64,000 nucleotides of DNA from positions 1 to 64,000 of the forward strand of contig JABSRN010000170.1 in the NCBI GenBank assembly GCA_013214025.1, read 5' to 3'. This DNA is from Polyangiaceae bacterium (GTDB lineage Bacteria > Myxococcota_A > Polyangia > Polyangiales > Polyangiaceae). Positions 1-64,000 of this stretch are shown piece after piece. The notes under the pieces were generated by a model that worked only from the letters and a program-made list of their open reading frames with translations, did not search any database and was not told where the DNA came from. The stretch's first letter is position 1. Every line of letters begins with the position of its first letter. A program made the translations under genes and the position numbers.

Positions 1-253
1 GGGGGGGAGTCCTAGCGCGGCGGATCGCGGCGCTGTCGAGAGGTTTCAGACACGGGACGCTCAGGACACGAACGGCGATGCCTTGTTCGAGTCGAAGGGC
101 ATCGGCGATGTCGATGACGGCACCGAGAATACTGCCGCTGGTCAGCACCGTGAGAGCCGACATGGTACGAGTGTTGCTCCAGAGGAGCTGGGGCGGCCTG
201 CCGCGGGGCGACGGAGTCACCCCCGCAAACGAAGGAACGTCATGCCTCTCAGC
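1..253 (-). pseudogene. Transketolase C-terminal-like fragment, broken and cut by window edge
   Basis: Reading leftward from just after a TGA at 254-256, this frame is open to the window edge. It contains a stretch typical of transketolase/DXS C-terminal domains: LTVLTSGSILGAVIDIADAL, then VRVLSVPCLKPLDSAAI. The TPP-binding and pyrimidine domains of a full transketolase are missing upstream. The short open frame at 254-421 lies in the same reading frame, separated only by the TGA. It may therefore be a decayed gene, or a standalone C-terminal subunit whose start I cannot place (a GTG lies near 222). No catalytic residues are visible in this piece. Family assignment rests on pattern recognition of about 60 residues. 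Confidence 0.45.
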
Positions 254-421
254 TCAATTGTAGTCCCGACTTCTCACGTCGAAGCCTCTCTTGCGCAGAC
301 CTGAGAGAGCTGTAGCCGTCAGGATCCCTCGTGCGACTTTGAGGTGCTGGTTTAGGATGGCAGCGTAGACGCCGCGGCTCATAGGCTTGTGGAGGAGGTC
401 GGCGATAAGCGGATTCAACAT
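254..421 (-). CDS. Small hypothetical ORF (55 aa), possibly the front of the broken frame
   Basis: An ATG at 421 opens 55 codons ending in TGA at 254. The product is basic, with a segment reading KVARGILTATALSGLRKRGF. It shares its reading frame with the transketolase-like fragment that follows. It could therefore be the front part of one gene interrupted by a nonsense codon, or an unrelated small ORF. I do not recognise it. No convincing ribosome binding site is visible. Confidence 0.25.
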   Translation of the reverse strand: MLNPLIADLLHKPMSRGVYAAILNQHLKVARGILTATALSGLRKRGFDVRSRDYN

Positions 422-463
422 ATCTCGTCCCCCACAGCCAGAGAGGTAGTCGGCCGGTAGAAC

Positions 464-994
464 TTGGCGGTCGGTATGCCCCAGGGCAAATGCACGGTGG
501 TGTTATCCGATGGCCCTAGCCTATTCGCCGATGGCATTCGCCGCATGCAGGAGGCTATCGAGTGCGATGCCCGGCCGAACTACATCGCGTTGGCTTCGGC
601 CGGGCACGCGACCGACGCTGGCGCGACGGAATGGCGGGACACCGCCGAGGACACGCAACAGATGCTTCGCTACTTGCAGGCTCTCCCTGAAGAGAGCGGG
701 ACTGAGATTATTTCAGCCCTGTCTCATCGGACCTCTCATCTTTGCGCGCGGTTTCAGGGGCGAGTCTGGGAGCACATCGAGGTGGTGGGCGATGAATGGC
801 TGAGCGGAAGCGAACACCGCTTCGAAAATATCGTTGATGCGTCCGGGCGAGCACGCCAGCTAATTCAGCGACTTAGCGCGCGACGGGAAATCCTACCGGC
901 TTGTGCGGAGCGCGCGGACAAGGCCGAGCTCGACGCCCAGCCGCCGCCTCCCGTAGACACTTCGCCGGCGAATCTGATGGTATCGCGATTTTGA
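464..994 (+). CDS. Hypothetical protein (176 aa)
   Basis: A frame open from a TTG at 464, with an in-frame ATG at 476 that may be the real start. The product is soluble-looking with mixed polarity, no signal peptide and no membrane segment. It contains three Cys and a Pro-rich stretch near the C-terminus. I recognise no family. Composition resembles a real protein, and no long antisense ORF competes here. It converges on the alpha/beta hydrolase gene, with 3 bases between the two stop codons. Treat as a probable but unproven gene. Confidence 0.4.
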   Translation: MAVGMPQGKCTVVLSDGPSLFADGIRRMQEAIECDARPNYIALASAGHATDAGATEWRDTAEDTQQMLRYLQALPEESGTEIISALSHRTSHLCARFQGRVWEHIEVVGDEWLSGSEHRFENIVDASGRARQLIQRLSARREILPACAERADKAELDAQPPPPVDTSPANLMVSRF

Positions 995-997
995 AGA

Positions 998-1921
998 TCA
1001 GGCGTTGGCGCCGTTGCTGACAGACGAGGTATCCGGGGCGCCTGGGTGCAGCCCTCCGAGGAACTTATCCATGCCCTGGAGGATCTGTTCGGGCTCTTCG
1101 ATCATGGCGAAATGAGAGCCCCCTGCGATAGACAGGAGTTTGGCACCGGGAACCCGGGCCGCGATGTATTCTGACAGCACGGGAGGCAGGATGGAGTCCT
1201 GGGCGCCCGCTATTACCAGGGTGGGGCAGGAGACGTCTGGCATCACATCGTCGGTGTCGTTGTCATCGAGAGCGCAAAGAATCGAGAAGAACACGCGTAG
1301 ATCATTGCCGAGCCAGCTTTGCACGAGCCCGCTCATGCTTCCGATCTCGATGTTGGGACCGACAAGCCCGAGCTTACGAGTGACACGAGCGAAGGGGCGC
1401 AGCAGCGTCTGTTTGGCGATCTTTCGACCGGCTCTGCCGAAGCCGTCGCCGCGCATGGAGAGTTTCGCGCAGCCGTCGTACTTGAGCTCTTGAACCTTCT
1501 TGGGCTCGACCAATTTCCGACCGTTCTTGCCCGATGAGCCCTGCATCAAGACCATGGCATCGACCCGGTCTTGGTGATCGCGGCAGGTCTCAAGACAGAT
1601 CTGCACACCCATGCTCCAGGCGACGAAGGTGGCGCTCTCGATCTTCAGGTGATCGAGCAGGCCGATTAGATCAGCGACCTGGTTGGGTACTGAGTAAGCG
1701 TTGATACTGGGCGCTGGACCTGAGCTGTAGAGCCCGCGGTAGTCCCAGTTCACGATGCGGTAGTCCTTGCCGTAGCGCCGCAGGATATGATGCCAAATGG
1801 CGCGATTGCCGCCCCAGCCGTTCGCCAAGACCATGACCGGTCCGTCGGCTTTGCCGCCCGTAAAGTAGCCGATGCGGGTGCCGTCAAAAGAAACAAACTC
1901 GTGCTGCTCTAAATCAATCAT
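998..1921 (-). CDS. Alpha/beta-fold hydrolase
   Basis: A 307-residue alpha/beta hydrolase, presumably an esterase or lipase-like enzyme acting on a carbon-ester substrate in the cytoplasm; no signal peptide is seen. The oxyanion region reads LANGWGGN at 32-39. The nucleophile elbow is AWSMG (Ser103), with Ala where most members carry Gly in GxSxG. The acid is probably the Asp in AGAQDSILPP, and the catalytic His is in GGSHFAM near residue 267. An AGAAGG ribosome binding site precedes the ATG at 1921. It lies 74 bases downstream of the crotonase gene on the same strand, so the two are probably co-transcribed in lipid or acyl-CoA metabolism. Substrate cannot be read from sequence. Confidence 0.85.
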   Translation of the reverse strand: MIDLEQHEFVSFDGTRIGYFTGGKADGPVMVLANGWGGNRAIWHHILRRYGKDYRIVNWDYRGLYSSGPAPSINAYSVPNQVADLIGLLDHLKIESATFVAWSMGVQICLETCRDHQDRVDAMVLMQGSSGKNGRKLVEPKKVQELKYDGCAKLSMRGDGFGRAGRKIAKQTLLRPFARVTRKLGLVGPNIEIGSMSGLVQSWLGNDLRVFFSILCALDDNDTDDVMPDVSCPTLVIAGAQDSILPPVLSEYIAARVPGAKLLSIAGGSHFAMIEEPEQILQGMDKFLGGLHPGAPDTSSVSNGANA

Positions 1922-1995
1922 GGAAACCTTCTGGAGCTGGTGCTGAGGGCTGTGGAGCGGAGGGGTGGGGGGCGGAGCAACTGTGGTGCCGGGGC

Positions 1996-2706
1996 TCAGT
2001 CAGGAGTGGGGAGTTCGAAGTCCGCGAGATCGGCTTCGAGGGTGTCGAGAATTTCTTTCACGATCGCGCTGCGTTTCTTTTTCTTGGCATCACCAAAGAC
2101 AGGGCTGGGCAACTGGCACAACTGCTCGGCTTTGGCGGTGGCCGCTTCAATGATCTTTTCGGGTTCTACGACTTCGTCGATCAAGCCGGCTTCGACCGCG
2201 ACCTCGGGCGTGAAGATCTCGGAGAGCAAGGCGGAGCGAGTAAAATAATGGGACGCCATCCGTTGCTCCATCAACGCCGTCAAGAAGAACGGAGCGGGCA
2301 GGCCGATGGCGATCTCGTTGAAGCCGAGCTTGAACTTGCCGGTAATGCCGATGCGGTAATCGCCGGCCAAGAGGAATACGCCTCCTGCGGCCAAGGCGTG
2401 GCCGGTGCAAGCCATGACGACGGGGCGCGGGTGAAGATAGAGCCGGGTTGTCATCTTGGCGCCGGCGGCACAAAGCGCCTGGGCGTTGGATTTGCCTTTC
2501 GCCATTTCGTTGAGATCGAAGCCGGCGCTGAACTTGCCAGGACGACCGATGAGCAGCACGGCGCCGGCGTTGTCTTTCTCGGATTGGTCGAGAGCCGCGG
2601 TGAGGCCATTAATCATCGCGTAGCCGACGGCGTTGGCCTTGCCGTCGTCCAGCTGAATGACAGCGACATTGTTCTCAAGTTTGTACGTTACCGGTCCGTC
2701 GTCCAT
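1996..2706 (-). CDS. Enoyl-CoA hydratase/isomerase family protein (crotonase fold)
   Basis: About 236 residues of crotonase fold. The CoA/oxyanion-hole segment reads GKFSAGFDLNEM, and the second glycine-rich segment is CTGHALAAGGVFLLAGDYRI. Family members hydrate or isomerise enoyl-CoA esters in beta-oxidation-like pathways. The acidic catalytic pair of classical hydratases is not obvious here, so isomerase or another crotonase activity is possible. I chose the ATG at 2706 (MDDGPVTYKLEN), which starts just before the first beta strand. The frame extends to a TTG at 2742. The gene runs away from the DUF35/thiolase pair, leaving a 216-base divergent promoter region at 2707-2922. Confidence 0.85.
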   Translation of the reverse strand: MDDGPVTYKLENNVAVIQLDDGKANAVGYAMINGLTAALDQSEKDNAGAVLLIGRPGKFSAGFDLNEMAKGKSNAQALCAAGAKMTTRLYLHPRPVVMACTGHALAAGGVFLLAGDYRIGITGKFKLGFNEIAIGLPAPFFLTALMEQRMASHYFTRSALLSEIFTPEVAVEAGLIDEVVEPEKIIEAATAKAEQLCQLPSPVFGDAKKKKRSAIVKEILDTLEADLADFELPTPD

Positions 2707-2922
2707 CTCTTGTTCAGCCTTTGTCGTGAGTGTTTCGCCCAATTTGGGGGCCGAAAGCTGCGTCGGTGGCGGGGAGGAAGCCTCCGGTTTCCTGGGATAG
2801 TGGAACTGCGGGCCGCTTCCAAGGGATTGTGCCTAATCTTGAGCCAGGGCGCCCGAAAGTGACATGACTCTGGGGCGATTCGGCGTTATGTCCCATCCCC
2901 CCGAAAGCCAAGGAGAATCACA

Positions 2923-3348
2923 GTGGCAGGCAAGCAGATCCCAGTACATCCCGGGCTCTTTACCGAGGGCAAGTCCCCGCAATTGGTCGGCAGCAAATGC
3001 GCCGATTGTTCCGAGGTGACGTTCCCCAAACAGAGCAGTTGTCCGAAATGCACCAGCGAGAAAGCGGAAGAGATCCTGCTGTCCCGCAAAGGCACTTTGT
3101 GGACCTGGACCATTCAGCATTTTGCGCCACCTTCTCCGCCCTACGATGGCCCCCAGGGAGATGATTTTGTCCCCTACGGCGTCGGTTACATCGAGCTCGA
3201 AGAGGGCGTGCGTGTCGAATCCCGGTTGACCATCAACGATGAGAAGCTGTTCAAAATCGGCATGACGATGGAACTTGGCATCGAAAAGTACCGCACGGAC
3301 GCCGATGGCAACGACGTCATGACATTTGTTTTCCAGCCCGCCAGCTGA
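2923..3348 (+). CDS. DUF35 Zn-ribbon / OB-fold protein, thiolase partner
   Basis: A 141-residue protein with an N-terminal rubredoxin-like zinc ribbon (C-A-D-C near 27-30 and CPKC near 40-43) followed by an OB-fold, the ChsH2/DUF35 architecture. Such proteins bind CoA and form obligate complexes with SCP-x-type thiolases or aldolases such as Ltp2 in steroid side-chain degradation. The start is a GTG preceded by GGAGAATCACA. It ends 27 bases before the SCP-x-like thiolase, the expected partner, so the two almost certainly form an operon and complex. The link to steroid substrates is by analogy only. Confidence 0.85.
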   Translation: MAGKQIPVHPGLFTEGKSPQLVGSKCADCSEVTFPKQSSCPKCTSEKAEEILLSRKGTLWTWTIQHFAPPSPPYDGPQGDDFVPYGVGYIELEEGVRVESRLTINDEKLFKIGMTMELGIEKYRTDADGNDVMTFVFQPAS

Positions 3349-3375
3349 AGCTGACATCAACGAAAAGATAAAGTC

Positions 3376-4530
3376 ATGAGTAGCGACGATATTGCAATCA
3401 TCGGAATCGGTCTCCACCCCTTCGGCCGCCACGAAGCCACCACCATCGAAATGGGTGTGATGGCAGCGAACATGGCGTTGAAAGACGCCGGCATTAACTG
3501 GAAAGACGTCGACTTGGCGTGCGCCGGTAGCTTGGAAGTGATCCAGCCGGACACCATGATCAAGTACATGGGCCTGACGGGCATCCCGTTCACGACCCTG
3601 TTCAACGGTTGTGCCACCGGCGGTAACCTGATGCGCACCACGGCCAACGGCATCCTCGCCGGCGATGGAGATATCGGCATTGCGGTGGGCATGGACAAAC
3701 ACCCCCGCGGTGCGTTCTCGGTCGGTAGCACCATGGCGGGTTTGGGTTTGCCGGAGTGGTACGGCAACACCGGCTTGGCCGTGAACCCGCAGTTCTTTTC
3801 CATGAAGACCATGCGCTACATGCACGACTTCGGCATCACCGACGAGTGTCTGAGCCTCTGTGCCCAAAAGGCCTTCGAAAACGGCTCGCGCAACGAGCAG
3901 GCATGGCGCCGTAAGGCCCTCAGCTTCGATGAGATCGCCAACAGTCAGATGGTGACGAACCCGCTGCGCAAGCGCCACTTCTGTTCACCCAGTGAGGGAG
4001 CGGCGGCCGTGGTGATTTGCCGAGCCGACGTCGCGAAGAAGTACACGACCAAGCCCATCTACGTGAAAGCGAACGTCTTCAAGACGCGGCTGCACGGCTC
4101 CTTCGAGGTGCTCGCCCCGGCGACGCCGACCGCGAGGCTGCCGGCGCCTTCCGTACAGGCTTCCCAGGCCGCGTTCGAAAAGGCCGGTGTAGGCCCCGAG
4201 GACATCGGTGTCGCCCAGCTTCAGGACACTGAGGTCGGCCACGAGATCATGCACATGGCAGAGAATGGCTTCTGTAGAGACGGCGAGCAAGAGAAGCTCA
4301 TCCGTGAAGGCCAAACGAAAATCGAAGGCAAGATCCCCGTCAACACGGACGGCGGCTTGCTCGCCAACGGCGAGCCGGTCGGGGCCTCAGGTCTGCGTCA
4401 AATCTACGAAGTGGCCTTACAGCTTCGAGGTGATGCGACGGGCCGTCAGGTTCCGAACCATCCCAAGGCCGGTTACACCCATGTGTACGGTTTCCCGGGA
4501 GTCAGCTGCGTAACGGTGCTTTCTCGCTAG
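3376..4530 (+). CDS. SCP-x/Ltp2-like thiolase-fold protein
   Basis: A 384-residue thiolase-superfamily protein. It keeps the N-terminal nucleophile position (Cys79 in FNGCATGGN). The two C-terminal motifs of true thiolases are altered: GHPxGATG reads NGEPVGASG, with Glu in place of His, and there is no CxGGG motif. The C-terminus ends in GFPGVSCVTVLSR. This pattern matches the lipid-transfer-protein thiolase-like group, where members paired with DUF35 proteins act as retro-aldolases on sterol side-chain CoA esters. Actual C-C cleaving activity is inferred. It lies directly downstream of the DUF35 gene. A strong terminator follows at 4585. Confidence 0.8.
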   Translation: MSSDDIAIIGIGLHPFGRHEATTIEMGVMAANMALKDAGINWKDVDLACAGSLEVIQPDTMIKYMGLTGIPFTTLFNGCATGGNLMRTTANGILAGDGDIGIAVGMDKHPRGAFSVGSTMAGLGLPEWYGNTGLAVNPQFFSMKTMRYMHDFGITDECLSLCAQKAFENGSRNEQAWRRKALSFDEIANSQMVTNPLRKRHFCSPSEGAAAVVICRADVAKKYTTKPIYVKANVFKTRLHGSFEVLAPATPTARLPAPSVQASQAAFEKAGVGPEDIGVAQLQDTEVGHEIMHMAENGFCRDGEQEKLIREGQTKIEGKIPVNTDGGLLANGEPVGASGLRQIYEVALQLRGDATGRQVPNHPKAGYTHVYGFPGVSCVTVLSR

Positions 4531-4584
4531 AGCTGGCCCGTTAGTACCGCCCTGACCAATGCTCGGTGAGCCATCGCCGATCGC

Positions 4585-4620
4585 AACGCCTCAGCCCCTC
4601 GGCTGGGGCGTTGTCGTTTT
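4585..4620 (+). terminator. Rho-independent terminator after the DUF35/thiolase pair
   Basis: The stem AACGCC-t-CAGCC pairs with GGCTG-g-GGCGTT around a CCTC loop, followed by TTGTCGTTTT. It lies 55 bases past the thiolase stop codon. The rest of the 4531-4806 gap shows no gene. Confidence 0.75.
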
Positions 4621-4806
4621 GTGCCGAAACTGGTGTGGCGTTCAGCTCGTGCTGACGGGAAGCAGACCAAAAAGGGGTTCTGGTGGTCTCCCGGCCTGGG
4701 GTTGCCGACTTTAGCGGACAGGATCGCTGGCCGTAGGGGCGCAGGGCTTGCGGTAGGTAGCCTGAGAAACTAAGTTTCGCCCGGATATTAACGGAGGATA
4801 TACGGC

Positions 4807-6039
4807 ATGGCCGACGCATTCATCATTGACGCAGTTCGAACTCCCCGCGGTCGCGGCAAAGCCGAGGTCGGTGCCCTCAGTGGCATTCACCCCCAAGAGC
4901 TCATGGGGCAGACGCTGAACGAGCTCGCTAAGCGTACCGATCTAAAGAAAGAGGACGTCGAAGACTTTGTCGCCGGCACCGTCTCTCAGGTCAAGGACCA
5001 GGGCGCCTGCATTGCTCGTAACTCAGTACTCGCGGCTCAGTGGCCCCAAACGGTGACCGGCGTATCCCTCAATCGTTTTTGCGGCTCCGGTCTGCAGGCG
5101 GTCAACTTTGCAGCCATGGGTGTGATGAGTGGCATGCAAGATCTCGTCGTCGGTGGCGGTGTAGAGAGCATGTCACGCGTTTCCTTAGGGGCTGACGGCG
5201 GCGGCATGGACGGCAACAACGAAAAGCTCCGGGAGCATACCTTCCAGGTGCTTCAGGGAATTAGCGCCGACTTGATCGCGACCCTCGATGGCACCAGCCG
5301 CGAAGAGGTGGACGCGTTCGCCGCTGAGAGTCAGCGCAAAGCAGACGTCGCCATTCAAGATGGCCGCTTCGCCAAGAGCATGTTCCCCGTGTTGGACAAC
5401 GACGGCAAAGTCGCTCTCGAAAAAGACGAGCACCCGCGTCCCAGCACTACTGCCGAGAAGCTCGCCGGCCTCAAGCCGTCGTTCGTCGGAATGGGTTCGG
5501 CACCGCTCGGCCCCAACGGCGAGACCATGGACGAGATCGCTCTCGCCAAGTACCCCGAGGCGGGCAAAATCAATCACGTGCATCATGCCGGCAATTCCAG
5601 CGGAGTGGTCGACGGAGCCGCTGCCATTCTTCTGGCATCCGAGGCCTACATTAAAAGTAGCGGCCTCAAGGCGCGGGCGAAGATTCGCGCCATGGCCACC
5701 AAGGGCGCAGAGCCCATCATCATGTTGACGGCACCGACCCCGGCTTCCGAAGAAGCTCTGAAGAAGGCCGGCATGAAGGTCTCCGACATCGATCTCTGGG
5801 AGATCAACGAAGCCTTCGCCTGTGTGCCGATCAATACCATCAAGCGCATGGGAATCGATCCCAGCAAGGTCAACGTGAACGGTGGCGCTATCGCTTTGGG
5901 TCACCCCCTCGGTGCCACAGGCGCCATGTTGCTCAACACCGCTCTTGATGAGCTGGAGCGACAGGACAAGTCCACGGCGCTCATCACGCTATGCATCGGT
6001 GGCGGCATGGGCGTCGCGACCATCATCGAACGCGTCTGA
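4807..6039 (+). CDS. Acetyl-CoA C-acyltransferase (thiolase)
   Basis: A 410-residue classical thiolase that cleaves or forms beta-ketoacyl-CoA with CoA. All catalytic landmarks are present: nucleophilic Cys in [10 protein letters not shown] (about residue 92), [20 protein letters not shown] with the catalytic His, and CIGGGMG with the second Cys. Length is normal for FadA/AcAT types. The ATG follows a good CGGAGG ribosome binding site at 4792-4797. It has its own upstream gap and a strong terminator at 6078, so it is probably transcribed alone. It would supply the final step of beta-oxidation, or acetoacetyl-CoA for isoprenoid or polyhydroxyalkanoate synthesis; sequence alone does not decide. 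Confidence 0.92.
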
Positions 6040-6076
6040 GCGGGGCTGCTAGACTGCGGCTGTCAGTTCCAAAACA

Positions 6077-6115
6077 AGCAACTAGGCCCGGCGAACGTCG
6101 GGCTTAGTTGCTTTG
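6077..6115 (+). terminator. Strong terminator after the thiolase gene
   Basis: A long stem, AGCAACTA-g-GCCCG paired with CGGGC-t-TAGTTGCT around GCGAACGT, followed by TTTG. It begins 38 bases after the thiolase stop codon. It is nearly symmetric, so it may also end transcription arriving from the right. Confidence 0.8.
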
Positions 6116-6186
6116 TGCAGACTTGGAGAGGCCGGGGCGTTCTAGCTTTTCTGGGATCTTGTCCCGATCAGCACGGCGGTATCCGA

Positions 6187-7487
6187 TCAGCGGCGATAGC
6201 GCGCGGGATCGAGCCCAGCTCGCTTGAACCACCGGTAGAGCTGCGCTCTAGGTTTACCAACGGCGTCAGCGGCTGCGCTCACGTTGCCTGCGTGGTCAGA
6301 GAGTAGGCTCTCCAGCTCGTGCCTGTTCGGAATCGACGACGACAGCCCGGGGGAGTTTGGTGCGGGGGTGACGCGCTCGTCCGTAGAACCTGCGATCTGC
6401 GGCTTGTTTCGCTGTAGGTAGCTGACGCCTAGCGCTTCATTGGGATCAGCGAGGGCGAAGAACTCGCTGAACACCGATTTTAGCTCGCGAATATTCAGTG
6501 GCCAGTCATAGCAACAGAGGCGTTCGGCCGCCTCGAGCTTGATCTGCAAGGTCTTGCCCAGCTGATCGGCGAAGACGTGGGCGAGGGGAATGATTTGCTC
6601 GCGTCGTTCTCGCAGGGCGGGCAGAGTGAAGCTCGATTGAGCGAGCCGTCCGTAGAGATCTTATCGGAAGGTACCGGCTTCGATGCGGCTGTGAATATCA
6701 ACGTGAGTCGCCGAGATCACTCTCACGTCGACGGCGATCTCGGTGTCGGAACCAACGGCGCGCACTTTCCCTTCTTCCAACACCCGCAGCAGTGCTGGTT
6801 GCAGATCGAGGGGTAAGTCCCCGATTTCATCGAGCATCAGCGTCCCGTCATGTGCGGTTCTGAAAAATCCTTTTCGGGGCTTGTCGCGCCGGAGAACGCT
6901 CCCTTTACATGTCCGAAAAGTTCGGAGGCGATGAGTTGTTTGGGCAGCGCTCCGCAGTTGACTGAGATCAGCTCCCCCTGTCGCCCGCTGATTTTGTGCA
7001 GCTGCTCGGCAAGGCGCTGTTTTCCGACGCCGGTCTTGCCGTAGATCATCGCACTCTGGGGACTCTGCCCGATCCGCTGGAGCCAAGAGGCTCGGTTCTC
7101 CGCGCCGTCGGTGGGGCTGAATATGAACAGCGAGTTACCGGCGCGGATGACGTCGCAGTCGCACAAGGTGACCGTGCCGTCTTTGGATTCGGGTTCCAGC
7201 CGCATTCCGTTGACGAAGGTGCCATTGCGACTCTTGGCGTCGGCGATTCGAAAGGCGCGGGAGCGGCCGTCATAGGAAATTCGAAAGTGTGTCCGGGAAA
7301 GCCGCGGATCGGCGATGCTGTTGTTACCTCCAGTGTCACGTCCGATGGGGATCAGGGTATCGTCGAGTTCGATGACTCGGCCGAGTCTAGCTGTGTCCGG
7401 GGAAACCACCACATGCAACCCCAGGGATTTCTCCTCTATTCGCCGTGAGGGAGGCTGGTCCTCTATTTCAGTGGTGTTCGATTTCAC
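6187..7487 (-). pseudogene. FHA-domain sigma54-dependent activator, disrupted
   Basis: In order: an FHA domain (IPIGRD..., DPRLSRTHFRI, SRNGTFVNG), an AAA+ sigma54-interaction domain (Walker A YGKTGVGK, loop GAFSGA, Walker B TLMLDEIGDLP), and a C-terminal Fis-type HTH (AGNVSAAADAVGKPRAQLYR). FHA domains bind phosphothreonine, so this would be a kinase-responsive enhancer-binding protein. The gene is broken twice. The frame shifts right after GAFSGATSP near a CCCC run at 6876-6879, consistent with a lost base. An in-frame TAA at 6661-6663 sits where a Lys is expected before DLYGRL. The HTH resumes in the second frame. Either it is a real pseudogene or two base-call errors occurred. The divergent neighbour is a Ser/Thr kinase. 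Confidence 0.85.
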
Positions 7488-7538
7488 GGCTTCAAGGGGC
7501 TTTTCTGCGGATTCGGTCCAATTCTGACACCCGGGGGC

Positions 7539-7572
7539 GATACAAGAATTCTCCCATGACGGGAGTTGTATC
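7539..7572. promoter_or_regulatory. Inverted repeat in the regulator/kinase divergent gap
   Basis: An outer repeat GATACAA...TTGTATC encloses an inner CTCCC-ATGAC-GGGAG. It lies in the 150-base gap between the disrupted sigma54 activator and the divergently transcribed kinase. It could be an operator or an mRNA hairpin in the kinase leader. No promoter boxes are assigned with confidence. Confidence 0.4.
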
Positions 7573-7637
7573 AGAGCTCACCTTTGTCACAAGCCCGCCG
7601 GCGTCGACGGCCCGCAAAAGTGTCAGGATAATCCGGC

Positions 7638-9119
7638 GTGGAGGACGACGACGAATTCCTAGCGGCGATCGAAGCCCGCATTGGCACAACGCTTAACGGT
7701 AAGTACACGCTTAAGGCATTGCTTGGCGTGGGCGGCATGGCAGCCGTGTATCTGGCCATCCATCGGACGGGTCGGCGCTGTGCCATCAAAATGCTGCACA
7801 AAGGTGGCTCTGCCACGGACACTCAGATCAAGCGTTTTCGCCGGGAAGCCTACGCTGCCAACGCTCTGGAACATCCGGGCATCGTCGAGATTCAGGACGA
7901 TGATATCTCCGAAGACGGCGCTCCGTTCTTGGTCATGGAACTGCTGCGCGGTCGCACGCTCTCCGATGATATCGAGTCCGGGGGCATTCTCTCTGAGGAG
8001 CTGGCGTTCAACTACCTAGATCAGTGCCACGACGCATTGGGCGCTGCTCACGCGGCTGGGATTTTCCATCGGGACATCAAACCCGACAATATTTTTCTGT
8101 TGGAGACAGGGCGCATCAAGCTCCTGGATTTTGGCATTGCGACCCTTCACGAAGATGTCGCCGGTCTTACTGTAAAAACTGAGTACGGGACATTGATGGG
8201 CACGCCCGGGTTCATGGCGCCGGAGCAGGCTCGTGGTCGTTGGGACGAAGTCGACGGCCAGAGTGATATCTGGGCGCTTTCCGCGACATTCTTTCAGCTT
8301 GTCTCGGGTCAGACCGTGCACGAAGCCACCACGCGGAATGAGGCTTTGGGCTTGGCAATGGTAACGCCGGCTCGTTCGCTCCGAACGGTGTCTCCTCAGG
8401 CAAGTTCTCAGTTGGTTACGATTTTGGACAGAGCTTTGCCCTTCGAGAAGAAGGACCGTTTTGCTGACGCGTACGAGATGCAAGTGGCAGTTCGCGACGC
8501 CGCCCAGGAGCTGGGAATCGTGTTGCGTCCGAGTTTTCGACCCTTGAGCGGCCCGCGAGTGGGGTCGAGCCCGCATCGCGATCCGTCGAGTTCCACGCTC
8601 ACTCAGGGTGGGGCGCTGAGTGTGAACACCTCGGCTGCGACTGAATTGGGCTCCGTTCCACCCAAGGGCAAGCGGAGTGTCATGGCCGCCACTGGTGTCG
8701 GCTTGACGATGCTGGTGCTCGGAGCGGTGGCAGCGCTGACTTCGGGTGGTGGCGATGTCGAGGGTGATGGCGCGGCCGCCGCAGCGTCGGCTGTCGAGCT
8801 TCCGGTCCCGACCGGCCGCCAGGCGGTCGAGGTTCTCCCGACACCTGCTGTTTCTCCAGTGCCGTCTGTGTCAGCGCCTGTGCCGAGTGCGGAGGACCAC
8901 GAGCTCAAGGCCCCGACGCGAAAACCAATCGTGTTGCCAGCCCCTACCCTTAAAAAACCTGCGATTGTACCGAAACCCAAGCGGGTTTCAGTTAAACGGA
9001 AGCCGGTCGCGACATTCAGAAAGCCGCAGACTCGACCGAAAGCAGCGCCGCCCCCGCAGCCAAAAACGGTGCCGGTCACTGCCCCTGCAGCCCGCGATCC
9101 TCTCGACATTCGCTGGTGA
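7638..9119 (+). CDS. Ser/Thr protein kinase with membrane anchor and Pro-rich tail
   Basis: A 493-residue Hanks-type kinase. The N-terminal kinase domain (about 22-290) has a Gly loop LGVGGMAAVY, ATP-binding Lys51, catalytic HRDIKPDN (Asp146), DFG at 164-166 and APE in GFMAPEQ, so it should be active. A Ser/Thr-rich linker leads to one membrane segment at about 348-368. A Pro/Ala/Lys-rich tail then runs to RDPLDIRW, predicted extracytoplasmic. The start is GTG at 7638 with an AGGA upstream. The TPR-PEGA gene follows 74 bases later. The divergent FHA regulator would have been a natural phospho-Thr reader but is disrupted. Confidence 0.9.
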   Translation: MEDDDEFLAAIEARIGTTLNGKYTLKALLGVGGMAAVYLAIHRTGRRCAIKMLHKGGSATDTQIKRFRREAYAANALEHPGIVEIQDDDISEDGAPFLVMELLRGRTLSDDIESGGILSEELAFNYLDQCHDALGAAHAAGIFHRDIKPDNIFLLETGRIKLLDFGIATLHEDVAGLTVKTEYGTLMGTPGFMAPEQARGRWDEVDGQSDIWALSATFFQLVSGQTVHEATTRNEALGLAMVTPARSLRTVSPQASSQLVTILDRALPFEKKDRFADAYEMQVAVRDAAQELGIVLRPSFRPLSGPRVGSSPHRDPSSSTLTQGGALSVNTSAATELGSVPPKGKRSVMAATGVGLTMLVLGAVAALTSGGGDVEGDGAAAAASAVELPVPTGRQAVEVLPTPAVSPVPSVSAPVPSAEDHELKAPTRKPIVLPAPTLKKPAIVPKPKRVSVKRKPVATFRKPQTRPKAAPPPQPKTVPVTAPAARDPLDIRW

Positions 9120-9193
9120 TGCATTTGGCGCTCCCGCTGTCCCGGTGATAGCGTCGGGTCCTGCGAAACCTCATCAGCATTAATTTCTTATGG

Positions 9194-10135
9194 GTGTTGT
9201 TCTTATTCTTGCAGTCGGGCGTGGCTCAAGCGGGCGGATCGGCCACGGCCGAGGCTCTGTTTCGTGCTGGACGCCAAGCTGCGCAAGCCGGGGAGCACCG
9301 GGCCGCCTGTGCACGCTTCCGAGAGTCGCATCGCTTGGACCCCGCGCCCGGTACCCTGCTGAACATCGCCGTCTGTGAAGAGCAGCTTGGCGAGATCACC
9401 GAGGCTTGGCAACATTACCAGCAGGTCATTGACAGCGTGGCGCGATCGGACGGCCGCGCTCGGCTGGCGTCATCCTTACGGAAAAAGGTCGCGCCGCGAC
9501 TGCCCTGGCTGACGGTCAATGCCGCGCCGGGAGCCCCGGACGGATTGCAGCTAAAGCTCGGCGACCAAACTCTAGGAGGTGCGAGCCTCGGCGTGGCTCT
9601 CCCGGTGAACCCGGGCCACTACGACTTGGTAGTGAGTGCGCCAGGATATTCCCCACGACGTTATGCGGTGTCGCTAGTGGAGGGACAACGTGTAGAGATA
9701 GAAGTGGTCCCGGGCGATCCACTACCGGCGTCCTCCGAGACGGAGCTTGCAACGGGAGCTGGTGACTCAGCGCCGTCAGCGCCCCCGTCCGTGTCCGACA
9801 CTCCGGTATCGGCCTATGTCTTGATCGCTGCGGGCGGTGTCGGCGTGTTGGTAGGATTGGTCGGCGGCGTGCTCGCCTGGGATCGGAGCTCCCGGGTTGA
9901 AGAAGCGTGTCCGGGCGGAAGTTGTGAGTCACAGCAGCACGACGAGGCGCAGGGCTACCAGGAGGAATCCAAAGACTGGATGTTAGTGGGTGCCGTCGCC
10001 GGCGGTCTCGGAGTGATATCGGTCGGTACTGGTCTCTACCTCTGGAGCGGAGACTCCGGGGACGGGACATCGGCGATTCTGTCGCCGGTGGTCGCCAGCG
10101 ATAATTGGGGAGCCGCTCTGCAGGGGCGGTTCTAG
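9194..10135 (+). CDS. TPR-PEGA protein with two membrane segments
   Basis: A 313-residue protein: N-terminal signal-like segment cleaving near AQAGG, TPR-type helices (about 15-95), a PEGA-like beta domain (about 100-170), a Ser/Pro linker, then two hydrophobic helices (YVLIAAGGVGVLVGLVGGVL and MLVGAVAGGLGVISVGTGLY). The loop between them carries CPGGSC. The protein ends in SDNWGAALQGRF, and the terminal Phe recurs in two relatives in this window. Start is GTG at 9194; an ATG at 9190 lies in another frame. It follows the kinase gene and is probably its envelope partner. Function is unknown. Confidence 0.75.
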   Translation: MLFLFLQSGVAQAGGSATAEALFRAGRQAAQAGEHRAACARFRESHRLDPAPGTLLNIAVCEEQLGEITEAWQHYQQVIDSVARSDGRARLASSLRKKVAPRLPWLTVNAAPGAPDGLQLKLGDQTLGGASLGVALPVNPGHYDLVVSAPGYSPRRYAVSLVEGQRVEIEVVPGDPLPASSETELATGAGDSAPSAPPSVSDTPVSAYVLIAAGGVGVLVGLVGGVLAWDRSSRVEEACPGGSCESQQHDEAQGYQEESKDWMLVGAVAGGLGVISVGTGLYLWSGDSGDGTSAILSPVVASDNWGAALQGRF

Positions 10136-10164
10136 GCCTAGCCTGTTCGAGCGAGTCACTGCAT

Positions 10165-10458
10165 CTAGCCCGGGTCGGCTGACGGGAAATCCACCGGTGC
10201 TCTATCGGTCGTCACTTCTTTAAAGAACGTGATCACCTCTTTATGCACTGGGTGCACCTTGTAGGCCTGGAGCCCCTCCGGAGAATCGAAGCGCGTGATC
10301 AGCACGAGATGAAAATTGTCGTCGCCCTTCAAGTCGTTGAGTCCCACCTCGATCGAGCGCAGACTCGGGATTTGTCCTTCCATGGCCCGGAGCATTTTCG
10401 CTCCCCGTTCCATGTCTGAGGGCGCACGGAACTTGAACGATACAACGTGGGTGTACAT
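10165..10458 (-). CDS. Dabb (stress-responsive A/B barrel) domain protein
   Basis: A 97-residue single-domain protein of the Dabb family. Visible hallmarks are HVVSFKF at the start, IPSLRSIEVG in the middle and LITRFDSPEGLQAYKVHPVH near the end, including the conserved His-Pro-x-His. These small dimeric ferredoxin-like barrels include stress proteins and some cyclases or monooxygenase-like enzymes, so the exact role is open. It is convergent with the TPR-PEGA gene and stands alone. The ATG start at 10458 gives a full-length domain. Confidence 0.85.
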   Translation of the reverse strand: MYTHVVSFKFRAPSDMERGAKMLRAMEGQIPSLRSIEVGLNDLKGDDNFHLVLITRFDSPEGLQAYKVHPVHKEVITFFKEVTTDRAPVDFPSADPG

Positions 10459-10565
10459 CCGCCGTGGATATCAAGCCATGGGCGCGGAAACAAGCCCGAT
10501 GCCCGACGTGGCCCCAGCTGAATACGGGGGCTAGCGATCGAGCGGATGACCTGACACATTAGGGC

Positions 10566-11132
10566 GTGCAGCGATTCGCCCGGTGGATGATGAAACGCTT
10601 GGGTTGGCGGGTCACGGGAGAACTGCCGGCGGAGTCGCACTTCGTTGTGATCGCGGCGCCACACACGAGCAACTGGGATCTATTTTATCTGCTCGGTGCC
10701 GCGACAGCCCTCGGCATGCGGGTCTCTTGGATAGGCAAACACACTCTATTTGTCGGGCCCTTGGGACCTTTTTTTCGCGCCATCGGTGGCATCCCAATCG
10801 ATCGCCGCCGAAGCCAGAAAATGGTCGAGCAAATGGTCGATCAGTTTGAAACGCGAGACCGTCTCAACCTGGCCATCCCGCCTGAAGGCACGAGAGGTCG
10901 CTCGGAGTATTGGAAGAGCGGCTTCTATTGGATGGCCTACAAAGCACAGGTCCCGGTGTCCTTGGGCTTTCTCGACTATCGAAAGAAGGAGGGAGGCTTG
11001 GGTCCCTTGGTATATCTCACCGGCAATGTGCGCCAGGACATGGATGAGATTCGTGCTTTCTACGAAAACGTCTCCGGGCTTCGCCCCGAAAACTACGGGC
11101 CGATTCGATTTCGCGACGAGCCCGCTGACTGA
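10566..11132 (+). CDS. 1-acyl-glycerol-3-phosphate acyltransferase-like protein
   Basis: A 188-residue PlsC-superfamily acyltransferase. The acyl-transfer motif HX4D is HTSNWD (33-38) and the glycerolipid-binding PEGTR is at 106-110. GGIPIDRRR matches the third conserved block. It is shorter than PlsC and lacks an obvious N-terminal membrane anchor, which fits the small lysophospholipid acyltransferase-like group that can acylate lipids other than lysophosphatidate. The GTG start at 10566 is the first in frame. It is convergent with the SDR gene downstream. Confidence 0.85.
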   Translation: MQRFARWMMKRLGWRVTGELPAESHFVVIAAPHTSNWDLFYLLGAATALGMRVSWIGKHTLFVGPLGPFFRAIGGIPIDRRRSQKMVEQMVDQFETRDRLNLAIPPEGTRGRSEYWKSGFYWMAYKAQVPVSLGFLDYRKKEGGLGPLVYLTGNVRQDMDEIRAFYENVSGLRPENYGPIRFRDEPAD

Positions 11133-11162
11133 CGGGGCTGTCCCGTTGAAGCCGACGACGGG

Positions 11163-12005
11163 CTAACGCTCCCCGAGCCGTTTTCCGAGAATCGCGAGGG
11201 CGCGTGCTTTTTTGATGGCTTCTGCCGGTACGCCGTCCATACGAGCCATTCCTCGTCGGAGTATTCCCGGGAATGTGACGCGCAGGAATCGGGCGGCGAG
11301 CATTCCTGGATCCGTTCCGGGAACGACCATTTCCAGCACGCGATTTTCGATGGAGCGAAATATCGCTCTCACCATCAGGCTCGGTGGATATCGTTTGCCC
11401 TCGTAACCGGTCTGAGTATCTCGATTGTCCCACATCTCAGTGTCGAAGGGCCCGGGACAAATTAGACCGACGTGAATGTTGGAGCCAGCTAGATCATTCC
11501 ATAGGCCTTCGGTCAGACCATTGATGGCAGCCTTAGATGCGGCGTAGACCGCCTCAAAGGGGGGCACCACTTTGCTAGCGAAGGACGAGATGTTGATAAT
11601 AGATCCCGACTCTTGTTTGAGCATGTAAGGGACGACCGCGAAGGTTGTCCACAGTACGCTCATGAAGTTGACCTGAATCGCCCGCTCGGCTTGTTCGACT
11701 GTGATGTCGTAAAAATTCTGGTGGACCGGGACCGCAGCATTGTTGATCAACACGTCGACCCTTCCGAAGCGCTCAGCCGTATCATCGATGATTCGATAGG
11801 CGAATTCCCGGGTCCCCAGATCGCCTGCGAGGTACATCGACTTCGGGGAGTGCTCTTGGCATTCCGCGATGAGTTCAGCCAGCCGCCCTTGCCGTCGCGC
11901 GACGGCGACTACGATGGCTCCGCGTCGGGCGAAGGCAAGAGCCGTCGCCCGGCCGATGCCCGCGGAGGCTCCGGTGACGATTACGATCTGGTCGGTGTAG
12001 TCCAT
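11163..12005 (-). CDS. Short-chain dehydrogenase/reductase
   Basis: A 280-residue classical SDR, NAD(P)-dependent and probably cytoplasmic. The cofactor loop is TGASAGIG (11-18), with NNAA at 89-92. The catalytic set is Ser140 or Ser141 (NISSFA), Tyr154 and Lys158 in YAASK. The basic residues after the second strand (VARRQGR) suggest NADP. The C-terminal extension with many Arg residues is like SDRs annotated as acting on fatty or sterol alcohols, but substrate is not determinable. A TATA-rich stretch lies directly upstream (12013-12033). Confidence 0.9.
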   Translation of the reverse strand: MDYTDQIVIVTGASAGIGRATALAFARRGAIVVAVARRQGRLAELIAECQEHSPKSMYLAGDLGTREFAYRIIDDTAERFGRVDVLINNAAVPVHQNFYDITVEQAERAIQVNFMSVLWTTFAVVPYMLKQESGSIINISSFASKVVPPFEAVYAASKAAINGLTEGLWNDLAGSNIHVGLICPGPFDTEMWDNRDTQTGYEGKRYPPSLMVRAIFRSIENRVLEMVVPGTDPGMLAARFLRVTFPGILRRGMARMDGVPAEAIKKARALAILGKRLGER

Positions 12006-12012
12006 GGGGCTG

Positions 12013-12033
12013 TATATTGACCGGGTGTATAAT
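12013..12033. promoter_or_regulatory. Candidate divergent -10 elements
   Basis: TATAAT at 12028-12033 faces the MlaF-like gene and TATACA on the opposite strand faces the SDR gene. No good -35 box is seen at 17 bases in either direction. Weak support. Confidence 0.25.
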
Positions 12034-12119
12034 TAGTTTCGGGGCGAGGTGCAATCGTTAATGCGCGCGATTTGTGGCGGCGTTTCAGGGATTCGGTCCC
12101 GCGATGCTATCCTTGGCCC

Positions 12120-13346
12120 GTGTGCCCTTCGGACTCGTCTAGCCCGCCGTCAAAGCCGGGACCTGTCACGCTATCGGCCCCGGTGATCACCAAACGTGAA
12201 TCGTCGACGCCCAGCGCAGGGACTCGGGAAGTGCCCATATCCGTCGCCGACGAAATCGAAGCACCCATCACTCGGAGTGCGCCGACCCTTCAGTTTTCGA
12301 GCGGGGCGAGCGTACCGAGCGCGCTCCAGGGGTCCCTACAACCTCCTGGCATGAGAGCTAAATCTGGGGTCAGTTCCGACCGATCGGGTGTTGGCAGCGG
12401 TCCTATCTCGCAGAGATCGCCCGTGTCTGGAGGAGCGCCTAGCGCGCGGGGCACGCCGAGCACGGGAGTGCAGTCTTCTCGGCCCGAGGCTCCCGGCTTG
12501 CATGTACTGCCCGATGAACTCAGGGACTCCATCCGACCGCCTGCGATGCGGGACTCCAACTCCCCGGGGTCGCAGTCGGTACCCGCCAGTTCCGCGAGCC
12601 CCGCAGACGCGATGATTCAGCTGTCAGGTGTGCGGAAGACTTTCGCCCAGCCTGTGTTGAAGAATATCAATCTGAGCATCCCCACCGGGTGTTTGTACGG
12701 CCTGATGGGACCGGGGGCATCGGGCAAGAGCGTGCTGCTCAAGAGCGCGGCGCTTTTGGTAAAGCCGGATGCCGGCTCGGTGTCTGTGGCTGGACAGGAT
12801 TTGACCGTTCTCGATCAAACGGGGCTGCAGGCCTTTCGTATGAGCTTTGGCATGTTGTTTCAAAACAACGCTCTGTTCGACTTCATGACCGTAGCGGAAA
12901 ACATAGCCTTTCCGCTCAAGCGCCTCTTTGAGCTTGAGTATGACCAAGTCAAAGAGATGGTGGCGGAGCGCCTGGAGCGAGTGGGCTTGAGTGGCTTTGA
13001 AGCTCGCTTTCCGGCCAACTTGAGCGGCGGTCAAAAAAAGCGAATCGGTTTGGCTCGCGCGACCATCACGGGCGCTCCTGTACAGCTCTATGACGAGCCG
13101 GCGGCAGGTCTCGATCCTGTTACCAGCCAGAAAATTTTTGACCTGCTGCGACGGGAACAACAAGAGGCAGGCAGTACCGTGTTGATGGTGTCGACCGATC
13201 TAGACCGACTGCTGAGCGTAGTAGATCGTGTGGGCATGATGTACGAGGGCGAACTCATCTTTGACGGCACGGTGGATGAAGCGAGATCGTCTCGGGATAC
13301 CTATGTTTCCCAGTTTGTGCACGGCCGCCCTGACGGTCCTCTCTGA
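12120..13346 (+). CDS. MlaF-like ABC transporter ATPase with disordered N-terminal extension
   Basis: About 408 residues. The last 240 are an ABC ATPase of the Mla/Ttg2A phospholipid-transport type: Walker A GPGASGKS, Q-loop MLFQNNALFD, signature NLSGGQKKRIGLARA and Walker B VQLYDEPAAGLDP. The first 170 residues are Ser/Pro/Arg-rich low complexity (for example GSGPISQRSPVSGG), unusual for this family and probably disordered. GTG at 12120 is my choice; the frame opens further back at a TTG at 12072. No permease or MCE gene is adjacent. A MlaE-family permease lies 25 kb away at 38165. Confidence 0.85.
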   Translation: MCPSDSSSPPSKPGPVTLSAPVITKRESSTPSAGTREVPISVADEIEAPITRSAPTLQFSSGASVPSALQGSLQPPGMRAKSGVSSDRSGVGSGPISQRSPVSGGAPSARGTPSTGVQSSRPEAPGLHVLPDELRDSIRPPAMRDSNSPGSQSVPASSASPADAMIQLSGVRKTFAQPVLKNINLSIPTGCLYGLMGPGASGKSVLLKSAALLVKPDAGSVSVAGQDLTVLDQTGLQAFRMSFGMLFQNNALFDFMTVAENIAFPLKRLFELEYDQVKEMVAERLERVGLSGFEARFPANLSGGQKKRIGLARATITGAPVQLYDEPAAGLDPVTSQKIFDLLRREQQEAGSTVLMVSTDLDRLLSVVDRVGMMYEGELIFDGTVDEARSSRDTYVSQFVHGRPDGPL

Positions 13347-13387
13347 GCTACTGAACCGTGCCGGCCCCCTGCGCCCCGGAGCCGATG

Positions 13388-14086
13388 TTATCTCAGGGCG
13401 TTGTCTAACCAGTTGGCGATCTCGTCCGGTGTACTCGCGCCCTGGGTCGTCGGTTCGACGCTGCGAGAGTCCAGCCGAGGCCAATTAGCTAGAGATTTTT
13501 CGCACTGACCACCTTGGAGCGCGACCCAGTGGGCGATGCTGCGAACCGAGAACGCACGGAGTAACCGGTCGTTTTTCTCGAAGTCCCGGACGTTGATTTC
13601 TAGCCGAGCCCATCTAGCGAGAGCTCTGCGCAATGGCTCTTGTCGCTCCATTTGTTTGAGACGTCGACAATCCTTGCACCAGGGTGCACTGAACTCGAGT
13701 AGCAGGCGCTGCTTCGGTTTCAGCGAGCGACACAGTTCCGCGGCAATGCTTTCAATCTCTGCGTCGTCTCGTTCGGGAGCCCAATGAGGCGTGTCCAGCG
13801 GAGCGCTGGAGAGTGTCGGCGTCGCCGGCGGGGGAGCGGCGTCGGCGGGCGGAGGGGCTGCGGCGGGCGGAGGGGCTGCGGCGGGGCCGGGTTGGGGTGG
13901 AGCCGCGGTCGTCAAATAGCTATCCTCGGGCTCTCCTGAGGAGGGCGCCGGATTTTCCTCGGCTTGGGGCGGACGGGCCACCGAGGAATTGAGTTGGCAG
14001 CCCAGGAGCCCAGCGGCCACCAGGACGATCCCCCAGAGACTCCCAGGAAAGGGGGATTGGGCGGAGTGGGGTCGGTGCAGAGGCAC
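13388..14086 (-). CDS. Thioredoxin-like lipoprotein
   Basis: A 232-residue predicted lipoprotein: signal segment with lipobox LLGC (Cys30), a Pro/Ala-rich spacer (about 60-100, encoded by short GC-rich repeats), then a thioredoxin-like domain whose redox motif is WCKDC (Cys137, Cys140). The domain lacks much of the classical thioredoxin cis-Pro region, so reductase, isomerase or structural roles are all possible. It would act on the periplasmic side. GTG start at 14086. It is convergent with the MlaF-like gene, 41 bases apart. Confidence 0.8.
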   Translation of the reverse strand: MPLHRPHSAQSPFPGSLWGIVLVAAGLLGCQLNSSVARPPQAEENPAPSSGEPEDSYLTTAAPPQPGPAAAPPPAAAPPPADAAPPPATPTLSSAPLDTPHWAPERDDAEIESIAAELCRSLKPKQRLLLEFSAPWCKDCRRLKQMERQEPLRRALARWARLEINVRDFEKNDRLLRAFSVRSIAHWVALQGGQCEKSLANWPRLDSRSVEPTTQGASTPDEIANWLDNALR

Positions 14087-14246
14087 GGAACAGTGTGGGG
14101 AAATCTAGCCGATCCCCTGGCAGAGAGGGGAAGGGTTATTTCGCACCCTGTTCGGCCGTTTCCAGCATGGGGTACCACTCGCTCTGGGGGCAGGGTAGGC
14201 TGAGAGCTGGATGCGGAGACTGACGGGGTGAACAGCGACGGCGACA

Positions 14247-15089
14247 ATGGTTAAGATCAATCGCCCCGACGGGGTTATGTGGTCGAAGTCCGCGCCGGCG
14301 ATGCAGGCGGTGGGCGGGACACCGCGCGTGCGCGATTTACGCCCGGCGGACATCGACATCCATTTCCAGCCCATCGTGGAATTGTCGACCGGCAAGTTGT
14401 TCGCCCAAGAGGCGTTGGTGCGGTGTCGCCATGATGCCTTTCGCTATCCTCCCGATTTGTTGGCGGCGGCCGAGCAGGAGTACTGCTGTGGCCGATTGGG
14501 GCGGCTCATTCGAGATGTCGCCTTCGCCCGCAATACCGACGTGAATATGTTTATCAATATTCACCCGAACGAACTCAATGAGCGGTGGCTAGTCCGGCCT
14601 GACGATCCCATTGGTTTTCACGGCGCTGGCGTTTTTATCGAAATCACGGAAGTCGCCGCCTTCAGTCGCCCGACCTTGTCCGTCGACGTGTTGAAGGACA
14701 TCTGTTCGCGCGTGGGTGCCAGAATGGTCGTGGACGATTTAGGCGCGGGTCACTCAGATATCTTCCGGGTGTTGGATCTTGAGCCCGACGTAGTGAAGCT
14801 GGATCGCGACATGATCGTGGGATTGGACAAGGATCGAGAGAAGCGTGAGCGACTGAATTATTTCGTCGATCTTTGTACGGAGCTTGGCTCGCTGGTGGTT
14901 TGCGAGGGCATCGAAACCGAGGGCGAGCTGCGAGCCATTCAGGATTCCGGAGCGCCTTACGGGCAAGGTTACATTTTCGCTAAACCCGCTTACCCGCCGA
15001 CGCCTCATCAGTGGCTTCCGGAGTGGAGCGGGGCACGAGACGGCATCCCTCAGAGTGTCCGTCCGAACCGGAGTAAGGGCGGTCGTTAA
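14247..15089 (+). CDS. EAL-domain cyclic-di-GMP phosphodiesterase
   Basis: A 280-residue standalone EAL domain, predicted to hydrolyse c-di-GMP. Signature Glu55-Ala56-Leu57 is intact, and the residues expected for metal and substrate binding are present: Asn104, Glu132, Asp163-Asp164, Lys184, Glu220 and Gln240. Loop 6 reads DDLGAGHSD rather than the usual DDFGTGYSS, a moderate change. No GGDEF, PAS, receiver or membrane segment is seen, so regulation must come from elsewhere. ATG at 14247. The upstream gap 14087-14246 holds nothing I recognise. Confidence 0.85.
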   Translation: MVKINRPDGVMWSKSAPAMQAVGGTPRVRDLRPADIDIHFQPIVELSTGKLFAQEALVRCRHDAFRYPPDLLAAAEQEYCCGRLGRLIRDVAFARNTDVNMFINIHPNELNERWLVRPDDPIGFHGAGVFIEITEVAAFSRPTLSVDVLKDICSRVGARMVVDDLGAGHSDIFRVLDLEPDVVKLDRDMIVGLDKDREKRERLNYFVDLCTELGSLVVCEGIETEGELRAIQDSGAPYGQGYIFAKPAYPPTPHQWLPEWSGARDGIPQSVRPNRSKGGR

Positions 15090-15117
15090 TCGCCGCCGTT
15101 GCTAGCTGTTGCCGTCG

Positions 15118-16620
15118 TTAGGGAGCGGCAGTCGCTGGGTCCGTGGTGCTGTCGGCAACGCCGCCGTCGCCCGCACCGCCGTCCAACTCCGCCGCTTCTT
15201 CCGCCAACTCCGCCGCTTCTTCAGCAGCGATCTCAGCGTCTGCGGCTTCGTGAAAGACGGTTCGCCTCATGGTCCTCAGGTGGGCTTTCCAATCGGTCCC
15301 TCGGAGTTTTTCGCAGGGGGTCGACGTTGGATCCGCGGTGCCAAAACGGTAGTTATTTCCGTGTAGTTCCGGGCGCAAAATAAGCCAGAGGCAGGCCCGC
15401 ACCCGCGTGATGGCCGTATGATGACTCAGCATGTCTCTGGCGAGAATTTTGAATCCCTTGACGAAGTTGACGCCGATGGGGTGGTCCGCCTGGTACAGCC
15501 GAGGGAGCTCGTTGATGAAGTCGTTGAACGGATATTTGTCGGCCACTTTGAGCTTGAAGTAGTCCTCAACGGCGCCGTGGTCGCCCGGACGGTTGGACGC
15601 GAGCACATAGGAGGCAGCTGCGAGCGCGATGGGGTCGCCCTCGGCAGTGTCCGTGCCACGAAGCAGCGCTTTGGAGGTGTCCACCCGCGCTCCGGGCTGG
15701 AGCGCCTCCATGGAGGCAAGCAGCGTCAGTCGCTCCTGGAACTCGATGGGCTTATCGGCAGTGCCGTAATTTTTGTCGAGCGCAAACTTGGCGATGGTGG
15801 GAAGGCCATCGGGATCTTTGAGGGAAGCGAGTAGATCGGCGAGTCCGGAACGCTCGTGAAAGCTAAGTTCAGGATGTCCGAACCACGTATGAATCACCTG
15901 GCGCGAACGGCTGCCATTGTGTCTCGCCAGTTCGGCTAGCCAGGACAAACAACTCGGGTCGTCCGGATACTCGTCGAGCAGGTAGTGAGTCAGCGCCTCG
16001 CGATCCATCTGGCGTTGTTTCAGCTCCCATCCAGCGGGGGGCACGACTTTTCGGAAAGCGTTTCGCAGGAAACGTTCGTCCGTCGCTGCGTTCTGACTCT
16101 TCACCGCCTCGCGCATCAGCTCGGCGTTGCTGCGTAGGACAGGAGGAATGGCGTAGGGCATGAACGCGATGAGCACGCTCGCCAGGGCGATGCTCAGCAA
16201 TCCGGCGGCTCCACAGAAATCGGTGAAGCGCACTGACTGAGTGCCTGGGACGGCTCGCCCACGCAATAATTTGCGCAGCCCGATCGTCGCGGCAAGGAGC
16301 AGGACGGTTCCGACGAGCGACAGAGCACCCAAGAAGCTGGGTAGGGTTCTGAGCTCGGCGGCGTCTTGGCTTCCATCGGCGAGGGCAAGCACAGCCACGC
16401 CGAGCAGCACTCGGCTGATCAAGACGTAGCCTGTGACGGCCGCGAGCCAACCGATTAGCCAGGCGAGAGATTCGGAACGTTCTCGCAGTGCCCAAGCGCG
16501 CAACAGCAACGCGACAGAGCAGAGGAATCCACACGGGAGGACGGCCTGCTCAAGCATGGCCTCGGCTCCTAGCAGAAACTGGCTGCTAGCCAAGGGAGTC
16601 AGGGCAATCACCTGCACCAT
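15118..16620 (-). CDS. Multi-pass membrane protein with HEAT-like C-terminal region
   Basis: A 500-residue protein not recognised as a named family. The first 190 residues hold about four membrane helices (for example GALSLVGTVLLLAATIGL and GLLSIALASVLIAFMPYAI). The remainder is soluble and helical with spaced LA and ALAAASYVLAS motifs suggestive of HEAT or TPR-like repeats. The C-terminus has a short duplication, AAEEAAELAEEAAEL, encoded by a direct DNA repeat near 15190-15240. ATG at 16620. It stands alone. A role in envelope assembly or monitoring is only a guess. Confidence 0.7.
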   Translation of the reverse strand: MVQVIALTPLASSQFLLGAEAMLEQAVLPCGFLCSVALLLRAWALRERSESLAWLIGWLAAVTGYVLISRVLLGVAVLALADGSQDAAELRTLPSFLGALSLVGTVLLLAATIGLRKLLRGRAVPGTQSVRFTDFCGAAGLLSIALASVLIAFMPYAIPPVLRSNAELMREAVKSQNAATDERFLRNAFRKVVPPAGWELKQRQMDREALTHYLLDEYPDDPSCLSWLAELARHNGSRSRQVIHTWFGHPELSFHERSGLADLLASLKDPDGLPTIAKFALDKNYGTADKPIEFQERLTLLASMEALQPGARVDTSKALLRGTDTAEGDPIALAAASYVLASNRPGDHGAVEDYFKLKVADKYPFNDFINELPRLYQADHPIGVNFVKGFKILARDMLSHHTAITRVRACLWLILRPELHGNNYRFGTADPTSTPCEKLRGTDWKAHLRTMRRTVFHEAADAEIAAEEAAELAEEAAELDGGAGDGGVADSTTDPATAAP

Positions 16621-16686
16621 AAGCCTTTATCTTATATCCATTTTTCGTACTGGGGCACCGCCGTTGCTCACTCAGGTCACTCTTAG

Positions 16687-16742
16687 CTAAGCGGATTGGG
16701 CTAAGCGGATTGGGCTAAGCGGATTGGGCTAAGCGGATTGGG
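16687..16742. repeat. 4 x 14 bp perfect tandem repeat
   Basis: The unit CTAAGCGGATTGGG occurs four times in perfect tandem between the divergent HEAT-like membrane protein and the MopE-like lipoprotein genes. It is followed by GTAGAGGCTAAG. The 14-base period is not a multiple of three and the region is non-coding. Copy number may vary between strains. Confidence 0.9.
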
Positions 16743-16837
16743 TAGAGGCTAAGTTCGCGAGGTCTCGGTGTCCCGGTAGCCATTCTGGTATGCCGTTCTG
16801 GCATGCAAGCATCGAAGGCGGTATCTTCTGCTTATCC

Positions 16838-19009
16838 ATGCGCGCCCTTATGTCCCACGAGAGGCTTGTTCAAGCGCTGCTTTTGGCGTGGGTGGTAGGT
16901 TGCGGACGCACGTTCCCATCCGGCCTTAACGGCTCGGGTCAAACGGGCGACTCGGCTGACGCTGGAATTTCGGTTGGCGGAGACGCCGGCTCTGGAGGAT
17001 TCGGTTACGGTGGCTACTGGGCCGGTGGGGAAGCTGGCTCCGGAGGTTACGGCTACGGCGGGTTTTGGACCGGCGGTGACGGCGGCGTTGGTGGCTGGGG
17101 AACCGGCGGAGAAGCCGGCTCGGGTGGCATAGGCGGCAGAGATCCTGGCACGGGTGGGGAAGGAGGTTCGGGCGCCGGTGGTTCTGGGACCGGTGGAGGC
17201 GGCGGCAGTGCGGGAGACGGCGGCAGTGCGGGAGACGGCGGTAGTGCGGGAGACGGCGGTAGTGCGGGAGACGGCGGCAGTGGCGGAGCGGGGCCTTGCG
17301 AACTGGATACTGATTGCGACGATTTGAATTCCTGCACCTCCGATCGATGTGAGGACGGAGTCTGCGCCTACGCTGATAGAGACGCGGATGATGACGGCTT
17401 CGTGGACGATCAATGTGGGGGTAACGACTGCAACGATGGCAATCCGAATACCTACCCGGGCGCGGCAGAAGTGTGCACCGACTTGGATGATAACGACTGC
17501 AATGGCGCCCGCGACTGTGCGGATCCGGCATGTAACGCGGCCTCCAGCTGCGGCTGTGTAGTCGACCCGCAAGGCGAAGATTGCACCAACGGGATCGATG
17601 ACAACTGCGACACTTTGGTGGACTGCAGCGATCCGACTTGCGTCGGCACCCAAGACTGCGGGTGTAGTCCGAGCGAGACGGGCGCTTGCGGGGACGGAAT
17701 CGACAACGACTGCGGCGGCGGCACAGACTGCGACGATAGCGATTGCTCCGCTACTGCTAGCTGCCTATGTCAAGCCCAGACAGAAAGCTGCAACAACGGT
17801 GAAGATGACGACTGCGATCTACTGATTGATTGCCAAGATCCAGATTGTGTGAGCGGCGGGGCCTGTCTTTGCGTTCCGCCCATCACCGCCGAGATCTGTG
17901 ATAATGGTGAAGACGACGACTGCGACGGCGATGCCGACTGTGCCGACGCCGCATGTTTCACTCACCCGAGTTGTTCGGGTTGTTCGATTGAGGTGTGCGA
18001 CGATGGCTTGGACAACAACTGCGACAACCGCATTGATTGCGCCGACTCTGCGTGCTTGTTTGCCCCCAATTGCACGGCTACGGCCGAGCTCTGCAATAAT
18101 GAGATTGATGACGATTTCGACTACTTAATTGATTGTTTGGATCCCGATTGCGCAGATAATCCGACCTGCGCGGAACAACAGTCGAACTGCCTCACCGCGT
18201 TGGTTGTGACCGCCAGCGGAACCTATGTGGGCGACACCACAGGGAATATCGGGCAAGCGGAAGGTAGCTGTGGCGGCGCGCCGGGCGAAGCGGTGTTCAA
18301 GCTCGAGCTGGCCGAACCGAGTCGGCTGATCATCGACTCCATCGGAAGTGAGTTCGACAGCCTGCTGTATATCCGCGCGGGCACCTGTGGATTGGGTCAA
18401 GAACTCGCGTGCGATGATGATAGTGGCAATTACCAATGGTCGGCCAAGATCGATCTCCCGCTGGTCCCCGCCGGCACCTACTTTATCTTTCTGGATGGCT
18501 TCACGGTTGACGCGCAGCGCGGTCCCGACGAAGGGCCCTTCGTCCTGAATCTCAATATTATCGAAAATCCACCGGAGAACTGCGTGGACGGCATCGACAA
18601 CGACGGCGATGTGTACGCCGATTGTGCGGATAGCGACTGCGTGAACTTGGGGGATTGCCTCAACTGCAATGATGGGCAACCACCCACGGCGGAGTTCGGC
18701 GTGGCTGCTTGTACGGATAGTGTCGACAACGATTGTGACGGCAAGATCGATGCGGTGGACGAAGACTGCACCGCCAGCGATACGATGGTTTCCGAAACCT
18801 GCAATGGGGCGGACCAAAACGGAAACGGCATCCCCGACGATTTCAATTGCCGATGCGCCAGCACCGCCGACTGCGCAGCTCCTCAGATTTGTTACACCCG
18901 CAGCGTTCAGGCTTGCGGTATCCGGTGCGACTGGTTCGTCGGCGATGTGTGCCCCTTCATCTCTCCGGGATCTGTCTGCAACGCAGTCACTCACCAGTGT
19001 GAGTTCTAG
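16838..19009 (+). CDS. MopE-like Cys-rich repeat lipoprotein
   Basis: About 723 residues. A signal segment ends in lipobox VVGC. A Gly/Ser-rich low-complexity linker follows, including four 18-bp DNA repeats at 17201-17272 coding GGSAGD. At least nine MopE-type repeats come next, of the form E-x-C-x-N-G-x-D-D-D-C-D with paired ADxxC. These Asp/Cys-rich motifs resemble calcium-binding, disulfide-bonded repeats of myxobacterial surface proteins. Within them sits a beta-sandwich region (about 460-590) resembling a pre-peptidase C-terminal (PPC) domain. Start: ATG 16838 or 16850; upstream frame to 16790 lacks a signal. Probably outer-membrane or surface adhesion; function inferred. Confidence 0.85.
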   Translation: MRALMSHERLVQALLLAWVVGCGRTFPSGLNGSGQTGDSADAGISVGGDAGSGGFGYGGYWAGGEAGSGGYGYGGFWTGGDGGVGGWGTGGEAGSGGIGGRDPGTGGEGGSGAGGSGTGGGGGSAGDGGSAGDGGSAGDGGSAGDGGSGGAGPCELDTDCDDLNSCTSDRCEDGVCAYADRDADDDGFVDDQCGGNDCNDGNPNTYPGAAEVCTDLDDNDCNGARDCADPACNAASSCGCVVDPQGEDCTNGIDDNCDTLVDCSDPTCVGTQDCGCSPSETGACGDGIDNDCGGGTDCDDSDCSATASCLCQAQTESCNNGEDDDCDLLIDCQDPDCVSGGACLCVPPITAEICDNGEDDDCDGDADCADAACFTHPSCSGCSIEVCDDGLDNNCDNRIDCADSACLFAPNCTATAELCNNEIDDDFDYLIDCLDPDCADNPTCAEQQSNCLTALVVTASGTYVGDTTGNIGQAEGSCGGAPGEAVFKLELAEPSRLIIDSIGSEFDSLLYIRAGTCGLGQELACDDDSGNYQWSAKIDLPLVPAGTYFIFLDGFTVDAQRGPDEGPFVLNLNIIENPPENCVDGIDNDGDVYADCADSDCVNLGDCLNCNDGQPPTAEFGVAACTDSVDNDCDGKIDAVDEDCTASDTMVSETCNGADQNGNGIPDDFNCRCASTADCAAPQICYTRSVQACGIRCDWFVGDVCPFISPGSVCNAVTHQCEF
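17201..17272 (+). repeat. 4 x 18 bp in-frame repeat inside the MopE-like gene
   Basis: Four tandem copies of an 18-base unit beginning GGCGGCAGTGCGGGAGAC, two with a silent C/T change, encode a Gly-Gly-Ser-Ala-Gly-Asp linker. In-frame length means slippage would change linker length without breaking the gene. Confidence 0.85.
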
Positions 19010-19050
19010 CGCCGCGGGCTCTTACGCCGGGAGTTGCTGCGCCCGCAGGC

Positions 19051-20787
19051 CTAGCGCGATTTCTTGGCGACCTTCGCCCAAGCGTCCCGCAGAGTGATCG
19101 TTCGGTTGAACACCAGCGCGTCGGGCTTGGAGTCTTCGGTGTCCTTGCAAAAGTAGCCCAGCCGCTCGAACTGGACGACCTTTCCCGCCTCCAAGCTGGC
19201 TAGATCGGGCTCCAACTTACAGTTTTCGAGCACTTCGAGGGAATCGGGGTTGATGTGGTCCATGAAGCTCGTGGGGGGCGCGTCCGGGTCCTCCTTCTGG
19301 GCGAGAGGGTTTTCGGCCGTGAACAAGCGGTCATAGAGTCGCACTGTCGCGGATACGGCGTGTTCAGCGCTCACCCAATGCAGGGTTCCCTTCACCCTTC
19401 GACTGTCCGGGGCGTTGCCTCCGCGGGATTCGGGATCCCAGGTGCAGCGGATTTCGATGACCTCGCCACTGTCGTCTTTGATCACCTCTTTGCAGGTGAT
19501 CAGCGCCGCATAGCGCAGTCGCACTTCGCGACCAGGGGCTAGGCGGAACCACTTCTTCTTCGGTTCCTCCATGAAGTCATCTCGTTCGATATACAGCTCG
19601 CGACCGAAGGCTAGCTTTCGTTGGCCTCGCTCGGGGTATTCGGGATGCTGGATGGCATCGAAGTACTCCACCTGGCCTTCGGGGAAGTTTTCGATGACAA
19701 GTTTTAGTGGGCGCAGCACACCCATGGCTCGATCGCAGTCTGCGTTTAGATCGTCGCGCAGAGCATGTTCCAGCAGAGCGACGTCGACGATGCTGTCGCG
19801 TTTTGCCACGCCGATGCGAGTGCAAAAATTGCGAATCGCGGTGGCAGAGTAACCGCGGCGTCGCAGACCCGCCAGGGTGGGCATGCGAGGATCGTCCCAG
19901 CCGGATACATGGTTGCGGGTGACCAGATCCTGAAGTTTTCGTTTGCTGAGCACGGTGTAGCCTAAGCCCAGTCGAGCAAATTCGATCTGCCGGGGGTGTG
20001 ACGTGACGGGTAGTTGTTCCAAGAACCAGTCGTAGAGGGGGCGGTGGTCCTGAAACTCGAGCGTACAGACCGAGTGGGTGATGCCTTCGATAGCGTCGCT
20101 CAGACCGTGGGCGAAGTCGTACATGGGATAGATGCACCACTCCTTGCCTGTGCGGTGATGCTCCGCGTGGCGAATTCGATAGATCGGTGGGTCTCGCAGG
20201 TTCAGGTTCGGGGATTGCATGTCGATCTTGGCGCGCAGCACATGTTGCCCGTCTTCGAACTCGCCTGAGCGCATCCGAGCAAACAGATCGATGTTTTCAT
20301 CAACGGAGCGTTCTCGAAACGGGCTGTCGCTCCCCTTCTTGTAGAAGTTGCCGCGACTCTCGCGAATCTCGTCCAGGCTCCGGCTATCAACGTAGGCCTT
20401 GCCGTCGCGGATCAGTGTGACCGCGAACTGGTACAACTGCTCGAAGTAGTCGGAGGCGAAGAACTGGCGGTCGCCCCATTCGAACCCCAACCAGCGGATA
20501 TCCTCGGCGATGGCGGTGACGTATTCTGTATCTTCTGCTGCTGGGTTGGTGTCATCGAAGCGGAGATTGCAAGTGCCACTCGGCAAACGATCTGCCAGCC
20601 CGAAGTTCAGGCAGATGCTCTTGGCATGCCCGATGTGCAGATAGCCATTGGGTTCCGGGGGGAAGCGAGTGGCGAGGCGGCCGTCGTTCTTGCCAGCGGC
20701 GACATCTTCGGCGACGAATTCTTCGATGAAATTTTTCGGTGTCTGTTCGGTTCCGTCGGTGGAGGGCGTCTTGTCTGCATCGCTCAT
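19051..20787 (-). CDS. glnS: Glutaminyl-tRNA synthetase
   Basis: A 578-residue class I synthetase charging tRNA-Gln with glutamine. HIGH is at 51-54 in [12 protein letters not shown], and the KMSKS-type loop reads VLSKRKL. GlnRS-typical blocks include [32 protein letters not shown] and [17 protein letters not shown]. The C-terminal anticodon-binding beta barrels continue to the end, so length is normal (E. coli GlnRS is about 554). I start at the ATG at 20787; the frame extends to 20832 without extra homology. Presence of GlnRS implies direct Gln charging. The next gene on this strand is gloB, upstream by about 140 bases. Confidence 0.95.
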
Positions 20788-20867
20788 GATGCGGCGGACC
20801 CTCCCACAGCCTATTTCTCCGCGCAACACCACCCTGTGACGCTGGGCTAGCGCTGAGATCGGAGCTT

Positions 20868-20917
20868 CCAGGGCAGGCGGCGGAGGGCCAGGCGGCGGAA
20901 CGGTCCAGGGCGGAACA
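20868..20917. repeat. Short imperfect GC-rich repeats between glnS and gloB
   Basis: Three degenerate copies of CCAGG(GCA)GGCGGCGGAA/GGG-like sequence occur between the start of glnS and the stop of gloB. No stable hairpin is obvious. They may be simple slippage products. Confidence 0.4.
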
Positions 20918-20927
20918 GCCCAGCGCC

Positions 20928-21797
20928 TTAGATGGGAAGATCGGCGTCGGAGATGCTCTTGTGGTCTCCCCGGTCCTTCAAGGCGCGGGCAGCTGCGAAC
21001 ACGTCTTCGGGTCGATCGAGCGGGATGTCTCCCATGGCGGCCCGGAGGCTGGCCCGTAAGCTCTCGGAATGTGCGCGCAGAAAGGGATTCGTGGCCAGCT
21101 CAAGTCCAATTGGCGAGGGGACTGTGCAGCCTCCGTCAGCGCGGAGGGCCCAGCTCTCGGCGATCCGACGATTGAGCTCGTCGTTGTCCTTCTCCAGCGA
21201 CCAGGCGAATCTCAGATTGTCCAGGGTGTACTCGTGAGCGCAACACACCCAAGTATCGGCGTCGAGCTCCGAGAGGCGTTTCAGGCTATGGAACATAGTG
21301 CTGGCGGGTCCGTCGAACAGGTACCCACAGCCGGCTCCGAACATGGTGTCTCCGCAGAATACGGCACCGTCAAATACGTAGGAAATGTGTCCGTTCAGGT
21401 GCCCCTCGGTGAGCCACACCTGTGCTTGGGAGCCACCCACCACAATGCGGTCGCCCTCCCCAACGGTTTCTGTGATGCCCGGAATGGAACTCTTCATTTT
21501 CTCGCAGCCCACGACCCGCATCTTGTCCAGTTGGCCACTCCGCTGAAGCGCAACATTCACGCCGATGTGGTCCGGGTGGGTGTGCGTGTTCAATATGGTT
21601 GTGAGCTTCAGCCCGCGAGAGGCGCAGTAGTCGAGCACCACGTCGGCTTCGGGACCATCAACCGCCGCGACTTCGCTGCCATCCAACGCGACAATAAGCC
21701 AGATCAGATTATCGGTCTCCGCCGGTATCTGGTGGATCTCCAACTTGCCGTCCTTCGTGCGAAAGGGAGCTCTTGGTTTTGAAACGACGTGGGTCAT
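20928..21797 (-). CDS. gloB: Hydroxyacylglutathione hydrolase-like metallo-beta-lactamase protein (glyoxalase II)
   Basis: A 289-residue MBL-fold hydrolase. The metal site THTHPDH (His72, His74, Asp76, His77) is followed by [25 protein letters not shown] and [14 protein letters not shown], blocks specific to glyoxalase II, plus its C-terminal helical domain (ATNPFLR). It would hydrolyse S-lactoylglutathione or a related thioester in methylglyoxal detoxification. A slightly N-terminally extended start at ATG 21797 is used. No glyoxalase I is in the window. It is divergent from the AtoE-like gene. Confidence 0.88.
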
Positions 21798-21936
21798 GCT
21801 GTCCTGCTCCTGCGCCCAAGTCGCCGGGCGCGTTCCGCTGTCTGCTGGCGACTCTGCTGCGTAGGCTAGTTGTTGGGATTGGTTCTTAGCACGGCCCGCT
21901 TCTTACTCGCACGGGCTTCGACTAAAGTGCCGTCCG

Positions 21937-23325
21937 ATGACTTGGCTACTGGCTCGCTTTCGTGACTTGGGCAGGGGGATCACCGTTGTGACGGAGCGGT
22001 GGGTCCCTGATTCCTGGGTGATCTGCATGATTCTGACCTCCATCGCATTGGTGCTGGCGGTGTTCGGTGCGGGCGCCGGCGTGGAGCAGGCCGTACTCGC
22101 CTGGGGCAGCGGCGTGTGGAAACTGCTGGGCTTGGCCATGCAATTTACCATTGCCATGGTTGCCGCTCATGCCTGCGTCTCTTCACGCCCCATTTTTCGC
22201 ATGATGGATCGCTTGGCTGATTTGCCGGATCCCGAGCGGCCCGTTCAGGCAATCCTGTTGGCCGGCGTGTTTTCGTTGGTCACTGGCTATCTCAACTGGG
22301 CGCTGTGTTTGGTGGCGTGCGCGCTGTTTGTCCCGTTCATCTGCCGGCGCAATCCGAAGACGGACATCCGGGTGTTGATCGCGGCTTCCTATCTGGGGTT
22401 GGGCACAGTGTGGCACTTGGGCTTCTCCGGTTCAGCCCCGCTTATCCTCGCTACCCCCCACAACCCCATTCTCGAACCCGGCACGGGGGAGCCCATTGTG
22501 AGTCGCCTGTACCCGGTGACCGAGACTGTGTTTATTCCCTTCAGTTTGATCTACGTCGCCGTCATCGGTGCGGTGAGTCTAGCGACGGCCGCCCTGCTTC
22601 ATCCAAAGGAGAACGCCGTCTCGCTGACTCCGGAACAAATCGACGCGATATTGCCGTCTCCGCCGCCCGAGGAGCCAGAGCCGCGGACCCCCGCGGATCG
22701 AGTTGACCGTTTTCGTGGTTGGGTCTTGTTGGCAGTTGTTTTGTTTGCCTACCCACTCGGGCATTCGATTTATCACAGAGGCTTTGGTGCGAGCTGGACG
22801 ATCAATGCCTACAACGTCGTCTTTCTTGTGGCGGCGCTGATGCTTCATGGACGTCCCCTCTCGTTTTTGCGGGCGTGCCGACAAGGAGTGGACGCAGCCT
22901 GGGGCATCATCTTGCAGTTTCCCTTCTATGCTGGGATCTTTGGCGTCATCCAAAACACAGGGCTCGGTGCGTGGATTGGCGGAAAGCTGGTTCAGGTAGC
23001 GTCGACCGGTAGCTACCCCTTGGTCGTCTACTTCTACAGCGGCTTCATGAATCTGTTCGTGCCTTCGGCTGGATCCAAGTGGATGATCGAGGCCCCGTTT
23101 CTGATCCCGGCCGGCCTGGAGCTAGACGTGAGCGTCGTCACGACGCTCATCGCTTACGCCTGTGGCGATTCTACGACCAATCTGATACAGCCGTTTTTCG
23201 CGATACCGATTCTCAGTGTGACTCGTATGCGATTCGGAGATGTGGTCGGATACACCTTCCTCATCGCAGCGGTCTGCACAGTGGTGAATGTCATCACCAT
23301 GTTACTGATCCCCGCCAGCCTCTGA
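21937..23325 (+). CDS. atoE: Short-chain fatty acid transporter (AtoE family)
   Basis: A 462-residue integral membrane protein of the AtoE/YfcC-related family, predicted to import short-chain fatty acids such as butyrate or acetoacetate. Around ten hydrophobic helices are visible. Characteristic stretches are PDSWVICMILTSIA, GYLNWALCLVACALFVPF, GTVWHLGFSGSAPLILATP and NLFVPSAGSKWMIEAPF. Length is normal. Together with the thiolases at 3.4-6.0 kb it fits short-chain acyl-CoA metabolism, though it is 16 kb away. ATG at 21937, start of a single-gene unit. Confidence 0.88.
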   Translation: MTWLLARFRDLGRGITVVTERWVPDSWVICMILTSIALVLAVFGAGAGVEQAVLAWGSGVWKLLGLAMQFTIAMVAAHACVSSRPIFRMMDRLADLPDPERPVQAILLAGVFSLVTGYLNWALCLVACALFVPFICRRNPKTDIRVLIAASYLGLGTVWHLGFSGSAPLILATPHNPILEPGTGEPIVSRLYPVTETVFIPFSLIYVAVIGAVSLATAALLHPKENAVSLTPEQIDAILPSPPPEEPEPRTPADRVDRFRGWVLLAVVLFAYPLGHSIYHRGFGASWTINAYNVVFLVAALMLHGRPLSFLRACRQGVDAAWGIILQFPFYAGIFGVIQNTGLGAWIGGKLVQVASTGSYPLVVYFYSGFMNLFVPSAGSKWMIEAPFLIPAGLELDVSVVTTLIAYACGDSTTNLIQPFFAIPILSVTRMRFGDVVGYTFLIAAVCTVVNVITMLLIPASL

Positions 23326-23361
23326 AATGGGCAGTCCAGGGGACGGGGCGGCATAGCTCGA

Positions 23362-23399
23362 AGCTCGCTAGCTTCCACACAGCTCGCTAGCTTCCACAC
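23362..23399. repeat. 2 x 19 bp perfect direct repeat
   Basis: AGCTCGCTAGCTTCCACAC occurs twice in immediate tandem just past the AtoE gene. It contains the palindrome AGCTCGCTAGCT-like core. The 23326-23412 gap holds nothing else recognisable. Confidence 0.85.
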
Positions 23400-23412
23400 A
23401 GCGTCTGAGAAA

Positions 23413-23628
23413 CTAGCTGGCGAGTCGTTCCGACCCGGAAGGACGGGACATGGCGGCAGTGAAGCAGACGATTCGATTACCGCGTTTGAGATGCAGTTCG
23501 AACTGTCCTTCACCAAAACTTTGATGCAGCCATTCGGGTGTTGGGCACAGGCCGGTACGACCGGCTTCGCGCCATGCGCTACCAGCGACCTGCTTCATCA
23601 CAATCACGACGGATTCGGCATTTGTCAT
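23413..23628 (-). CDS. Small hypothetical protein (71 aa)
   Basis: A 71-residue ORF with ATG at 23628. The product has mixed polarity with Trp, Cys and His residues (for example CPTPEWLHQSFGEGQFELHL) and no signal peptide or membrane segment. The composition looks protein-like, and no other ORF competes in the 460-base stretch 23326-23786. No family is recognised. The remainder of this stretch (23629-23786) shows no feature I can support. Confidence 0.4.
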   Translation of the reverse strand: MTNAESVVIVMKQVAGSAWREAGRTGLCPTPEWLHQSFGEGQFELHLKRGNRIVCFTAAMSRPSGSERLAS

Positions 23629-23786
23629 GGCTAACTTGTTCGCATAACCGAGTGGGACTCGTCAACATCAGCACGCCTGAATACACCAAGTATGTGTGTC
23701 CATTGACTACCCCCTCAAGGCAGCGGACCGGATCTGGGAGGACACAAGAGGTGGCTGGGGCCAGAGTCATTCGCCTGAGGCGGGGG

Positions 23787-24716
23787 CTAGAATGATGGCC
23801 GAAATTTTCGCCGCAGAAGTGCGAGTAGCCCCAGGAGCATCCAGGGTGTTCCCGCCCCGCTCGTCCCAGTGGCCACCCGGGAGAGCTGGCAGCCTCCGCC
23901 GGGGCCGTCCGTGAAGGTGTCCGCGCAGAATGACGAGAAGCCGTGAGGGGGGCGGGGACCCGTGGAGGGGCACTCCGGAGTATCCCGGTTCTCGGGGTAA
24001 ATAGTGCAGATGGCGTCTATGTCGTCCGCGTGAAGCGTTCGGAATGAGATATCTCCGTGCGCGTAGTTGGCGGTCATCGTCGCTTCCTGCACCGTGGAGT
24101 GGTCGAAGCCGAGAAAATGTCCGAACTCGTGGGTCAATATCGACTGAAGGTCGTCCGCGACCTCCGTGCTGTCGACGGTGATAACAATATCGGCGCTGTT
24201 GATCTCAATATCAGCGTCGAGAATCGCCCCCGAGCTGGTGTTGAAGGTAACGGTCGTCTGTGCCAACGTGTGCGTCGCGTCGTAGGGCCATCCGTCGTCC
24301 CGAAACATGACGACGTTGGCATTGGGGGCATCTGCCTGGTTAAACTCGGGTCGGTCGCAGAGTATGGGGCCGTAATTCCAAAACTCGACCGACGGGGAGC
24401 TACCGTCCGGGCAAATGGTGTTGGTCCATGTCAGGATTGCCGTTGAAATGATGCCTTCGGCGGTGTCGAAGTCGATGCCCCGCAATGGCGATGCATCGGC
24501 CTGTACGCCGAAGGAAATACAGCGAGTTGGCCAGTAGAGCGGCACTCCCGTAGTTGGGCAGCCATCGGTTCGCCGGCAGGACTCGACCTCGGCATCGCAG
24601 GTGGTCGAGCGACAGAAAGCCTCGGCGTCGGCCGCCGATAAAAGGGTGACGGAGCCCGACGCGAGAGCGAAGGCGGCGAGTCGGGCGGCTCGGCAAAGCA
24701 CGGTGGGGTGTTTCAT
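23787..24716 (-). CDS. Secreted matrixin-family metalloprotease
   Basis: A 309-residue secreted protein. An N-terminal signal peptide ends near SAADAEA. Several Cys pairs follow, then the zinc site HEFGHFLGFDH (His196, His200, His206) and a Met-turn (ATMTANY), typical of M10 matrixins. The C-terminus carries a Gly/Ser spacer, a hydrophobic helix (TPWMLLGLLALL) and a basic end RRKFRPSF, resembling the MYXO-CTERM sorting tail, though the usual adjacent Cys is at GGGCQLS further upstream. ATG 24716 gives a proper signal peptide; the frame extends to 25004 without one. Likely a surface or released protease in predation or nutrition (inferred). Confidence 0.85.
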   Translation of the reverse strand: MKHPTVLCRAARLAAFALASGSVTLLSAADAEAFCRSTTCDAEVESCRRTDGCPTTGVPLYWPTRCISFGVQADASPLRGIDFDTAEGIISTAILTWTNTICPDGSSPSVEFWNYGPILCDRPEFNQADAPNANVVMFRDDGWPYDATHTLAQTTVTFNTSSGAILDADIEINSADIVITVDSTEVADDLQSILTHEFGHFLGFDHSTVQEATMTANYAHGDISFRTLHADDIDAICTIYPENRDTPECPSTGPRPPHGFSSFCADTFTDGPGGGCQLSRVATGTSGAGTPWMLLGLLALLRRKFRPSF

Positions 24717-24897
24717 CGCTCGAATTATCATATCTGAAGCTCGTGCCCTTGGGGCCGTCCCGACGGCTTCGACGGGAGAATCTGCGACATTTTTGACTGT
24801 CCGGTTACTGAACCGGCTGGCATTGCAGTGCCAGGGAGCAGTGCACGGGTGGGCAATTTCGTTGCGTATGGTCGGCTGTTCAGGCACGAAATAGCCC

Positions 24898-25389
24898 GTG
24901 GGACGTAAAACGACAATCGACCTAATGAAAGAGGCGATGAAGTTCTCCGCTGGGCACTTCACTATTTTTTCCGCTACTGAGCGGGAGGCGTTGCACGGCC
25001 ACAATTTTACGGTTGGCGCGTCCTTGGTGGCAGAGATCCCCGACGACGGATTGTTGTTCGACTACGGGGTTTACAAACATCGTTTGATTGAGATTTGCCG
25101 GGAGTACAACGAGATATTCTTGCTTCCGGATCGCTCTCCGTACTTGCGGATCGAGCGCGGCGAAACCCAGACTTTGGCGCACTTCAACGGCGTGGCGATT
25201 CCATTTCTCAACAGTGACGTAAAAGTGTTGCCCATCAGCAACGTGACAGTGGAAGAGTTGGCATTTCTGCTGCTCGATTCGGTGGTCGAGTTTCGCAAAG
25301 AGCAGGGCCATGATGCGATATCCGAGATTGTGGTGAAGGTGTTTTCTGGACCGGGTCAAAGCGCGTCGGCGGTGTGGCCCGACGCCTAG
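24898..25389 (+). CDS. 6-pyruvoyl-tetrahydropterin synthase family protein, PTPS-III-like
   Basis: A 163-residue T-fold protein. Zinc ligands are His20 (MKFSAGHF) and His33/His35 in HGHNF. The catalytic Cys of PTPS and QueD (CxxxHGH) is absent. Glu30 sits in ExxHGH, the arrangement I recall for PTPS-III enzymes that make 6-hydroxymethyl-dihydropterin from dihydroneopterin triphosphate and bypass FolB. So a folate role is more likely than queuosine or biopterin. GTG at 24898 keeps the first beta strand (TIDLMKEAMKF); an ATG at 24925 would cut it. It precedes the GYF_2 gene by 307 bases. Confidence 0.8.
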   Translation: MGRKTTIDLMKEAMKFSAGHFTIFSATEREALHGHNFTVGASLVAEIPDDGLLFDYGVYKHRLIEICREYNEIFLLPDRSPYLRIERGETQTLAHFNGVAIPFLNSDVKVLPISNVTVEELAFLLLDSVVEFRKEQGHDAISEIVVKVFSGPGQSASAVWPDA

Positions 25390-25406
25390 GGCTAGGCTGG
25401 CTGTCC

Positions 25407-25500
25407 TGGGGCCCTTCTTGGAGCCCCAAACGAGTTCTCCGAGCGGACCGAGTCCTCCAGTGGACCGAGTTCTCCAGCGGACCGAGTTCTGGAGCCGCTA
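25407..25500. repeat. Intergenic hairpin and 17 bp degenerate repeats
   Basis: The 307-base gap 25390-25696 contains a hairpin TGGGGC...GCCCCA at 25407-25427 without a T-run. About four imperfect 17-base copies of CGAGTTCTCCAGCGGAC follow at 25431-25500. The hairpin may end transcription of the pterin gene. The rest of the gap (25501-25696) shows nothing I can name. Confidence 0.55.
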
Positions 25501-25696
25501 GGTCTAAAGGGACGCGCTCAAGCTTCCGGTCCCAGCGCCGACTCAAACCTGCTCAGACTGAGGACGGCTGACGCACGACTGACCGACGACTCTAGGGACA
25601 GCAGCTGAGAATCGGACCCAAAAGGCGCTGAGACCGACGATCCGTCGTTGCTTGGGAGTGAGCTGAGGATTATGCTGAGCAGAGGGGCGAGGGCGC

Positions 25697-27808
25697 GTGT
25701 ACTACTACGCCAAAGACGCGAAAGAGATCGGTCCCCTAAGCGGTGACGAGCTGATGGCTTTGGCCGAGCAAGGTGAGTTTGACTCGCAGGTCTACATCCG
25801 ACCTGCGGATTCGGACATGTGGAAACTGGCTGACGGGGTGTTGGCCGAATTGCGTGGATACCAGCCGGCGGGCGCTGCGGGGCCAGCGGTGGGTAGGGGC
25901 TTCTCCGCAGCAGATTACGCGCGAAAACCAGCAGAAGCGACCGAGGCCGGCACACCCGACGGCGTCGGACAGCCAACAGCGCGCTCTGGTCACGGCACAG
26001 TGCCGGGACACCAGGCGCCGGTAGTCGTTCCCGAAGGGGTTGCTGACGGGGACGCCGCATCGCCAGTGCCCGTGCCCGAACCGCCGCGTACCCAACCCGG
26101 TGGCGTGACTCGGATCGTGGCCGCTCCTGCGCTCCATCTAGCGGCGCCTGGGGATGCAGCGGCAGGCGGGGGAAACCCCAAGCCGAATTCGTCAGCAGGG
26201 ATCCCTTCCTTGTCCATCCCCGAACCGGCCTTCGGCAGCATCGCCGCCCAGGCCGCCGCCGTCCGGGCGCCCATCGACCCGACGGCACCGGCACTCGAGC
26301 CATCGCCCGCTATCGCCTACAGCGAGACGACGAGCCTGGCGTCTCCGGATTTCGGCGGAGAGCTGATCGTCGGGAACGACCCGGGCATTGCTTCTGCCAT
26401 GACTAGAAGCCTACCGGCGACGGAACGAAGCTTGGAAGATGGAGACGCCCGGCCTGTGGCTCCTGACGCCCAGTCCTCCGAGCAGAGTGAAGGCATGATT
26501 TCCATAGCTATGTCCGCGGATGTGGTACCGTTCGGTGGCGCCAGTTCGGGTGCCGCGATTCCCGGTGCCGCGATTCCCGGAGCGTTTGGTGCCATAGGGA
26601 TCCAGGACAGTTCTCCCTCCTCTGACGCGGAAGCGATGTCCCAGACCGCGACCGATCCGAGCGCAGGGCTCTCCCAGCTGGAAGACACATCGCCGTTGCT
26701 TGATTCGGACGCGGAAGCGGTGCCCTTGAGCCTCGACGATGATGCCGCGACGCGGGAAAGTGCCCGCTCGTCGGAGTCCCCGCCGGAGCCGCCCATCGTC
26801 GTGGGTATGGTGGACCGGCCTCGCGCTGGGGTCCCCGCTAGCGGCGTCCCCGGTGGAGTGCCGCCTACGCGCCCGTCCATCTCTGGTGAGCGGGCGATGC
26901 GTTCGGCCTTGGGTTCCGTCGATGCTTTCCACAGCTCGCCCCATATTCGAACCGCCTTGCTGACCGCGATGATTGCAATCGTTGTCGTGGTTTTGATTGT
27001 GGTGGCTCGCTCTACCGCCGACTTGCAAGGGGACTTGCCAGACTCCGGTGTCACCAGCACTGAGATCGTGACACTGACGATTGATGACGGGGAGGCGGTC
27101 ATCCGCGGCATCACACAAAGCATGCGAGGCCAAGTCAAATTCGAGCACGCCATGCACACCGAGCTAACGGGCATCGACGAGACGCACTATCGATTTGTTG
27201 TGCGTCAAGACAAGATGGTGAAAGCATTTTCCATCCACGGCCTCATACAAAGCGATCAATCCGAGCCCGGAGCATTGAATGGGGAATCGATTTTCTTCAG
27301 TTCGGCCGGCGATGGCTGGGAAGGCGTTCTGGAAGGGAGTGACGCGACCGATTTACAGCGGGACCTGGTCGCGGGGACTCGATTTGACCTTCGGGAGAGC
27401 TACCCGGGAATCGCTTGGCCGGGAAAGTCGTGGGAGCCTCCACCTTCCTTGTTCTGCTCTCGCTATGGCATCAGTCGAGGGTGCGATGGGTATGTATCCA
27501 TGACTCTCGTCCGCTTCGTACAATTTCGCGACGAACGATGCGCAGAGATCAGCTTCGACGCTAACCTGAAGGGTAAGTCGCGACGCTTGAATGCCGAGCT
27601 CAGCGTTAGCGGCACAATTTATCGCTCCCTGGAGAGTCACCTCGATCTGAGCTCCGAGGCGAGCGGCATGCTGAGACTCAGCGGTGTTTATGCGACCGGT
27701 GCGGAGAACGCCCAACTGAGCATATCGGGCCCTGTGACGGTAAAAACCCGCGCTTCGATCGGCGGCGCTTTCGGTGACTCGAAGCAGCCGGCAGCGGAGA
27801 CGCCGTAG
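25697..27808 (+). CDS. GYF_2-domain membrane protein of unknown function
   Basis: A 703-residue protein. Residues 1-50 form a GYF_2 (DUF4339) domain: YYAKDAKEIGPLSGDELMAL, with the Trp in MWKLADG. About 380 residues of Pro/Ala/Ser-rich low complexity follow. One membrane helix lies near 420-440 (LTAMIAIVVVVLIVVA). The C-terminal 260 residues are a soluble, probably extracytoplasmic beta-rich domain with no family I recognise. GYF_2 domains are thought to bind Pro-rich partners inside the cell, so this could carry a cytoplasmic signal to an envelope domain. GTG start. It ends 19 bases before the alcohol dehydrogenase that leads the cofG-cofH run, so it may be the first gene of that operon. Confidence 0.65.
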   Translation: MYYYAKDAKEIGPLSGDELMALAEQGEFDSQVYIRPADSDMWKLADGVLAELRGYQPAGAAGPAVGRGFSAADYARKPAEATEAGTPDGVGQPTARSGHGTVPGHQAPVVVPEGVADGDAASPVPVPEPPRTQPGGVTRIVAAPALHLAAPGDAAAGGGNPKPNSSAGIPSLSIPEPAFGSIAAQAAAVRAPIDPTAPALEPSPAIAYSETTSLASPDFGGELIVGNDPGIASAMTRSLPATERSLEDGDARPVAPDAQSSEQSEGMISIAMSADVVPFGGASSGAAIPGAAIPGAFGAIGIQDSSPSSDAEAMSQTATDPSAGLSQLEDTSPLLDSDAEAVPLSLDDDAATRESARSSESPPEPPIVVGMVDRPRAGVPASGVPGGVPPTRPSISGERAMRSALGSVDAFHSSPHIRTALLTAMIAIVVVVLIVVARSTADLQGDLPDSGVTSTEIVTLTIDDGEAVIRGITQSMRGQVKFEHAMHTELTGIDETHYRFVVRQDKMVKAFSIHGLIQSDQSEPGALNGESIFFSSAGDGWEGVLEGSDATDLQRDLVAGTRFDLRESYPGIAWPGKSWEPPPSLFCSRYGISRGCDGYVSMTLVRFVQFRDERCAEISFDANLKGKSRRLNAELSVSGTIYRSLESHLDLSSEASGMLRLSGVYATGAENAQLSISGPVTVKTRASIGGAFGDSKQPAAETP

Positions 27809-27827
27809 TTGCTGGTCAAGGGCCGAG

Positions 27828-28859
27828 ATGGAGCGCGTTAGACTTACTGAGTTTGGGTGGGAACACTCATTGGTCACGGAAACCATGTTGGAGTTGCCCC
27901 ATCCGACGGGGCAACAAGTGCTGATCGATGTGGAAGCATGCGGTATTTGCCATCTTGATTTGATCACCCGAGAGGGCCGCTTGCCTTTCGTACCGCTGCC
28001 TGTGACTTTGGGGCACGAGGCGGTGGGGCGGATCACTAAAATTGGCGATGACGTTTCCGAATTTTCCGTCGGGGATCGTGTGGGGACGCTTTATCGCGAG
28101 ACCTGCGGTGAGTGCAGCCAATGCACGGTCGGCGACGAGTCCTTGTGCGAGGCTGCGAGCCACGTTCTTGGAGTGTTGGCGGATGGAGGATACGCGAGTC
28201 AGCTGCTGATGCCGCAGTCGGGACTGTTTCGCGTTCCGGAATCGCTGCCGCCTGAGCACGCAGCACAGCTGCATTGTCCCATGGGCACTACCTATCGTGA
28301 CCTGAAAGTCTTGGCCGGGGTGAGGCGAGGGCAGAGAGTCTTGGTTACCGGGGCGAATGGTGGTTGCGGTGCGGCGGGGGTCCAGATCGCCTCCAGGTTA
28401 GGGGCCGAGGTGATAGCGGTGGTTCGGGATTCGCGACACGTCGAGTCCTTACTAAGCTTGGGTGCCAGCCGTGTGGTGGTCGATCCAGGCTCGACGTTCC
28501 ACAAGAATCCTGCGGCGCTCGCCATCGATGTGGTGCTCGATACGGTAGGCCCGCCGACATTTAACTCATCGCTCCGATGTTTGCGCCGTGGTGGCACTCT
28601 CGTGGTCATTGGGAATGTCGACCCGGAACGGGTTTCTGTGAACTTGGGCTATCTGGTGACATCCGCGATTCGTGTGATCGGCGGCAGTGGTGCGACCCGG
28701 GCGGAAGTCGAGGAACTCTGTGCGCTGCATGAAGAATCGCCATTTCAGTTTCTTGTCGCCTCAGTGTTTCCCTTCTCTGAGGCGGATCAAGCCCAGCGTA
28801 AGGTCAAGGCAGGGGGGCTTTGCGGTCGCGTCGTTCTTGTGCCATCCCCGACGGCGTGA
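27828..28859 (+). CDS. Zinc-dependent alcohol dehydrogenase
   Basis: A 343-residue MDR-family dehydrogenase. Catalytic zinc ligands are Cys in ACGICHLD (about 36) and the His-Glu pair in LGHEAVGR. The structural zinc site is CGECSQCTVGDESLC. The nucleotide fold has GANGGCGAAGVQIA. It oxidises alcohols or reduces aldehydes with NAD(P); substrate unknown. ATG at 27828 is used; the frame extends upstream into the previous gene. Its TGA overlaps the GTG start of cofG (GTGA), so translation is coupled to F420 biosynthesis, an unexpected partner. Confidence 0.88.
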   Translation: MERVRLTEFGWEHSLVTETMLELPHPTGQQVLIDVEACGICHLDLITREGRLPFVPLPVTLGHEAVGRITKIGDDVSEFSVGDRVGTLYRETCGECSQCTVGDESLCEAASHVLGVLADGGYASQLLMPQSGLFRVPESLPPEHAAQLHCPMGTTYRDLKVLAGVRRGQRVLVTGANGGCGAAGVQIASRLGAEVIAVVRDSRHVESLLSLGASRVVVDPGSTFHKNPAALAIDVVLDTVGPPTFNSSLRCLRRGGTLVVIGNVDPERVSVNLGYLVTSAIRVIGGSGATRAEVEELCALHEESPFQFLVASVFPFSEADQAQRKVKAGGLCGRVVLVPSPTA

Positions 28860-30019
28860 AGTCTGGGTCCAGCGAACTTAGCCCCCAGCAAGCGCTTGCT
28901 CTCGCAACCGTGTCCGGCGCAGAACGAGAACGCCTGCGGCGACGGGCGGCCGACTTGCGTGACGAAGCGTGGGGGACACAGCTCACCTTCTCGCCGAAGG
29001 TATTTTTGCCGCTTACCAACCTGTGTCGGAACCGTTGTAGCTACTGCTCGTTTCGGAAGTCATCGGGCGATGCGGGGGAGTGGACCATGACGCACTCCGA
29101 GGTCGACGAATGGTTGGCCCGCGCCGCCAGTCAGGGATGTTGCGAGGCGTTGATTTGCATCGGCGATCGGCCCGAGACAGCTTTCCCTGCTTACGCCCGC
29201 ACTCTGTCTGCGATGGGTCATCGGAGTACGGCGGATTATCTGGTGTGGGCGTCGGAACGAGCGTTGAGCTACGGTCTGTTGCCGCACACCAATGCGGGCA
29301 TTCTTTCGGTTGAGGAAATGGCCCGGCTCCGTCCCAACAACGTCAGCATTGGCCTGATGTTGGAGAACATCAGTTCGCGCCTCTGTGAAAAGGGCATGCC
29401 CCATTACGAGGCTCCGGACAAACGCCCCGAGCGTCGCATGGCCATGTTACGGGAAGCCGGCGAGCTGGCGATTCCCATGACTACGGGCATTCTTGTGGGT
29501 ATCGGCGAGACACCGACGGAGCGGGTCGAAAGTCTATTGGCGATTCGCGAGCTTTCCCGTCGCTATGGTCACATTCAAGAAGTGATTGTTCAGAACTTCA
29601 CCGCCCGCCCCGAAATATCCATGAGTGATGCGACTGAGGCGGCGGATGAAGAATGGTCTCACGCAATCGTGTTAGCCCGCTTGATTCTGGATCCGGAAGT
29701 CAGCGTGCAGGCCCCACCCAATCTCAACGCTGGCCGTACTGAGCTACTCGTGCGTTCCGGAATTAACGATTTTGGCGGCATCTCGCCGGTGAGCGTAGAC
29801 TACATCAACCCCCGACACCCCTGGCCATTGCTCGAGGCCCTGCACGAATCGGTGGAAGGGCTCGGCTATCAGCTGGTTCCGCGACTTCCCATCTACCCGC
29901 GCTACATGACGCCGCAGTTCCTAGACTCGGGACTTCAGGGGCCGTTGCAAGAAGCTCGCGTGGGTTTGCGCATGCCGAAACGGGAGCACGCGGACCGCGT
30001 GAGCTTCGGGGTGCTGTGA
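28856..30019 (+). CDS. cofG: FO synthase subunit 1 (radical SAM)
   Basis: A 387-residue radical SAM enzyme. With CofH it joins 5-amino-6-ribitylamino-uracil and tyrosine into the deazaflavin FO, the chromophore of coenzyme F420. The cluster motif is C57-RNR-C61-SY-C64 (CX3CX2C). Other family blocks are PLTNLCRNRCSYCSF, TTGILVGIGET and QNFTARP. Length is normal for a CofG (actinobacteria often fuse CofG and CofH as FbiC; here they are separate). Start GTG at 28856 overlaps the ADH stop. Its own stop overlaps the cofH start in the same GTGA manner. Confidence 0.93.
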   Translation: MKSGSSELSPQQALALATVSGAERERLRRRAADLRDEAWGTQLTFSPKVFLPLTNLCRNRCSYCSFRKSSGDAGEWTMTHSEVDEWLARAASQGCCEALICIGDRPETAFPAYARTLSAMGHRSTADYLVWASERALSYGLLPHTNAGILSVEEMARLRPNNVSIGLMLENISSRLCEKGMPHYEAPDKRPERRMAMLREAGELAIPMTTGILVGIGETPTERVESLLAIRELSRRYGHIQEVIVQNFTARPEISMSDATEAADEEWSHAIVLARLILDPEVSVQAPPNLNAGRTELLVRSGINDFGGISPVSVDYINPRHPWPLLEALHESVEGLGYQLVPRLPIYPRYMTPQFLDSGLQGPLQEARVGLRMPKREHADRVSFGVL

Positions 30020-31296
30020 GTTTGCCGAATTCGACAACTACGGCGTTGGCTCAGGCTTCGGAGCCGTGTCGTGCGGTGCTGGAGCGATGCCTCGACGGGG
30101 AAGAACTCGGCGTGAACGATGCCGTCACGCTGTTGTCTGCGTTTGCTTCTGATCTGGACGCGCTGGGCGCCGTGGCGAATCATCTGCGCTCGGAGCAGGC
30201 CGGCGACGTCGCCAGCTATGTGATCAATCGAAATATCAATTTTACGAACGTCTGCATCAAGTCCTGTAAATTCTGTGCATTCTCTCGAGTCCACCGATCG
30301 GAGGAAGGCTATTTTTTGCCCAAGGTAGAAATACTGCGCCGTGTATCCGAGGCGGTGGACTATGGAGCGACCGAGGTGTGCCTCCAAGCCGGGCTGGCGC
30401 CGAGCATGGATAGCGGCTTCTATTTGCGCTTGATTGAGGGCATTCGCGATCTCCACCCGGAGCTCCACATTCACGCCTTGTCGCCCGAAGAGCTGAAGCA
30501 TGGGGCTCAGCTGACCGGACAAAGCATTCGGGAGTTCTTGGTGGATCTCAAATCGGCGGGTCTGGGCACCATCCCCGGCACCAGTGCTGAAATCCTAGAT
30601 GATGCCGTTCGCGCCCGACTCAGCGGTGGCAGAATTACAACTCAAGAGTGGATAGACGTAGTGAGTGCAGCCCACGAACTGGGCATCCGCAGCTCGGCGA
30701 CCATCATGTTTGGTCATTTGGAGGCGCCCTCCCATGTAGCGGCTCATCTGGCGAGCCTGCGAACGCTGCAGCGGCGCACAGGTGGTTTTACCGAGTTCGT
30801 TCCACTGTCGTTTGTCTCCAGTGAGGCTCCGCTGTATTTGAAACAGCTCGTTCCCGGAGTGCGCGCTGGGCCGTCGACCGACGAGCTGCTGGCGGTCTAT
30901 GCCGTGTCGCGACTCATGTTGGGTCGAGAATTTGTGAATCTGCAGGCTTCCTGGGTGAAGCTTGGGCTCCCGATGGCCACGCGGCTCTTGCAGTGGGGAG
31001 CCAATGACCTAGGCGGGACGCTGATGAATGAGAGCATCTCAACGGCGGCGGGGGCTGACCACGGGCAGTTTCTCCGACCCACGCAGCTTCGCTCTGCGAT
31101 CGCCGCCGCCGGACGCACGCCCATCCAGCGAGACACGGTGTACAGGGAATTACGGCGATTTTCTTCGGACGAACTGGGCCCCTCGGATCGGCTCGACGGC
31201 GTGACTTCAGCGAGTCACTTTGGTTCCCTGGAGGCTCTCACGCGAGGCAAACAGTTTCGCTACGAGCTGGGCCGAGAGCCGCAGCTTCGGCGTTGA
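30016..31296 (+). CDS. cofH: FO synthase subunit 2 (radical SAM)
   Basis: A 426-residue radical SAM protein, the tyrosine-activating partner of CofG in FO synthesis. The cluster motif is C80-IKS-C84-KF-C87 within NFTNVCIKSCKFCAFSR. CofH/MqnC-like blocks follow: ALSPEEL, GLGTIPGTSAEIL, ATIMFGHLE and TEFVPLSF. The N-terminal 60 residues match the short helical lead of CofH. GTG start at 30016 overlaps the cofG stop by four bases. It converges on cofC with only 21 bases between the stops and no clear terminator hairpin. Confidence 0.93.
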   Translation: MSLPNSTTTALAQASEPCRAVLERCLDGEELGVNDAVTLLSAFASDLDALGAVANHLRSEQAGDVASYVINRNINFTNVCIKSCKFCAFSRVHRSEEGYFLPKVEILRRVSEAVDYGATEVCLQAGLAPSMDSGFYLRLIEGIRDLHPELHIHALSPEELKHGAQLTGQSIREFLVDLKSAGLGTIPGTSAEILDDAVRARLSGGRITTQEWIDVVSAAHELGIRSSATIMFGHLEAPSHVAAHLASLRTLQRRTGGFTEFVPLSFVSSEAPLYLKQLVPGVRAGPSTDELLAVYAVSRLMLGREFVNLQASWVKLGLPMATRLLQWGANDLGGTLMNESISTAAGADHGQFLRPTQLRSAIAAAGRTPIQRDTVYRELRRFSSDELGPSDRLDGVTSASHFGSLEALTRGKQFRYELGREPQLRR

Positions 31297-31317
31297 GCGC
31301 GCACTCCGACCTCAGGC

Positions 31318-31920
31318 TCAGAGCCACGATGGACGGTCCCGCGACAATTCTTGCCAATCCGCCGGGCCGTCGAGATCGAAGGCGAGGCCCGGACGAAGTA
31401 ATTCGCGAACCTGGAGGCCGAGGCGACGAGTCGCGTGTTGGTGCAGTGCGAAGCTACGCCTGTTTCCGAAGCGCGTGGGGAATCGGACACCAGCACGAAG
31501 GCCGAGTACGTTTGTGCCGTCTCGGGTTCGGTCCGGGCAGAGCGTCACATCGGCATTGTTCAGCTCTGCCGTGAGCACCGCGAGGTCATTTGCGCCGAGC
31601 CGGGGCAAGTCGGACATCAATACGATGACGCTGCTCTGAGCGGGTAGCTCCCGAATGCCCTGGTCGATTATATCGCCGAGAATCGGGTGGGGCTCGCGGT
31701 TGCATACGATGTTGCAGCCCAACCGCTTCGCTGCTGAACTCACGACGGGGCATTCCGTGGTGACGACCACGCCATCGACAATTGGTTGGGCTCTGAGCTG
31801 CTCAACGGTGCGTCGAAACAGGGCCTCTGCGAGTTTGGCGCGCTCGGGTGCGTTGAGTACACCGGTCAGTCGTGTCTTGGCTCGACTGAAGCTTTTCGTC
31901 GGTACCAGGGCCCAAATCAC
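31318..31920 (-). CDS. cofC: Phospho(enol)pyruvate/2-phospholactate guanylyltransferase
   Basis: A 200-residue nucleotidyltransferase of the CofC/FbiD family. It makes the activated three-carbon linker (lactyl- or enolpyruvyl-diphospho-guanosine) that CofD attaches to FO. N-terminal nucleotide-binding motif: PTKSFSRAKTRL. Further block VLMSDLPRL supplies metal-binding Asp. Whether the natural substrate is 2-phospholactate, PEP or 3-phosphoglycerate cannot be read by eye. Start GTG at 31920 overlaps the cofD stop (GTGA), making it the last gene of the cofE-cofD-cofC run. Confidence 0.9.
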   Translation of the reverse strand: MIWALVPTKSFSRAKTRLTGVLNAPERAKLAEALFRRTVEQLRAQPIVDGVVVTTECPVVSSAAKRLGCNIVCNREPHPILGDIIDQGIRELPAQSSVIVLMSDLPRLGANDLAVLTAELNNADVTLCPDRTRDGTNVLGLRAGVRFPTRFGNRRSFALHQHATRRLGLQVRELLRPGLAFDLDGPADWQELSRDRPSWL

Positions 31921-32840
31921 TTCAAGCTACTTTCCGTAAACTCGAGAATCCGATCGGCGAGGCGCCGGCTGTCATCTCGGGTCTTCATGATGGTGCTGGT
32001 TCGCAGGCTCTGCACGGAGAGAGCATCGCTCGGTTCACCGCTCTCCATGATCATCGCGTCGAGGCACTCGCCGTAGTGGCGGGCGACGGCCGCCGGCGAG
32101 GGGGCTTGCCCGGACAAGTCGCGAATCATTTGTGCTAAAGGCCCCTTGACGGCTTCGCCATGAACGATGGGGCTCACCGCGATCACGGTGGGACGCTCGA
32201 GCAAGTTGTCCATTTTAGGCAGCTGCAGTATGGGATCGATGGATACATAGGGATTCGAGGGAGCGATCACGACGAGATCAGCGGCGGCGAGGGCCTCCTG
32301 AACTTGGACGGACGCATTGGCACCGTATGCCCAAGAGATATCGCGAACGGTCGGTTTCGCCTGATGTTTTACGAACCACTGTTGGAAGCTGAGGGGGCCC
32401 CAATCTTCAGTCATCAATACGGAGGCGCAGCTGTCATCGCTCATAGGCAGGAGTGAGCAATGGACACCCAGCGAGGACGCTAAGCCTTGGGTTACGCTGG
32501 TGAGGGAGTGCCCCTCGCGAAGGCGCTGGCTGCGCATGAGATGGGTCGCTAGATCGCGATCGCCGAGGGCGAACCAATCCTCTCCGCCATAACGCTTCAC
32601 CATGTCGAGAGCTTCGAAACTTTCTGTCTCCAGACCCCAGCCGCGCTCCACCGGCGCCAAGTCGGCGAGGCTGTACATGACGGTATCTAGGTCAGGACAT
32701 ATCTGAAGTCCCCAGTGCTCGAAGTCGTCCCCCGTGTTAACGATCAGGGTGAGCTCATCCTGCGAAAGGGCATGATACATGCCGTGAGCCAAGCGAGCGC
32801 CCCCGACGCCTCCGCACAACATCACAACTTGGCGGCTCAT
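31917..32840 (-). CDS. cofD: 2-phospho-L-lactate transferase (LPPG:FO transferase)
   Basis: A 307-residue CofD/FbiA protein. It transfers the phospholactyl or phosphoenolpyruvyl group to FO, giving (dehydro-)F420-0. The N-terminal glycine-rich motif is [13 protein letters not shown]. Family blocks [33 protein letters not shown], and [16 protein letters not shown] are all present. Length is normal. ATG at 32840 overlaps the cofE stop (ATGA), and its own stop overlaps the cofC start. Cytoplasmic. Confidence 0.93.
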
Positions 32841-33679
32841 GTCCCGCCCCGCAGGTACAAATCATCGTCGGCATCGCGGCATAATTGCCCCGCCGAGCTG
32901 TTGTCATCCGTTAGGAAGCGTATTCCGCGCACCAGTACCACGGCCCGGCCCTCTGCAGCCTGACCCGCTACCAGATCGGCGGCGGCGGCGACCTGGTCTG
33001 CCAGGGCCGTGGTCGTGTGTTCCAGGGGCCGACCGAACAAGTCTTCGCTACCGCGGGCGTCGACGATTGCGGGCAGAGCGGCGACGCCCAGCGCCGCGCC
33101 CACGGTGCCTAGGCGAAATGGGCGCCCGAGGGAGTCGCTGATGACTACGGCCAGTCGTTTCCCGGTGCCCTTCACCAAGCTTTCCAGTATGCGGCGGGCG
33201 CTGGCGTCGGGGGCTTCCGGCAAGAGCAGCACCCATTGGGCGCGGGGGTCGTCGTTGTCGTGGGGCATGGCGTTACTGGCATCGATGCCGGCGTTGGCCG
33301 AGACATGTCCCAAGTGGCTGCGTACTATCAGTACGTCCGGCGCTCGGCGCGACACCTCGGTGGACTCCTGAAGTACGAGTTCGCATAGACTGGCGTCCTT
33401 GCCGGTCTGTCGGGCGAGGATACTCGCCTGAGGCGAGGGTTTCACGGTGTTGAGATCTCGAAAGCGGCCTTCGGCCCTCGATACCACTTTGGAACTGACC
33501 ACCAAAATATCGTCGTCTTCCAATTGGAGATCTGTACGCACGAGCGCGTCACGGATGAGTTCCGCCAAGTCCGCGCCTTCGGAGATCAATCCCAGACCAT
33601 CGAGAGCACGAAGGCTCAGCTGACTCGCACATTGGGCTTGCGCTGCGTCGGAGTCGGTATCGGGAGTTACAGAGGCCAT
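32837..33679 (-). CDS. cofE: Coenzyme F420-0:L-glutamate ligase
   Basis: A 280-residue GTP-dependent ligase that adds the gamma-linked glutamate tail to F420-0. CofE blocks: ILVVSSKVVSRAEGR, GHVSANAGIDASNA, AVVISDSLGRPFRLGTVGAALG. Length corresponds to the single-domain archaeal/proteobacterial CofE. The FMN/nitroreductase-like C-terminal domain of actinobacterial FbiB, which reduces dehydro-F420, is absent. ATG at 33679 is the first gene of cofE-cofD-cofC; the first 20 residues are variable, so a later start is possible. Its 215-base upstream region is shared with the divergent npdG. Confidence 0.92.
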   Translation of the reverse strand: MASVTPDTDSDAAQAQCASQLSLRALDGLGLISEGADLAELIRDALVRTDLQLEDDDILVVSSKVVSRAEGRFRDLNTVKPSPQASILARQTGKDASLCELVLQESTEVSRRAPDVLIVRSHLGHVSANAGIDASNAMPHDNDDPRAQWVLLLPEAPDASARRILESLVKGTGKRLAVVISDSLGRPFRLGTVGAALGVAALPAIVDARGSEDLFGRPLEHTTTALADQVAAAADLVAGQAAEGRAVVLVRGIRFLTDDNSSAGQLCRDADDDLYLRGGT

Positions 33680-33894
33680 CGCTTGGGGTGCCAGTCGGCT
33701 CCAGGCTTCTCTAACGCTAGGGGTTCCGAGCGTCCACTATCCCGATGGTGCCGCGCTGGACCCTCGAAATACCAGCGTCTCGCCGACCTGAGCTGTGGCG
33801 ATCACTGAAATCAGAGGTGATGGCGAATAACCGCCGGTCCCTAGGGATTTTTTTGGGGTGGGTCTTTTGGACGCGCGCCAGTACAACGCGGTTC

Positions 33895-34545
33895 ATGAAG
33901 ATCGGAATTATCGGCGGCACGGGTAAAGAAGGTCGGGGTATTGGCGTTCGCTGGGCAAAGGCGGGGCACGAGGTTCGCTTGGGGTCCCGGGACGCCGCTC
34001 GCGGGCAGGCATCAGCCGATGAACTAGCCGCCAAATATGGGGTAGAGCTTACGGGTGGCTCCAACAGCGAGGCCATCAGCAGCGCGCAAGTCGTTCTGCT
34101 GAGCGTTCCCTACGGCGCTCATCGCGACACGCTAACGGCGCTCGCGGGGGAGCTGGCTGGGAAAGTATTGATCGATATCACGGTGCCGCTCAAGCCCCCC
34201 AAGGTACGGGAAGTGCATCTACCGGAAGGCACCAGCGCGGCACTGGAAGCGCAAGCTCTGTTGCCAGACACAATCGTTGTGGCGTCTCTGCACCATGTCA
34301 GTTCTGCCCATCTGGCCGATTTGGATCATCGCATCGATTGCGATGTACTGGTTTGTTCGAACGACGCAGACGCACGCACCACGACTGTGAAGCTACTCGA
34401 TGACTTGGGCGTCCGCGGCATCGACGCCGGCTCGCTCAAGAACGCTGTCGCCCTTGAGTCACTGACGCCGGTCCTGTTGCATATCAACAAGCATTACAAA
34501 GGGCCCGGTGCGGGTATTCGAATAACCGGATTGTCCCAAGACTGA
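33895..34545 (+). CDS. npdG: NADPH:F420 oxidoreductase
   Basis: A 216-residue Rossmann enzyme of the NpdG/Fno family, exchanging hydride between NADPH and F420. N-terminal dinucleotide motif: [20 protein letters not shown], followed by GSRDAARG, which fits NADPH selection. Later blocks [17 protein letters not shown] and VVASLHHVS match the F420-binding face. I start at the ATG at 33895, which begins exactly with the first beta strand; the open frame extends back to 33745. It is divergent from cofE and convergent with the LLM gene. This gene shows F420 is used for redox in this organism, not merely made. Confidence 0.92.
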
Positions 34546-34564
34546 CGCCGAGCGCGGCTGCTGG

Positions 34565-35596
34565 CTAGCTGTCGGCGAGCTCCGCCATCAGTCGAATCGC
34601 TTCGGGTTGTTGGGTGTTCAGCAGCATGCTGGTGACCGGCGAATCCTTCCAGGTGGCGAAGCGCTCCGTGATTCGCTCCTTAGGTCCCACCAGGTAAAAG
34701 GCATCGACTAGCTGATCGGGGACCAAGCTGAGGGCTTCCTTAGGGCGGCCCGCCAAATAGGCATCTTGAATTTTCTCGCATTCGGTGACGAAACCTAAGG
34801 AGCTGATGTAGTCCTTGTAAAAATTCTTGTCCTTAGCCCCCATTCCGCCGATGTAGAGAGAAAGCTGAGCCTTCATCGGTTTACGTAGGGCATCCAGATC
34901 GTCGCCGACTGAGACCATCACCGTCGCGGCTATGTCGAACTGGCTCGTCTGCTTGCCGGGGCTCCGAGCGAAGCCCCTATCGAGGCTCTTCTGCACGACG
35001 TCGAACTTGTCGGGGTTGGTGAAGATCAAGCTGAGCCCGTCACAGATCTCGCCGCACTGGGCGATGCTCCGGGGCGTGATGGACCCGGTGTAAATGGGAA
35101 TGTCGGGACGGCCCCGCAGAATGCATTTCAGGGGTTTCCCGAGGCCGAGGGCATCGTCACCCTTGTACGGGATCTGGAAGTACTCACCGTCGAATTGCAG
35201 CTTCTCTTCCCGGGCAAAGATGGCCCGTAGGATTGTGATGTACTCGCGGGTGTAGGTGAGGGGTTTTTTCGGGAAGGGTTTGCCGTGCCATCCCTCGATC
35301 ACCTGGGGACCCGAGAGGCCCAAGCCTAGGATGAGTCGACCGCCGCTAAGCGCGTCCAACGTCATGGCGCTCATGGCGGTCATCGCGGGAGTTCGCGCCA
35401 ACATCTGCACGATGGAACTCCCAATCTTGAGCTTCGTGGTTTTCGCCGCCATCCAACTGATGCTGGTGATGGCGTCCGAGCCCCATGCCTCCGAGTTCCA
35501 GACGGAATCGAAGCCCAGGGATTCTGCTTCGAGTACGAGATCCATATCCACCTTCGCCGTCGCGCCGATGGGACCTGCCAACAGACCTAGTCGCAT
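34565..35596 (-). CDS. LLM-class F420-dependent oxidoreductase
   Basis: A 343-residue luciferase-like TIM barrel. The first strands read MRLGLLAGP and LEAESLGFDSVWNSEAWG, followed by SGGRLILGLGLSGP and IPIYTGSITPRS, typical of F420-binding members rather than FMN ones. Length is normal. The next gene upstream on the same strand, the flavin/2Fe-2S reductase, ends 48 bases before this start, so they probably form an operon. It is convergent with npdG, which would supply reduced F420. Substrate is unknown; mycobacterial relatives act in lipid, sterol and xenobiotic redox reactions. Confidence 0.88.
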   Translation of the reverse strand: MRLGLLAGPIGATAKVDMDLVLEAESLGFDSVWNSEAWGSDAITSISWMAAKTTKLKIGSSIVQMLARTPAMTAMSAMTLDALSGGRLILGLGLSGPQVIEGWHGKPFPKKPLTYTREYITILRAIFAREEKLQFDGEYFQIPYKGDDALGLGKPLKCILRGRPDIPIYTGSITPRSIAQCGEICDGLSLIFTNPDKFDVVQKSLDRGFARSPGKQTSQFDIAATVMVSVGDDLDALRKPMKAQLSLYIGGMGAKDKNFYKDYISSLGFVTECEKIQDAYLAGRPKEALSLVPDQLVDAFYLVGPKERITERFATWKDSPVTSMLLNTQQPEAIRLMAELADS

Positions 35597-35644
35597 ATAT
35601 CGCTTCCGTGGTGGGGAGGGGGGAGCCCCGCCGGGGGTGGACTC

Positions 35645-36706
35645 TCAGTCGAGATACTGAATGCTGAGCTTCTTGCCGCTAGTGGGGCGAGACTGGCAGG
35701 TCAGGATGAGACCTCGATTTTTCTCGTCGTCACTCAACGCTTCGTCGTCGGCCATCGTGATGTCGCCGGACACCAGCTGTGCCGCACAGCAGCCGCAAAA
35801 ACCCTCTTCGCAAGAGGACGGAGCGTCGAGGCCAGCAGCGACGGCCGCTTCCAGCAGAGATTGACCCTTCGTGTACTCGACCTCGGTGGTGTCGCCATCT
35901 AGCTCCACCGTGAAGCTCTCGGGCACGTCGCCCTGAACGATTTCTTCGGTCGCGCCTTCGGGTTTGGGATCTGCTGGAGAGATGAACCTTTCGATGTGCA
36001 CGAGGGCCGATGGGATGCCCGCCTCCTTGAGGCCCGCTTCGACCGCGTTCATGAAGGGTCCCGGCCCACACATGAAACACTCGTGGTCGAGCTTGCCGGC
36101 AGCCAACTTGACGACGTCGGCACCCGTGAGAAAGCCGTCAACATTGTCTAGACGATGCACAATGACCAAACGCTGGGGGTACTTTGCCAGCAAGGCATCG
36201 AGCTCTGCCTTGAAGATGATCGAAGGCTTGTCTCGGTTCGCGTACAGCAACGTGCAGTTGACCTGGGTGGTTTCCAGTGTGCTCTTGATGATGGAGATAA
36301 TCGGCGTGATGCCGCTGCCACCGCCGAATAGGAGCTTGTGCGCCTTGGGCTGGTTCGAGACAAAGCGCCCTTCGGGGGGATGTACCTTGACGGTGTCGCC
36401 AACCTTCAAGTCGTTGCCAACCCAGTTGCTGATGCGGCCGTCGACCACTCGTTTGACGGTGACCTTGTGCTCGGTCTCGGTGTCCGGACTGCTGGCGAGG
36501 CTATAACAGCGCTTCAGATTGGTGCCGTTGTAGGGGACCTCGAGCGTCAGAAATTGGCCGGGCTTGTAGACAAAGATTTCCTTCAGTTGGTCAGGGATCT
36601 CGAACACCACACTTTTTGAATCGTGGGTTTCGTCGATGATCCGCTCCACACGGAGAGAATGGTAGCTGCGCTTGAGAGCTGCGAAATCGGAGGCGGCAGT
36701 CGCCAT
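35645..36706 (-). CDS. Ferredoxin reductase with C-terminal 2Fe-2S domain (KshB/PaaE type)
   Basis: A 353-residue electron-transfer protein. In order: FAD domain with RCYSLASS (66-73), NAD(P) domain with GGGSGITPI (128-136) and CGPGPFM, then a plant-type ferredoxin domain with Cys299, Cys304, Cys307 and Cys337. This order (FAD-NAD-2Fe2S) is that of KshB, HmpB and PaaE, reductases for ring-hydroxylating or ketosteroid 9-alpha-hydroxylase systems. No oxygenase component is adjacent. An AAAGGA ribosome binding site precedes the ATG at 36706. It precedes the LLM gene on the same strand. Confidence 0.9.
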   Translation of the reverse strand: MATAASDFAALKRSYHSLRVERIIDETHDSKSVVFEIPDQLKEIFVYKPGQFLTLEVPYNGTNLKRCYSLASSPDTETEHKVTVKRVVDGRISNWVGNDLKVGDTVKVHPPEGRFVSNQPKAHKLLFGGGSGITPIISIIKSTLETTQVNCTLLYANRDKPSIIFKAELDALLAKYPQRLVIVHRLDNVDGFLTGADVVKLAAGKLDHECFMCGPGPFMNAVEAGLKEAGIPSALVHIERFISPADPKPEGATEEIVQGDVPESFTVELDGDTTEVEYTKGQSLLEAAVAAGLDAPSSCEEGFCGCCAAQLVSGDITMADDEALSDDEKNRGLILTCQSRPTSGKKLSIQYLD

Positions 36707-36919
36707 AACAATGTCCTTTGTCAGGGGGGATGACGCGGCTCATATAGGGGAAGGCCCTCACAGCGGCAAACCCGAGTCGGCCTGTGGTTCAAAAAGGCGC
36801 AGGAAGTGGTGCAAACTGGCGCAATTCCAGCACTACTGGACATGCTTCTGGTTGACGCCCTAGCTCAGAGAGCGGAAATGCTCGGCCATTCCGGGTTGTC
36901 CGACCCGCGCGCTAATGCT

Positions 36920-38032
36920 GTGAAATCCATTCTCCTGATCGTGTTGCCCCTGGTGGTGGCTTGCTCCGGCGTCTCGCCGCAAATGGACGTCGCGCCTCCG
37001 TCTCTGGCTCGCTCCGACATCGCTCACAGCACCACCTCGACGGACGACGCGGGGCTTCCCGAGGACGACGTGCCGGATGACGTACCGCTTCCGATGCCGA
37101 AACCGGGAGCCGTGGAGCGACCGAATGCCGCTCATCCGTTGGATGGCGTCAGCGACCAGGAGCTCGACCGTCGCGTTCAAGAGGAGCCCGCCTCCCTCGG
37201 TTCCATGTCGTTGGGAAGTCCCAATAACGGCGCGCTCTACAACGGCATCCGGTTGCCGAAGAGTGAGTTGTACGTGCTCAATGATCCCGGCAATGCCTGG
37301 GTCACAGAGGAGACAGCGAGTTACCTGCAGCTGGCTATTGAGAAGGTCAACCGCAGGTTCCCCGAAACGCCGAAGTTGTACATGGGCCATGGCAGCGCAA
37401 AGAAGGGGGGCCATCTGCGTCCGCATCTGAGTCACCAATCTGGCCGAGATGTTGATGTCGGGTTTTATTACAATGGCGCTAGCCGCTGGTACGCCCGAGC
37501 GAGCGCGAAAAATCTCGACCGTCCCCGAACCTGGGCGTTGGTTCGCGCCTTGATCACCGAAACGGACGTGCGCGTAATTCTTCTCGACTATTCGGTGCAG
37601 CGTTGGCTTCGCGAATACGCCGAGAGTATCGGCGAGGACAAGAAGTGGCTCCGGGCTGTATTCAAGGGAGGCGCCGGTCGCCAAGCTATCATTCGATATG
37701 CGCGAGGTCACCGGACGCATCTGCACGTTCGCTTCTACAATCCCACAGCCCAGGAGACCGCGCGCCGCTGCTACAGCCGCCTCGCCCAGTTGAAGCTCGT
37801 CCGTCCGCTCACCCGTTATATATCTCACCGCGCGAAAAAGGGCGATACGCTGAGTCACCTCGCGCGACGATACGGCGTGAAGGTTCGGGCGATTCGCCGG
37901 GCCAACGGCATGCGGGGGACCGTGCTCTACGCCCGCAAGACCTACCGAATTCCTCGCCGGGTGGATGCCCGCCCCCAGGCGGCTGTGGCCGTGCTGCCTC
38001 GGCTGCTGCCGCCGACTCCGAGCCAGCCGTGA
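36920..38032 (+). CDS. MepA-type murein endopeptidase with LysM domain, lipoprotein
   Basis: About 370 residues. GTG at 36920 begins a lipoprotein signal (LIVLPLVVAC). After a Pro/Asp-rich spacer comes an M74 penicillin-insensitive murein endopeptidase domain with metal-binding motifs HLSHQSGRDVDVGFY and THLHVRFY. A C-terminal LysM module (KKGDTLSHLARRYGVKVRAI) anchors it to peptidoglycan, ending in a Pro-rich tail. It would cut cross-links during growth or in prey walls. The open frame runs upstream to 36806 but lacks a signal there. The preceding gap 36707-36919 holds no gene. Confidence 0.88.
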   Translation: MKSILLIVLPLVVACSGVSPQMDVAPPSLARSDIAHSTTSTDDAGLPEDDVPDDVPLPMPKPGAVERPNAAHPLDGVSDQELDRRVQEEPASLGSMSLGSPNNGALYNGIRLPKSELYVLNDPGNAWVTEETASYLQLAIEKVNRRFPETPKLYMGHGSAKKGGHLRPHLSHQSGRDVDVGFYYNGASRWYARASAKNLDRPRTWALVRALITETDVRVILLDYSVQRWLREYAESIGEDKKWLRAVFKGGAGRQAIIRYARGHRTHLHVRFYNPTAQETARRCYSRLAQLKLVRPLTRYISHRAKKGDTLSHLARRYGVKVRAIRRANGMRGTVLYARKTYRIPRRVDARPQAAVAVLPRLLPPTPSQP

Positions 38033-38100
38033 GCGAACCGTGAGCCCCCCGTGCATCGGCGTCGGATCTGGCCGCCTAACAACGTCGGCTGGGGTCCGCT

Positions 38101-38139
38101 TCCTCGATTTGCCACAATTGTGTCGATACGCTTCGAGGA
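38101..38139 (+). promoter_or_regulatory. Inverted repeat upstream of the MlaE-family gene
   Basis: TCCTCGA (38101-38107) pairs with TCGAGGA (38133-38139) across a 25-base spacer, ending 25 bases before the permease start. It could be an operator or a terminator without a T-run for the MepA gene. Weak functional support. Confidence 0.3.
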
Positions 38140-38164
38140 TTGAGCCACTCTTGATCGTCATTCG

Positions 38165-38956
38165 ATGTCGAACTCCACTACCCGCTATTCGCCCCTAGCC
38201 GCGCTCGGTTCCGGCTTCCTAGAGGTGGCGCAGATCACGGGCGCGCTGGGTGTGTTGTTTGCTCAGGTATTGCTGCGCTTGTGTCGACTCGATTTCGATA
38301 GGAACGAACTCTTACTGGCCATGCACAAGATGGGCGTCAAATCTGCGCCCGTCATCTTCGTGACTTCTGTTTTCGTGGGCGCGATCATGGTGGTGCAGGC
38401 AGCGCCATTGATCACTGAGTACGGCGCCGAAGGTCTGTTGGGCTGGGCCGCGGGTTTCAACACATTGCGTGAAGTGGGGCCGCTACTGACGGCGCTCATG
38501 CTTTCTGGACGAATCGGAGCGAACAATACGGCAGAGCTCGGCACCATGGTCGTGACCGAGCAGATTGATGGCTTGCGAGCGCTCGCCATCGATCCCCTCA
38601 GCTATCTCGTGGTGCCCCGCTTCATCGCCATAATCTTCACGCTGTTTATCTCGACGATATTCGCGGATCTGCTCGCCTTACTGGGCGCTGCCATGTGTGG
38701 TTGGGCATTGGTCGGCGTCGAGCCGATGTCGTTTTACAACGGCGTGACTGCCGGCTTCATCGATTTTGGTGACGTGATGCACGGACTGATTAAGAGCGTG
38801 TTTTTCGGCCTCATCATCGCGTTGTCTAGTTGTCACTTCGGGACCACCACTTCTGGCGGAGCGCCGGGAGTTGGGCGCAGTGTTAACGCAACGGTGGTGG
38901 TGACGGCCGTGGGCATTTTTGCTTTCGATTACATCGTTTCCTTCGCTATCGGCTGA
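38165..38956 (+). CDS. MlaE-family ABC transporter permease
   Basis: A 263-residue permease of the MlaE/Ttg2B family that moves phospholipids or other lipids across the inner membrane. Five or so helices are visible; family blocks are HKMGVKSAPVIFVTSVFVGA, LREVGPLLTALMLSGRIGA, TEQIDGLRALAIDPLSYLVV PR, and GGAPGVGRSVNATVVVTAV. The usual neighbours (MlaF ATPase, MlaD/MCE protein) are not adjacent. The only MlaF-like ATPase in the window is at 12120. The gap 38957-39230 that follows holds no recognisable feature. Confidence 0.88.
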   Translation: MSNSTTRYSPLAALGSGFLEVAQITGALGVLFAQVLLRLCRLDFDRNELLLAMHKMGVKSAPVIFVTSVFVGAIMVVQAAPLITEYGAEGLLGWAAGFNTLREVGPLLTALMLSGRIGANNTAELGTMVVTEQIDGLRALAIDPLSYLVVPRFIAIIFTLFISTIFADLLALLGAAMCGWALVGVEPMSFYNGVTAGFIDFGDVMHGLIKSVFFGLIIALSSCHFGTTTSGGAPGVGRSVNATVVVTAVGIFAFDYIVSFAIG

Positions 38957-39230
38957 GCCCGGCTCTCGCACCTCGGCCGGGATGCGCAGCCGTTCACCTG
39001 TTTCGGCACGAGCCAGCGTTGGGGCCGCGCCGGGCAGCACCGTCATGACCCTCAACTGCCGCGACTTCCACCTCAACACCGCGGTGCCATACCTGTGCGG
39101 GAGAAATCTCCATCATCTATGCGTCCTAGCAGGTGGTAGCCCGCCTCCCTTCAACCTACCCATACCGCGGAGGCACACCCAGATGCACATCTTGTGTGAT
39201 AGTGGCCGCTGCGCTACCCTGAGGCGATTT

Positions 39231-40805
39231 ATGTCTGACCATGAAGGCGCCCCTGATCCCGGCGAATCGAAATCCGGTTCGTGGCCGCGCGCTGTTGATG
39301 AGCCGAAGTCAGACGTGCGCGCCAGCGAAGTAGTGCGCAGCTCAGCTCGTTATCAAGCTGGGGATCTGGTCGAGGGTAAGTATCGACTCCTGCACAAACT
39401 GGGGCAGGGGGGCATGGGCACTGTTTGGCGTGCCCGCAACGAGACTTTGGAATTTGATGTTGCGCTCAAAGTCATCAGCAAGGTCGCCGAGGAAGAGGAG
39501 GACGCCGAGTCCAGTCCTACTGGCGCATCGCGAGCCAGCTCTCGACCTGCGGACCGATTGCTACAGGAAGCGAAAACAGCGGCGCGCCTAGGGCATCCCG
39601 CCATCGTGCGAATTTTCGACTTCGGCAAAACCGCCGCCGGCGATCCGTTTATCGTCATGGAGCTGCTGGACGGCTGCGATTTAGGGGCGGCTCTAGCGAA
39701 GAAGGGTCGGCTGAGCCCCGTGAAAGCGGTGCGCACCCTCTTGCCGATCGCGCACGCCCTGGCGATGGCCCACGACAAGCAGATCGTGCATCGGGATCTC
39801 AAGCCAGAAAACATCTTCTTGGCGAATTCAGATGATGGCCAAGTGCGCCCCACTCTGGTGGACTTCGGTGTCGCGAAATTCGAGCGTCAGATAGGCAATC
39901 GATTGACGCAGACCGGCGCATTGCTGGGTAGTCCCGCCTATATGTCGCCGGAGCAGGCCCGGGGCGACGAGGTGGATTCTCGCGCTGATATCTGGGCGTT
40001 TTCGGTTGTGTTGTATGAGTGTGTTACTGGGCGCGCGCCGTTCGAGGGCAAGAACTACAACGCCCTGCTATTTTCCATCGTCTCAGTAGAACCCGAGAGC
40101 ATTCGTGCTTTCTCCGCCGGCGATGACGAGCTCTGGGCGATTCTCCAGCGCGGGTTCAAGAAGAATCCCGACGAACGCTGGCAGTCTCTGCGAGAGATGG
40201 CCGTAGTGCTCGCTCGGTGGCTCAAGGATAGGAATGTGCACGAAGACATCACCGGCGCGTCGCTGAATATGAGCTGGCTCGCCCAGAGCGGTCGAGCCAG
40301 CTTCAGCACGGTGCCGCCCCCACGCTTGGACGAAGCTTCGCCGGCCGCGTGGGATGTTGCAACGGATGCGGGTTCGCCCTTGCCACTGGCCGACCGGCTG
40401 CGGCGTGTGCCAAAGCACAAGTTGTGGGCAGCCGGCGCGGCGACTGCGGCGCTTTTGCTCGGCGGTGCGCTAGCACTCTCGTTGTCAGGAGACGCAGAGA
40501 CTCCGGCTGCCAAGCACGAGCCAGCGCCGGCTGTGTCGCCAACTGTGTCTGGTGTGCCCGTCGAAACGGTTGAGCCGCCAGGTCCTTTCCCCCAACCCGT
40601 GGCGGCGCCAGTACCGGCACAGCCCCCGGCGATCAAGACCGTCGAAGCTGTGCTTGCGCGCACACCGTCGCCCCCCGCAGCTCGGCCGAGCGCTCCAGCC
40701 GAATCAACCAAGGCTCTGGCGGTCCCGAAATTGCCGCGGCGCCGGCTGAAGGCACCGAAAATTGAGGCGCGAAAGCGAACTCTCAAAGACCCCTTCGCAA
40801 AATGA
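39231..40805 (+). CDS. Ser/Thr protein kinase with membrane anchor and Pro-rich tail
   Basis: A 524-residue kinase. ATG at 39231 (MSDHEGAPD) is chosen; the frame opens earlier at 38919 inside the permease gene. Kinase landmarks: LGQGGMGTVW, ALKVI, HRDLKPEN, DFGVAKF, SPEQARG. An acidic/Ser insert (EEEEDAESS) follows the ATP-binding Lys. After the kinase come a linker, one membrane helix (GAATAALLLGGALALSL), then a Pro/Ala-rich extracytoplasmic tail ending RTLKDPFAK. It parallels the kinase at 7638 in layout. The TPR-PEGA gene starts 14 bases after its stop. Confidence 0.9.
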   Translation: MSDHEGAPDPGESKSGSWPRAVDEPKSDVRASEVVRSSARYQAGDLVEGKYRLLHKLGQGGMGTVWRARNETLEFDVALKVISKVAEEEEDAESSPTGASRASSRPADRLLQEAKTAARLGHPAIVRIFDFGKTAAGDPFIVMELLDGCDLGAALAKKGRLSPVKAVRTLLPIAHALAMAHDKQIVHRDLKPENIFLANSDDGQVRPTLVDFGVAKFERQIGNRLTQTGALLGSPAYMSPEQARGDEVDSRADIWAFSVVLYECVTGRAPFEGKNYNALLFSIVSVEPESIRAFSAGDDELWAILQRGFKKNPDERWQSLREMAVVLARWLKDRNVHEDITGASLNMSWLAQSGRASFSTVPPPRLDEASPAAWDVATDAGSPLPLADRLRRVPKHKLWAAGAATAALLLGGALALSLSGDAETPAAKHEPAPAVSPTVSGVPVETVEPPGPFPQPVAAPVPAQPPAIKTVEAVLARTPSPPAARPSAPAESTKALAVPKLPRRRLKAPKIEARKRTLKDPFAK

Positions 40806-40819
40806 ACTAGGATACCTAG

Positions 40820-41887
40820 GTGTTGGCAGTGTGCGATTCAGTCGGCCGCGCTCATCGGCTACCGCTGGGGGTCGGAGGGGTAATGCTGATGTTGACGTTG
40901 GCACCAGCCGCCGCAGCTCAGCCTGAGGCTGACTCTACGGCTGACGATTTCGAAGAAGTGAGGTCTCAGAAACAGGACGGCGAGAACGCGGACCCCGAGA
41001 AAGAAGACCGGGCACGGGCGCTCTACGCTCAGGGCGCGGAGGCCTACGAGGAAAAGCGCTACAAGGACGCGATAGACCATTTCTTGGCCGCAGGCCGACT
41101 GATTCCCAACCCGGTATTTTCCTACAACATCGGTCTCGCCTACGACGACATGGGCGATGACGCGAGCGCGTTGAGTTACTACCGGGACTATGTGCGCCGG
41201 TCGCCAGAAGCTGACGATCTTGCGGAGGTGGAGGAGCGTATTGTCGCTCTCGCCGAGGGTTTGGAGAAAAAGGGGATCCAACAAGTCACGGTCGCCTCGG
41301 AGCCCGCTGGCGCTCGGGTCAGCGTAGACGGCCAGCCCCGGGGCATCACTCCGTGGACCGGCGAGTTATCGCCGGGTTCCCATTCGGTAACGATTCAACT
41401 GCAAGGATACGCCGATTCCCGCGCGAAATTTGAGCTGAGACGTGACCGCCCGGCATTTGTAGAGGTCTCCCTACACTCGGAGCGCAAAGCTGTGCCAGCG
41501 GCCAAGCCGGTCCCAGTCCTGGAGAACCCGAAACCGCCACCCACACCCCATATTCGACCCTTCACTTGGGCGGCATATGGCGTCGGCGCGGCCGCTCTGG
41601 GCGCGTCGATGGCATTTGAGTTTGGGCGTTCCAGCGCGGAGGATGCCGCCCGTGACTCCAAACTGCAAGTGGAAGCGGAGAGCCAATGGGATACCGCGGA
41701 GAGCCGCATGTTGACCTCTCGGGTGTTCGCGGGAGCCGGCCTCATGTTTGTCGCCTTGGCCGGTGTGTTGACCTACCGCGATCTCAATCGCCCCGATACC
41801 GATCGCAGCGATCAGCTGGCGGCGCTGCGGTGGAGTGTTGGTTGTGGCCCGGATGGTTGTGGCGCAAATTACCGAGGGAGTTTCTGA
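40820..41887 (+). CDS. TPR-PEGA protein with two membrane segments
   Basis: A 355-residue protein: signal segment (VMLMLTLAPAAAAQ), charged spacer, TPR repeats (about 60-135), a clear PEGA domain (TVASEPAGARVSVDG ... SHSVTIQLQGY), a Pro linker, then two helices (AAYGVGAAALGASMAFEF and FAGAGLMFVALAGVLTY). It ends with CGANYRGSF, again a terminal Phe. GTG start at 40820. It lies directly after a kinase and one base before the Cys-rich lipoprotein frame, so all three are probably one operon. Confidence 0.78.
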   Translation: MLAVCDSVGRAHRLPLGVGGVMLMLTLAPAAAAQPEADSTADDFEEVRSQKQDGENADPEKEDRARALYAQGAEAYEEKRYKDAIDHFLAAGRLIPNPVFSYNIGLAYDDMGDDASALSYYRDYVRRSPEADDLAEVEERIVALAEGLEKKGIQQVTVASEPAGARVSVDGQPRGITPWTGELSPGSHSVTIQLQGYADSRAKFELRRDRPAFVEVSLHSERKAVPAAKPVPVLENPKPPPTPHIRPFTWAAYGVGAAALGASMAFEFGRSSAEDAARDSKLQVEAESQWDTAESRMLTSRVFAGAGLMFVALAGVLTYRDLNRPDTDRSDQLAALRWSVGCGPDGCGANYRGSF

Positions 41888-41888
41888 A

Positions 41889-42680
41889 GTGCCGTCTCGT
41901 TTGACTCGATCCGGCTGTGTTGCGGTCGCCCTATGGCTAGCGGGAGCGTGTGCCAATATTTCCCGAGACGAAGCCCTCGCCGGAAAGAGCTGCAGTCCGT
42001 CTGGGGCGTGCTCTGGCGGCTACGTGTGCGTGAACTTGATTTGTGTACTGCCGGGGGCGGCAGACTCGGATGCTTCGGGCGGTAGCGCGGGTGGAGTTTC
42101 GAGTGGCGGTGCTGCTGGCAGCATCGCCAGTGGTGGTGTAGCTGGCAGCGTCTCAACCGGAGGTGCCTTGACCGGCGGTGTCGGAGGTGGAGTTGGGGGC
42201 GCCACTGGCGGCTCGTCTACTGAAGAGGCGGGAGTGCCGGATGCGACACTGCCGGACGCCTCGCCGGACGCCGCTGTCCCGGACGCCAGCGATGGTGGAC
42301 AGAACGTCTCTAGAGTGGATGTGGTCGCCTGTGGCACCGAACAAAATGCCTTCAACTGCGCACGTGGGGAAGTTTGCTGTTTCCCCACTGACGGGCAAAC
42401 CCCCGTTTGCGCGGAAACGCTCAACGATTGTGCCGACTGCGGCGGGTTCTGCAGCTATGAGGGCATCCGGTCGGCCTGCGATGGCCCAGAAGATTGCGAC
42501 GACGGTGAATATTGCTGTCACGAAGACGATGGCACGGAGGAGACCCGGGAATGCACCTCGACCTGTTTCGTCTGGGAAGGCGACGACCATTGTTCGGCAG
42601 AAGACGACTCTATGTGCGGTAGTGGCGGTTGTGCCGAGAGCGGCTGGCCGAACGCTGAATACTCCTATTGCGTCAACTAA
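41889..42680 (+). CDS. Cys-rich Gly/Ser-linker lipoprotein
   Basis: A 263-residue predicted lipoprotein. GTG at 41889 is followed by a signal with lipobox LAGAC. A small Cys motif (CSPSGACSGGYVC) precedes a Gly/Ser/Val-rich linker. The C-terminal 110 residues hold about 16 Cys in spaced pairs (for example CADCGGFC, CCHEDD), implying a disulfide-rich extracytoplasmic domain. No family is recognised. The start is one base after the TPR-PEGA stop codon. It is probably exported to the outer membrane as part of the kinase/TPR module. Confidence 0.75.
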   Translation: MPSRLTRSGCVAVALWLAGACANISRDEALAGKSCSPSGACSGGYVCVNLICVLPGAADSDASGGSAGGVSSGGAAGSIASGGVAGSVSTGGALTGGVGGGVGGATGGSSTEEAGVPDATLPDASPDAAVPDASDGGQNVSRVDVVACGTEQNAFNCARGEVCCFPTDGQTPVCAETLNDCADCGGFCSYEGIRSACDGPEDCDDGEYCCHEDDGTEETRECTSTCFVWEGDDHCSAEDDSMCGSGGCAESGWPNAEYSYCVN

Positions 42681-42765
42681 TGTTGCGTGATCTGATCGCG
42701 GTCATCCCAAAAGAAAGATTCGCGATCTGACTGAAGCGCTGCTGCCCAACTCCCACCCGCTGTTC

Positions 42766-44436
42766 GTGCTCGCGACAGTGTTGGTATTCGGTGTGGGCTT
42801 CGGTTCTATGGCGAAGCGTATCCACCTGCCAAGCGTAACGGGGCAAATCCTCGCGGGCATGGTGATCGGCCACGCGGGTTTCGGCATCTTCGACGAAAGT
42901 GGCGTCCAGTCCCTGTCGCCGCTGACGGATTTCGCCATTGGTTTGATGGCGGTATCCGTTGGGGCGCACTTGAACGTGCGTCGCCTGCGAAACGCGAGGA
43001 AGCGCTTGCTGACTCTGCTGGTGTTGGAATCATTGTTGATTCCGGGGTTGGTGTTCGGGGTCGCCATGCTGTTTCCGGGCATGAACTGGAGTTTCGCCTT
43101 GTTGTTTGGCACCATCGCCATTTCGACGGCGCCGGCCACCATCGTTGCGGTTGTTAAGGAGACGCGGTCCAAAGGCGTGTTTGTAAAAACGCTGATCGCT
43201 GCGGTGGCGCTCAACAATCTGTCGTGCATGTTCTTCTTTGAATTGGCTCGGGCTGCGGCGCATGTGCAGACCGGCGCCGCAGGGATTGGCGATATGCTCG
43301 AGGCGCCCTTTGTCCAGCTCATATGCTCTGCGGCCATCGGTTGTGGCGCCGCGTTGTCGATGACCTTGATTCATCGATTGTTCTCCAAGCCGGAACTGAT
43401 AGCGACGGGGGGGCTAGCAACGCTTACGCTCACCATTGGGCTCGCGACTCACTTTGATGTCTCGCCCTTGCTGTCCTGCCTGTTTTTGGGGTTTACCCAA
43501 GCGAATGTGAACCGGGACCGCAATCGCATCGTCGATTCCATTTTCTCCAACTGGGAACCTGCGATTCTAGCGACCTTCTTTACCCTGGCGGGCATGGATC
43601 TCACCCTGGAGCATGCCAAGAGCGGAGGGGTACTAGCTCTCGGATTTGTGTTGGCGAGGGCAGGAGCCAAATATCTGGCAGCGGGTTGGGCGATGCGTAT
43701 TGCCGGCGCTACGGAGAAAGTTCGAAAGAACCTGGGCCTAGCGCTGGTGCCTCAAGCCGGAATTGCCGTCGGCTTGGTGATCTTGTTGGACAAGGATCCC
43801 ACATTGCAAAGCTCGGCCGGGGAACTGGTGAGTCTGTTTCACGCGGTGGTGCTGAGCGCGGTGGTGCTCAACGAAGTCGTGGGTCCGATTCTTACTCGTG
43901 TGGCTCTGGCTCGCTCCGGAGAGATGGGCAATGACCGAACTCGATTGATCGATTTTCTTCAGGAAGAAAACATCGTCACTACTCTGCCCTCCGGTAGCAA
44001 AGAGGAGGTCATCGAAGCGTTGGTGGACGTGTTGATCGCGTCTCACGATCTGCCTTCGGATGTGAGACAGCCTCTGTTGGAGTCGGTACTGGCACGAGAA
44101 GCGGATGTCTCAACCTGCCTAGGCGCAGGCCTGGCGGTGCCCCACGGGATACTTCCGGAAGGTTACGAAATGGTCGGTGTGATGGGCTTGAGTCGCGAGG
44201 GGCTTCCTTTCGATTCACCGGACGGCAAACCGGTCCACTGCATTGTCGTTCTGGGCACTCCCGATACCGAGCGCGATCGGCACTTGCAGGTCTTAGCGGC
44301 GCTAGCCCGATCGGTCGGGAATCCGCAAATGTCTGCCCGACTGTTCGCTTCTGAAAGCCCCGGCCATGCTTACGAGATACTACATGACGAGGAGGCGGAA
44401 GATTTTAACTACTTCCTCGACGAGCAACTGACCTAA
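42766..44436 (+). CDS. Cation:proton antiporter fused to a PTS EIIA domain
   Basis: A 556-residue protein. Residues 1-380 form a CPA2-type antiporter of about 12 helices (LPSVTGQILAGMVIG, GTIAISTAPATIVAVVKET). Residues 391-540 are a PTS EIIA type-2 domain with the phospho-accepting His460 in LAVPHGIL. A RCK/TrkA regulatory domain, common in KefB types, is absent. PTS phosphorylation could gate ion exchange by nutrient status. GTG at 42766 falls at the first helix; the frame is open to 42691 with no standard start, so translation may begin slightly upstream from a rare codon. Confidence 0.85.
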   Translation: MLATVLVFGVGFGSMAKRIHLPSVTGQILAGMVIGHAGFGIFDESGVQSLSPLTDFAIGLMAVSVGAHLNVRRLRNARKRLLTLLVLESLLIPGLVFGVAMLFPGMNWSFALLFGTIAISTAPATIVAVVKETRSKGVFVKTLIAAVALNNLSCMFFFELARAAAHVQTGAAGIGDMLEAPFVQLICSAAIGCGAALSMTLIHRLFSKPELIATGGLATLTLTIGLATHFDVSPLLSCLFLGFTQANVNRDRNRIVDSIFSNWEPAILATFFTLAGMDLTLEHAKSGGVLALGFVLARAGAKYLAAGWAMRIAGATEKVRKNLGLALVPQAGIAVGLVILLDKDPTLQSSAGELVSLFHAVVLSAVVLNEVVGPILTRVALARSGEMGNDRTRLIDFLQEENIVTTLPSGSKEEVIEALVDVLIASHDLPSDVRQPLLESVLAREADVSTCLGAGLAVPHGILPEGYEMVGVMGLSREGLPFDSPDGKPVHCIVVLGTPDTERDRHLQVLAALARSVGNPQMSARLFASESPGHAYEILHDEEAEDFNYFLDEQLT

Positions 44437-44556
44437 AAAGCGGCTCTCCTGCAGCGCAGCTCTATAGCGCCGCTGACCTGAACAGGAACATGAGGTGGCA
44501 CTCTTGCCGGCGTTGTCAGCGGAGGTCTGATACCCTGTGCGGTCAGAGTTGTCGCT

Positions 44557-46359
44557 ATGAAACTGATTGAGCAAGGGGGGCCGGGGCCCGAAAGGATCGA
44601 TCGCTACGAGCTCGTGGCGGAGCTAGCGTCGGGAGCTATGGCGACGGTGTACCTGGCTCGACGCTCCGGGCTTGGTGGCTTCAGTCGCTATGTGGCGCTC
44701 AAGCGGCTTCACCCTCACATCGCCAGTCAGGACGACTTTCGGCGCATATTTTTGGATGAGGCGCGCCTGGTTGCCAACATTCATCACCCCAACGTGGTGG
44801 CTCTACAAGAAGTTGACGAAAGCGGGGGGCAACTGTTCCTTGTGATGGACTACGTTAAGGGCGGCACGCTTGAGTCGCTGTTCGCTTCGGCCAGAAAAAG
44901 CGGGGCGCGCATCCCCTTGCCAGTGAGTGTGCGCATCTTGTTGGACGTACTCGCTGGTTTACACTCTGCTCATAAGTTATGCGATGGCGATGGAAAGCCG
45001 CTGGCGATTGTTCATCGCGACGTGTCGCCACAAAACATCATTGTCGGTGTGGATGGAATTGCCCGCGTTACGGATTTTGGAATCGCTCACGCCCATGGGC
45101 ACTTGGGTCCAACCCAGAGCGCCGAGCTGAAAGGCAAGTTGTGCTACATGGCGCCGGAGCAGCTCGACGCCGGGGGGAGATTATCGCCGCGGGTCGACAT
45201 TTTCGCGGCTGGCGTGGTGGCGTGGGAGGCTATGACGGGGGAGAGTTTGTTCGCTGCCGCGACCGACGCGGAATCGATGTTGAAGCTTCTGAGTCAGGAT
45301 ATTCCGGGAGTCTCATCGAAATGTTTGGACGTGCCGATTCAGCTTTCGCGCGCGGTCGACATGGCGTTGCGTCACCTTCCGATTGAGCGATATGCGACGG
45401 CCGCAGACTTTCATGCAGCGCTGACGGATTCGGCGCTGCAGTGCGGGTGTCTGGGCACGACTGACGATGTGGCGAGTTTCGTTGAAATGACCCTGAGCGA
45501 TGCGCTCAACCGGGAAGAAGAGCTGGTGCGTTACTGGTCCCGTCTGGCTGCGGGCGCGTCCCGACGCCGATCTGCCGATGCCGCGAGCCGGTCTACGAAA
45601 CCCCCTCGCATGGAAGACGGGTCCTCTAGCGATGCCGAAACGCAGCTTCCATTCGGAGCAGCAGCCTCCGCCTTGGACTCCGATAGCCTGAGCCGTCCCG
45701 GGATCTCTGGTCCCTCTACGCTTTCGTCTACATCTCGCGCTGAAGAGGACGACGCTAGTTTGATCGCGCTGCCCGCCCGGGCGGTGGGCACAACACCCGC
45801 CTACCGAGTCAGCATTCTTAAGGAACAGAAGAACGCGATCAGCGCCTTGGGACCCACGGTGTCGGCGCGAGTATTGGCTCGGATCAGCCCACGGTGTCTG
45901 GCGGTCATCGACGAAGCTCCCGTAACGGATTGGATCCCGGCGGCACTGAGCAACGAACTCACCATCGCCTTGTACGATGAGCTGGGTCTCGAGGGGCAAG
46001 TGACCTTTTGGCGAGAATTCTCCCAGCGGATCCACAAGGTTCCGCTCTTCAACTCCTGGGCGTCCACGGTGATCCGAGCGTTCGGAACTCCTGGCGGGGT
46101 GTTGAAGATGTCGCCGCTAGCGTTGAATGCGGCCGGTAAAAACTTAGGCACCTTTTCCTTCACCAAAGGCGAGGACGGAAAATCCGCGGTGCTGACTGTG
46201 GTCGATGCCCCTGCCGAAGGGACTGAGCCCGCCGTGATCTCGGCTCAGAAGGGCGGGCTGTTGGGGGGAGTGGACCTGGTGGGTGGCCGTGCGCAGATGA
46301 CCGTCGATGATTCAGACAAGTCACGGGGTATCGTCAGATTCTCCGCGACTTGGGATTGA
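44557..46359 (+). CDS. Ser/Thr protein kinase with unassigned C-terminal domain
   Basis: A 600-residue protein. The kinase domain has ASGAMATVYLARR as its Gly loop (the usual GxGxxG is reduced to SGAMA), ALKRL for the ATP-binding Lys, HRDVSPQN and DFGIAHA, then APEQLDAGG. Activity is likely but the weakened loop is notable. No membrane helix is visible, unlike the other two kinases here. After a Ser/Asp-rich linker a C-terminal domain of about 170 residues (from GPTVSARVLARI) is present. It recalls the DUF2378/TIGR02265 myxobacterial domain, not confirmed. ATG at 44557. It is convergent with the beta-propeller gene. Confidence 0.82.
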   Translation: MKLIEQGGPGPERIDRYELVAELASGAMATVYLARRSGLGGFSRYVALKRLHPHIASQDDFRRIFLDEARLVANIHHPNVVALQEVDESGGQLFLVMDYVKGGTLESLFASARKSGARIPLPVSVRILLDVLAGLHSAHKLCDGDGKPLAIVHRDVSPQNIIVGVDGIARVTDFGIAHAHGHLGPTQSAELKGKLCYMAPEQLDAGGRLSPRVDIFAAGVVAWEAMTGESLFAAATDAESMLKLLSQDIPGVSSKCLDVPIQLSRAVDMALRHLPIERYATAADFHAALTDSALQCGCLGTTDDVASFVEMTLSDALNREEELVRYWSRLAAGASRRRSADAASRSTKPPRMEDGSSSDAETQLPFGAAASALDSDSLSRPGISGPSTLSSTSRAEEDDASLIALPARAVGTTPAYRVSILKEQKNAISALGPTVSARVLARISPRCLAVIDEAPVTDWIPAALSNELTIALYDELGLEGQVTFWREFSQRIHKVPLFNSWASTVIRAFGTPGGVLKMSPLALNAAGKNLGTFSFTKGEDGKSAVLTVVDAPAEGTEPAVISAQKGGLLGGVDLVGGRAQMTVDDSDKSRGIVRFSATWD

Positions 46360-46379
46360 GTTAAGACGCTTTGGTTTTG

Positions 46380-46456
46380 TCCGGCGTCCGGACGCCGGAG
46401 GGCGCCAGCTGTGGGGCAGAGCTTCGGCGATCGCCCACAGCTGGTTGGGCGATCGC
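46380..46456. terminator. Stacked and mutually exclusive hairpins between convergent genes
   Basis: A 20-base perfect palindrome at 46380-46399 (TCCGGCGTCC/GGACGCCGGA) is followed by two overlapping stems. Stem 1 is CCAGCTGTGGG (46405-46415) with CCCACAGCTGG (46434-46444). Stem 2 is GCGATCGCCC (46427-46436) with GGGCGATCGC (46447-46456). The stems share bases 46434-46436, so they compete. Location between convergent genes suggests bidirectional termination. Confidence 0.6.
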
Positions 46457-46472
46457 GCTCTAGCGACGGACG

Positions 46473-48794
46473 CTACATAGCGGCCGGTTCACCGCCGTTA
46501 TCGGAGGCTGCACGGCCGTCAATAGACGGTTCGCTAAGGTCGACTTCGCTGGGGCCTTCTTCGACGCCGGGTTCCATGACGTCGGGACCCTCTCCCATCG
46601 GCGGCAGGCTCATTCCGACATCGTCGTAGTAGCCGTCGTACAGGTACGCCTGAGGCAGCACGACGCTCGCTACGGTCGTATCGAAATCGTTGAGGTTGTG
46701 GACCATCACCCCGCCGTAGCTGATTGAGTACACGTGGTCGTCGATGAATAGACCCCGCCGAACATCGGTGGAAGGCTGACAGTAGTAGTAGGACTCGTCG
46801 AAGGACGTGCCCCCGCTATTGCAGCTCTCGACGATGAGATCCGCGTGCTCGATAGAGGCTAGGGGCTGGAAGCCGTCTTCAATGTTGACCCGGAACACTT
46901 CGAGGGTGCTGGAGAACCCCGTCTCGTAACTCGTCCGCGGGAAGGCGAGCAAGCCAAACTCCGCCATGTAGGTGAAAGCTTTGTGATCCCAACCCACCTG
47001 AGAGGACCCCGGCATGGTGTGGATATGGCGCAGCACCGGGTTCGTCGCGTCGGAGACATCGAAGATCTGGAGTGCGAGACCAAGGATCATCCCGTCGTCC
47101 GTGCCCTCTCGCCCGATGGTTAGCAAGTGATCGTCCCCGAGGGGGTGCATGTACTCACTGAATCCGGGGATCTTGAGCTCGCCGAGAACCGTGGGGGATG
47201 CTGGATCCGACAGATCCACAACGAACAAGGGGTCAACCTGGCGGAAAGTCACGACGTAGGCTCGGTCGCCGATAAATCGGGTTGAGGTGATTCGCTCCTC
47301 CGGTGCCATCTCGCCCGTTGAGCCTAGTTTGACGAGTGTGTTGTCGGTTGCTTGGTAGGTGAATACCGTGTTGACCGTTCGCAGATCCCGAAAGGCGCCG
47401 ATCTGAGAGCCTTCGCTCCAGCTGTTGCCAGTGGTGGCGACGCGGATCACCCCGTCGGCCTCGTCGATGGAGAATTGATTGTGCACATGTCCCGGTACCA
47501 TCCCGGACGCCGTGTACGCGGTCTCCAGACCGTCGAGGGCGAATTGATGTAAGAGCGTCTGCTCTGCACTGATGCTGAGGCTTTGGGCCCGCCAGTCGTT
47601 ATGGGCCAGGATGAGGCTGGTTTTGCTCGAATAAACCGTGGAGCCCCCGCCGAGGATGGCGGCGCGCCGGGGTGCTGCATCGATGTCGTCGAGATCGAGG
47701 GTGACGATGCTGGTGATGCCGGAGTCGGTCATTCCCGGATCGGGGATGTAGTAGTTGGCGCAGCTGGGGGCGATGGCGGATATCGCGTCGGCTGACTTCT
47801 CGCGGTCCTCGGGGATCCAGTCGGCTAGCTCCGTTGCCTCAATGTCGCGCGTCATGCGCTTTTTCCAATCGTCGATCTGGAGCTCCAACTCGATCTCGTC
47901 GTACTCCCGCCCAAAAGCGTCCCAGTATTCCAAGTTGGGGTAATACTGAGGCGATCGGAAGCCGTCTGTGACTAGCGCCCGAACGGCGTTACCGTGCAGT
48001 CGCGAAGACAAGTAGGAGCCCTCAACGTAGAGCTCCCGGGTGGTCACGAGCTCGGCGGTGCTGACAGCCACGACGGTGATTTTCGTGTAGCTGCGACCAC
48101 CGTAGTAGCCGTAGTCATCGATGTCTGCCGGCTCGGTTGAGCCAGCTGCTTCCAAGGTGCCGTCGTCCCAAACTGTTGAGAAGACAACGGCCTTCCCGTC
48201 GCGCACGAACATTTCTGCTGGCGTTCCCTCAAGGCTGACTTGGGCTGTGATCGCGGTGGACGCGGCTGGGAAGCTATCGAGAACGAAGAGTTCGCTGCCG
48301 TGCAGCAGGTAAATGTTTTCGCCGTCCGTTTTCACGATGTCGGCTTCGTCGACGCCGGCGACTTGGGTATTCGTTTCCGAGACGCTGGTGGGCCCGGTTG
48401 ACACAGGATCGCTGCTCCCGGCGTTACTGCTCGTCGTTTCACCGCCCCCGGTCCCCGTCCCATCTAGCTCCATGCCGCCCACCGTGGGGGGTATTGCGGG
48501 TCCCATGTCGAACGTGCCGTCTTCGGCGACTGCCCAGCCGTCTATCCCGTCGTTTTCGAATACACTGAGGGCTTGTTCGGCGGCCAAATCGAGTTTGACG
48601 ATGGCGTCCGCCTGGATGCGAGCAAGCAGATCTTCGCAGTCGGTGGCGCGGGTCAAGTGAGCTGTCGTGGCGGCGGGAGAGAGAGCGGGATCAGTCACCG
48701 TGGGCTCTCGCCTGTCATCGCTGAGACAGCCGCTCAGGCTAGCGGCAAGCGCCGCCCCAGTGAGCCAAGATCCATAAAAACGTAGTGAGCGCAT
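46473..48794 (-). CDS. Secreted beta-propeller lipoprotein (Beta_propel family)
   Basis: A 773-residue predicted lipoprotein with lipobox LSGC (Cys23). After a helical and a Gly/Ser/Thr-rich spacer (to about 150), the rest is a beta-propeller domain. The family-typical entry motif is TNTQVAGVDEADIVKTDG. Further repeat-like blocks include DRAYVVTFRQVDPLFVVDLS and VGWDHKAFTYM. These proteins are exported with unknown ligands. The C-terminus is acidic. ATG at 48794. An inverted repeat at 48816 lies just upstream. Alone on this strand. Confidence 0.85.
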   Translation of the reverse strand: MRSLRFYGSWLTGAALAASLSGCLSDDRREPTVTDPALSPAATTAHLTRATDCEDLLARIQADAIVKLDLAAEQALSVFENDGIDGWAVAEDGTFDMGPAIPPTVGGMELDGTGTGGGETTSSNAGSSDPVSTGPTSVSETNTQVAGVDEADIVKTDGENIYLLHGSELFVLDSFPAASTAITAQVSLEGTPAEMFVRDGKAVVFSTVWDDGTLEAAGSTEPADIDDYGYYGGRSYTKITVVAVSTAELVTTRELYVEGSYLSSRLHGNAVRALVTDGFRSPQYYPNLEYWDAFGREYDEIELELQIDDWKKRMTRDIEATELADWIPEDREKSADAISAIAPSCANYYIPDPGMTDSGITSIVTLDLDDIDAAPRRAAILGGGSTVYSSKTSLILAHNDWRAQSLSISAEQTLLHQFALDGLETAYTASGMVPGHVHNQFSIDEADGVIRVATTGNSWSEGSQIGAFRDLRTVNTVFTYQATDNTLVKLGSTGEMAPEERITSTRFIGDRAYVVTFRQVDPLFVVDLSDPASPTVLGELKIPGFSEYMHPLGDDHLLTIGREGTDDGMILGLALQIFDVSDATNPVLRHIHTMPGSSQVGWDHKAFTYMAEFGLLAFPRTSYETGFSSTLEVFRVNIEDGFQPLASIEHADLIVESCNSGGTSFDESYYYCQPSTDVRRGLFIDDHVYSISYGGVMVHNLNDFDTTVASVVLPQAYLYDGYYDDVGMSLPPMGEGPDVMEPGVEEGPSEVDLSEPSIDGRAASDNGGEPAAM

Positions 48795-48815
48795 GAGCTG
48801 TGTCCTTCGAGTGCC

Positions 48816-48832
48816 AGTATTACGTGAATACT
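48816..48832. promoter_or_regulatory. Short palindrome upstream of the beta-propeller gene
   Basis: AGTATT-ACGTG-AATACT, a perfect 6-base inverted repeat 22 bases upstream of the start codon. It is a plausible operator for a dimeric regulator. The rest of 48795-49001 shows nothing else. Confidence 0.35.
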
Positions 48833-49001
48833 CTGTCCGTCAGAGATCACTGCAACCGATATGCCATGCCGAAGGGCGAGTGATTTCAGCTGGTTATAGC
48901 GGTTTCCCTGTGCCAACTGTGCCAGCGGAGGTGATGGATCCGGGCGATTGTGCCCTAGCTACGTGAGCAGGCGATGCTCGCGCTGCATCAGCAGTTGCCC
49001 T

Positions 49002-50456
49002 TCACAGAGTCTCTTGCTCGGGCAAGCAGAGGCGGTGCCGGGTGACGTGCAATTCGTCTCCGCTGCCGTCGGCGGCGGCTTGGATCCAAGTGGTCACTAC
49101 TTTGTCGGGTGCCACGATGGCGACGTGAGGTGAGCGGGGGACTCGGGCCGTGTCGTTTTCGCCCAAGCTCACCGTTCCGAGACTGCGTGAGGCGCCGGCT
49201 TCGGGGTCGTCAATTTGTATGGATCCTTGTAGCTCGAGCACGCCGGTTGAATCGACAATGCTGGGGGTCACCGAGACGAAGTAACTCACGTAGTCGGGAT
49301 CCTGTTGACGAGTTGTGTGAGCGAAGACCGAGCTGTACTGGTCGGCAATGACCGAAGCGTTCTCCGACCCGCAGGTGAAGGGTTTGATGCATCCTGCGTC
49401 AGGGATGCACTGAACAATGCCGAACTCCGAACTGATGGGATCCACCTGGGTGAAACTGGCGAACCAAAACGCGTCGGTGGTGCCTAGTCTGGCGGTGGAG
49501 AGAGAGACCAAGGTGTGGGGCGAAGCCCCGCACTGCTCGAGCAAGCTGCTCGTGTTGTCGCCCTCCGCTTGAGCACGAAGTTCGCCGCTGGCGTTCGTCC
49601 ATAGAACGGCGGCTCCGCCTGCGGTGTCCGTCATCGCGGCCACATCGAGGACGGACTCGCCCGGCGCCATGTCCGGCGTTGCCGGATCCGCGTAGGCGAT
49701 TATGGAGCGGCCGCCCGGGTGAAGGTACAAGCCGGTCTCCGCCGATCGCCAGGCGGCGCGCAGTTCATTGTTGTTGAGTTGCCACACGACGGGGTGTCTC
49801 TGACGATCCGCCAAATAGAGGGGAACCTGGGTAACGCTGCGCGCGTCGGTCACTGTCAGGTTGGCGCCGAACTCGAAGCGGGCGATTTTGGCAGCCCCGG
49901 ACAGCGAATCACCGATGGCGGCATAGCCGACGAGTTGGAAGGGGCTGGTGCCAGCGACTACCATGCCGAGGGCGCTTACCGGTGTCGTGGTCGCCGCTTC
50001 TGCTTCCGGGATGCCGGATAGCTCGATGGCGTCGACTGACGTCGGGAGCCCTAGCGTCGTAGCGGTGTCGGTGAACTGATAAATTTCCGTATCATGCACT
50101 TCACTGTCACTCTTGAAGACCGAGACGAAGAAGGTGTTGTTGCTTGCCACGAGCGTGGACTGATGGATTTCATCGGCCACGAGTGGGTCAAATATTCTGT
50201 CTTCGACGATTCTGACTTTGGCGTCGTGCACGCACTCGCCGTCGCTGTCGCAGTAGTCGTCGGTGCAGGGGTCGGTGTCCTTACACGATTCCGCAGTGCA
50301 AATTTCCACTGGGGCAGCGTCGTTCCCCGGCGTACTGGCGTCTTGTCCGAGCTCAGTGGTCTCGGTCTGCAGCTCCTCAAAGTCGAACCAGAAGGAGCAG
50401 CCGGTAGTCGCGAATAACGCGATCGCGCCCAACCGTGAAAGGTGGGTGGCCGGCAT
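49002..50456 (-). CDS. Cys-containing lipoprotein, possible beta-propeller
   Basis: About 484 residues. ATG at 50456 (MPATHLSRLG) precedes a signal with lipobox ATTGC. A Cys-rich knot follows (CTAESCKDTDPCTDDYC, then CVHD), after an acidic spacer. The remaining 400 residues are beta-rich with repeats of the type VVAGTSPFQLVGYAAIG and FWFASFTQVD, suggesting a propeller-like fold; family not recognised. Its start codon overlaps the stop of the TPR gene (TGATG), so the two are translationally coupled. This parallels the TPR plus Cys-rich lipoprotein pair at 40.8-42.7 kb. Confidence 0.75.
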   Translation of the reverse strand: MPATHLSRLGAIALFATTGCSFWFDFEELQTETTELGQDASTPGNDAAPVEICTAESCKDTDPCTDDYCDSDGECVHDAKVRIVEDRIFDPLVADEIHQSTLVASNNTFFVSVFKSDSEVHDTEIYQFTDTATTLGLPTSVDAIELSGIPEAEAATTTPVSALGMVVAGTSPFQLVGYAAIGDSLSGAAKIARFEFGANLTVTDARSVTQVPLYLADRQRHPVVWQLNNNELRAAWRSAETGLYLHPGGRSIIAYADPATPDMAPGESVLDVAAMTDTAGGAAVLWTNASGELRAQAEGDNTSSLLEQCGASPHTLVSLSTARLGTTDAFWFASFTQVDPISSEFGIVQCIPDAGCIKPFTCGSENASVIADQYSSVFAHTTRQQDPDYVSYFVSVTPSIVDSTGVLELQGSIQIDDPEAGASRSLGTVSLGENDTARVPRSPHVAIVAPDKVVTTWIQAAADGSGDELHVTRHRLCLPEQETL

Positions 50457-51319
50457 CAGAAACTCCACCGCGCTTGAGTGCTCGCCTGATGGGGCGAGAA
50501 TTTTACGCCCCAGTCGGGAGTGTAGCTAGCGGCGTCGGCGGTCACCTCAGGGCTGGAGTAGAACCAAAAGTAGGCACCCAGGGCACCGCCCGCGACGGCG
50601 ACCACTGTCAGAACAGTACTGGTCGTGGCCATTCGTGTGCCCGTCGATACCTCGTCGTCGGTGCAGGTGGGGCTGCAGGCTCCTTCGGCGCTGCTATACT
50701 CGCTGGCGGCGACCAAGCCGGTGATCAGCGAACCCAGGGCGGCGACTCCTCCCAAGCTCAAGGACACGTAGGCCCAGGTTCGGTCCGGCTCGTCCGCGGC
50801 GGCGGCGGGCGGCGGCGGCGGCTCTGGACTCGTCTTTTCCTCGGTCTCTGCGGGGGCGGGGGCTGTCATGGCTTCCGCCGCTCGCTGCTCGTCGAGACGT
50901 TTTTGTAAGTTGTCGCGGCGGAGCTTCAACGTACCAATCCGTTCACTCTCTGGAGCCGCAGCGATGAACTTGTTGATGGCGGAAATCGCGTGTTCCCAGT
51001 CGCCGGTGCGCTCGTGAACAAGGGCTAGGTTGAGCAAGATTTCTGGACGCTCCGATAGCTCGTAGGATTTTTTGAACTCGCGTAGCGCGGACTCGTAGTC
51101 GGACTGTTCGAGATAGGACGCACCGGACTCGAAGTGTCGGCGAGCCAGCTCGTCCGTCTGGCTTTGTCCGGCAGCCGGCAGAACAAAAATCAGCTGCAAA
51201 CCTAGACAGATGAGGGCGGTGTTCCAGAACTGGCGGCTGTAGCGGCGTCTGGGGGCAAGCGGGCAGCGGGACGAGCGCCCCAGGAGGAGGCGGGCCGGCT
51301 GAGAGTTGAGCGGCGACAT
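50456..51319 (-). CDS. TPR protein with two membrane segments
   Basis: About 287 residues. ATG at 51319 with an excellent AGGAG ribosome binding site; the frame extends to 51409 without support. A signal-like helix (ALICLGLQLIFVLPAAG) leads into TPR repeats (about 60-140), a Glu/Pro linker, then two helices (SLGGVAALGSLITGLVA and TVLTVVAVAGGALGAYFWF) with CSPTC in the loop between. It ends QASTQARWSF, again with a terminal Phe. No PEGA domain is seen. Related in layout to the proteins at 9194 and 40820. No kinase is adjacent. Confidence 0.75.
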   Translation of the reverse strand: MSPLNSQPARLLLGRSSRCPLAPRRRYSRQFWNTALICLGLQLIFVLPAAGQSQTDELARRHFESGASYLEQSDYESALREFKKSYELSERPEILLNLALVHERTGDWEHAISAINKFIAAAPESERIGTLKLRRDNLQKRLDEQRAAEAMTAPAPAETEEKTSPEPPPPPAAAADEPDRTWAYVSLSLGGVAALGSLITGLVAASEYSSAEGACSPTCTDDEVSTGTRMATTSTVLTVVAVAGGALGAYFWFYSSPEVTADAASYTPDWGVKFSPHQASTQARWSF

Positions 51320-51592
51320 GAGATCTCCTTTTACGGCGCGCAGGCCGCTCGATCGACGGAGGACACGTCGACAGACCCCGATTTGGGGTGGAATTAGCGA
51401 AGAAAGCAATATTTCTGCTACTTCTGGCCGGAAGCGGAATGGGGGCCCGGCCGGCGGTTTGGCGAGGTGGAAATCCGCGTGTGGGAAGCTCCGCGGGCGG
51501 CGGAGAAGTGGGCCCTATTTCCCGAGTGGTCGTGCTAGGTCGGCGGGTAGCGCGCGTTTCAGCTACCCCGCCCTCGGCGCGCCGGAAAATCT

Positions 51593-54500
51593 ATGCCCCG
51601 CCGTGACGATATCCAAAAAATTCTGCTGATTGGTTCTGGTCCCATCGTGATCGGACAGGCCTGCGAGTTCGACTACTCGGGTACCCAGGGCGCCAAGGTT
51701 CTTACCGAACTCGGCTACGACGTGGTGCTGGTCAACTCGAACCCCGCGACCATCATGACGGACCCCGAATTGGTGCGTCGGACGTACATCGAGCCCATTG
51801 ATAAAGAGACAATCACAACCATCATCGAGCGTGAGCGACCGGACGCCTTGCTGCCCACCCTGGGTGGACAAACCGCACTGAACGCGGCGCTTGAGCTTCA
51901 TGACAGCGGCATTCTCTCCAAACACGGGGTGAAACTGCTCGGCGCATCGGTCGACGCCATTCGCATGGCCGAAGATCGTCAGCTGTTCAAAGAAGCGATG
52001 CAGCGCGCCGGTCTCAACTCGGCCCGGTCCGGTCATGCCCACAACCTCGAAGAGGCTTGGGCGATCTCGAAAATGACCGGGTTCCCGTGCATTCTTCGCC
52101 CTAGCTACACGATGGGCGGTGCCGGCGGTGGCATCGTGAACGACAAAGAAGAGTTCGAGGAGAAGATCTTGTGGGCGCTTCAGCAGTCGCCCACCACCGA
52201 GGTACTCGTCGAAGAGAGTTTGCTTGGCTGGAAAGAGTACGAGCTCGAAGTCATTCGCGACAAGAACGACAACTTCATCGTCATCTGTACCATCGAGAAC
52301 TTGGATCCGATGGGCGTGCACACCGGTGACTCCATCACGGTCGCTCCGGCCATGACCTTGACCGATCGGGAGTACCAGCGCCTGCGGGATGCCGCGCGCG
52401 CGGTGATGCACGAAATCGGCGTCGAGACCGGCGGCTCCAACGTTCAGTTTTCAATCAACCCGGAGGACGGTCGCGTGATCGTCATCGAGATGAACCCTCG
52501 AGTGTCGCGCTCCAGTGCTTTGGCGTCGAAGGCGACGGGGTATCCCATCGCGAAGATCGCCGCGAAGTTGGCCGTGGGTTTCACCCTCGACGAGCTCAAG
52601 AACGACATCACAGGCACCAGCGCCGCCTTCGAGCCTACCCTCGACTACGTGGTTTGCAAATGGCCGCGTTTCGCGTTTGAAAAATTCCCAGGATCCGATC
52701 CGCGCCTTGGAACCCAGATGAAGAGCGTGGGCGAGGTGATGAGCATCGGGCGAACTTTCCCCGAGGCGTTGCAGAAGGCCGCCCGCTCTTTGGAAATCGG
52801 CCGCGAGGGTTTGGTTAGCCTCATTGACCGCATTGACTACCGGCTGTTGCCTCGACCCGACGGCAAGCGCGATATGGTTCACGATGCCCCGCCGGTGGTG
52901 AAGCCGCGCCAAACCTTGCCGCCTCCGTCCGCGGACGAACTGAAGACCGCGGTGACAGCTCAGATCAGCGTACCGACTTGTGACCGCTTGTTTTACGTGG
53001 CGGACGCCATGCGCCTTGGTCTGACCGTGGACGAAACCTTCGAGGAAACGAAGATCAATCGCTGGTTCCTTGTGCAAATTCAGCGATTGCTCGATCACGA
53101 GAAACGCATCGCCGCTTCCAAGGAACTGGACGAGCAGCTCTTGAGTGACAGCAAGCGGTTGGGTTTCAGTGACGCACAGATCGCAGCCCTTTCGGGCGGC
53201 TCTGAAGCTGAGGTGCGCCGTCGCCGGGTCGAACTCGGAGTAGAGGTTGTGTACAGCCGGGTGGATACCTGTGCTGCTGAGTTCCCTGCGAAGACGCCCT
53301 ATCTGTACTCAAGCTACGAGAGCGAGAGCGAAGCCGATGTCTCGTCGAAGAAGAAGGCCATCATTCTAGGCGGCGGGCCCAATCGCATCGGTCAAGGCAT
53401 CGAGTTCGACTACTGCTGCTGCCATGCGGTCTACGCCCTGAGGGAGTTGGGCATCGAAGCGGTCATGGTGAACTGCAACCCAGAGACTGTTTCCACCGAC
53501 TATGACACGTCGGATCGATTGTACTTTGAGCCTCTGACGCTGGAAGACGTGCTGGCGATTTGCAAAGTGGAGGCGTCCAAGGGCGAGTTGCTCGGCGTGA
53601 TTGTCCAGTTCGGTGGCCAAACCCCGCTCAAGCTCGCCGTTGCTCTCGAAGAGAACGGTATCAAGCTGCTAGGCACGAGCGCTGACGCTATCGATCGCGC
53701 CGAAGATCGCGAACGTTTTGAAGCCTTGCTCACCAAGCTAGCTCTGAAGCGACCGCGGGCGGGCATCGCCAAAACGCTGGCCGAAGCGCGCCAGTTCGCC
53801 AGCGATATCGGATTGCCGGTATTGGTTCGGCCGTCCTATGTCTTGGGCGGGCGAGCGATGATGATCTGCCACACGGAGCACGATCTCGAAGCCTACGCGG
53901 AGCTAGCCATGGAAGCCGCCCGAGAGGCCGGTAATCAAGTGTTGCTGATTGACGAGTTTCTTCAGAACGCGACGGAAGTCGATGTGGACTGTGTCTCCGA
54001 TGGCAAGCGCTGTGTCATCGGCGGTGTCATGCAGCATATCGAAGAGGCTGGAGTCCATTCAGGGGACTCGACCAGCGTGTTGCCGCCCCATTCCTTGCCG
54101 TCGGATGTGGTCGCGCGGATCGAAGAGAATACACGCGCCTTGGCTCTGGAGTTGGGCGTGATCGGGCTGATGAATGTGCAGTACGCCATTCGTGGCGATG
54201 AGATCTACGTCATCGAGGTCAACCCCAGAGCCTCCCGTACGGTGCCCTTCGTCTCCAAAGCGACCGGGCGCCCCATCGCGAAAATTGCCGCCAAGGTCAT
54301 GGTGGGTCACAGCCTGGACGACCTCAAGATTGAAGAGGGCGACTTGCCGAAACACGTTGCAGTGAAAGAGTCCGTCTTTCCTTTCGACAAGTTTCCGGGC
54401 GTCGATACCATTCTAGGACCGGAGATGCGTTCCACGGGCGAAGTCATGGGCATCGCCTCCAACGAGTCTCTTGCCTTCGGGAAGAGTCAGCTTGCGGCTG

Positions 54501-54931
54501 GTGGGCGCCTGCCGACACACGGCCGTGTCTTCATTAGCGTGCGTGATTCCGACAAGGAGACGGCTTGTTTTATCGCGCGCCGTTTGCGCAACTTGGGGTT
54601 CGATATTGTCGCGACCCGCGGTACCGCCGAGGCCATCAGTCGCGCGCGTATCCCTGTGGAGAGCGTGAACAAGGTCTTGCAGGGCTCCCCCCACGTGGTC
54701 GATCAGATCCAAGAGGGGCGAATTCAAATGGTCGTTAACACTAGCGACAGCGAAGGTATTCGAGACAGCTATTCGATTCGTCGGAACGCTCTGCTCGGCA
54801 ACGTGCCCTACTACACCACCATCGCCGCAGCGGTGGCAGCGGTGGGCGCCCTGGAGGCGTGGTCATTGGTGAGCCGCGGCACTCCGGAAGTACGCAGTGT
54901 TCAGGAATGGCACGCGCGCTCCCGGGATTAG
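51593..54931 (+). CDS. carB: Carbamoyl-phosphate synthase large subunit
   Basis: A 1112-residue synthase making carbamoyl phosphate for arginine and pyrimidines. Order: first ATP-grasp half ([20 protein letters not shown] ... [12 protein letters not shown]), oligomerisation region, second ATP-grasp half ([20 protein letters not shown] ... [12 protein letters not shown]), and a C-terminal MGS-like allosteric domain from about 970 ([12 protein letters not shown]). Slightly longer than the E. coli enzyme (1073). The small subunit carA is not next to it. ATG at 51593. The 273-base gap upstream (51320-51592) holds no supported gene. Confidence 0.96.
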
Positions 54932-55114
54932 CCAGCGTGCGAATTTAGCCGAGGCCTGGATTTGGTAAAATCTAATGATTCCGGCGTTTTAGTGTGGTTG
55001 TTGGGGCGGTTTCTGAAACGCGGGGCGCGCGCTACGCACAGCCCGCTGTGCTGGCAGTTCCCGCATCCTTGGCGTAGTTTGCCTTGTCCCTGACGGGCGA
55101 CCCGTGGAGCTCCC

Positions 55115-55525
55115 ATGACCCGATGTATTCAGACAATCGCTGCCCTACTGCTCTCCATGCATTTTCTGGCCTGTGAGCAGAGGCCGGTAGCGAAAGCCAT
55201 CAAGATCGACGTCAATCAGTTGAGCGGAATGCTGGCGGAAGCTGTGCCGCCGAAGCTGTTTGACGCGAACGGCCCGGCTACTCGGGAAAAATATGGGATC
55301 ATCCCCACCGCGACGCTGCTCGACGGGCGGAAGTACGACATGAAGCTGCTGCCGGAATCCCGAGTGGAGGCACTGGTGTTTTACTGTTCGGGCACTCTTT
55401 GCGGAGCTGCCGAGGGCGCGGCGCAGCGAGCCCTCGCCGCTGGTTACACCACAGTGAAAGTGCTGCCGGTTGGGATCAGGGGGTGGAAGCGCGCAGGCAA
55501 ACAGACCGTCGCGCCACCTTCCTGA
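55115..55525 (+). CDS. Rhodanese-like lipoprotein
   Basis: A 136-residue predicted lipoprotein: signal with lipobox FLAC, then a small rhodanese domain whose active-site loop is FYCSGTLCGA with the candidate catalytic Cys, ending in LPVGIRGWKRAGK. The N-terminal rhodanese strand (VNQLSGML) is present. It may handle sulfane sulfur or bind other thiols in the periplasm. GGAGCT precedes the ATG. It starts a tight three-gene run with the coiled-coil protein (17-base gap) and the lytic transglycosylase. The gap 54932-55114 holds nothing I can support. Confidence 0.8.
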   Translation: MTRCIQTIAALLLSMHFLACEQRPVAKAIKIDVNQLSGMLAEAVPPKLFDANGPATREKYGIIPTATLLDGRKYDMKLLPESRVEALVFYCSGTLCGAAEGAAQRALAAGYTTVKVLPVGIRGWKRAGKQTVAPPS

Positions 55526-55542
55526 GCTTTGGGTAGCTGTGC

Positions 55543-56046
55543 ATGGCGAAAGGCTCCTCCAGGACAATCGATAGCTTGAAGGCGGTCACGCGCCTGCGAG
55601 ATGCCGACGAGGCGGAAGCTCGGCTGTGCGCCGCCGACGCCATGGAGCGCGCGGAAGATGCCCGCCGTTCGGGTGAGCGGGCAGCGTCTGCCAGTCGGGA
55701 AGCTGCCGAAAACATAGCGTCCCAAGCCGTAGCGGAGAGAGCCCGTCTTGACCGCGGTCTCGCAACTGCTGGCGATATGGTACAACAGGCTGTTTCCCGC
55801 CGGAATGCAGCGGTCAAACAGCAAGTTTTGCAGCGTAGTGCGGAACAGGCCGCGGCAGAGCTTGTTTCCGCGAATCAGCAAGCCCAGGGGGACGCGGCGT
55901 CTTTCCGAGAGGCGGCTCGGGCAAAATTGGCGGTGAAGAGCCACCAGCGCAAGCTGGTGGCTGAGAAAAAGCGCGCTGACGAAGCCACCGACGAGGAAGA
56001 GGCAAACGACGCATTTTTGACGTCTTGGACCCAGCGCGATAACTGA
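55543..56046 (+). CDS. Ala-rich coiled-coil protein
   Basis: A 167-residue, almost entirely helical protein rich in Ala, Glu, Arg and Lys, with no signal peptide. The start LKAVTRLRDADEAEARL and the long heptad pattern resemble FliJ/YscO-type stalk proteins of type III export, but no export genes are nearby, so that match may be only compositional. It begins 17 bases after the rhodanese gene and ends immediately before the transglycosylase start region, consistent with an operon. Function unassigned. Confidence 0.65.
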   Translation: MAKGSSRTIDSLKAVTRLRDADEAEARLCAADAMERAEDARRSGERAASASREAAENIASQAVAERARLDRGLATAGDMVQQAVSRRNAAVKQQVLQRSAEQAAAELVSANQQAQGDAASFREAARAKLAVKSHQRKLVAEKKRADEATDEEEANDAFLTSWTQRDN

Positions 56047-56052
56047 TTGCTG

Positions 56053-58449
56053 ATGTTTCGATTTCCCGTTTGGGCGCTAGCACTTCCGATTCTGGTGTCC
56101 TGTTCGGCGCAAAACTCGCCGGTGAGGCGAGGATCCGAGACGGGCGCGCAACTGGCGAGTGTTTCGGTGCTTCCGGGCTCGGTGGAACCGGTGCCGGCGC
56201 CTGTGCCGCTGGATCTCCGGGACTTTCGTCCATTACTGGCAGCGCCGGCTCTGCACTCGGTTCGGGACGCCGTGGAGAGCGACAAGCCGGCCCAGGCCGC
56301 CGCGTTGTTGCATAAGCAGCTATTGGTTCAGGCGCCTGATACACCCAACAAGGCTGCGTGGCATTTCCTGTTGGCGCGCCTATTGGAGCGATCGGAACAG
56401 ATAGAGGAGGCGGGAGTTCAGTTTCAAGCATCTGCGCTCCTGGGGGGCCCCCTCGCTCCCTATGCCTCTCTCGGAGCCGGTCGCATGTTGCTGCGGGCCG
56501 GATTTCCCAAGCTGGCGCTTGAGTCCCTCGCGAAGATCCCTACGGACATTCCCCCAACGTTGCCGGGGCAGCTGCTGACGGCGGAATCGGCGGCTCAATT
56601 GGGGGAACGCGGGCGGGCGGCGCGCGCCCTACGCGAAGTGTTGGAGCTCAAGCTGCCGGATAGCGATCGCAGACGGACCGAGCTTCTCTTAGCGGAAAAC
56701 TTGTTGGAGTCGGTTAGCGCGGATGCCGGAAATTCTGTGCTCCTTGTGCTCATTGTCGAGGCGCTGAAACATGCTCGGCACTGGCGTCTGGTGGGCCATA
56801 CCGATAAACGGGCGAGCGAGATCGAAAAACGAGCGCTCGCTCTGCTGCCGGTCAAGGAGCGCGTGCACTATCGTGGGCTCTCCCTTGAGGACCAGATGGT
56901 GCGCTTACGCGCTCAGGTCGCGGGCCGCCAGTTTTCGAACGCGGCTATCCTCGGCGAATCCTTGTCGACCGGTCTGCGACGACGTGACCGTTGGGGACAG
57001 CTCGGCTGCGAGGCGACTTTCCTCCGGTGCAAGGCGCTGGCCGGGACCCGCAAGTGGGGCAAGGCGTCGGATATTTTTAACGATGTAATCCGATTCTGCA
57101 AAGAGCCGGATCTGCGCGCTCGCTCGCTGTACCTAGCGGGGAAATACGCGGCAGCCGACAAACGTCACAAGCTGGCGGTCAAACGTTACGCACAATTGGA
57201 GAAGGAAGCTCCGACCCATCGTTTGGCTGACGACGCGCGGCTACGGGCCGCCATGAGCTATCACGTGATGGGTGACGTCAAACGCTTCACTGAGATGCTG
57301 ACGGCGATGCCCAACGACTACCCCGCCGGAGATATGGTGCTGGACGGGATGTTTCGCCTGGCGTTGAGAAACATTGAGCGCGGCGACTGGAAGAACGCCT
57401 TGCCCGTACTGGAGCGAGCGGCGTCACTGGCGACCCCGCTGGATAAGGCTCGGGGACACGAGTGGGCTGGCCGCGAACGATATTTTCTCGCGAGGGCTCT
57501 GGACCAAGTGGGAAAGAAGACAGAGGCCGCGAGGCTGCTGGCAGAGATTATCGAGCAACTGCCGTTCTCCTACTACATGCAGCAGTCCCACTCGAGGCTG
57601 ACGGCAGCCGAACCAGCCCGGGCCAACCTGGCGCGTCGCGCGGGCATCGAACGAGCTCAGGCTGAAACTTTTCGCTTCGAGCACGATGCGGTGTTTGAAG
57701 CCCCGGGCTTTCAACGAATTCTCGAGCTTCTGCGCGTCGGAGAAATCGAATTGGCACGGACCGAAGTCTCGGCGCTAGGACTTGGGCGCGAGCTCGGACC
57801 GAAAATCTTGTGGGGCATAGCGCTGCTTTACTCTCAGGCAGGGTCCGCAAAATTATCCCATCGAGTCGCCCGGGGAAGGTTGTCCGATTGGTTCGAACGC
57901 TGGCCTGCAGGGGATTGGGTACAAGCCTGGCGCCTGGCCTTTCCGCGTCCCCACCGCGGAATCGTGACGCGGGAGTCCCAGAAGACCGGCGTGCCCGAGC
58001 ACTTGATCTACGCCGTCATGCGTGAGGAATCGGCCTTCGAGGCCGGCGCCGAGAGCCCCGCTCGGGCCTATGGGTTGATGCAGTTGATCTTGCCCACCGC
58101 CCGGTTCTACGCGAAGCGAGCAGGTCTGCCGTCTGATATTGCAGCCCTCAAGAAGCCGCGAATCAATATCGCCCTGGGCTCTCGCGTCTTGGCCCACCTG
58201 ACCAAGCAGTTCCGGCGCAACCCGCTGATGGCTATTCCCGGCTACAACGCCGGGCCGGGGCGGCCGCGCCGCTGGATGCGAGAGCGCGGACACCTTGCGT
58301 TCGATGTCTGGGTCGAAACGATTCCCTTTCGAGAAACTCGCCGCTACACGAAACGTGTTTTGGCGAGCCGCGGCTCCTATGCCTTCCTGTATGGCGAAGA
58401 GAAATCGGCAATTCTGCCATTGCCACTCAAAATACAGCCCCGGAAATAG
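56053..58449 (+). CDS. Soluble lytic murein transglycosylase-like lipoprotein
   Basis: About 798 residues. The signal has lipobox LVSC. A long superhelical region of TPR-like helices (about 60-600) is followed by the SLT catalytic domain. Catalytic Glu lies in AVMREESAFEAGAESPA, followed by GLMQLILPTA, the AIPGYNAGPGRPRRW motif and WVETIPFRETRRY. This is the Slt70 layout: a ring of helices holding the glycan-cleaving domain. TTG at 56047 or ATG at 56053 can start it; I prefer ATG. Last gene of the rhodanese operon. It would remodel peptidoglycan in the periplasm. Confidence 0.9.
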   Translation: MFRFPVWALALPILVSCSAQNSPVRRGSETGAQLASVSVLPGSVEPVPAPVPLDLRDFRPLLAAPALHSVRDAVESDKPAQAAALLHKQLLVQAPDTPNKAAWHFLLARLLERSEQIEEAGVQFQASALLGGPLAPYASLGAGRMLLRAGFPKLALESLAKIPTDIPPTLPGQLLTAESAAQLGERGRAARALREVLELKLPDSDRRRTELLLAENLLESVSADAGNSVLLVLIVEALKHARHWRLVGHTDKRASEIEKRALALLPVKERVHYRGLSLEDQMVRLRAQVAGRQFSNAAILGESLSTGLRRRDRWGQLGCEATFLRCKALAGTRKWGKASDIFNDVIRFCKEPDLRARSLYLAGKYAAADKRHKLAVKRYAQLEKEAPTHRLADDARLRAAMSYHVMGDVKRFTEMLTAMPNDYPAGDMVLDGMFRLALRNIERGDWKNALPVLERAASLATPLDKARGHEWAGRERYFLARALDQVGKKTEAARLLAEIIEQLPFSYYMQQSHSRLTAAEPARANLARRAGIERAQAETFRFEHDAVFEAPGFQRILELLRVGEIELARTEVSALGLGRELGPKILWGIALLYSQAGSAKLSHRVARGRLSDWFERWPAGDWVQAWRLAFPRPHRGIVTRESQKTGVPEHLIYAVMREESAFEAGAESPARAYGLMQLILPTARFYAKRAGLPSDIAALKKPRINIALGSRVLAHLTKQFRRNPLMAIPGYNAGPGRPRRWMRERGHLAFDVWVETIPFRETRRYTKRVLASRGSYAFLYGEEKSAILPLPLKIQPRK

Positions 58450-58572
58450 CCCTCAACCGCCAGAGTACGGTGGGCTTTCCGCCCCACGGGCCCAAGGGAC
58501 GGACGAGAGCGACCTGTCGGTCGTCCCGGGTCGTAGTCGCGACAGAGCTAGAGCCTGGCCGAGCCCAGGTGC

Positions 58573-59481
58573 TTAGCGTACTTTGGGGGCTTTGCGGGTA
58601 CGGGTAGCGGCCAGCGCCACTTTGAGGGGCTTCTTGTCCTCGTGGATACAGGCGTAGCAGTCTTCACGCTTGGTCTTTCCACAGCCCCTATCGCGAAACA
58701 GTTTGGCCACCAGTCGGTGGGAGCGGCTATCGGCGACCTCCGTGATGCGCGGAATCAAATCCGCGAATGTCTCGCATACGGGCGGGTCCTTCTTGAGGGC
58801 CTCACGCAAATCGATCGCCACGGCGAGTGCCGGAGATGCCTTGGCACGCAGGTCCTTGCTGTGCACCATGACCTGGGACAACTTGGTGAGAGCATTCTCG
58901 CGCTTGGTGCCGATCCAAAAGTAATAAAGCAGGTCCATGCCAAGGGCAGAATCCATATTGGCGATGAGTCGTAGGGTGGGGATCATTGTGTCGGGATCCC
59001 GTGCGAATTCCTTGAGCCGAGCGAGTTTGTCGGAGTCTTCTAGGAGGTTTACCCCTTCCAACTGCTCCGCATATCCCTCCAGGGCGAGGCGTTTCTGCGT
59101 GGCTTTGCCTTCATGCAGCGCGAACAATTCCTCAGTTTCGAGGCTGATTGGATCCTTCTCGCTGTAGGCCTCCATCGTATCGTGATCGGCTGCCCGGAGT
59201 TTGTCGACGACGCTCAGTACCTTGGGGGGAGCTTTCTTAACCGGCTTCGCGCTTGGTGCCGGGGCGGCGGACTCGCCTGAATCTTCGCCGAATGCCAGGG
59301 CTCCCAAGCCCAATCCCATGACCAGCCCGACAATTGCCGCCACGCCCACCATCGCCGGGGGAATTCCGTGGGCTGCCGACAAGTCTGCCGGAACGAAGGT
59401 GGCAGCAGGGGGAGGGGTCTGCGTGGGCTCCTGCCCGGTTGCTGGATCCGCGTTCTTGGCCTGGTCGTCCTTATCCGTCAT
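58573..59481 (-). CDS. Single-pass membrane protein of unknown function
   Basis: About 302 residues from ATG at 59481 (MTDKDDQAKN). A cytoplasmic Pro/Gln-rich head is followed by one membrane helix (GIPPAMVGVAAIVGLVMGLGLGAL), an Ala/Pro/Lys spacer, and an extracytoplasmic helical domain with four Cys near the end (DRGCGKTKREDCYACI). No family is recognised. The frame extends to 59706, but the earlier region overlaps the opposite gene's leader. It is convergent with the transglycosylase, 123 bases apart. Confidence 0.7.
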   Translation of the reverse strand: MTDKDDQAKNADPATGQEPTQTPPPAATFVPADLSAAHGIPPAMVGVAAIVGLVMGLGLGALAFGEDSGESAAPAPSAKPVKKAPPKVLSVVDKLRAADHDTMEAYSEKDPISLETEELFALHEGKATQKRLALEGYAEQLEGVNLLEDSDKLARLKEFARDPDTMIPTLRLIANMDSALGMDLLYYFWIGTKRENALTKLSQVMVHSKDLRAKASPALAVAIDLREALKKDPPVCETFADLIPRITEVADSRSHRLVAKLFRDRGCGKTKREDCYACIHEDKKPLKVALAATRTRKAPKVR

Positions 59482-59705
59482 GGCCACAAAGCCTAACATG
59501 TCGAAAAGAGCATCTCGTAGTTCCTGGGTGAACGGTCGCGACGGTTGCTGAAAATCTAGAAAAATTGGTGAAGTGCAGTACATACACAAGTGGCTCATGA
59601 GCGACCGGAGACGCAGGTTTGACGTTATCCACGGCCTCGCGGCGGGCAGCGGGTCCGCGACCGAGGCGGGCCGATGGTGGCGGCAATAGTCCTCGTGACC
59701 CCCCA

Positions 59706-60464
59706 ATGATGACTTTTGGCGAGCCGCTTCTCATCGGGTTATTGATGCTCGCGGGCGTAGCTTGCGGGTTCATCAATACGCTGGCCGGAGGCGGATCGAT
59801 GTTGACGCTCCCGCTGCTGATCCTGCTTGGATTGCCGGCTGATATCGCGAACGGGACGAATCGCGTGGCCGTGGTGGCTCAAGGGGTATCCGGAACTTGG
59901 GGTTTTCACCGAAAAGGGCGTGTCGAGTGGCGGAATTTAGGGGCGCTGGCTCTGCCGACCGTACTCGGCGCTTTGGGCGGCGCTCTGTTGGCGACGCAAG
60001 TACCCAGGCTCTGGCTGAAGCCCGCGCTGCTCAGCACGTTGGTGGTGGTGGCGTTGGTGATGCTGCTACGCCCAAACTGGTTGCCAGACGAAAGCCAGGG
60101 CGAACCCCGCTCGCTGCGCCCGTCTACCTGGTTCGGAATGTTCGCGACCGGCGTGTACGGTGGCTTCGTTCAAGCCGGGGTCGGTTTTCTTCTTCTCGGC
60201 ATGTTGTGCGGCGTCCTTCGTTATGATTTGGTTCGCGGCAACGCCTTAAAGCTCGCCGTGGTGTTGGTTTTTGGCACCGTCTCGCTGCTGGTGTTCGCGT
60301 TGGCGAGGCAGGTTTGCTGGTCGATTGGCCTATTGCTGGCATGTGCCACGGTCGCCGGATCTCAGATCGGCGTGCGCACTGCCTTGACGATCCGCGCAAC
60401 CACCCTTCGCTGGCTGCTCTTCGTGGCAGTCACCGTTAGCTGCATGGGGGCGTGGCTCCGATAG
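59706..60464 (+). CDS. TauE/SafE-family sulfite exporter-like membrane protein
   Basis: About 252 residues with about eight helices. The family entry motif is GVACGFINTLAGGGSMLTLP, and the internal repeat shows as GMFATGVYGGFVQAGVGFLLL. Members export sulfite, sulfoacetate or other small organosulfur anions, but the substrate here is open. ATG at 59706 (an overlapping ATG at 59709 is equally possible). A hairpin overlapping its stop codon probably terminates transcription, facing the large TPR gene. The gap 59482-59705 holds no gene. Confidence 0.85.
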   Translation: MMTFGEPLLIGLLMLAGVACGFINTLAGGGSMLTLPLLILLGLPADIANGTNRVAVVAQGVSGTWGFHRKGRVEWRNLGALALPTVLGALGGALLATQVPRLWLKPALLSTLVVVALVMLLRPNWLPDESQGEPRSLRPSTWFGMFATGVYGGFVQAGVGFLLLGMLCGVLRYDLVRGNALKLAVVLVFGTVSLLVFALARQVCWSIGLLLACATVAGSQIGVRTALTIRATTLRWLLFVAVTVSCMGAWLR

Positions 60465-60474
60465 AGCCACCCCC
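60446..60474. terminator. Hairpin between TauE/SafE and TPR genes
   Basis: GGGG-c-GTGGCTC pairs with GAGCCAC-CCCC around CGATA; the stop codon TAG at 60462-60464 lies inside. No T-run follows on either strand. Convergent gene ends make bidirectional termination likely. Confidence 0.5.
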
Positions 60475-60486
60475 GCGGTTTGCGAT

Positions 60487-63400
60487 TCAGCCCAGTTCGG
60501 CGATGAAGGCTTTCGCTTCTTCGTAGTTACCGTCCGCGGCGAGGGAGCGCTTCGCGAGCAGGGTTGCCTTTTTCGCGTCGCCGCGACGCTGAGCTATTTG
60601 CCCCTGGCGCAAATAGGCCTCGGCCTTGGACATGGGGCCCGGAGTCTTCAATAGGGTGACTGCCTGGAGTGCCTTGACGGCCAGATCCATGTCTTCCCGG
60701 GCCATGGCAGCCTCCGCCAGCTCAGCGGCCACGGCGCCATTCTGACGATCGCTCATCAGCGCCGCCTCGAGCCAGGCAAACAGCGCCTCGGTATCGCCGG
60801 CGCCTCGTGCCACCTTGGCCATGGCGTGTTGCAGTTCGGCAAGTGCCGGGGAGCGTTTCTTGTTCTTGGCGCGAATCGCCTCGTCTAGCAGGCTCGCTGC
60901 ATCTTGGATTTGTCCAACCTGCAGATACGCTTCCGAGAGGCAGATCGTGGCTTTGGATTCGCCCGGCAACAGCTCCAGCGCTTCTTGGAATAGGTGAAAG
61001 GCGTCTTCGACGCGATCCTCCAGCTGGAGGTACATGCGTCCCGCGTCGCAGAGAAGCGAGTAGCGCTCTTCTTCTGTTTCCGCTTCTTTGGCATCACTGA
61101 CCAGTAGCCCCGCGATATCTGCGTAGGCTCCCGCGGCTTCGTACATGCCACGAAGTCGTTCCTTGATTTCGGTGGCTCCCGGGGCCTCATTGCCGATCCG
61201 GGTGAGCGCATCTTTGGCGGCGAGAGGATCGCCGGCTTGCTCGTAGAGATCCGCCATGCGGAGGACCGCCGTGACCTTGGCTTTGGTATCGCCATGTTCG
61301 GTGACCACCGTGTACGCTGTCAGTGCGGCATCGTGACGCCCGGCTTCCGTCGCTAAAGTGCCGAGGGTTTGGGCGATCCCCAGATCCTCGGGGTGGTCGT
61401 CGATCCAAATGTTCAGCATATGGATTGCGCGATCCGCGTCGCCCACACTGGGGAGCAGCTCTGCCAGACGAACCAAGCTTTTGCGTTCGTCGTCGACCAG
61501 ACCGTCTTCGGCGGCGCGTGTGCGCAGCAGATCCAGCAGATCGACAAGCATAGAATCGAGCCCTTCGCGACCCAGGCCTTTGGCTTGATCGAGATCCGCT
61601 ACTGCGGACGAGAGGCCTTCGAGGCTCTCACCGCAGGTGTCGGCGGTGAGGCGGGCCCGTATGCCGAGCAGTTGCGCGCGGGTCTCATCATCCAAGTCCT
61701 CGGACTGGAGTGCGATGCCCGTTAGTTCCAGCGCGGGCAGTGAGTTGTCCGTCGCGATGTAATAGTCGAGCAGATCTGTGAGCAATCCGCGGTCATCGGG
61801 GGCGATCTCTCGGGCCCGCTGAAGTAGCTCTGCAGCCTCTGAGGTCTCTCCCAGATTTTCGTGGAGCACGCGGGCAGCGGCCCTGAGTTGGGCGATTTTC
61901 TCCCTCTCGTCCGTTCGGTTTTCCGCGTCCGATGTGAGCAAGGCAGCCAGGGGCGACCAGGCTTCACATGTGGTGTACCAAGCGATCAGGCGATCCCTGA
62001 GCGGGGCATAGCTCGGGTTCGCCTGGAAGCCTTCCTCCAGCGTCCGTTCGACCCCCTGTTCGTCGCCTTGGCCGCTGCGTACGTCGGCGATTTGCAAAGC
62101 CAGGGCGGAGGCGGCGTTGCCCACTTCGATGGCCATCAGCATTTCCATGGCTTCGGCGCGGTCGTTGGGAACATCGTTTCCGCCGTAGAGGCGCAATAGC
62201 ATCTCAAGAACGTCTCGGTTCCGAGAGGTCCAGGTGAGGGATTCTTTCAGTACGCCGATGGCGTCCACAACCGTGAGGGGCTCCAACATTTTTGCGATCT
62301 GGAGAGCCAGGGTCGCGACGGTCTCTTCCTCGCCGCGATCCTTGGCGGACTGCAGGGATTGTTCCAACAGGTCGCGTAATTCGTCGATGCGACCGTCGTT
62401 CTCCAGCAGCTGGCAGAGGAGCCCACAGGCCTCGGCATTGTCAGGGTCCTCTGCCAGGATTTCGCGGAGAACTTCTTCGGCTTCACCCAGGCGAGCCGGG
62501 TCGCTTGCCAGGTCACGGGCGCGCTCGGTGCGCAAGGCTTGCAGCTCATCGGAATCGCTGACGATTTCTTGGAGCTCAGCCATGAAGCTTTCGAGCTTTT
62601 CTTTGTGCCCGGCGGAACGATACACCCCCAACAACGGCTTCCAGATGACGATGTTGCCAGCGTCCTCCGCTAGCAGCCTCTCGTAGATTGCGATGGCGTT
62701 CTCGGGATTGGCCAGCTCTGTCGCGAGCAGGCGAGCCAGACGAAGCTCCATATCGAAGGCGTCGACCGCCTCGGCTGTCTGGATGGCTTCTCGCAGGAGT
62801 GTGGCGGTTCCTTCGGCGTCGCCGGCCGACTCCAGCATGTCGGCGAGATCTCCAAAGGCCCAGAGCACATCGCTGAGTTGCTCGTCTTGGCGTGCCAGCT
62901 CGATCAGTCTCCCCAGCAGCTTCTGCAACTGGGCGCCGTCTTTGAGTTCACGTGCCAGCTCGACGGCGTCGCGGACCATGTCCATGCTGGCGCCTTCTAG
63001 CGTCGAGGAGTGCCCGAGGGCGACCAGCAAGGTCGCGGGGTCGCCGGATTCGCGAGCCACTCGCTCGAAGAGCTGGACTACCGCGGGTTCGCTGATGTTC
63101 GAGTCGAGCGCGGTGCGGAGAACCTCGACGGCCTTGTCGTGGAGGGGTTCCCGGTCGAGGGCAGCCTCGAGATGTTCGGCACCCTCGGAGGCGGTTGCCG
63201 GATCTAGCAGTTCGAGACCTGCCAGTTCATATAGCGCGGTGTTGCACGCTACTGGATCCGTGACTTCGTCGTCCGCGCTGACGTATCGGCTGAAACAGCG
63301 GAGACTCATCGCATTGTCTCCAAGTCCGCCAACGAGGGGGCTCAGCGCATCGAAACAATCTTGGGGTCGCTCCCCCGTTTCGCCGGCATAGTCGAAGTAT

Positions 63401-64000
63401 TCGGCGGCGCGAGCTGTCTGCTCGGGAGACGACTGGGCGATGCCGCCGAGCTGGAGCCACAATTCGCAGGCGTCGCTTGGCGACAGTTCATCTGACGATC
63501 CCAGCTGGGTCGCCACTCCGAAGAATTGTTCCGCTTCGTCGAGTTCGGAACAAAGCTGGTAGCTGTCCGCGAGCAGGCCTCTCAGTAGCGGTGCACGAGA
63601 CAGAGCGCCCAGTTGGGCCTCGATAGCATCGCCGGGTCGTTCCAGTTCCCGAAGCACGCTGGCGCGTCTGGCCAGTACCTCCGCTGCGGCTTCCGGGCCC
63701 TTGGCTTTCTCAAGTCGCTGCTCCAGAGATTTGAGCAGCAGGTCGGTGTGACCGGCTCGTAGCAGGGCCTCCTCCAAACGGGCGGCTTCCACGTCATCAT
63801 CGCGCGCGGCCTCCAATGCGGATTCGAGCAAGTCTCGAGCCCGTTCGTCGGCTCCTTGTTTGATGGCGATTCGGTGTAGCTCGAAAAGAACACCGCTCGC
63901 TCCGACCTTGGCCTCCTCGTCGCCGGCCACGGAGCTCTTGACGGCCTGTTTGCGGCCTACCAGGAGAAGCAGTGCTCGGTAGGCCCTTTCGCCCTTTTCG
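60487..64000 (-). CDS. Large TPR-repeat protein (5' truncated by window)
   Basis: More than 1,160 residues of tandem TPR-like helices; the frame stays open to the window edge, so the start lies outside. A GTG at 63930 is unlikely to be the start because coding continues upstream (KGERAYRALLLLVGRKQAV). Repeats of the type AIAIYERLLAEDAGNIVIW and AEEVLREILAEDPDNAEACG recur throughout. The C-terminus is NYEEAKAFIAELG. No catalytic domain is visible. Such giant TPR proteins are common in myxobacteria and probably scaffold complexes. Orientation is convergent with the TauE/SafE gene. Confidence 0.85.
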   Translation of the reverse strand, partial: EKGERAYRALLLLVGRKQAVKSSVAGDEEAKVGASGVLFELHRIAIKQGADERARDLLESALEAARDDDVEAARLEEALLRAGHTDLLLKSLEQRLEKAKGPEAAAEVLARRASVLRELERPGDAIEAQLGALSRAPLLRGLLADSYQLCSELDEAEQFFGVATQLGSSDELSPSDACELWLQLGGIAQSSPEQTARAAEYFDYAGETGERPQDCFDALSPLVGGLGDNAMSLRCFSRYVSADDEVTDPVACNTALYELAGLELLDPATASEGAEHLEAALDREPLHDKAVEVLRTALDSNISEPAVVQLFERVARESGDPATLLVALGHSSTLEGASMDMVRDAVELARELKDGAQLQKLLGRLIELARQDEQLSDVLWAFGDLADMLESAGDAEGTATLLREAIQTAEAVDAFDMELRLARLLATELANPENAIAIYERLLAEDAGNIVIWKPLLGVYRSAGHKEKLESFMAELQEIVSDSDELQALRTERARDLASDPARLGEAEEVLREILAEDPDNAEACGLLCQLLENDGRIDELRDLLEQSLQSAKDRGEEETVATLALQIAKMLEPLTVVDAIGVLKESLTWTSRNRDVLEMLLRLYGGNDVPNDRAEAMEMLMAIEVGNAASALALQIADVRSGQGDEQGVERTLEEGFQANPSYAPLRDRLIAWYTTCEAWSPLAALLTSDAENRTDEREKIAQLRAAARVLHENLGETSEAAELLQRAREIAPDDRGLLTDLLDYYIATDNSLPALELTGIALQSEDLDDETRAQLLGIRARLTADTCGESLEGLSSAVADLDQAKGLGREGLDSMLVDLLDLLRTRAAEDGLVDDERKSLVRLAELLPSVGDADRAIHMLNIWIDDHPEDLGIAQTLGTLATEAGRHDAALTAYTVVTEHGDTKAKVTAVLRMADLYEQAGDPLAAKDALTRIGNEAPGATEIKERLRGMYEAAGAYADIAGLLVSDAKEAETEEERYSLLCDAGRMYLQLEDRVEDAFHLFQEALELLPGESKATICLSEAYLQVGQIQDAASLLDEAIRAKNKKRSPALAELQHAMAKVARGAGDTEALFAWLEAALMSDRQNGAVAAELAEAAMAREDMDLAVKALQAVTLLKTPGPMSKAEAYLRQGQIAQRRGDAKKATLLAKRSLAADGNYEEAKAFIAELG

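Follow-up and report, generated by a model that had tools for sequence, protein, structure and literature searches.

A conserved kinase, TPR-PEGA protein and Cys-rich lipoprotein gene set in a Polyangiaceae bacterium: a candidate envelope signalling device

Introduction

Myxobacteria possess some of the largest sets of eukaryote-like kinases. Among described systems, PASTA-type Hanks kinases (PknB/Stk1, NF033483) join a cytosolic Hanks kinase to one transmembrane helix and an extracytoplasmic part, an architecture shared by the kinase described here. In tomato, the Cys-rich ligand STIG1 is linked to LePRK2, a receptor kinase of pollen; repeats of the STIG1-like family (PF04885) are carried by the lipoproteins that accompany relatives of our kinase, although not by the copy described here. 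TPR proteins that bind C-terminal peptides (Hop, CHIP, Tom71) have, by Foldseek, the same fold as the TPR-PEGA protein of this locus, which has an invariant Asn at position 6 of its second TPR; the kinase, the putative partner at this locus, has a conserved free C-terminus. The classical TPR carboxylate clamp of Hop consists of five residues: K, N, N, K and R. Finally, other myxobacterial kinase-TPR pairs likewise place a kinase with a transmembrane helix and a Pro-rich tail ahead of an exported TPR protein.

Here, we analyse a locus within a 64,000-nucleotide stretch of the genome of a Polyangiaceae bacterium (the window; source genome 5.77 Mb, 97% complete), in which a transmembrane kinase, a TPR-PEGA protein and a Cys-rich lipoprotein are encoded in succession. 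No published description of this module was found in the open literature searched, a scope outside which most subscription journals lie. Its clearest new feature is a conserved motif at the C-terminal end of the kinase.

Results

Three genes lie on the forward strand, and the original prediction had placed them, with the gaps of exactly 14 nt between kinase and TPR-PEGA genes and 1 nt between TPR-PEGA and lipoprotein genes, at precisely the coordinates confirmed here. The genes and their parts are as follows.

39231..40805, + strand: Hanks-type Ser/Thr kinase, transmembrane, 524 aa, ATG start (open reading frame list, Pfam, intact motifs)
40428..40490, + strand: the one transmembrane helix predicted in the kinase, at roughly residues 400-420 (19-residue hydropathy, 1.82)
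40491..40802, + strand: kinase tail of about 105 aa, Cys-free, rich in Pro, Ala, Lys, Ser and Thr (61% of residues), predicted periplasmic
40782..40802, + strand: C-terminal peptide LKDPFAK, an instance of the conserved L-[KMLI]-x-P-[YF] end motif
40820..41887, + strand: TPR-PEGA protein of 355 aa with a GTG start, a predicted signal peptide and CxxxxC...GSF at its C-terminus
40994..41269, + strand: TPR domain, residues 59-150, with invariant Asn103 and Arg122 (AlphaFold2 pLDDT about 93-98, alignment)
41279..41470, + strand: PEGA domain, residues 154-217, preceded by a near-invariant GVQQ hinge (Pfam, alignment, AlphaFold2)
41558..41788, + strand: two long helices, residues 247-278 and 283-323, a predicted membrane hairpin (AlphaFold2, hydrophobic stretches)
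41889..42680, + strand: Cys-rich lipoprotein, 263 aa, GTG start (translation)
41949..42059, + strand: lipid-proximal module with lipobox Cys21 and Cys35, 41, 47 and 52 (CANISRDEALAGKSCSPSGACSGGYVCVNLICVLPG) (profile match)
42060..42323, + strand: Gly/Ser/Ala-rich linker (translation; imperfect DNA repeats)
42324..42677, + strand: variable Cys-rich tip with 18 Cys, not Stig1-like (weak relatives only)

A Shine-Dalgarno-like AGGA lies 7 nt before the GTG of the TPR-PEGA gene, and a GAGG about 10 nt before that of the lipoprotein gene. A scan of the locus for promoters and terminators returned nothing exceeding shuffled sequences. The short gaps and the conserved gene order described below make the three genes a candidate operon, that is, a single transcript. 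Directly after the module (42766-44436) the window encodes a fusion of a Na+/H+ exchanger domain with a PTS EIIA type 2 domain. Elsewhere it carries adjacent cofG and cofH genes (28820-31296 and 34565-35596; F420 precursor synthesis) near a luciferase-like monooxygenase, which hints at F420 use.

Conservation of the gene order was assessed across 183 genomes of the taxonomic order by a search with the TPR-PEGA protein, in which orthologs scored at E < ~1e-31 before a jump to paralogs at 1e-22. For the profile scan of contigs an alignment of close relatives was used, the broad alignment being too diverse. At 28 of the 40 ortholog loci fetched, a kinase gene on the same strand lies directly upstream; two of the other 12 have too little upstream sequence and four have a convergent kinase alongside, so that a kinase in any arrangement neighbours the TPR-PEGA gene at 32 loci. 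Among the 36 loci whose downstream sequence extends for 1.5 kb or more, 24 have a same-strand Cys-rich gene within 500 nt downstream, as compared with 14 of the 320 other genes in the fetched loci (Fisher 6e-19), and 12 do not have one directly downstream. The full three-gene order is present at twenty loci besides the window, and since the flanking genes differ between most loci, it is not part of a long conserved block. Judged by these counts, order and adjacency are conserved across the taxonomic order beyond chance. The original prediction had named a lack of gene-order conservation, along with absence of interaction, as what would refute it; the survey finds the order kept.

The upstream gene encodes a Hanks-type (eukaryotic-like) Ser/Thr kinase: the match to PF00069 (6e-41) is above the curated Pfam cut-off, and the catalytic Lys, HRD and DFG are present (VALK, HRDLKPEN, DFG). 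With 90 Pkinase matches, the source genome has a high kinase density. In all 27 orthologous kinases from complete pairs, a transmembrane helix is followed by a Cys-free tail of 81-157 aa rich in Pro, Ala, Lys, Ser and Thr. These tails are of low complexity and variable length, yet their last residues are conserved, with ends such as DLMSPY, DLKKPY, DLLNPY and LKNPF beside the LKDPFAK of the window kinase. The pattern L-[KMLI]-x-P-[YF] occurs within the last nine residues of 20 of 29 upstream kinases, against an expectation of 0.006 from shuffled tails. This regular expression was written after inspection of the kinase ends, and the independent part of the result is thus the test of exclusivity on other kinases: 25 of 41 kinases at TPR-PEGA ortholog loci carry the motif (a count that takes in convergently arranged pairs), compared with none of 91 kinases elsewhere, most of them from the window's own genome (p = 2e-16). 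Because kinases near TPR-PEGA genes are related to each other, this exclusivity partly reflects shared descent. The four convergent kinases beside TPR-PEGA genes also carry the motif, so that it tracks the partner rather than the transcript, although the relatedness of these kinases contributes. At three loci (L059, L062 and L066), further kinases next to the module end in a variant, DL[MI]AP[ED]YA[KR]; at L062 this kinase sits after the lipoprotein gene and the usual upstream kinase is missing. Evolutionary distances among the kinases correlate with those among the TPR-PEGA proteins (r = 0.69; permutation maximum 0.30).

Both domains of the middle protein exceed their Pfam cut-offs (PEGA, 7e-13, 48.7 bits against 20.8; TPR_2, 4e-7, 30 bits against 27), which makes it a TPR-PEGA protein. 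AlphaFold2, run with 16 sequences, models the TPR domain and the PEGA sandwich with confidence (block pLDDT about 92-98); the model also has a long hairpin of two helices and, at the C-terminus, a small beta hairpin. Structural neighbours of the TPR part found by Foldseek include designed TPRs and several TPRs solved with C-terminal peptides (such as 3fp4, 3kd7 and 9dya). Asn103, at position 6 of the second TPR, is invariant in 24 of 24 aligned sequences and occupies the position of the clamp Asn in Hop. A Hop-type carboxylate clamp was nevertheless rejected, with only this one of its five positions kept; the residues at the others (Y69, A73, D133 and V137) differ and are unconserved.

The third protein has a lipobox (LAGAC) with its Cys at residue 21, as expected of a bacterial lipoprotein, and this Cys is invariant in 18 aligned relatives. 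It contains 24 Cys, 18 of them in the tip, and has no match to any Pfam or NCBIfam family. Downstream partners at other loci share its base, in which the lipobox Cys is followed by L.GK.C...C..GY.C...C; in the alignment of 18 sequences, the six invariant columns are five Cys and one Gly. A profile of this N-terminal module built without the window protein matches the window lipoprotein at ~9e-8, placing it among the module lipoproteins, and an alignment that includes it (A3) gives 1.6e-12 to the same module. When all genes of the fetched loci, including the surroundings of the source genome's kinases, were scanned with the profile, every stronger match was a lipoprotein of such operons. Across the family, 38 matches fall below 1e-8, and 23 of these are located downstream of a TPR-PEGA ortholog at a distance of no more than 441 nt; of the remainder, one stands behind a TPR fragment at the end of a contig, and tandem or same-contig copies account for several. 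Weaker members occur elsewhere in the phylum.

Past the base, most relatives carry long arrays of Stig1-like repeats, reaching up to 1066 aa and 168 Cys. The partner lipoprotein of one locus (L051) matches PF04885 at 9e-49 in eight stretches. At L047, L051, L067 and others, from different genera, the repeats are spaced 47-47-43 residues, forming a 137-residue three-unit super-repeat. In the window lipoprotein neither a PF04885 match nor any NCGxCG repeat was found, so it does not belong to the STIG1-like family; its tip is short and of another kind, with weak relatives only (best 6.6e-5, in 4 other genomes). A search with the whole lipoprotein found only itself in the source genome and weak partial matches elsewhere, and single-sequence AlphaFold2 reached a pLDDT of 44. 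The partner lipoproteins thus have a constant base and a variable head. At three loci (L052, L053 and L057), two or three Cys-rich lipoprotein genes stand in tandem behind one kinase-TPR-PEGA pair, the first two encoding proteins of ~1000 aa with ~160 Cys each.

The kinase and TPR-PEGA genes had also been read as repeating a layout at 7.6-10.1 kb of the window. Loosely, this stands, as a kinase-TPR pair is found there (7638-10135), but it is a distant pair and not a second copy. Between the two loci, identity amounts to 32% for the kinases (over 437 aa) and to 24% for the TPR proteins (over 160 aa); at 7638-10135 the PEGA match falls below the Pfam cut-off (16.4 bits against 20.8), the kinase ends in DPLDIRW, and there is no lipoprotein. 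It was therefore rejected as a true second copy. The pair described here is the sole member of its ortholog group found in the source genome, where the next best TPR protein scores 100 bits against 403, and six other kinases in that genome are directly followed by a TPR gene.

TPR genes are also found next to lipoprotein genes when no kinase is present, as for several in the source genome. In the window, a third exported TPR protein (50456-51409, minus strand) overlaps by 13 nt the gene of a lipoprotein (49002-50468, minus strand) with an ATTGC lipobox, a short Cys-rich base and then a large domain; no kinase is annotated adjacent to this pair. At five loci (L213, L216, L219, L220 and L221), TPR-PEGA paralogs are followed by Cys-rich lipoproteins of other families, with mature starts such as CSVIVEG or CELIASVD. 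A lipoprotein gene follows TPR-PEGA genes outside the ortholog group in 5 of 12 and 5 of 14 cases, against a background of 39 of 388 (p ~0.01), by a strict lipobox scan that undercounts. This suggests that TPR-lipoprotein pairs are a broader theme, and the link between TPR-PEGA protein and lipoprotein may be broader than that with the kinase.

Discussion

The conserved gene order, the co-divergence of kinase and TPR-PEGA protein (correlation well above the permutation maximum) and a lipoprotein module restricted mainly to such operons support the operon and three-part unit of the original prediction; at the level of sequence, the unit can be called well supported. Because the set recurs across related bacteria with varying surface parts and a conserved kinase tag, it probably represents a signalling device, so far uncharacterised, that works from the outside inwards.

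A specific form of this proposal, which we favour tentatively, is a signalling complex of the envelope: the tail of the kinase would dock on a periplasmic TPR-PEGA protein, which would itself be coupled to the lipoprotein. The kinase would be embedded in the inner membrane, its catalytic domain facing the cytosol and its flexible tail reaching into the periplasm. Its C-terminal peptide (DLxxPY-COOH or LKxPF; here LKDPFAK) may dock on the TPR(-PEGA) domain of the exported partner, which would be held at the inner membrane by its C-terminal helix hairpin. The docking idea arises from the conserved free C-terminus of the kinase and the peptide-binding fold of the TPR-PEGA protein, not from a recognised clamp; as the four other clamp positions are unconserved, docking would need a different mode. 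The lipoprotein, anchored through its five-Cys module, would contact the TPR-PEGA protein and present a fast-changing Cys-rich stalk or tip; with the tip as presumed input, it would pass on a signal that originates at the cell surface or in the outer envelope. Ligand or contact would then alter kinase clustering or activity.

The direction of the signal is something we infer. The original prediction had the lipoprotein as a sensor reporting inward, a claim that our results do not support and that stays conjectural; as TPR-PEGA proteins are linked to lipoproteins without kinases as well, the reverse direction or an adaptor or chaperone role is possible. The same broader link keeps alive a rather unlikely alternative in which the TPR-PEGA protein serves mainly as an adaptor or chaperone in the periplasm for the Cys-rich lipoprotein, assisting the folding, disulphide pairing or delivery of this surface protein, with the kinase as an optional regulator and the signal running from inside to outside. 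Partners with 100-168 Cys would need folding help, and TPR-PEGA genes outside the ortholog group precede lipoprotein genes above background, including the minus-strand pair of the window. However, the ortholog group retains an adjacent kinase in 32 of 40 loci and the kinase end motif is exclusive to it, whereas a pure chaperone needs no dedicated kinase with a conserved periplasmic end.

That the lipoprotein is instead an output is distinctly improbable. In this reading it would be a surface rod, structural or adhesive, that senses nothing, with the kinase controlling how much of it is made or exposed. The long Stig1-like arrays with their regular 47-47-43 spacing do look rod-like, and tandem lipoprotein genes in single operons (L052, L053 and L057) would fit such a product, but the window lipoprotein has no repeats, an exported protein is no obvious target for a cytosolic kinase, and the only exported part of the kinase is its disordered tail. 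That the three genes are unrelated chance neighbours with no functional link is scarcely credible: short intergenic gaps are common in bacteria, and nothing further speaks for it, but gene-order conservation refutes it in the main, the order being kept across many genera with divergent flanks, alongside co-divergence and a module-specific lipoprotein domain.

Returning to the envelope signalling complex, a further and more doubtful extension is that it forms a receptor built of separate parts, in which the kinase C-terminal peptide is read by the TPR-PEGA protein and lipoproteins with a constant base and hypervariable Cys-rich heads, often of Stig1 repeats, provide the variable component. Ligand or kin recognition would be a possible role for such a system, of which some genomes contain several paralogous copies. 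The constant base and variable head resemble other recognition systems in design. For one group of kinases, the module provides candidate partners and a concrete peptide-docking hypothesis. If this is right, orphan kinases could be matched to their inputs through the kinase end motif and the neighbouring adaptor.

Compared with PASTA kinases, the window kinase scores 249.5 bits against the NF033483 cut-off of 450, the match spans the kinase domain only, and Pfam finds no PASTA repeats in it, so it falls outside that family; in their place it has a low-complexity tail whose end is conserved, and the presumed adaptor is a protein of its own. Hop, CHIP and Tom71 differ in their clamp, of which one position in five is kept here, and the kinase end peptide is not EEVD-like. 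Other myxobacterial kinase-TPR pairs are distant in sequence, have other kinase ends and lack a lipoprotein of the module family. The occurrence of Stig1 repeats next to a kinase can be compared with that of plant STIG1 and LePRK2, its receptor kinase. The bacterial kinase has no LRR ectodomain, and the parallel is one of analogy only.
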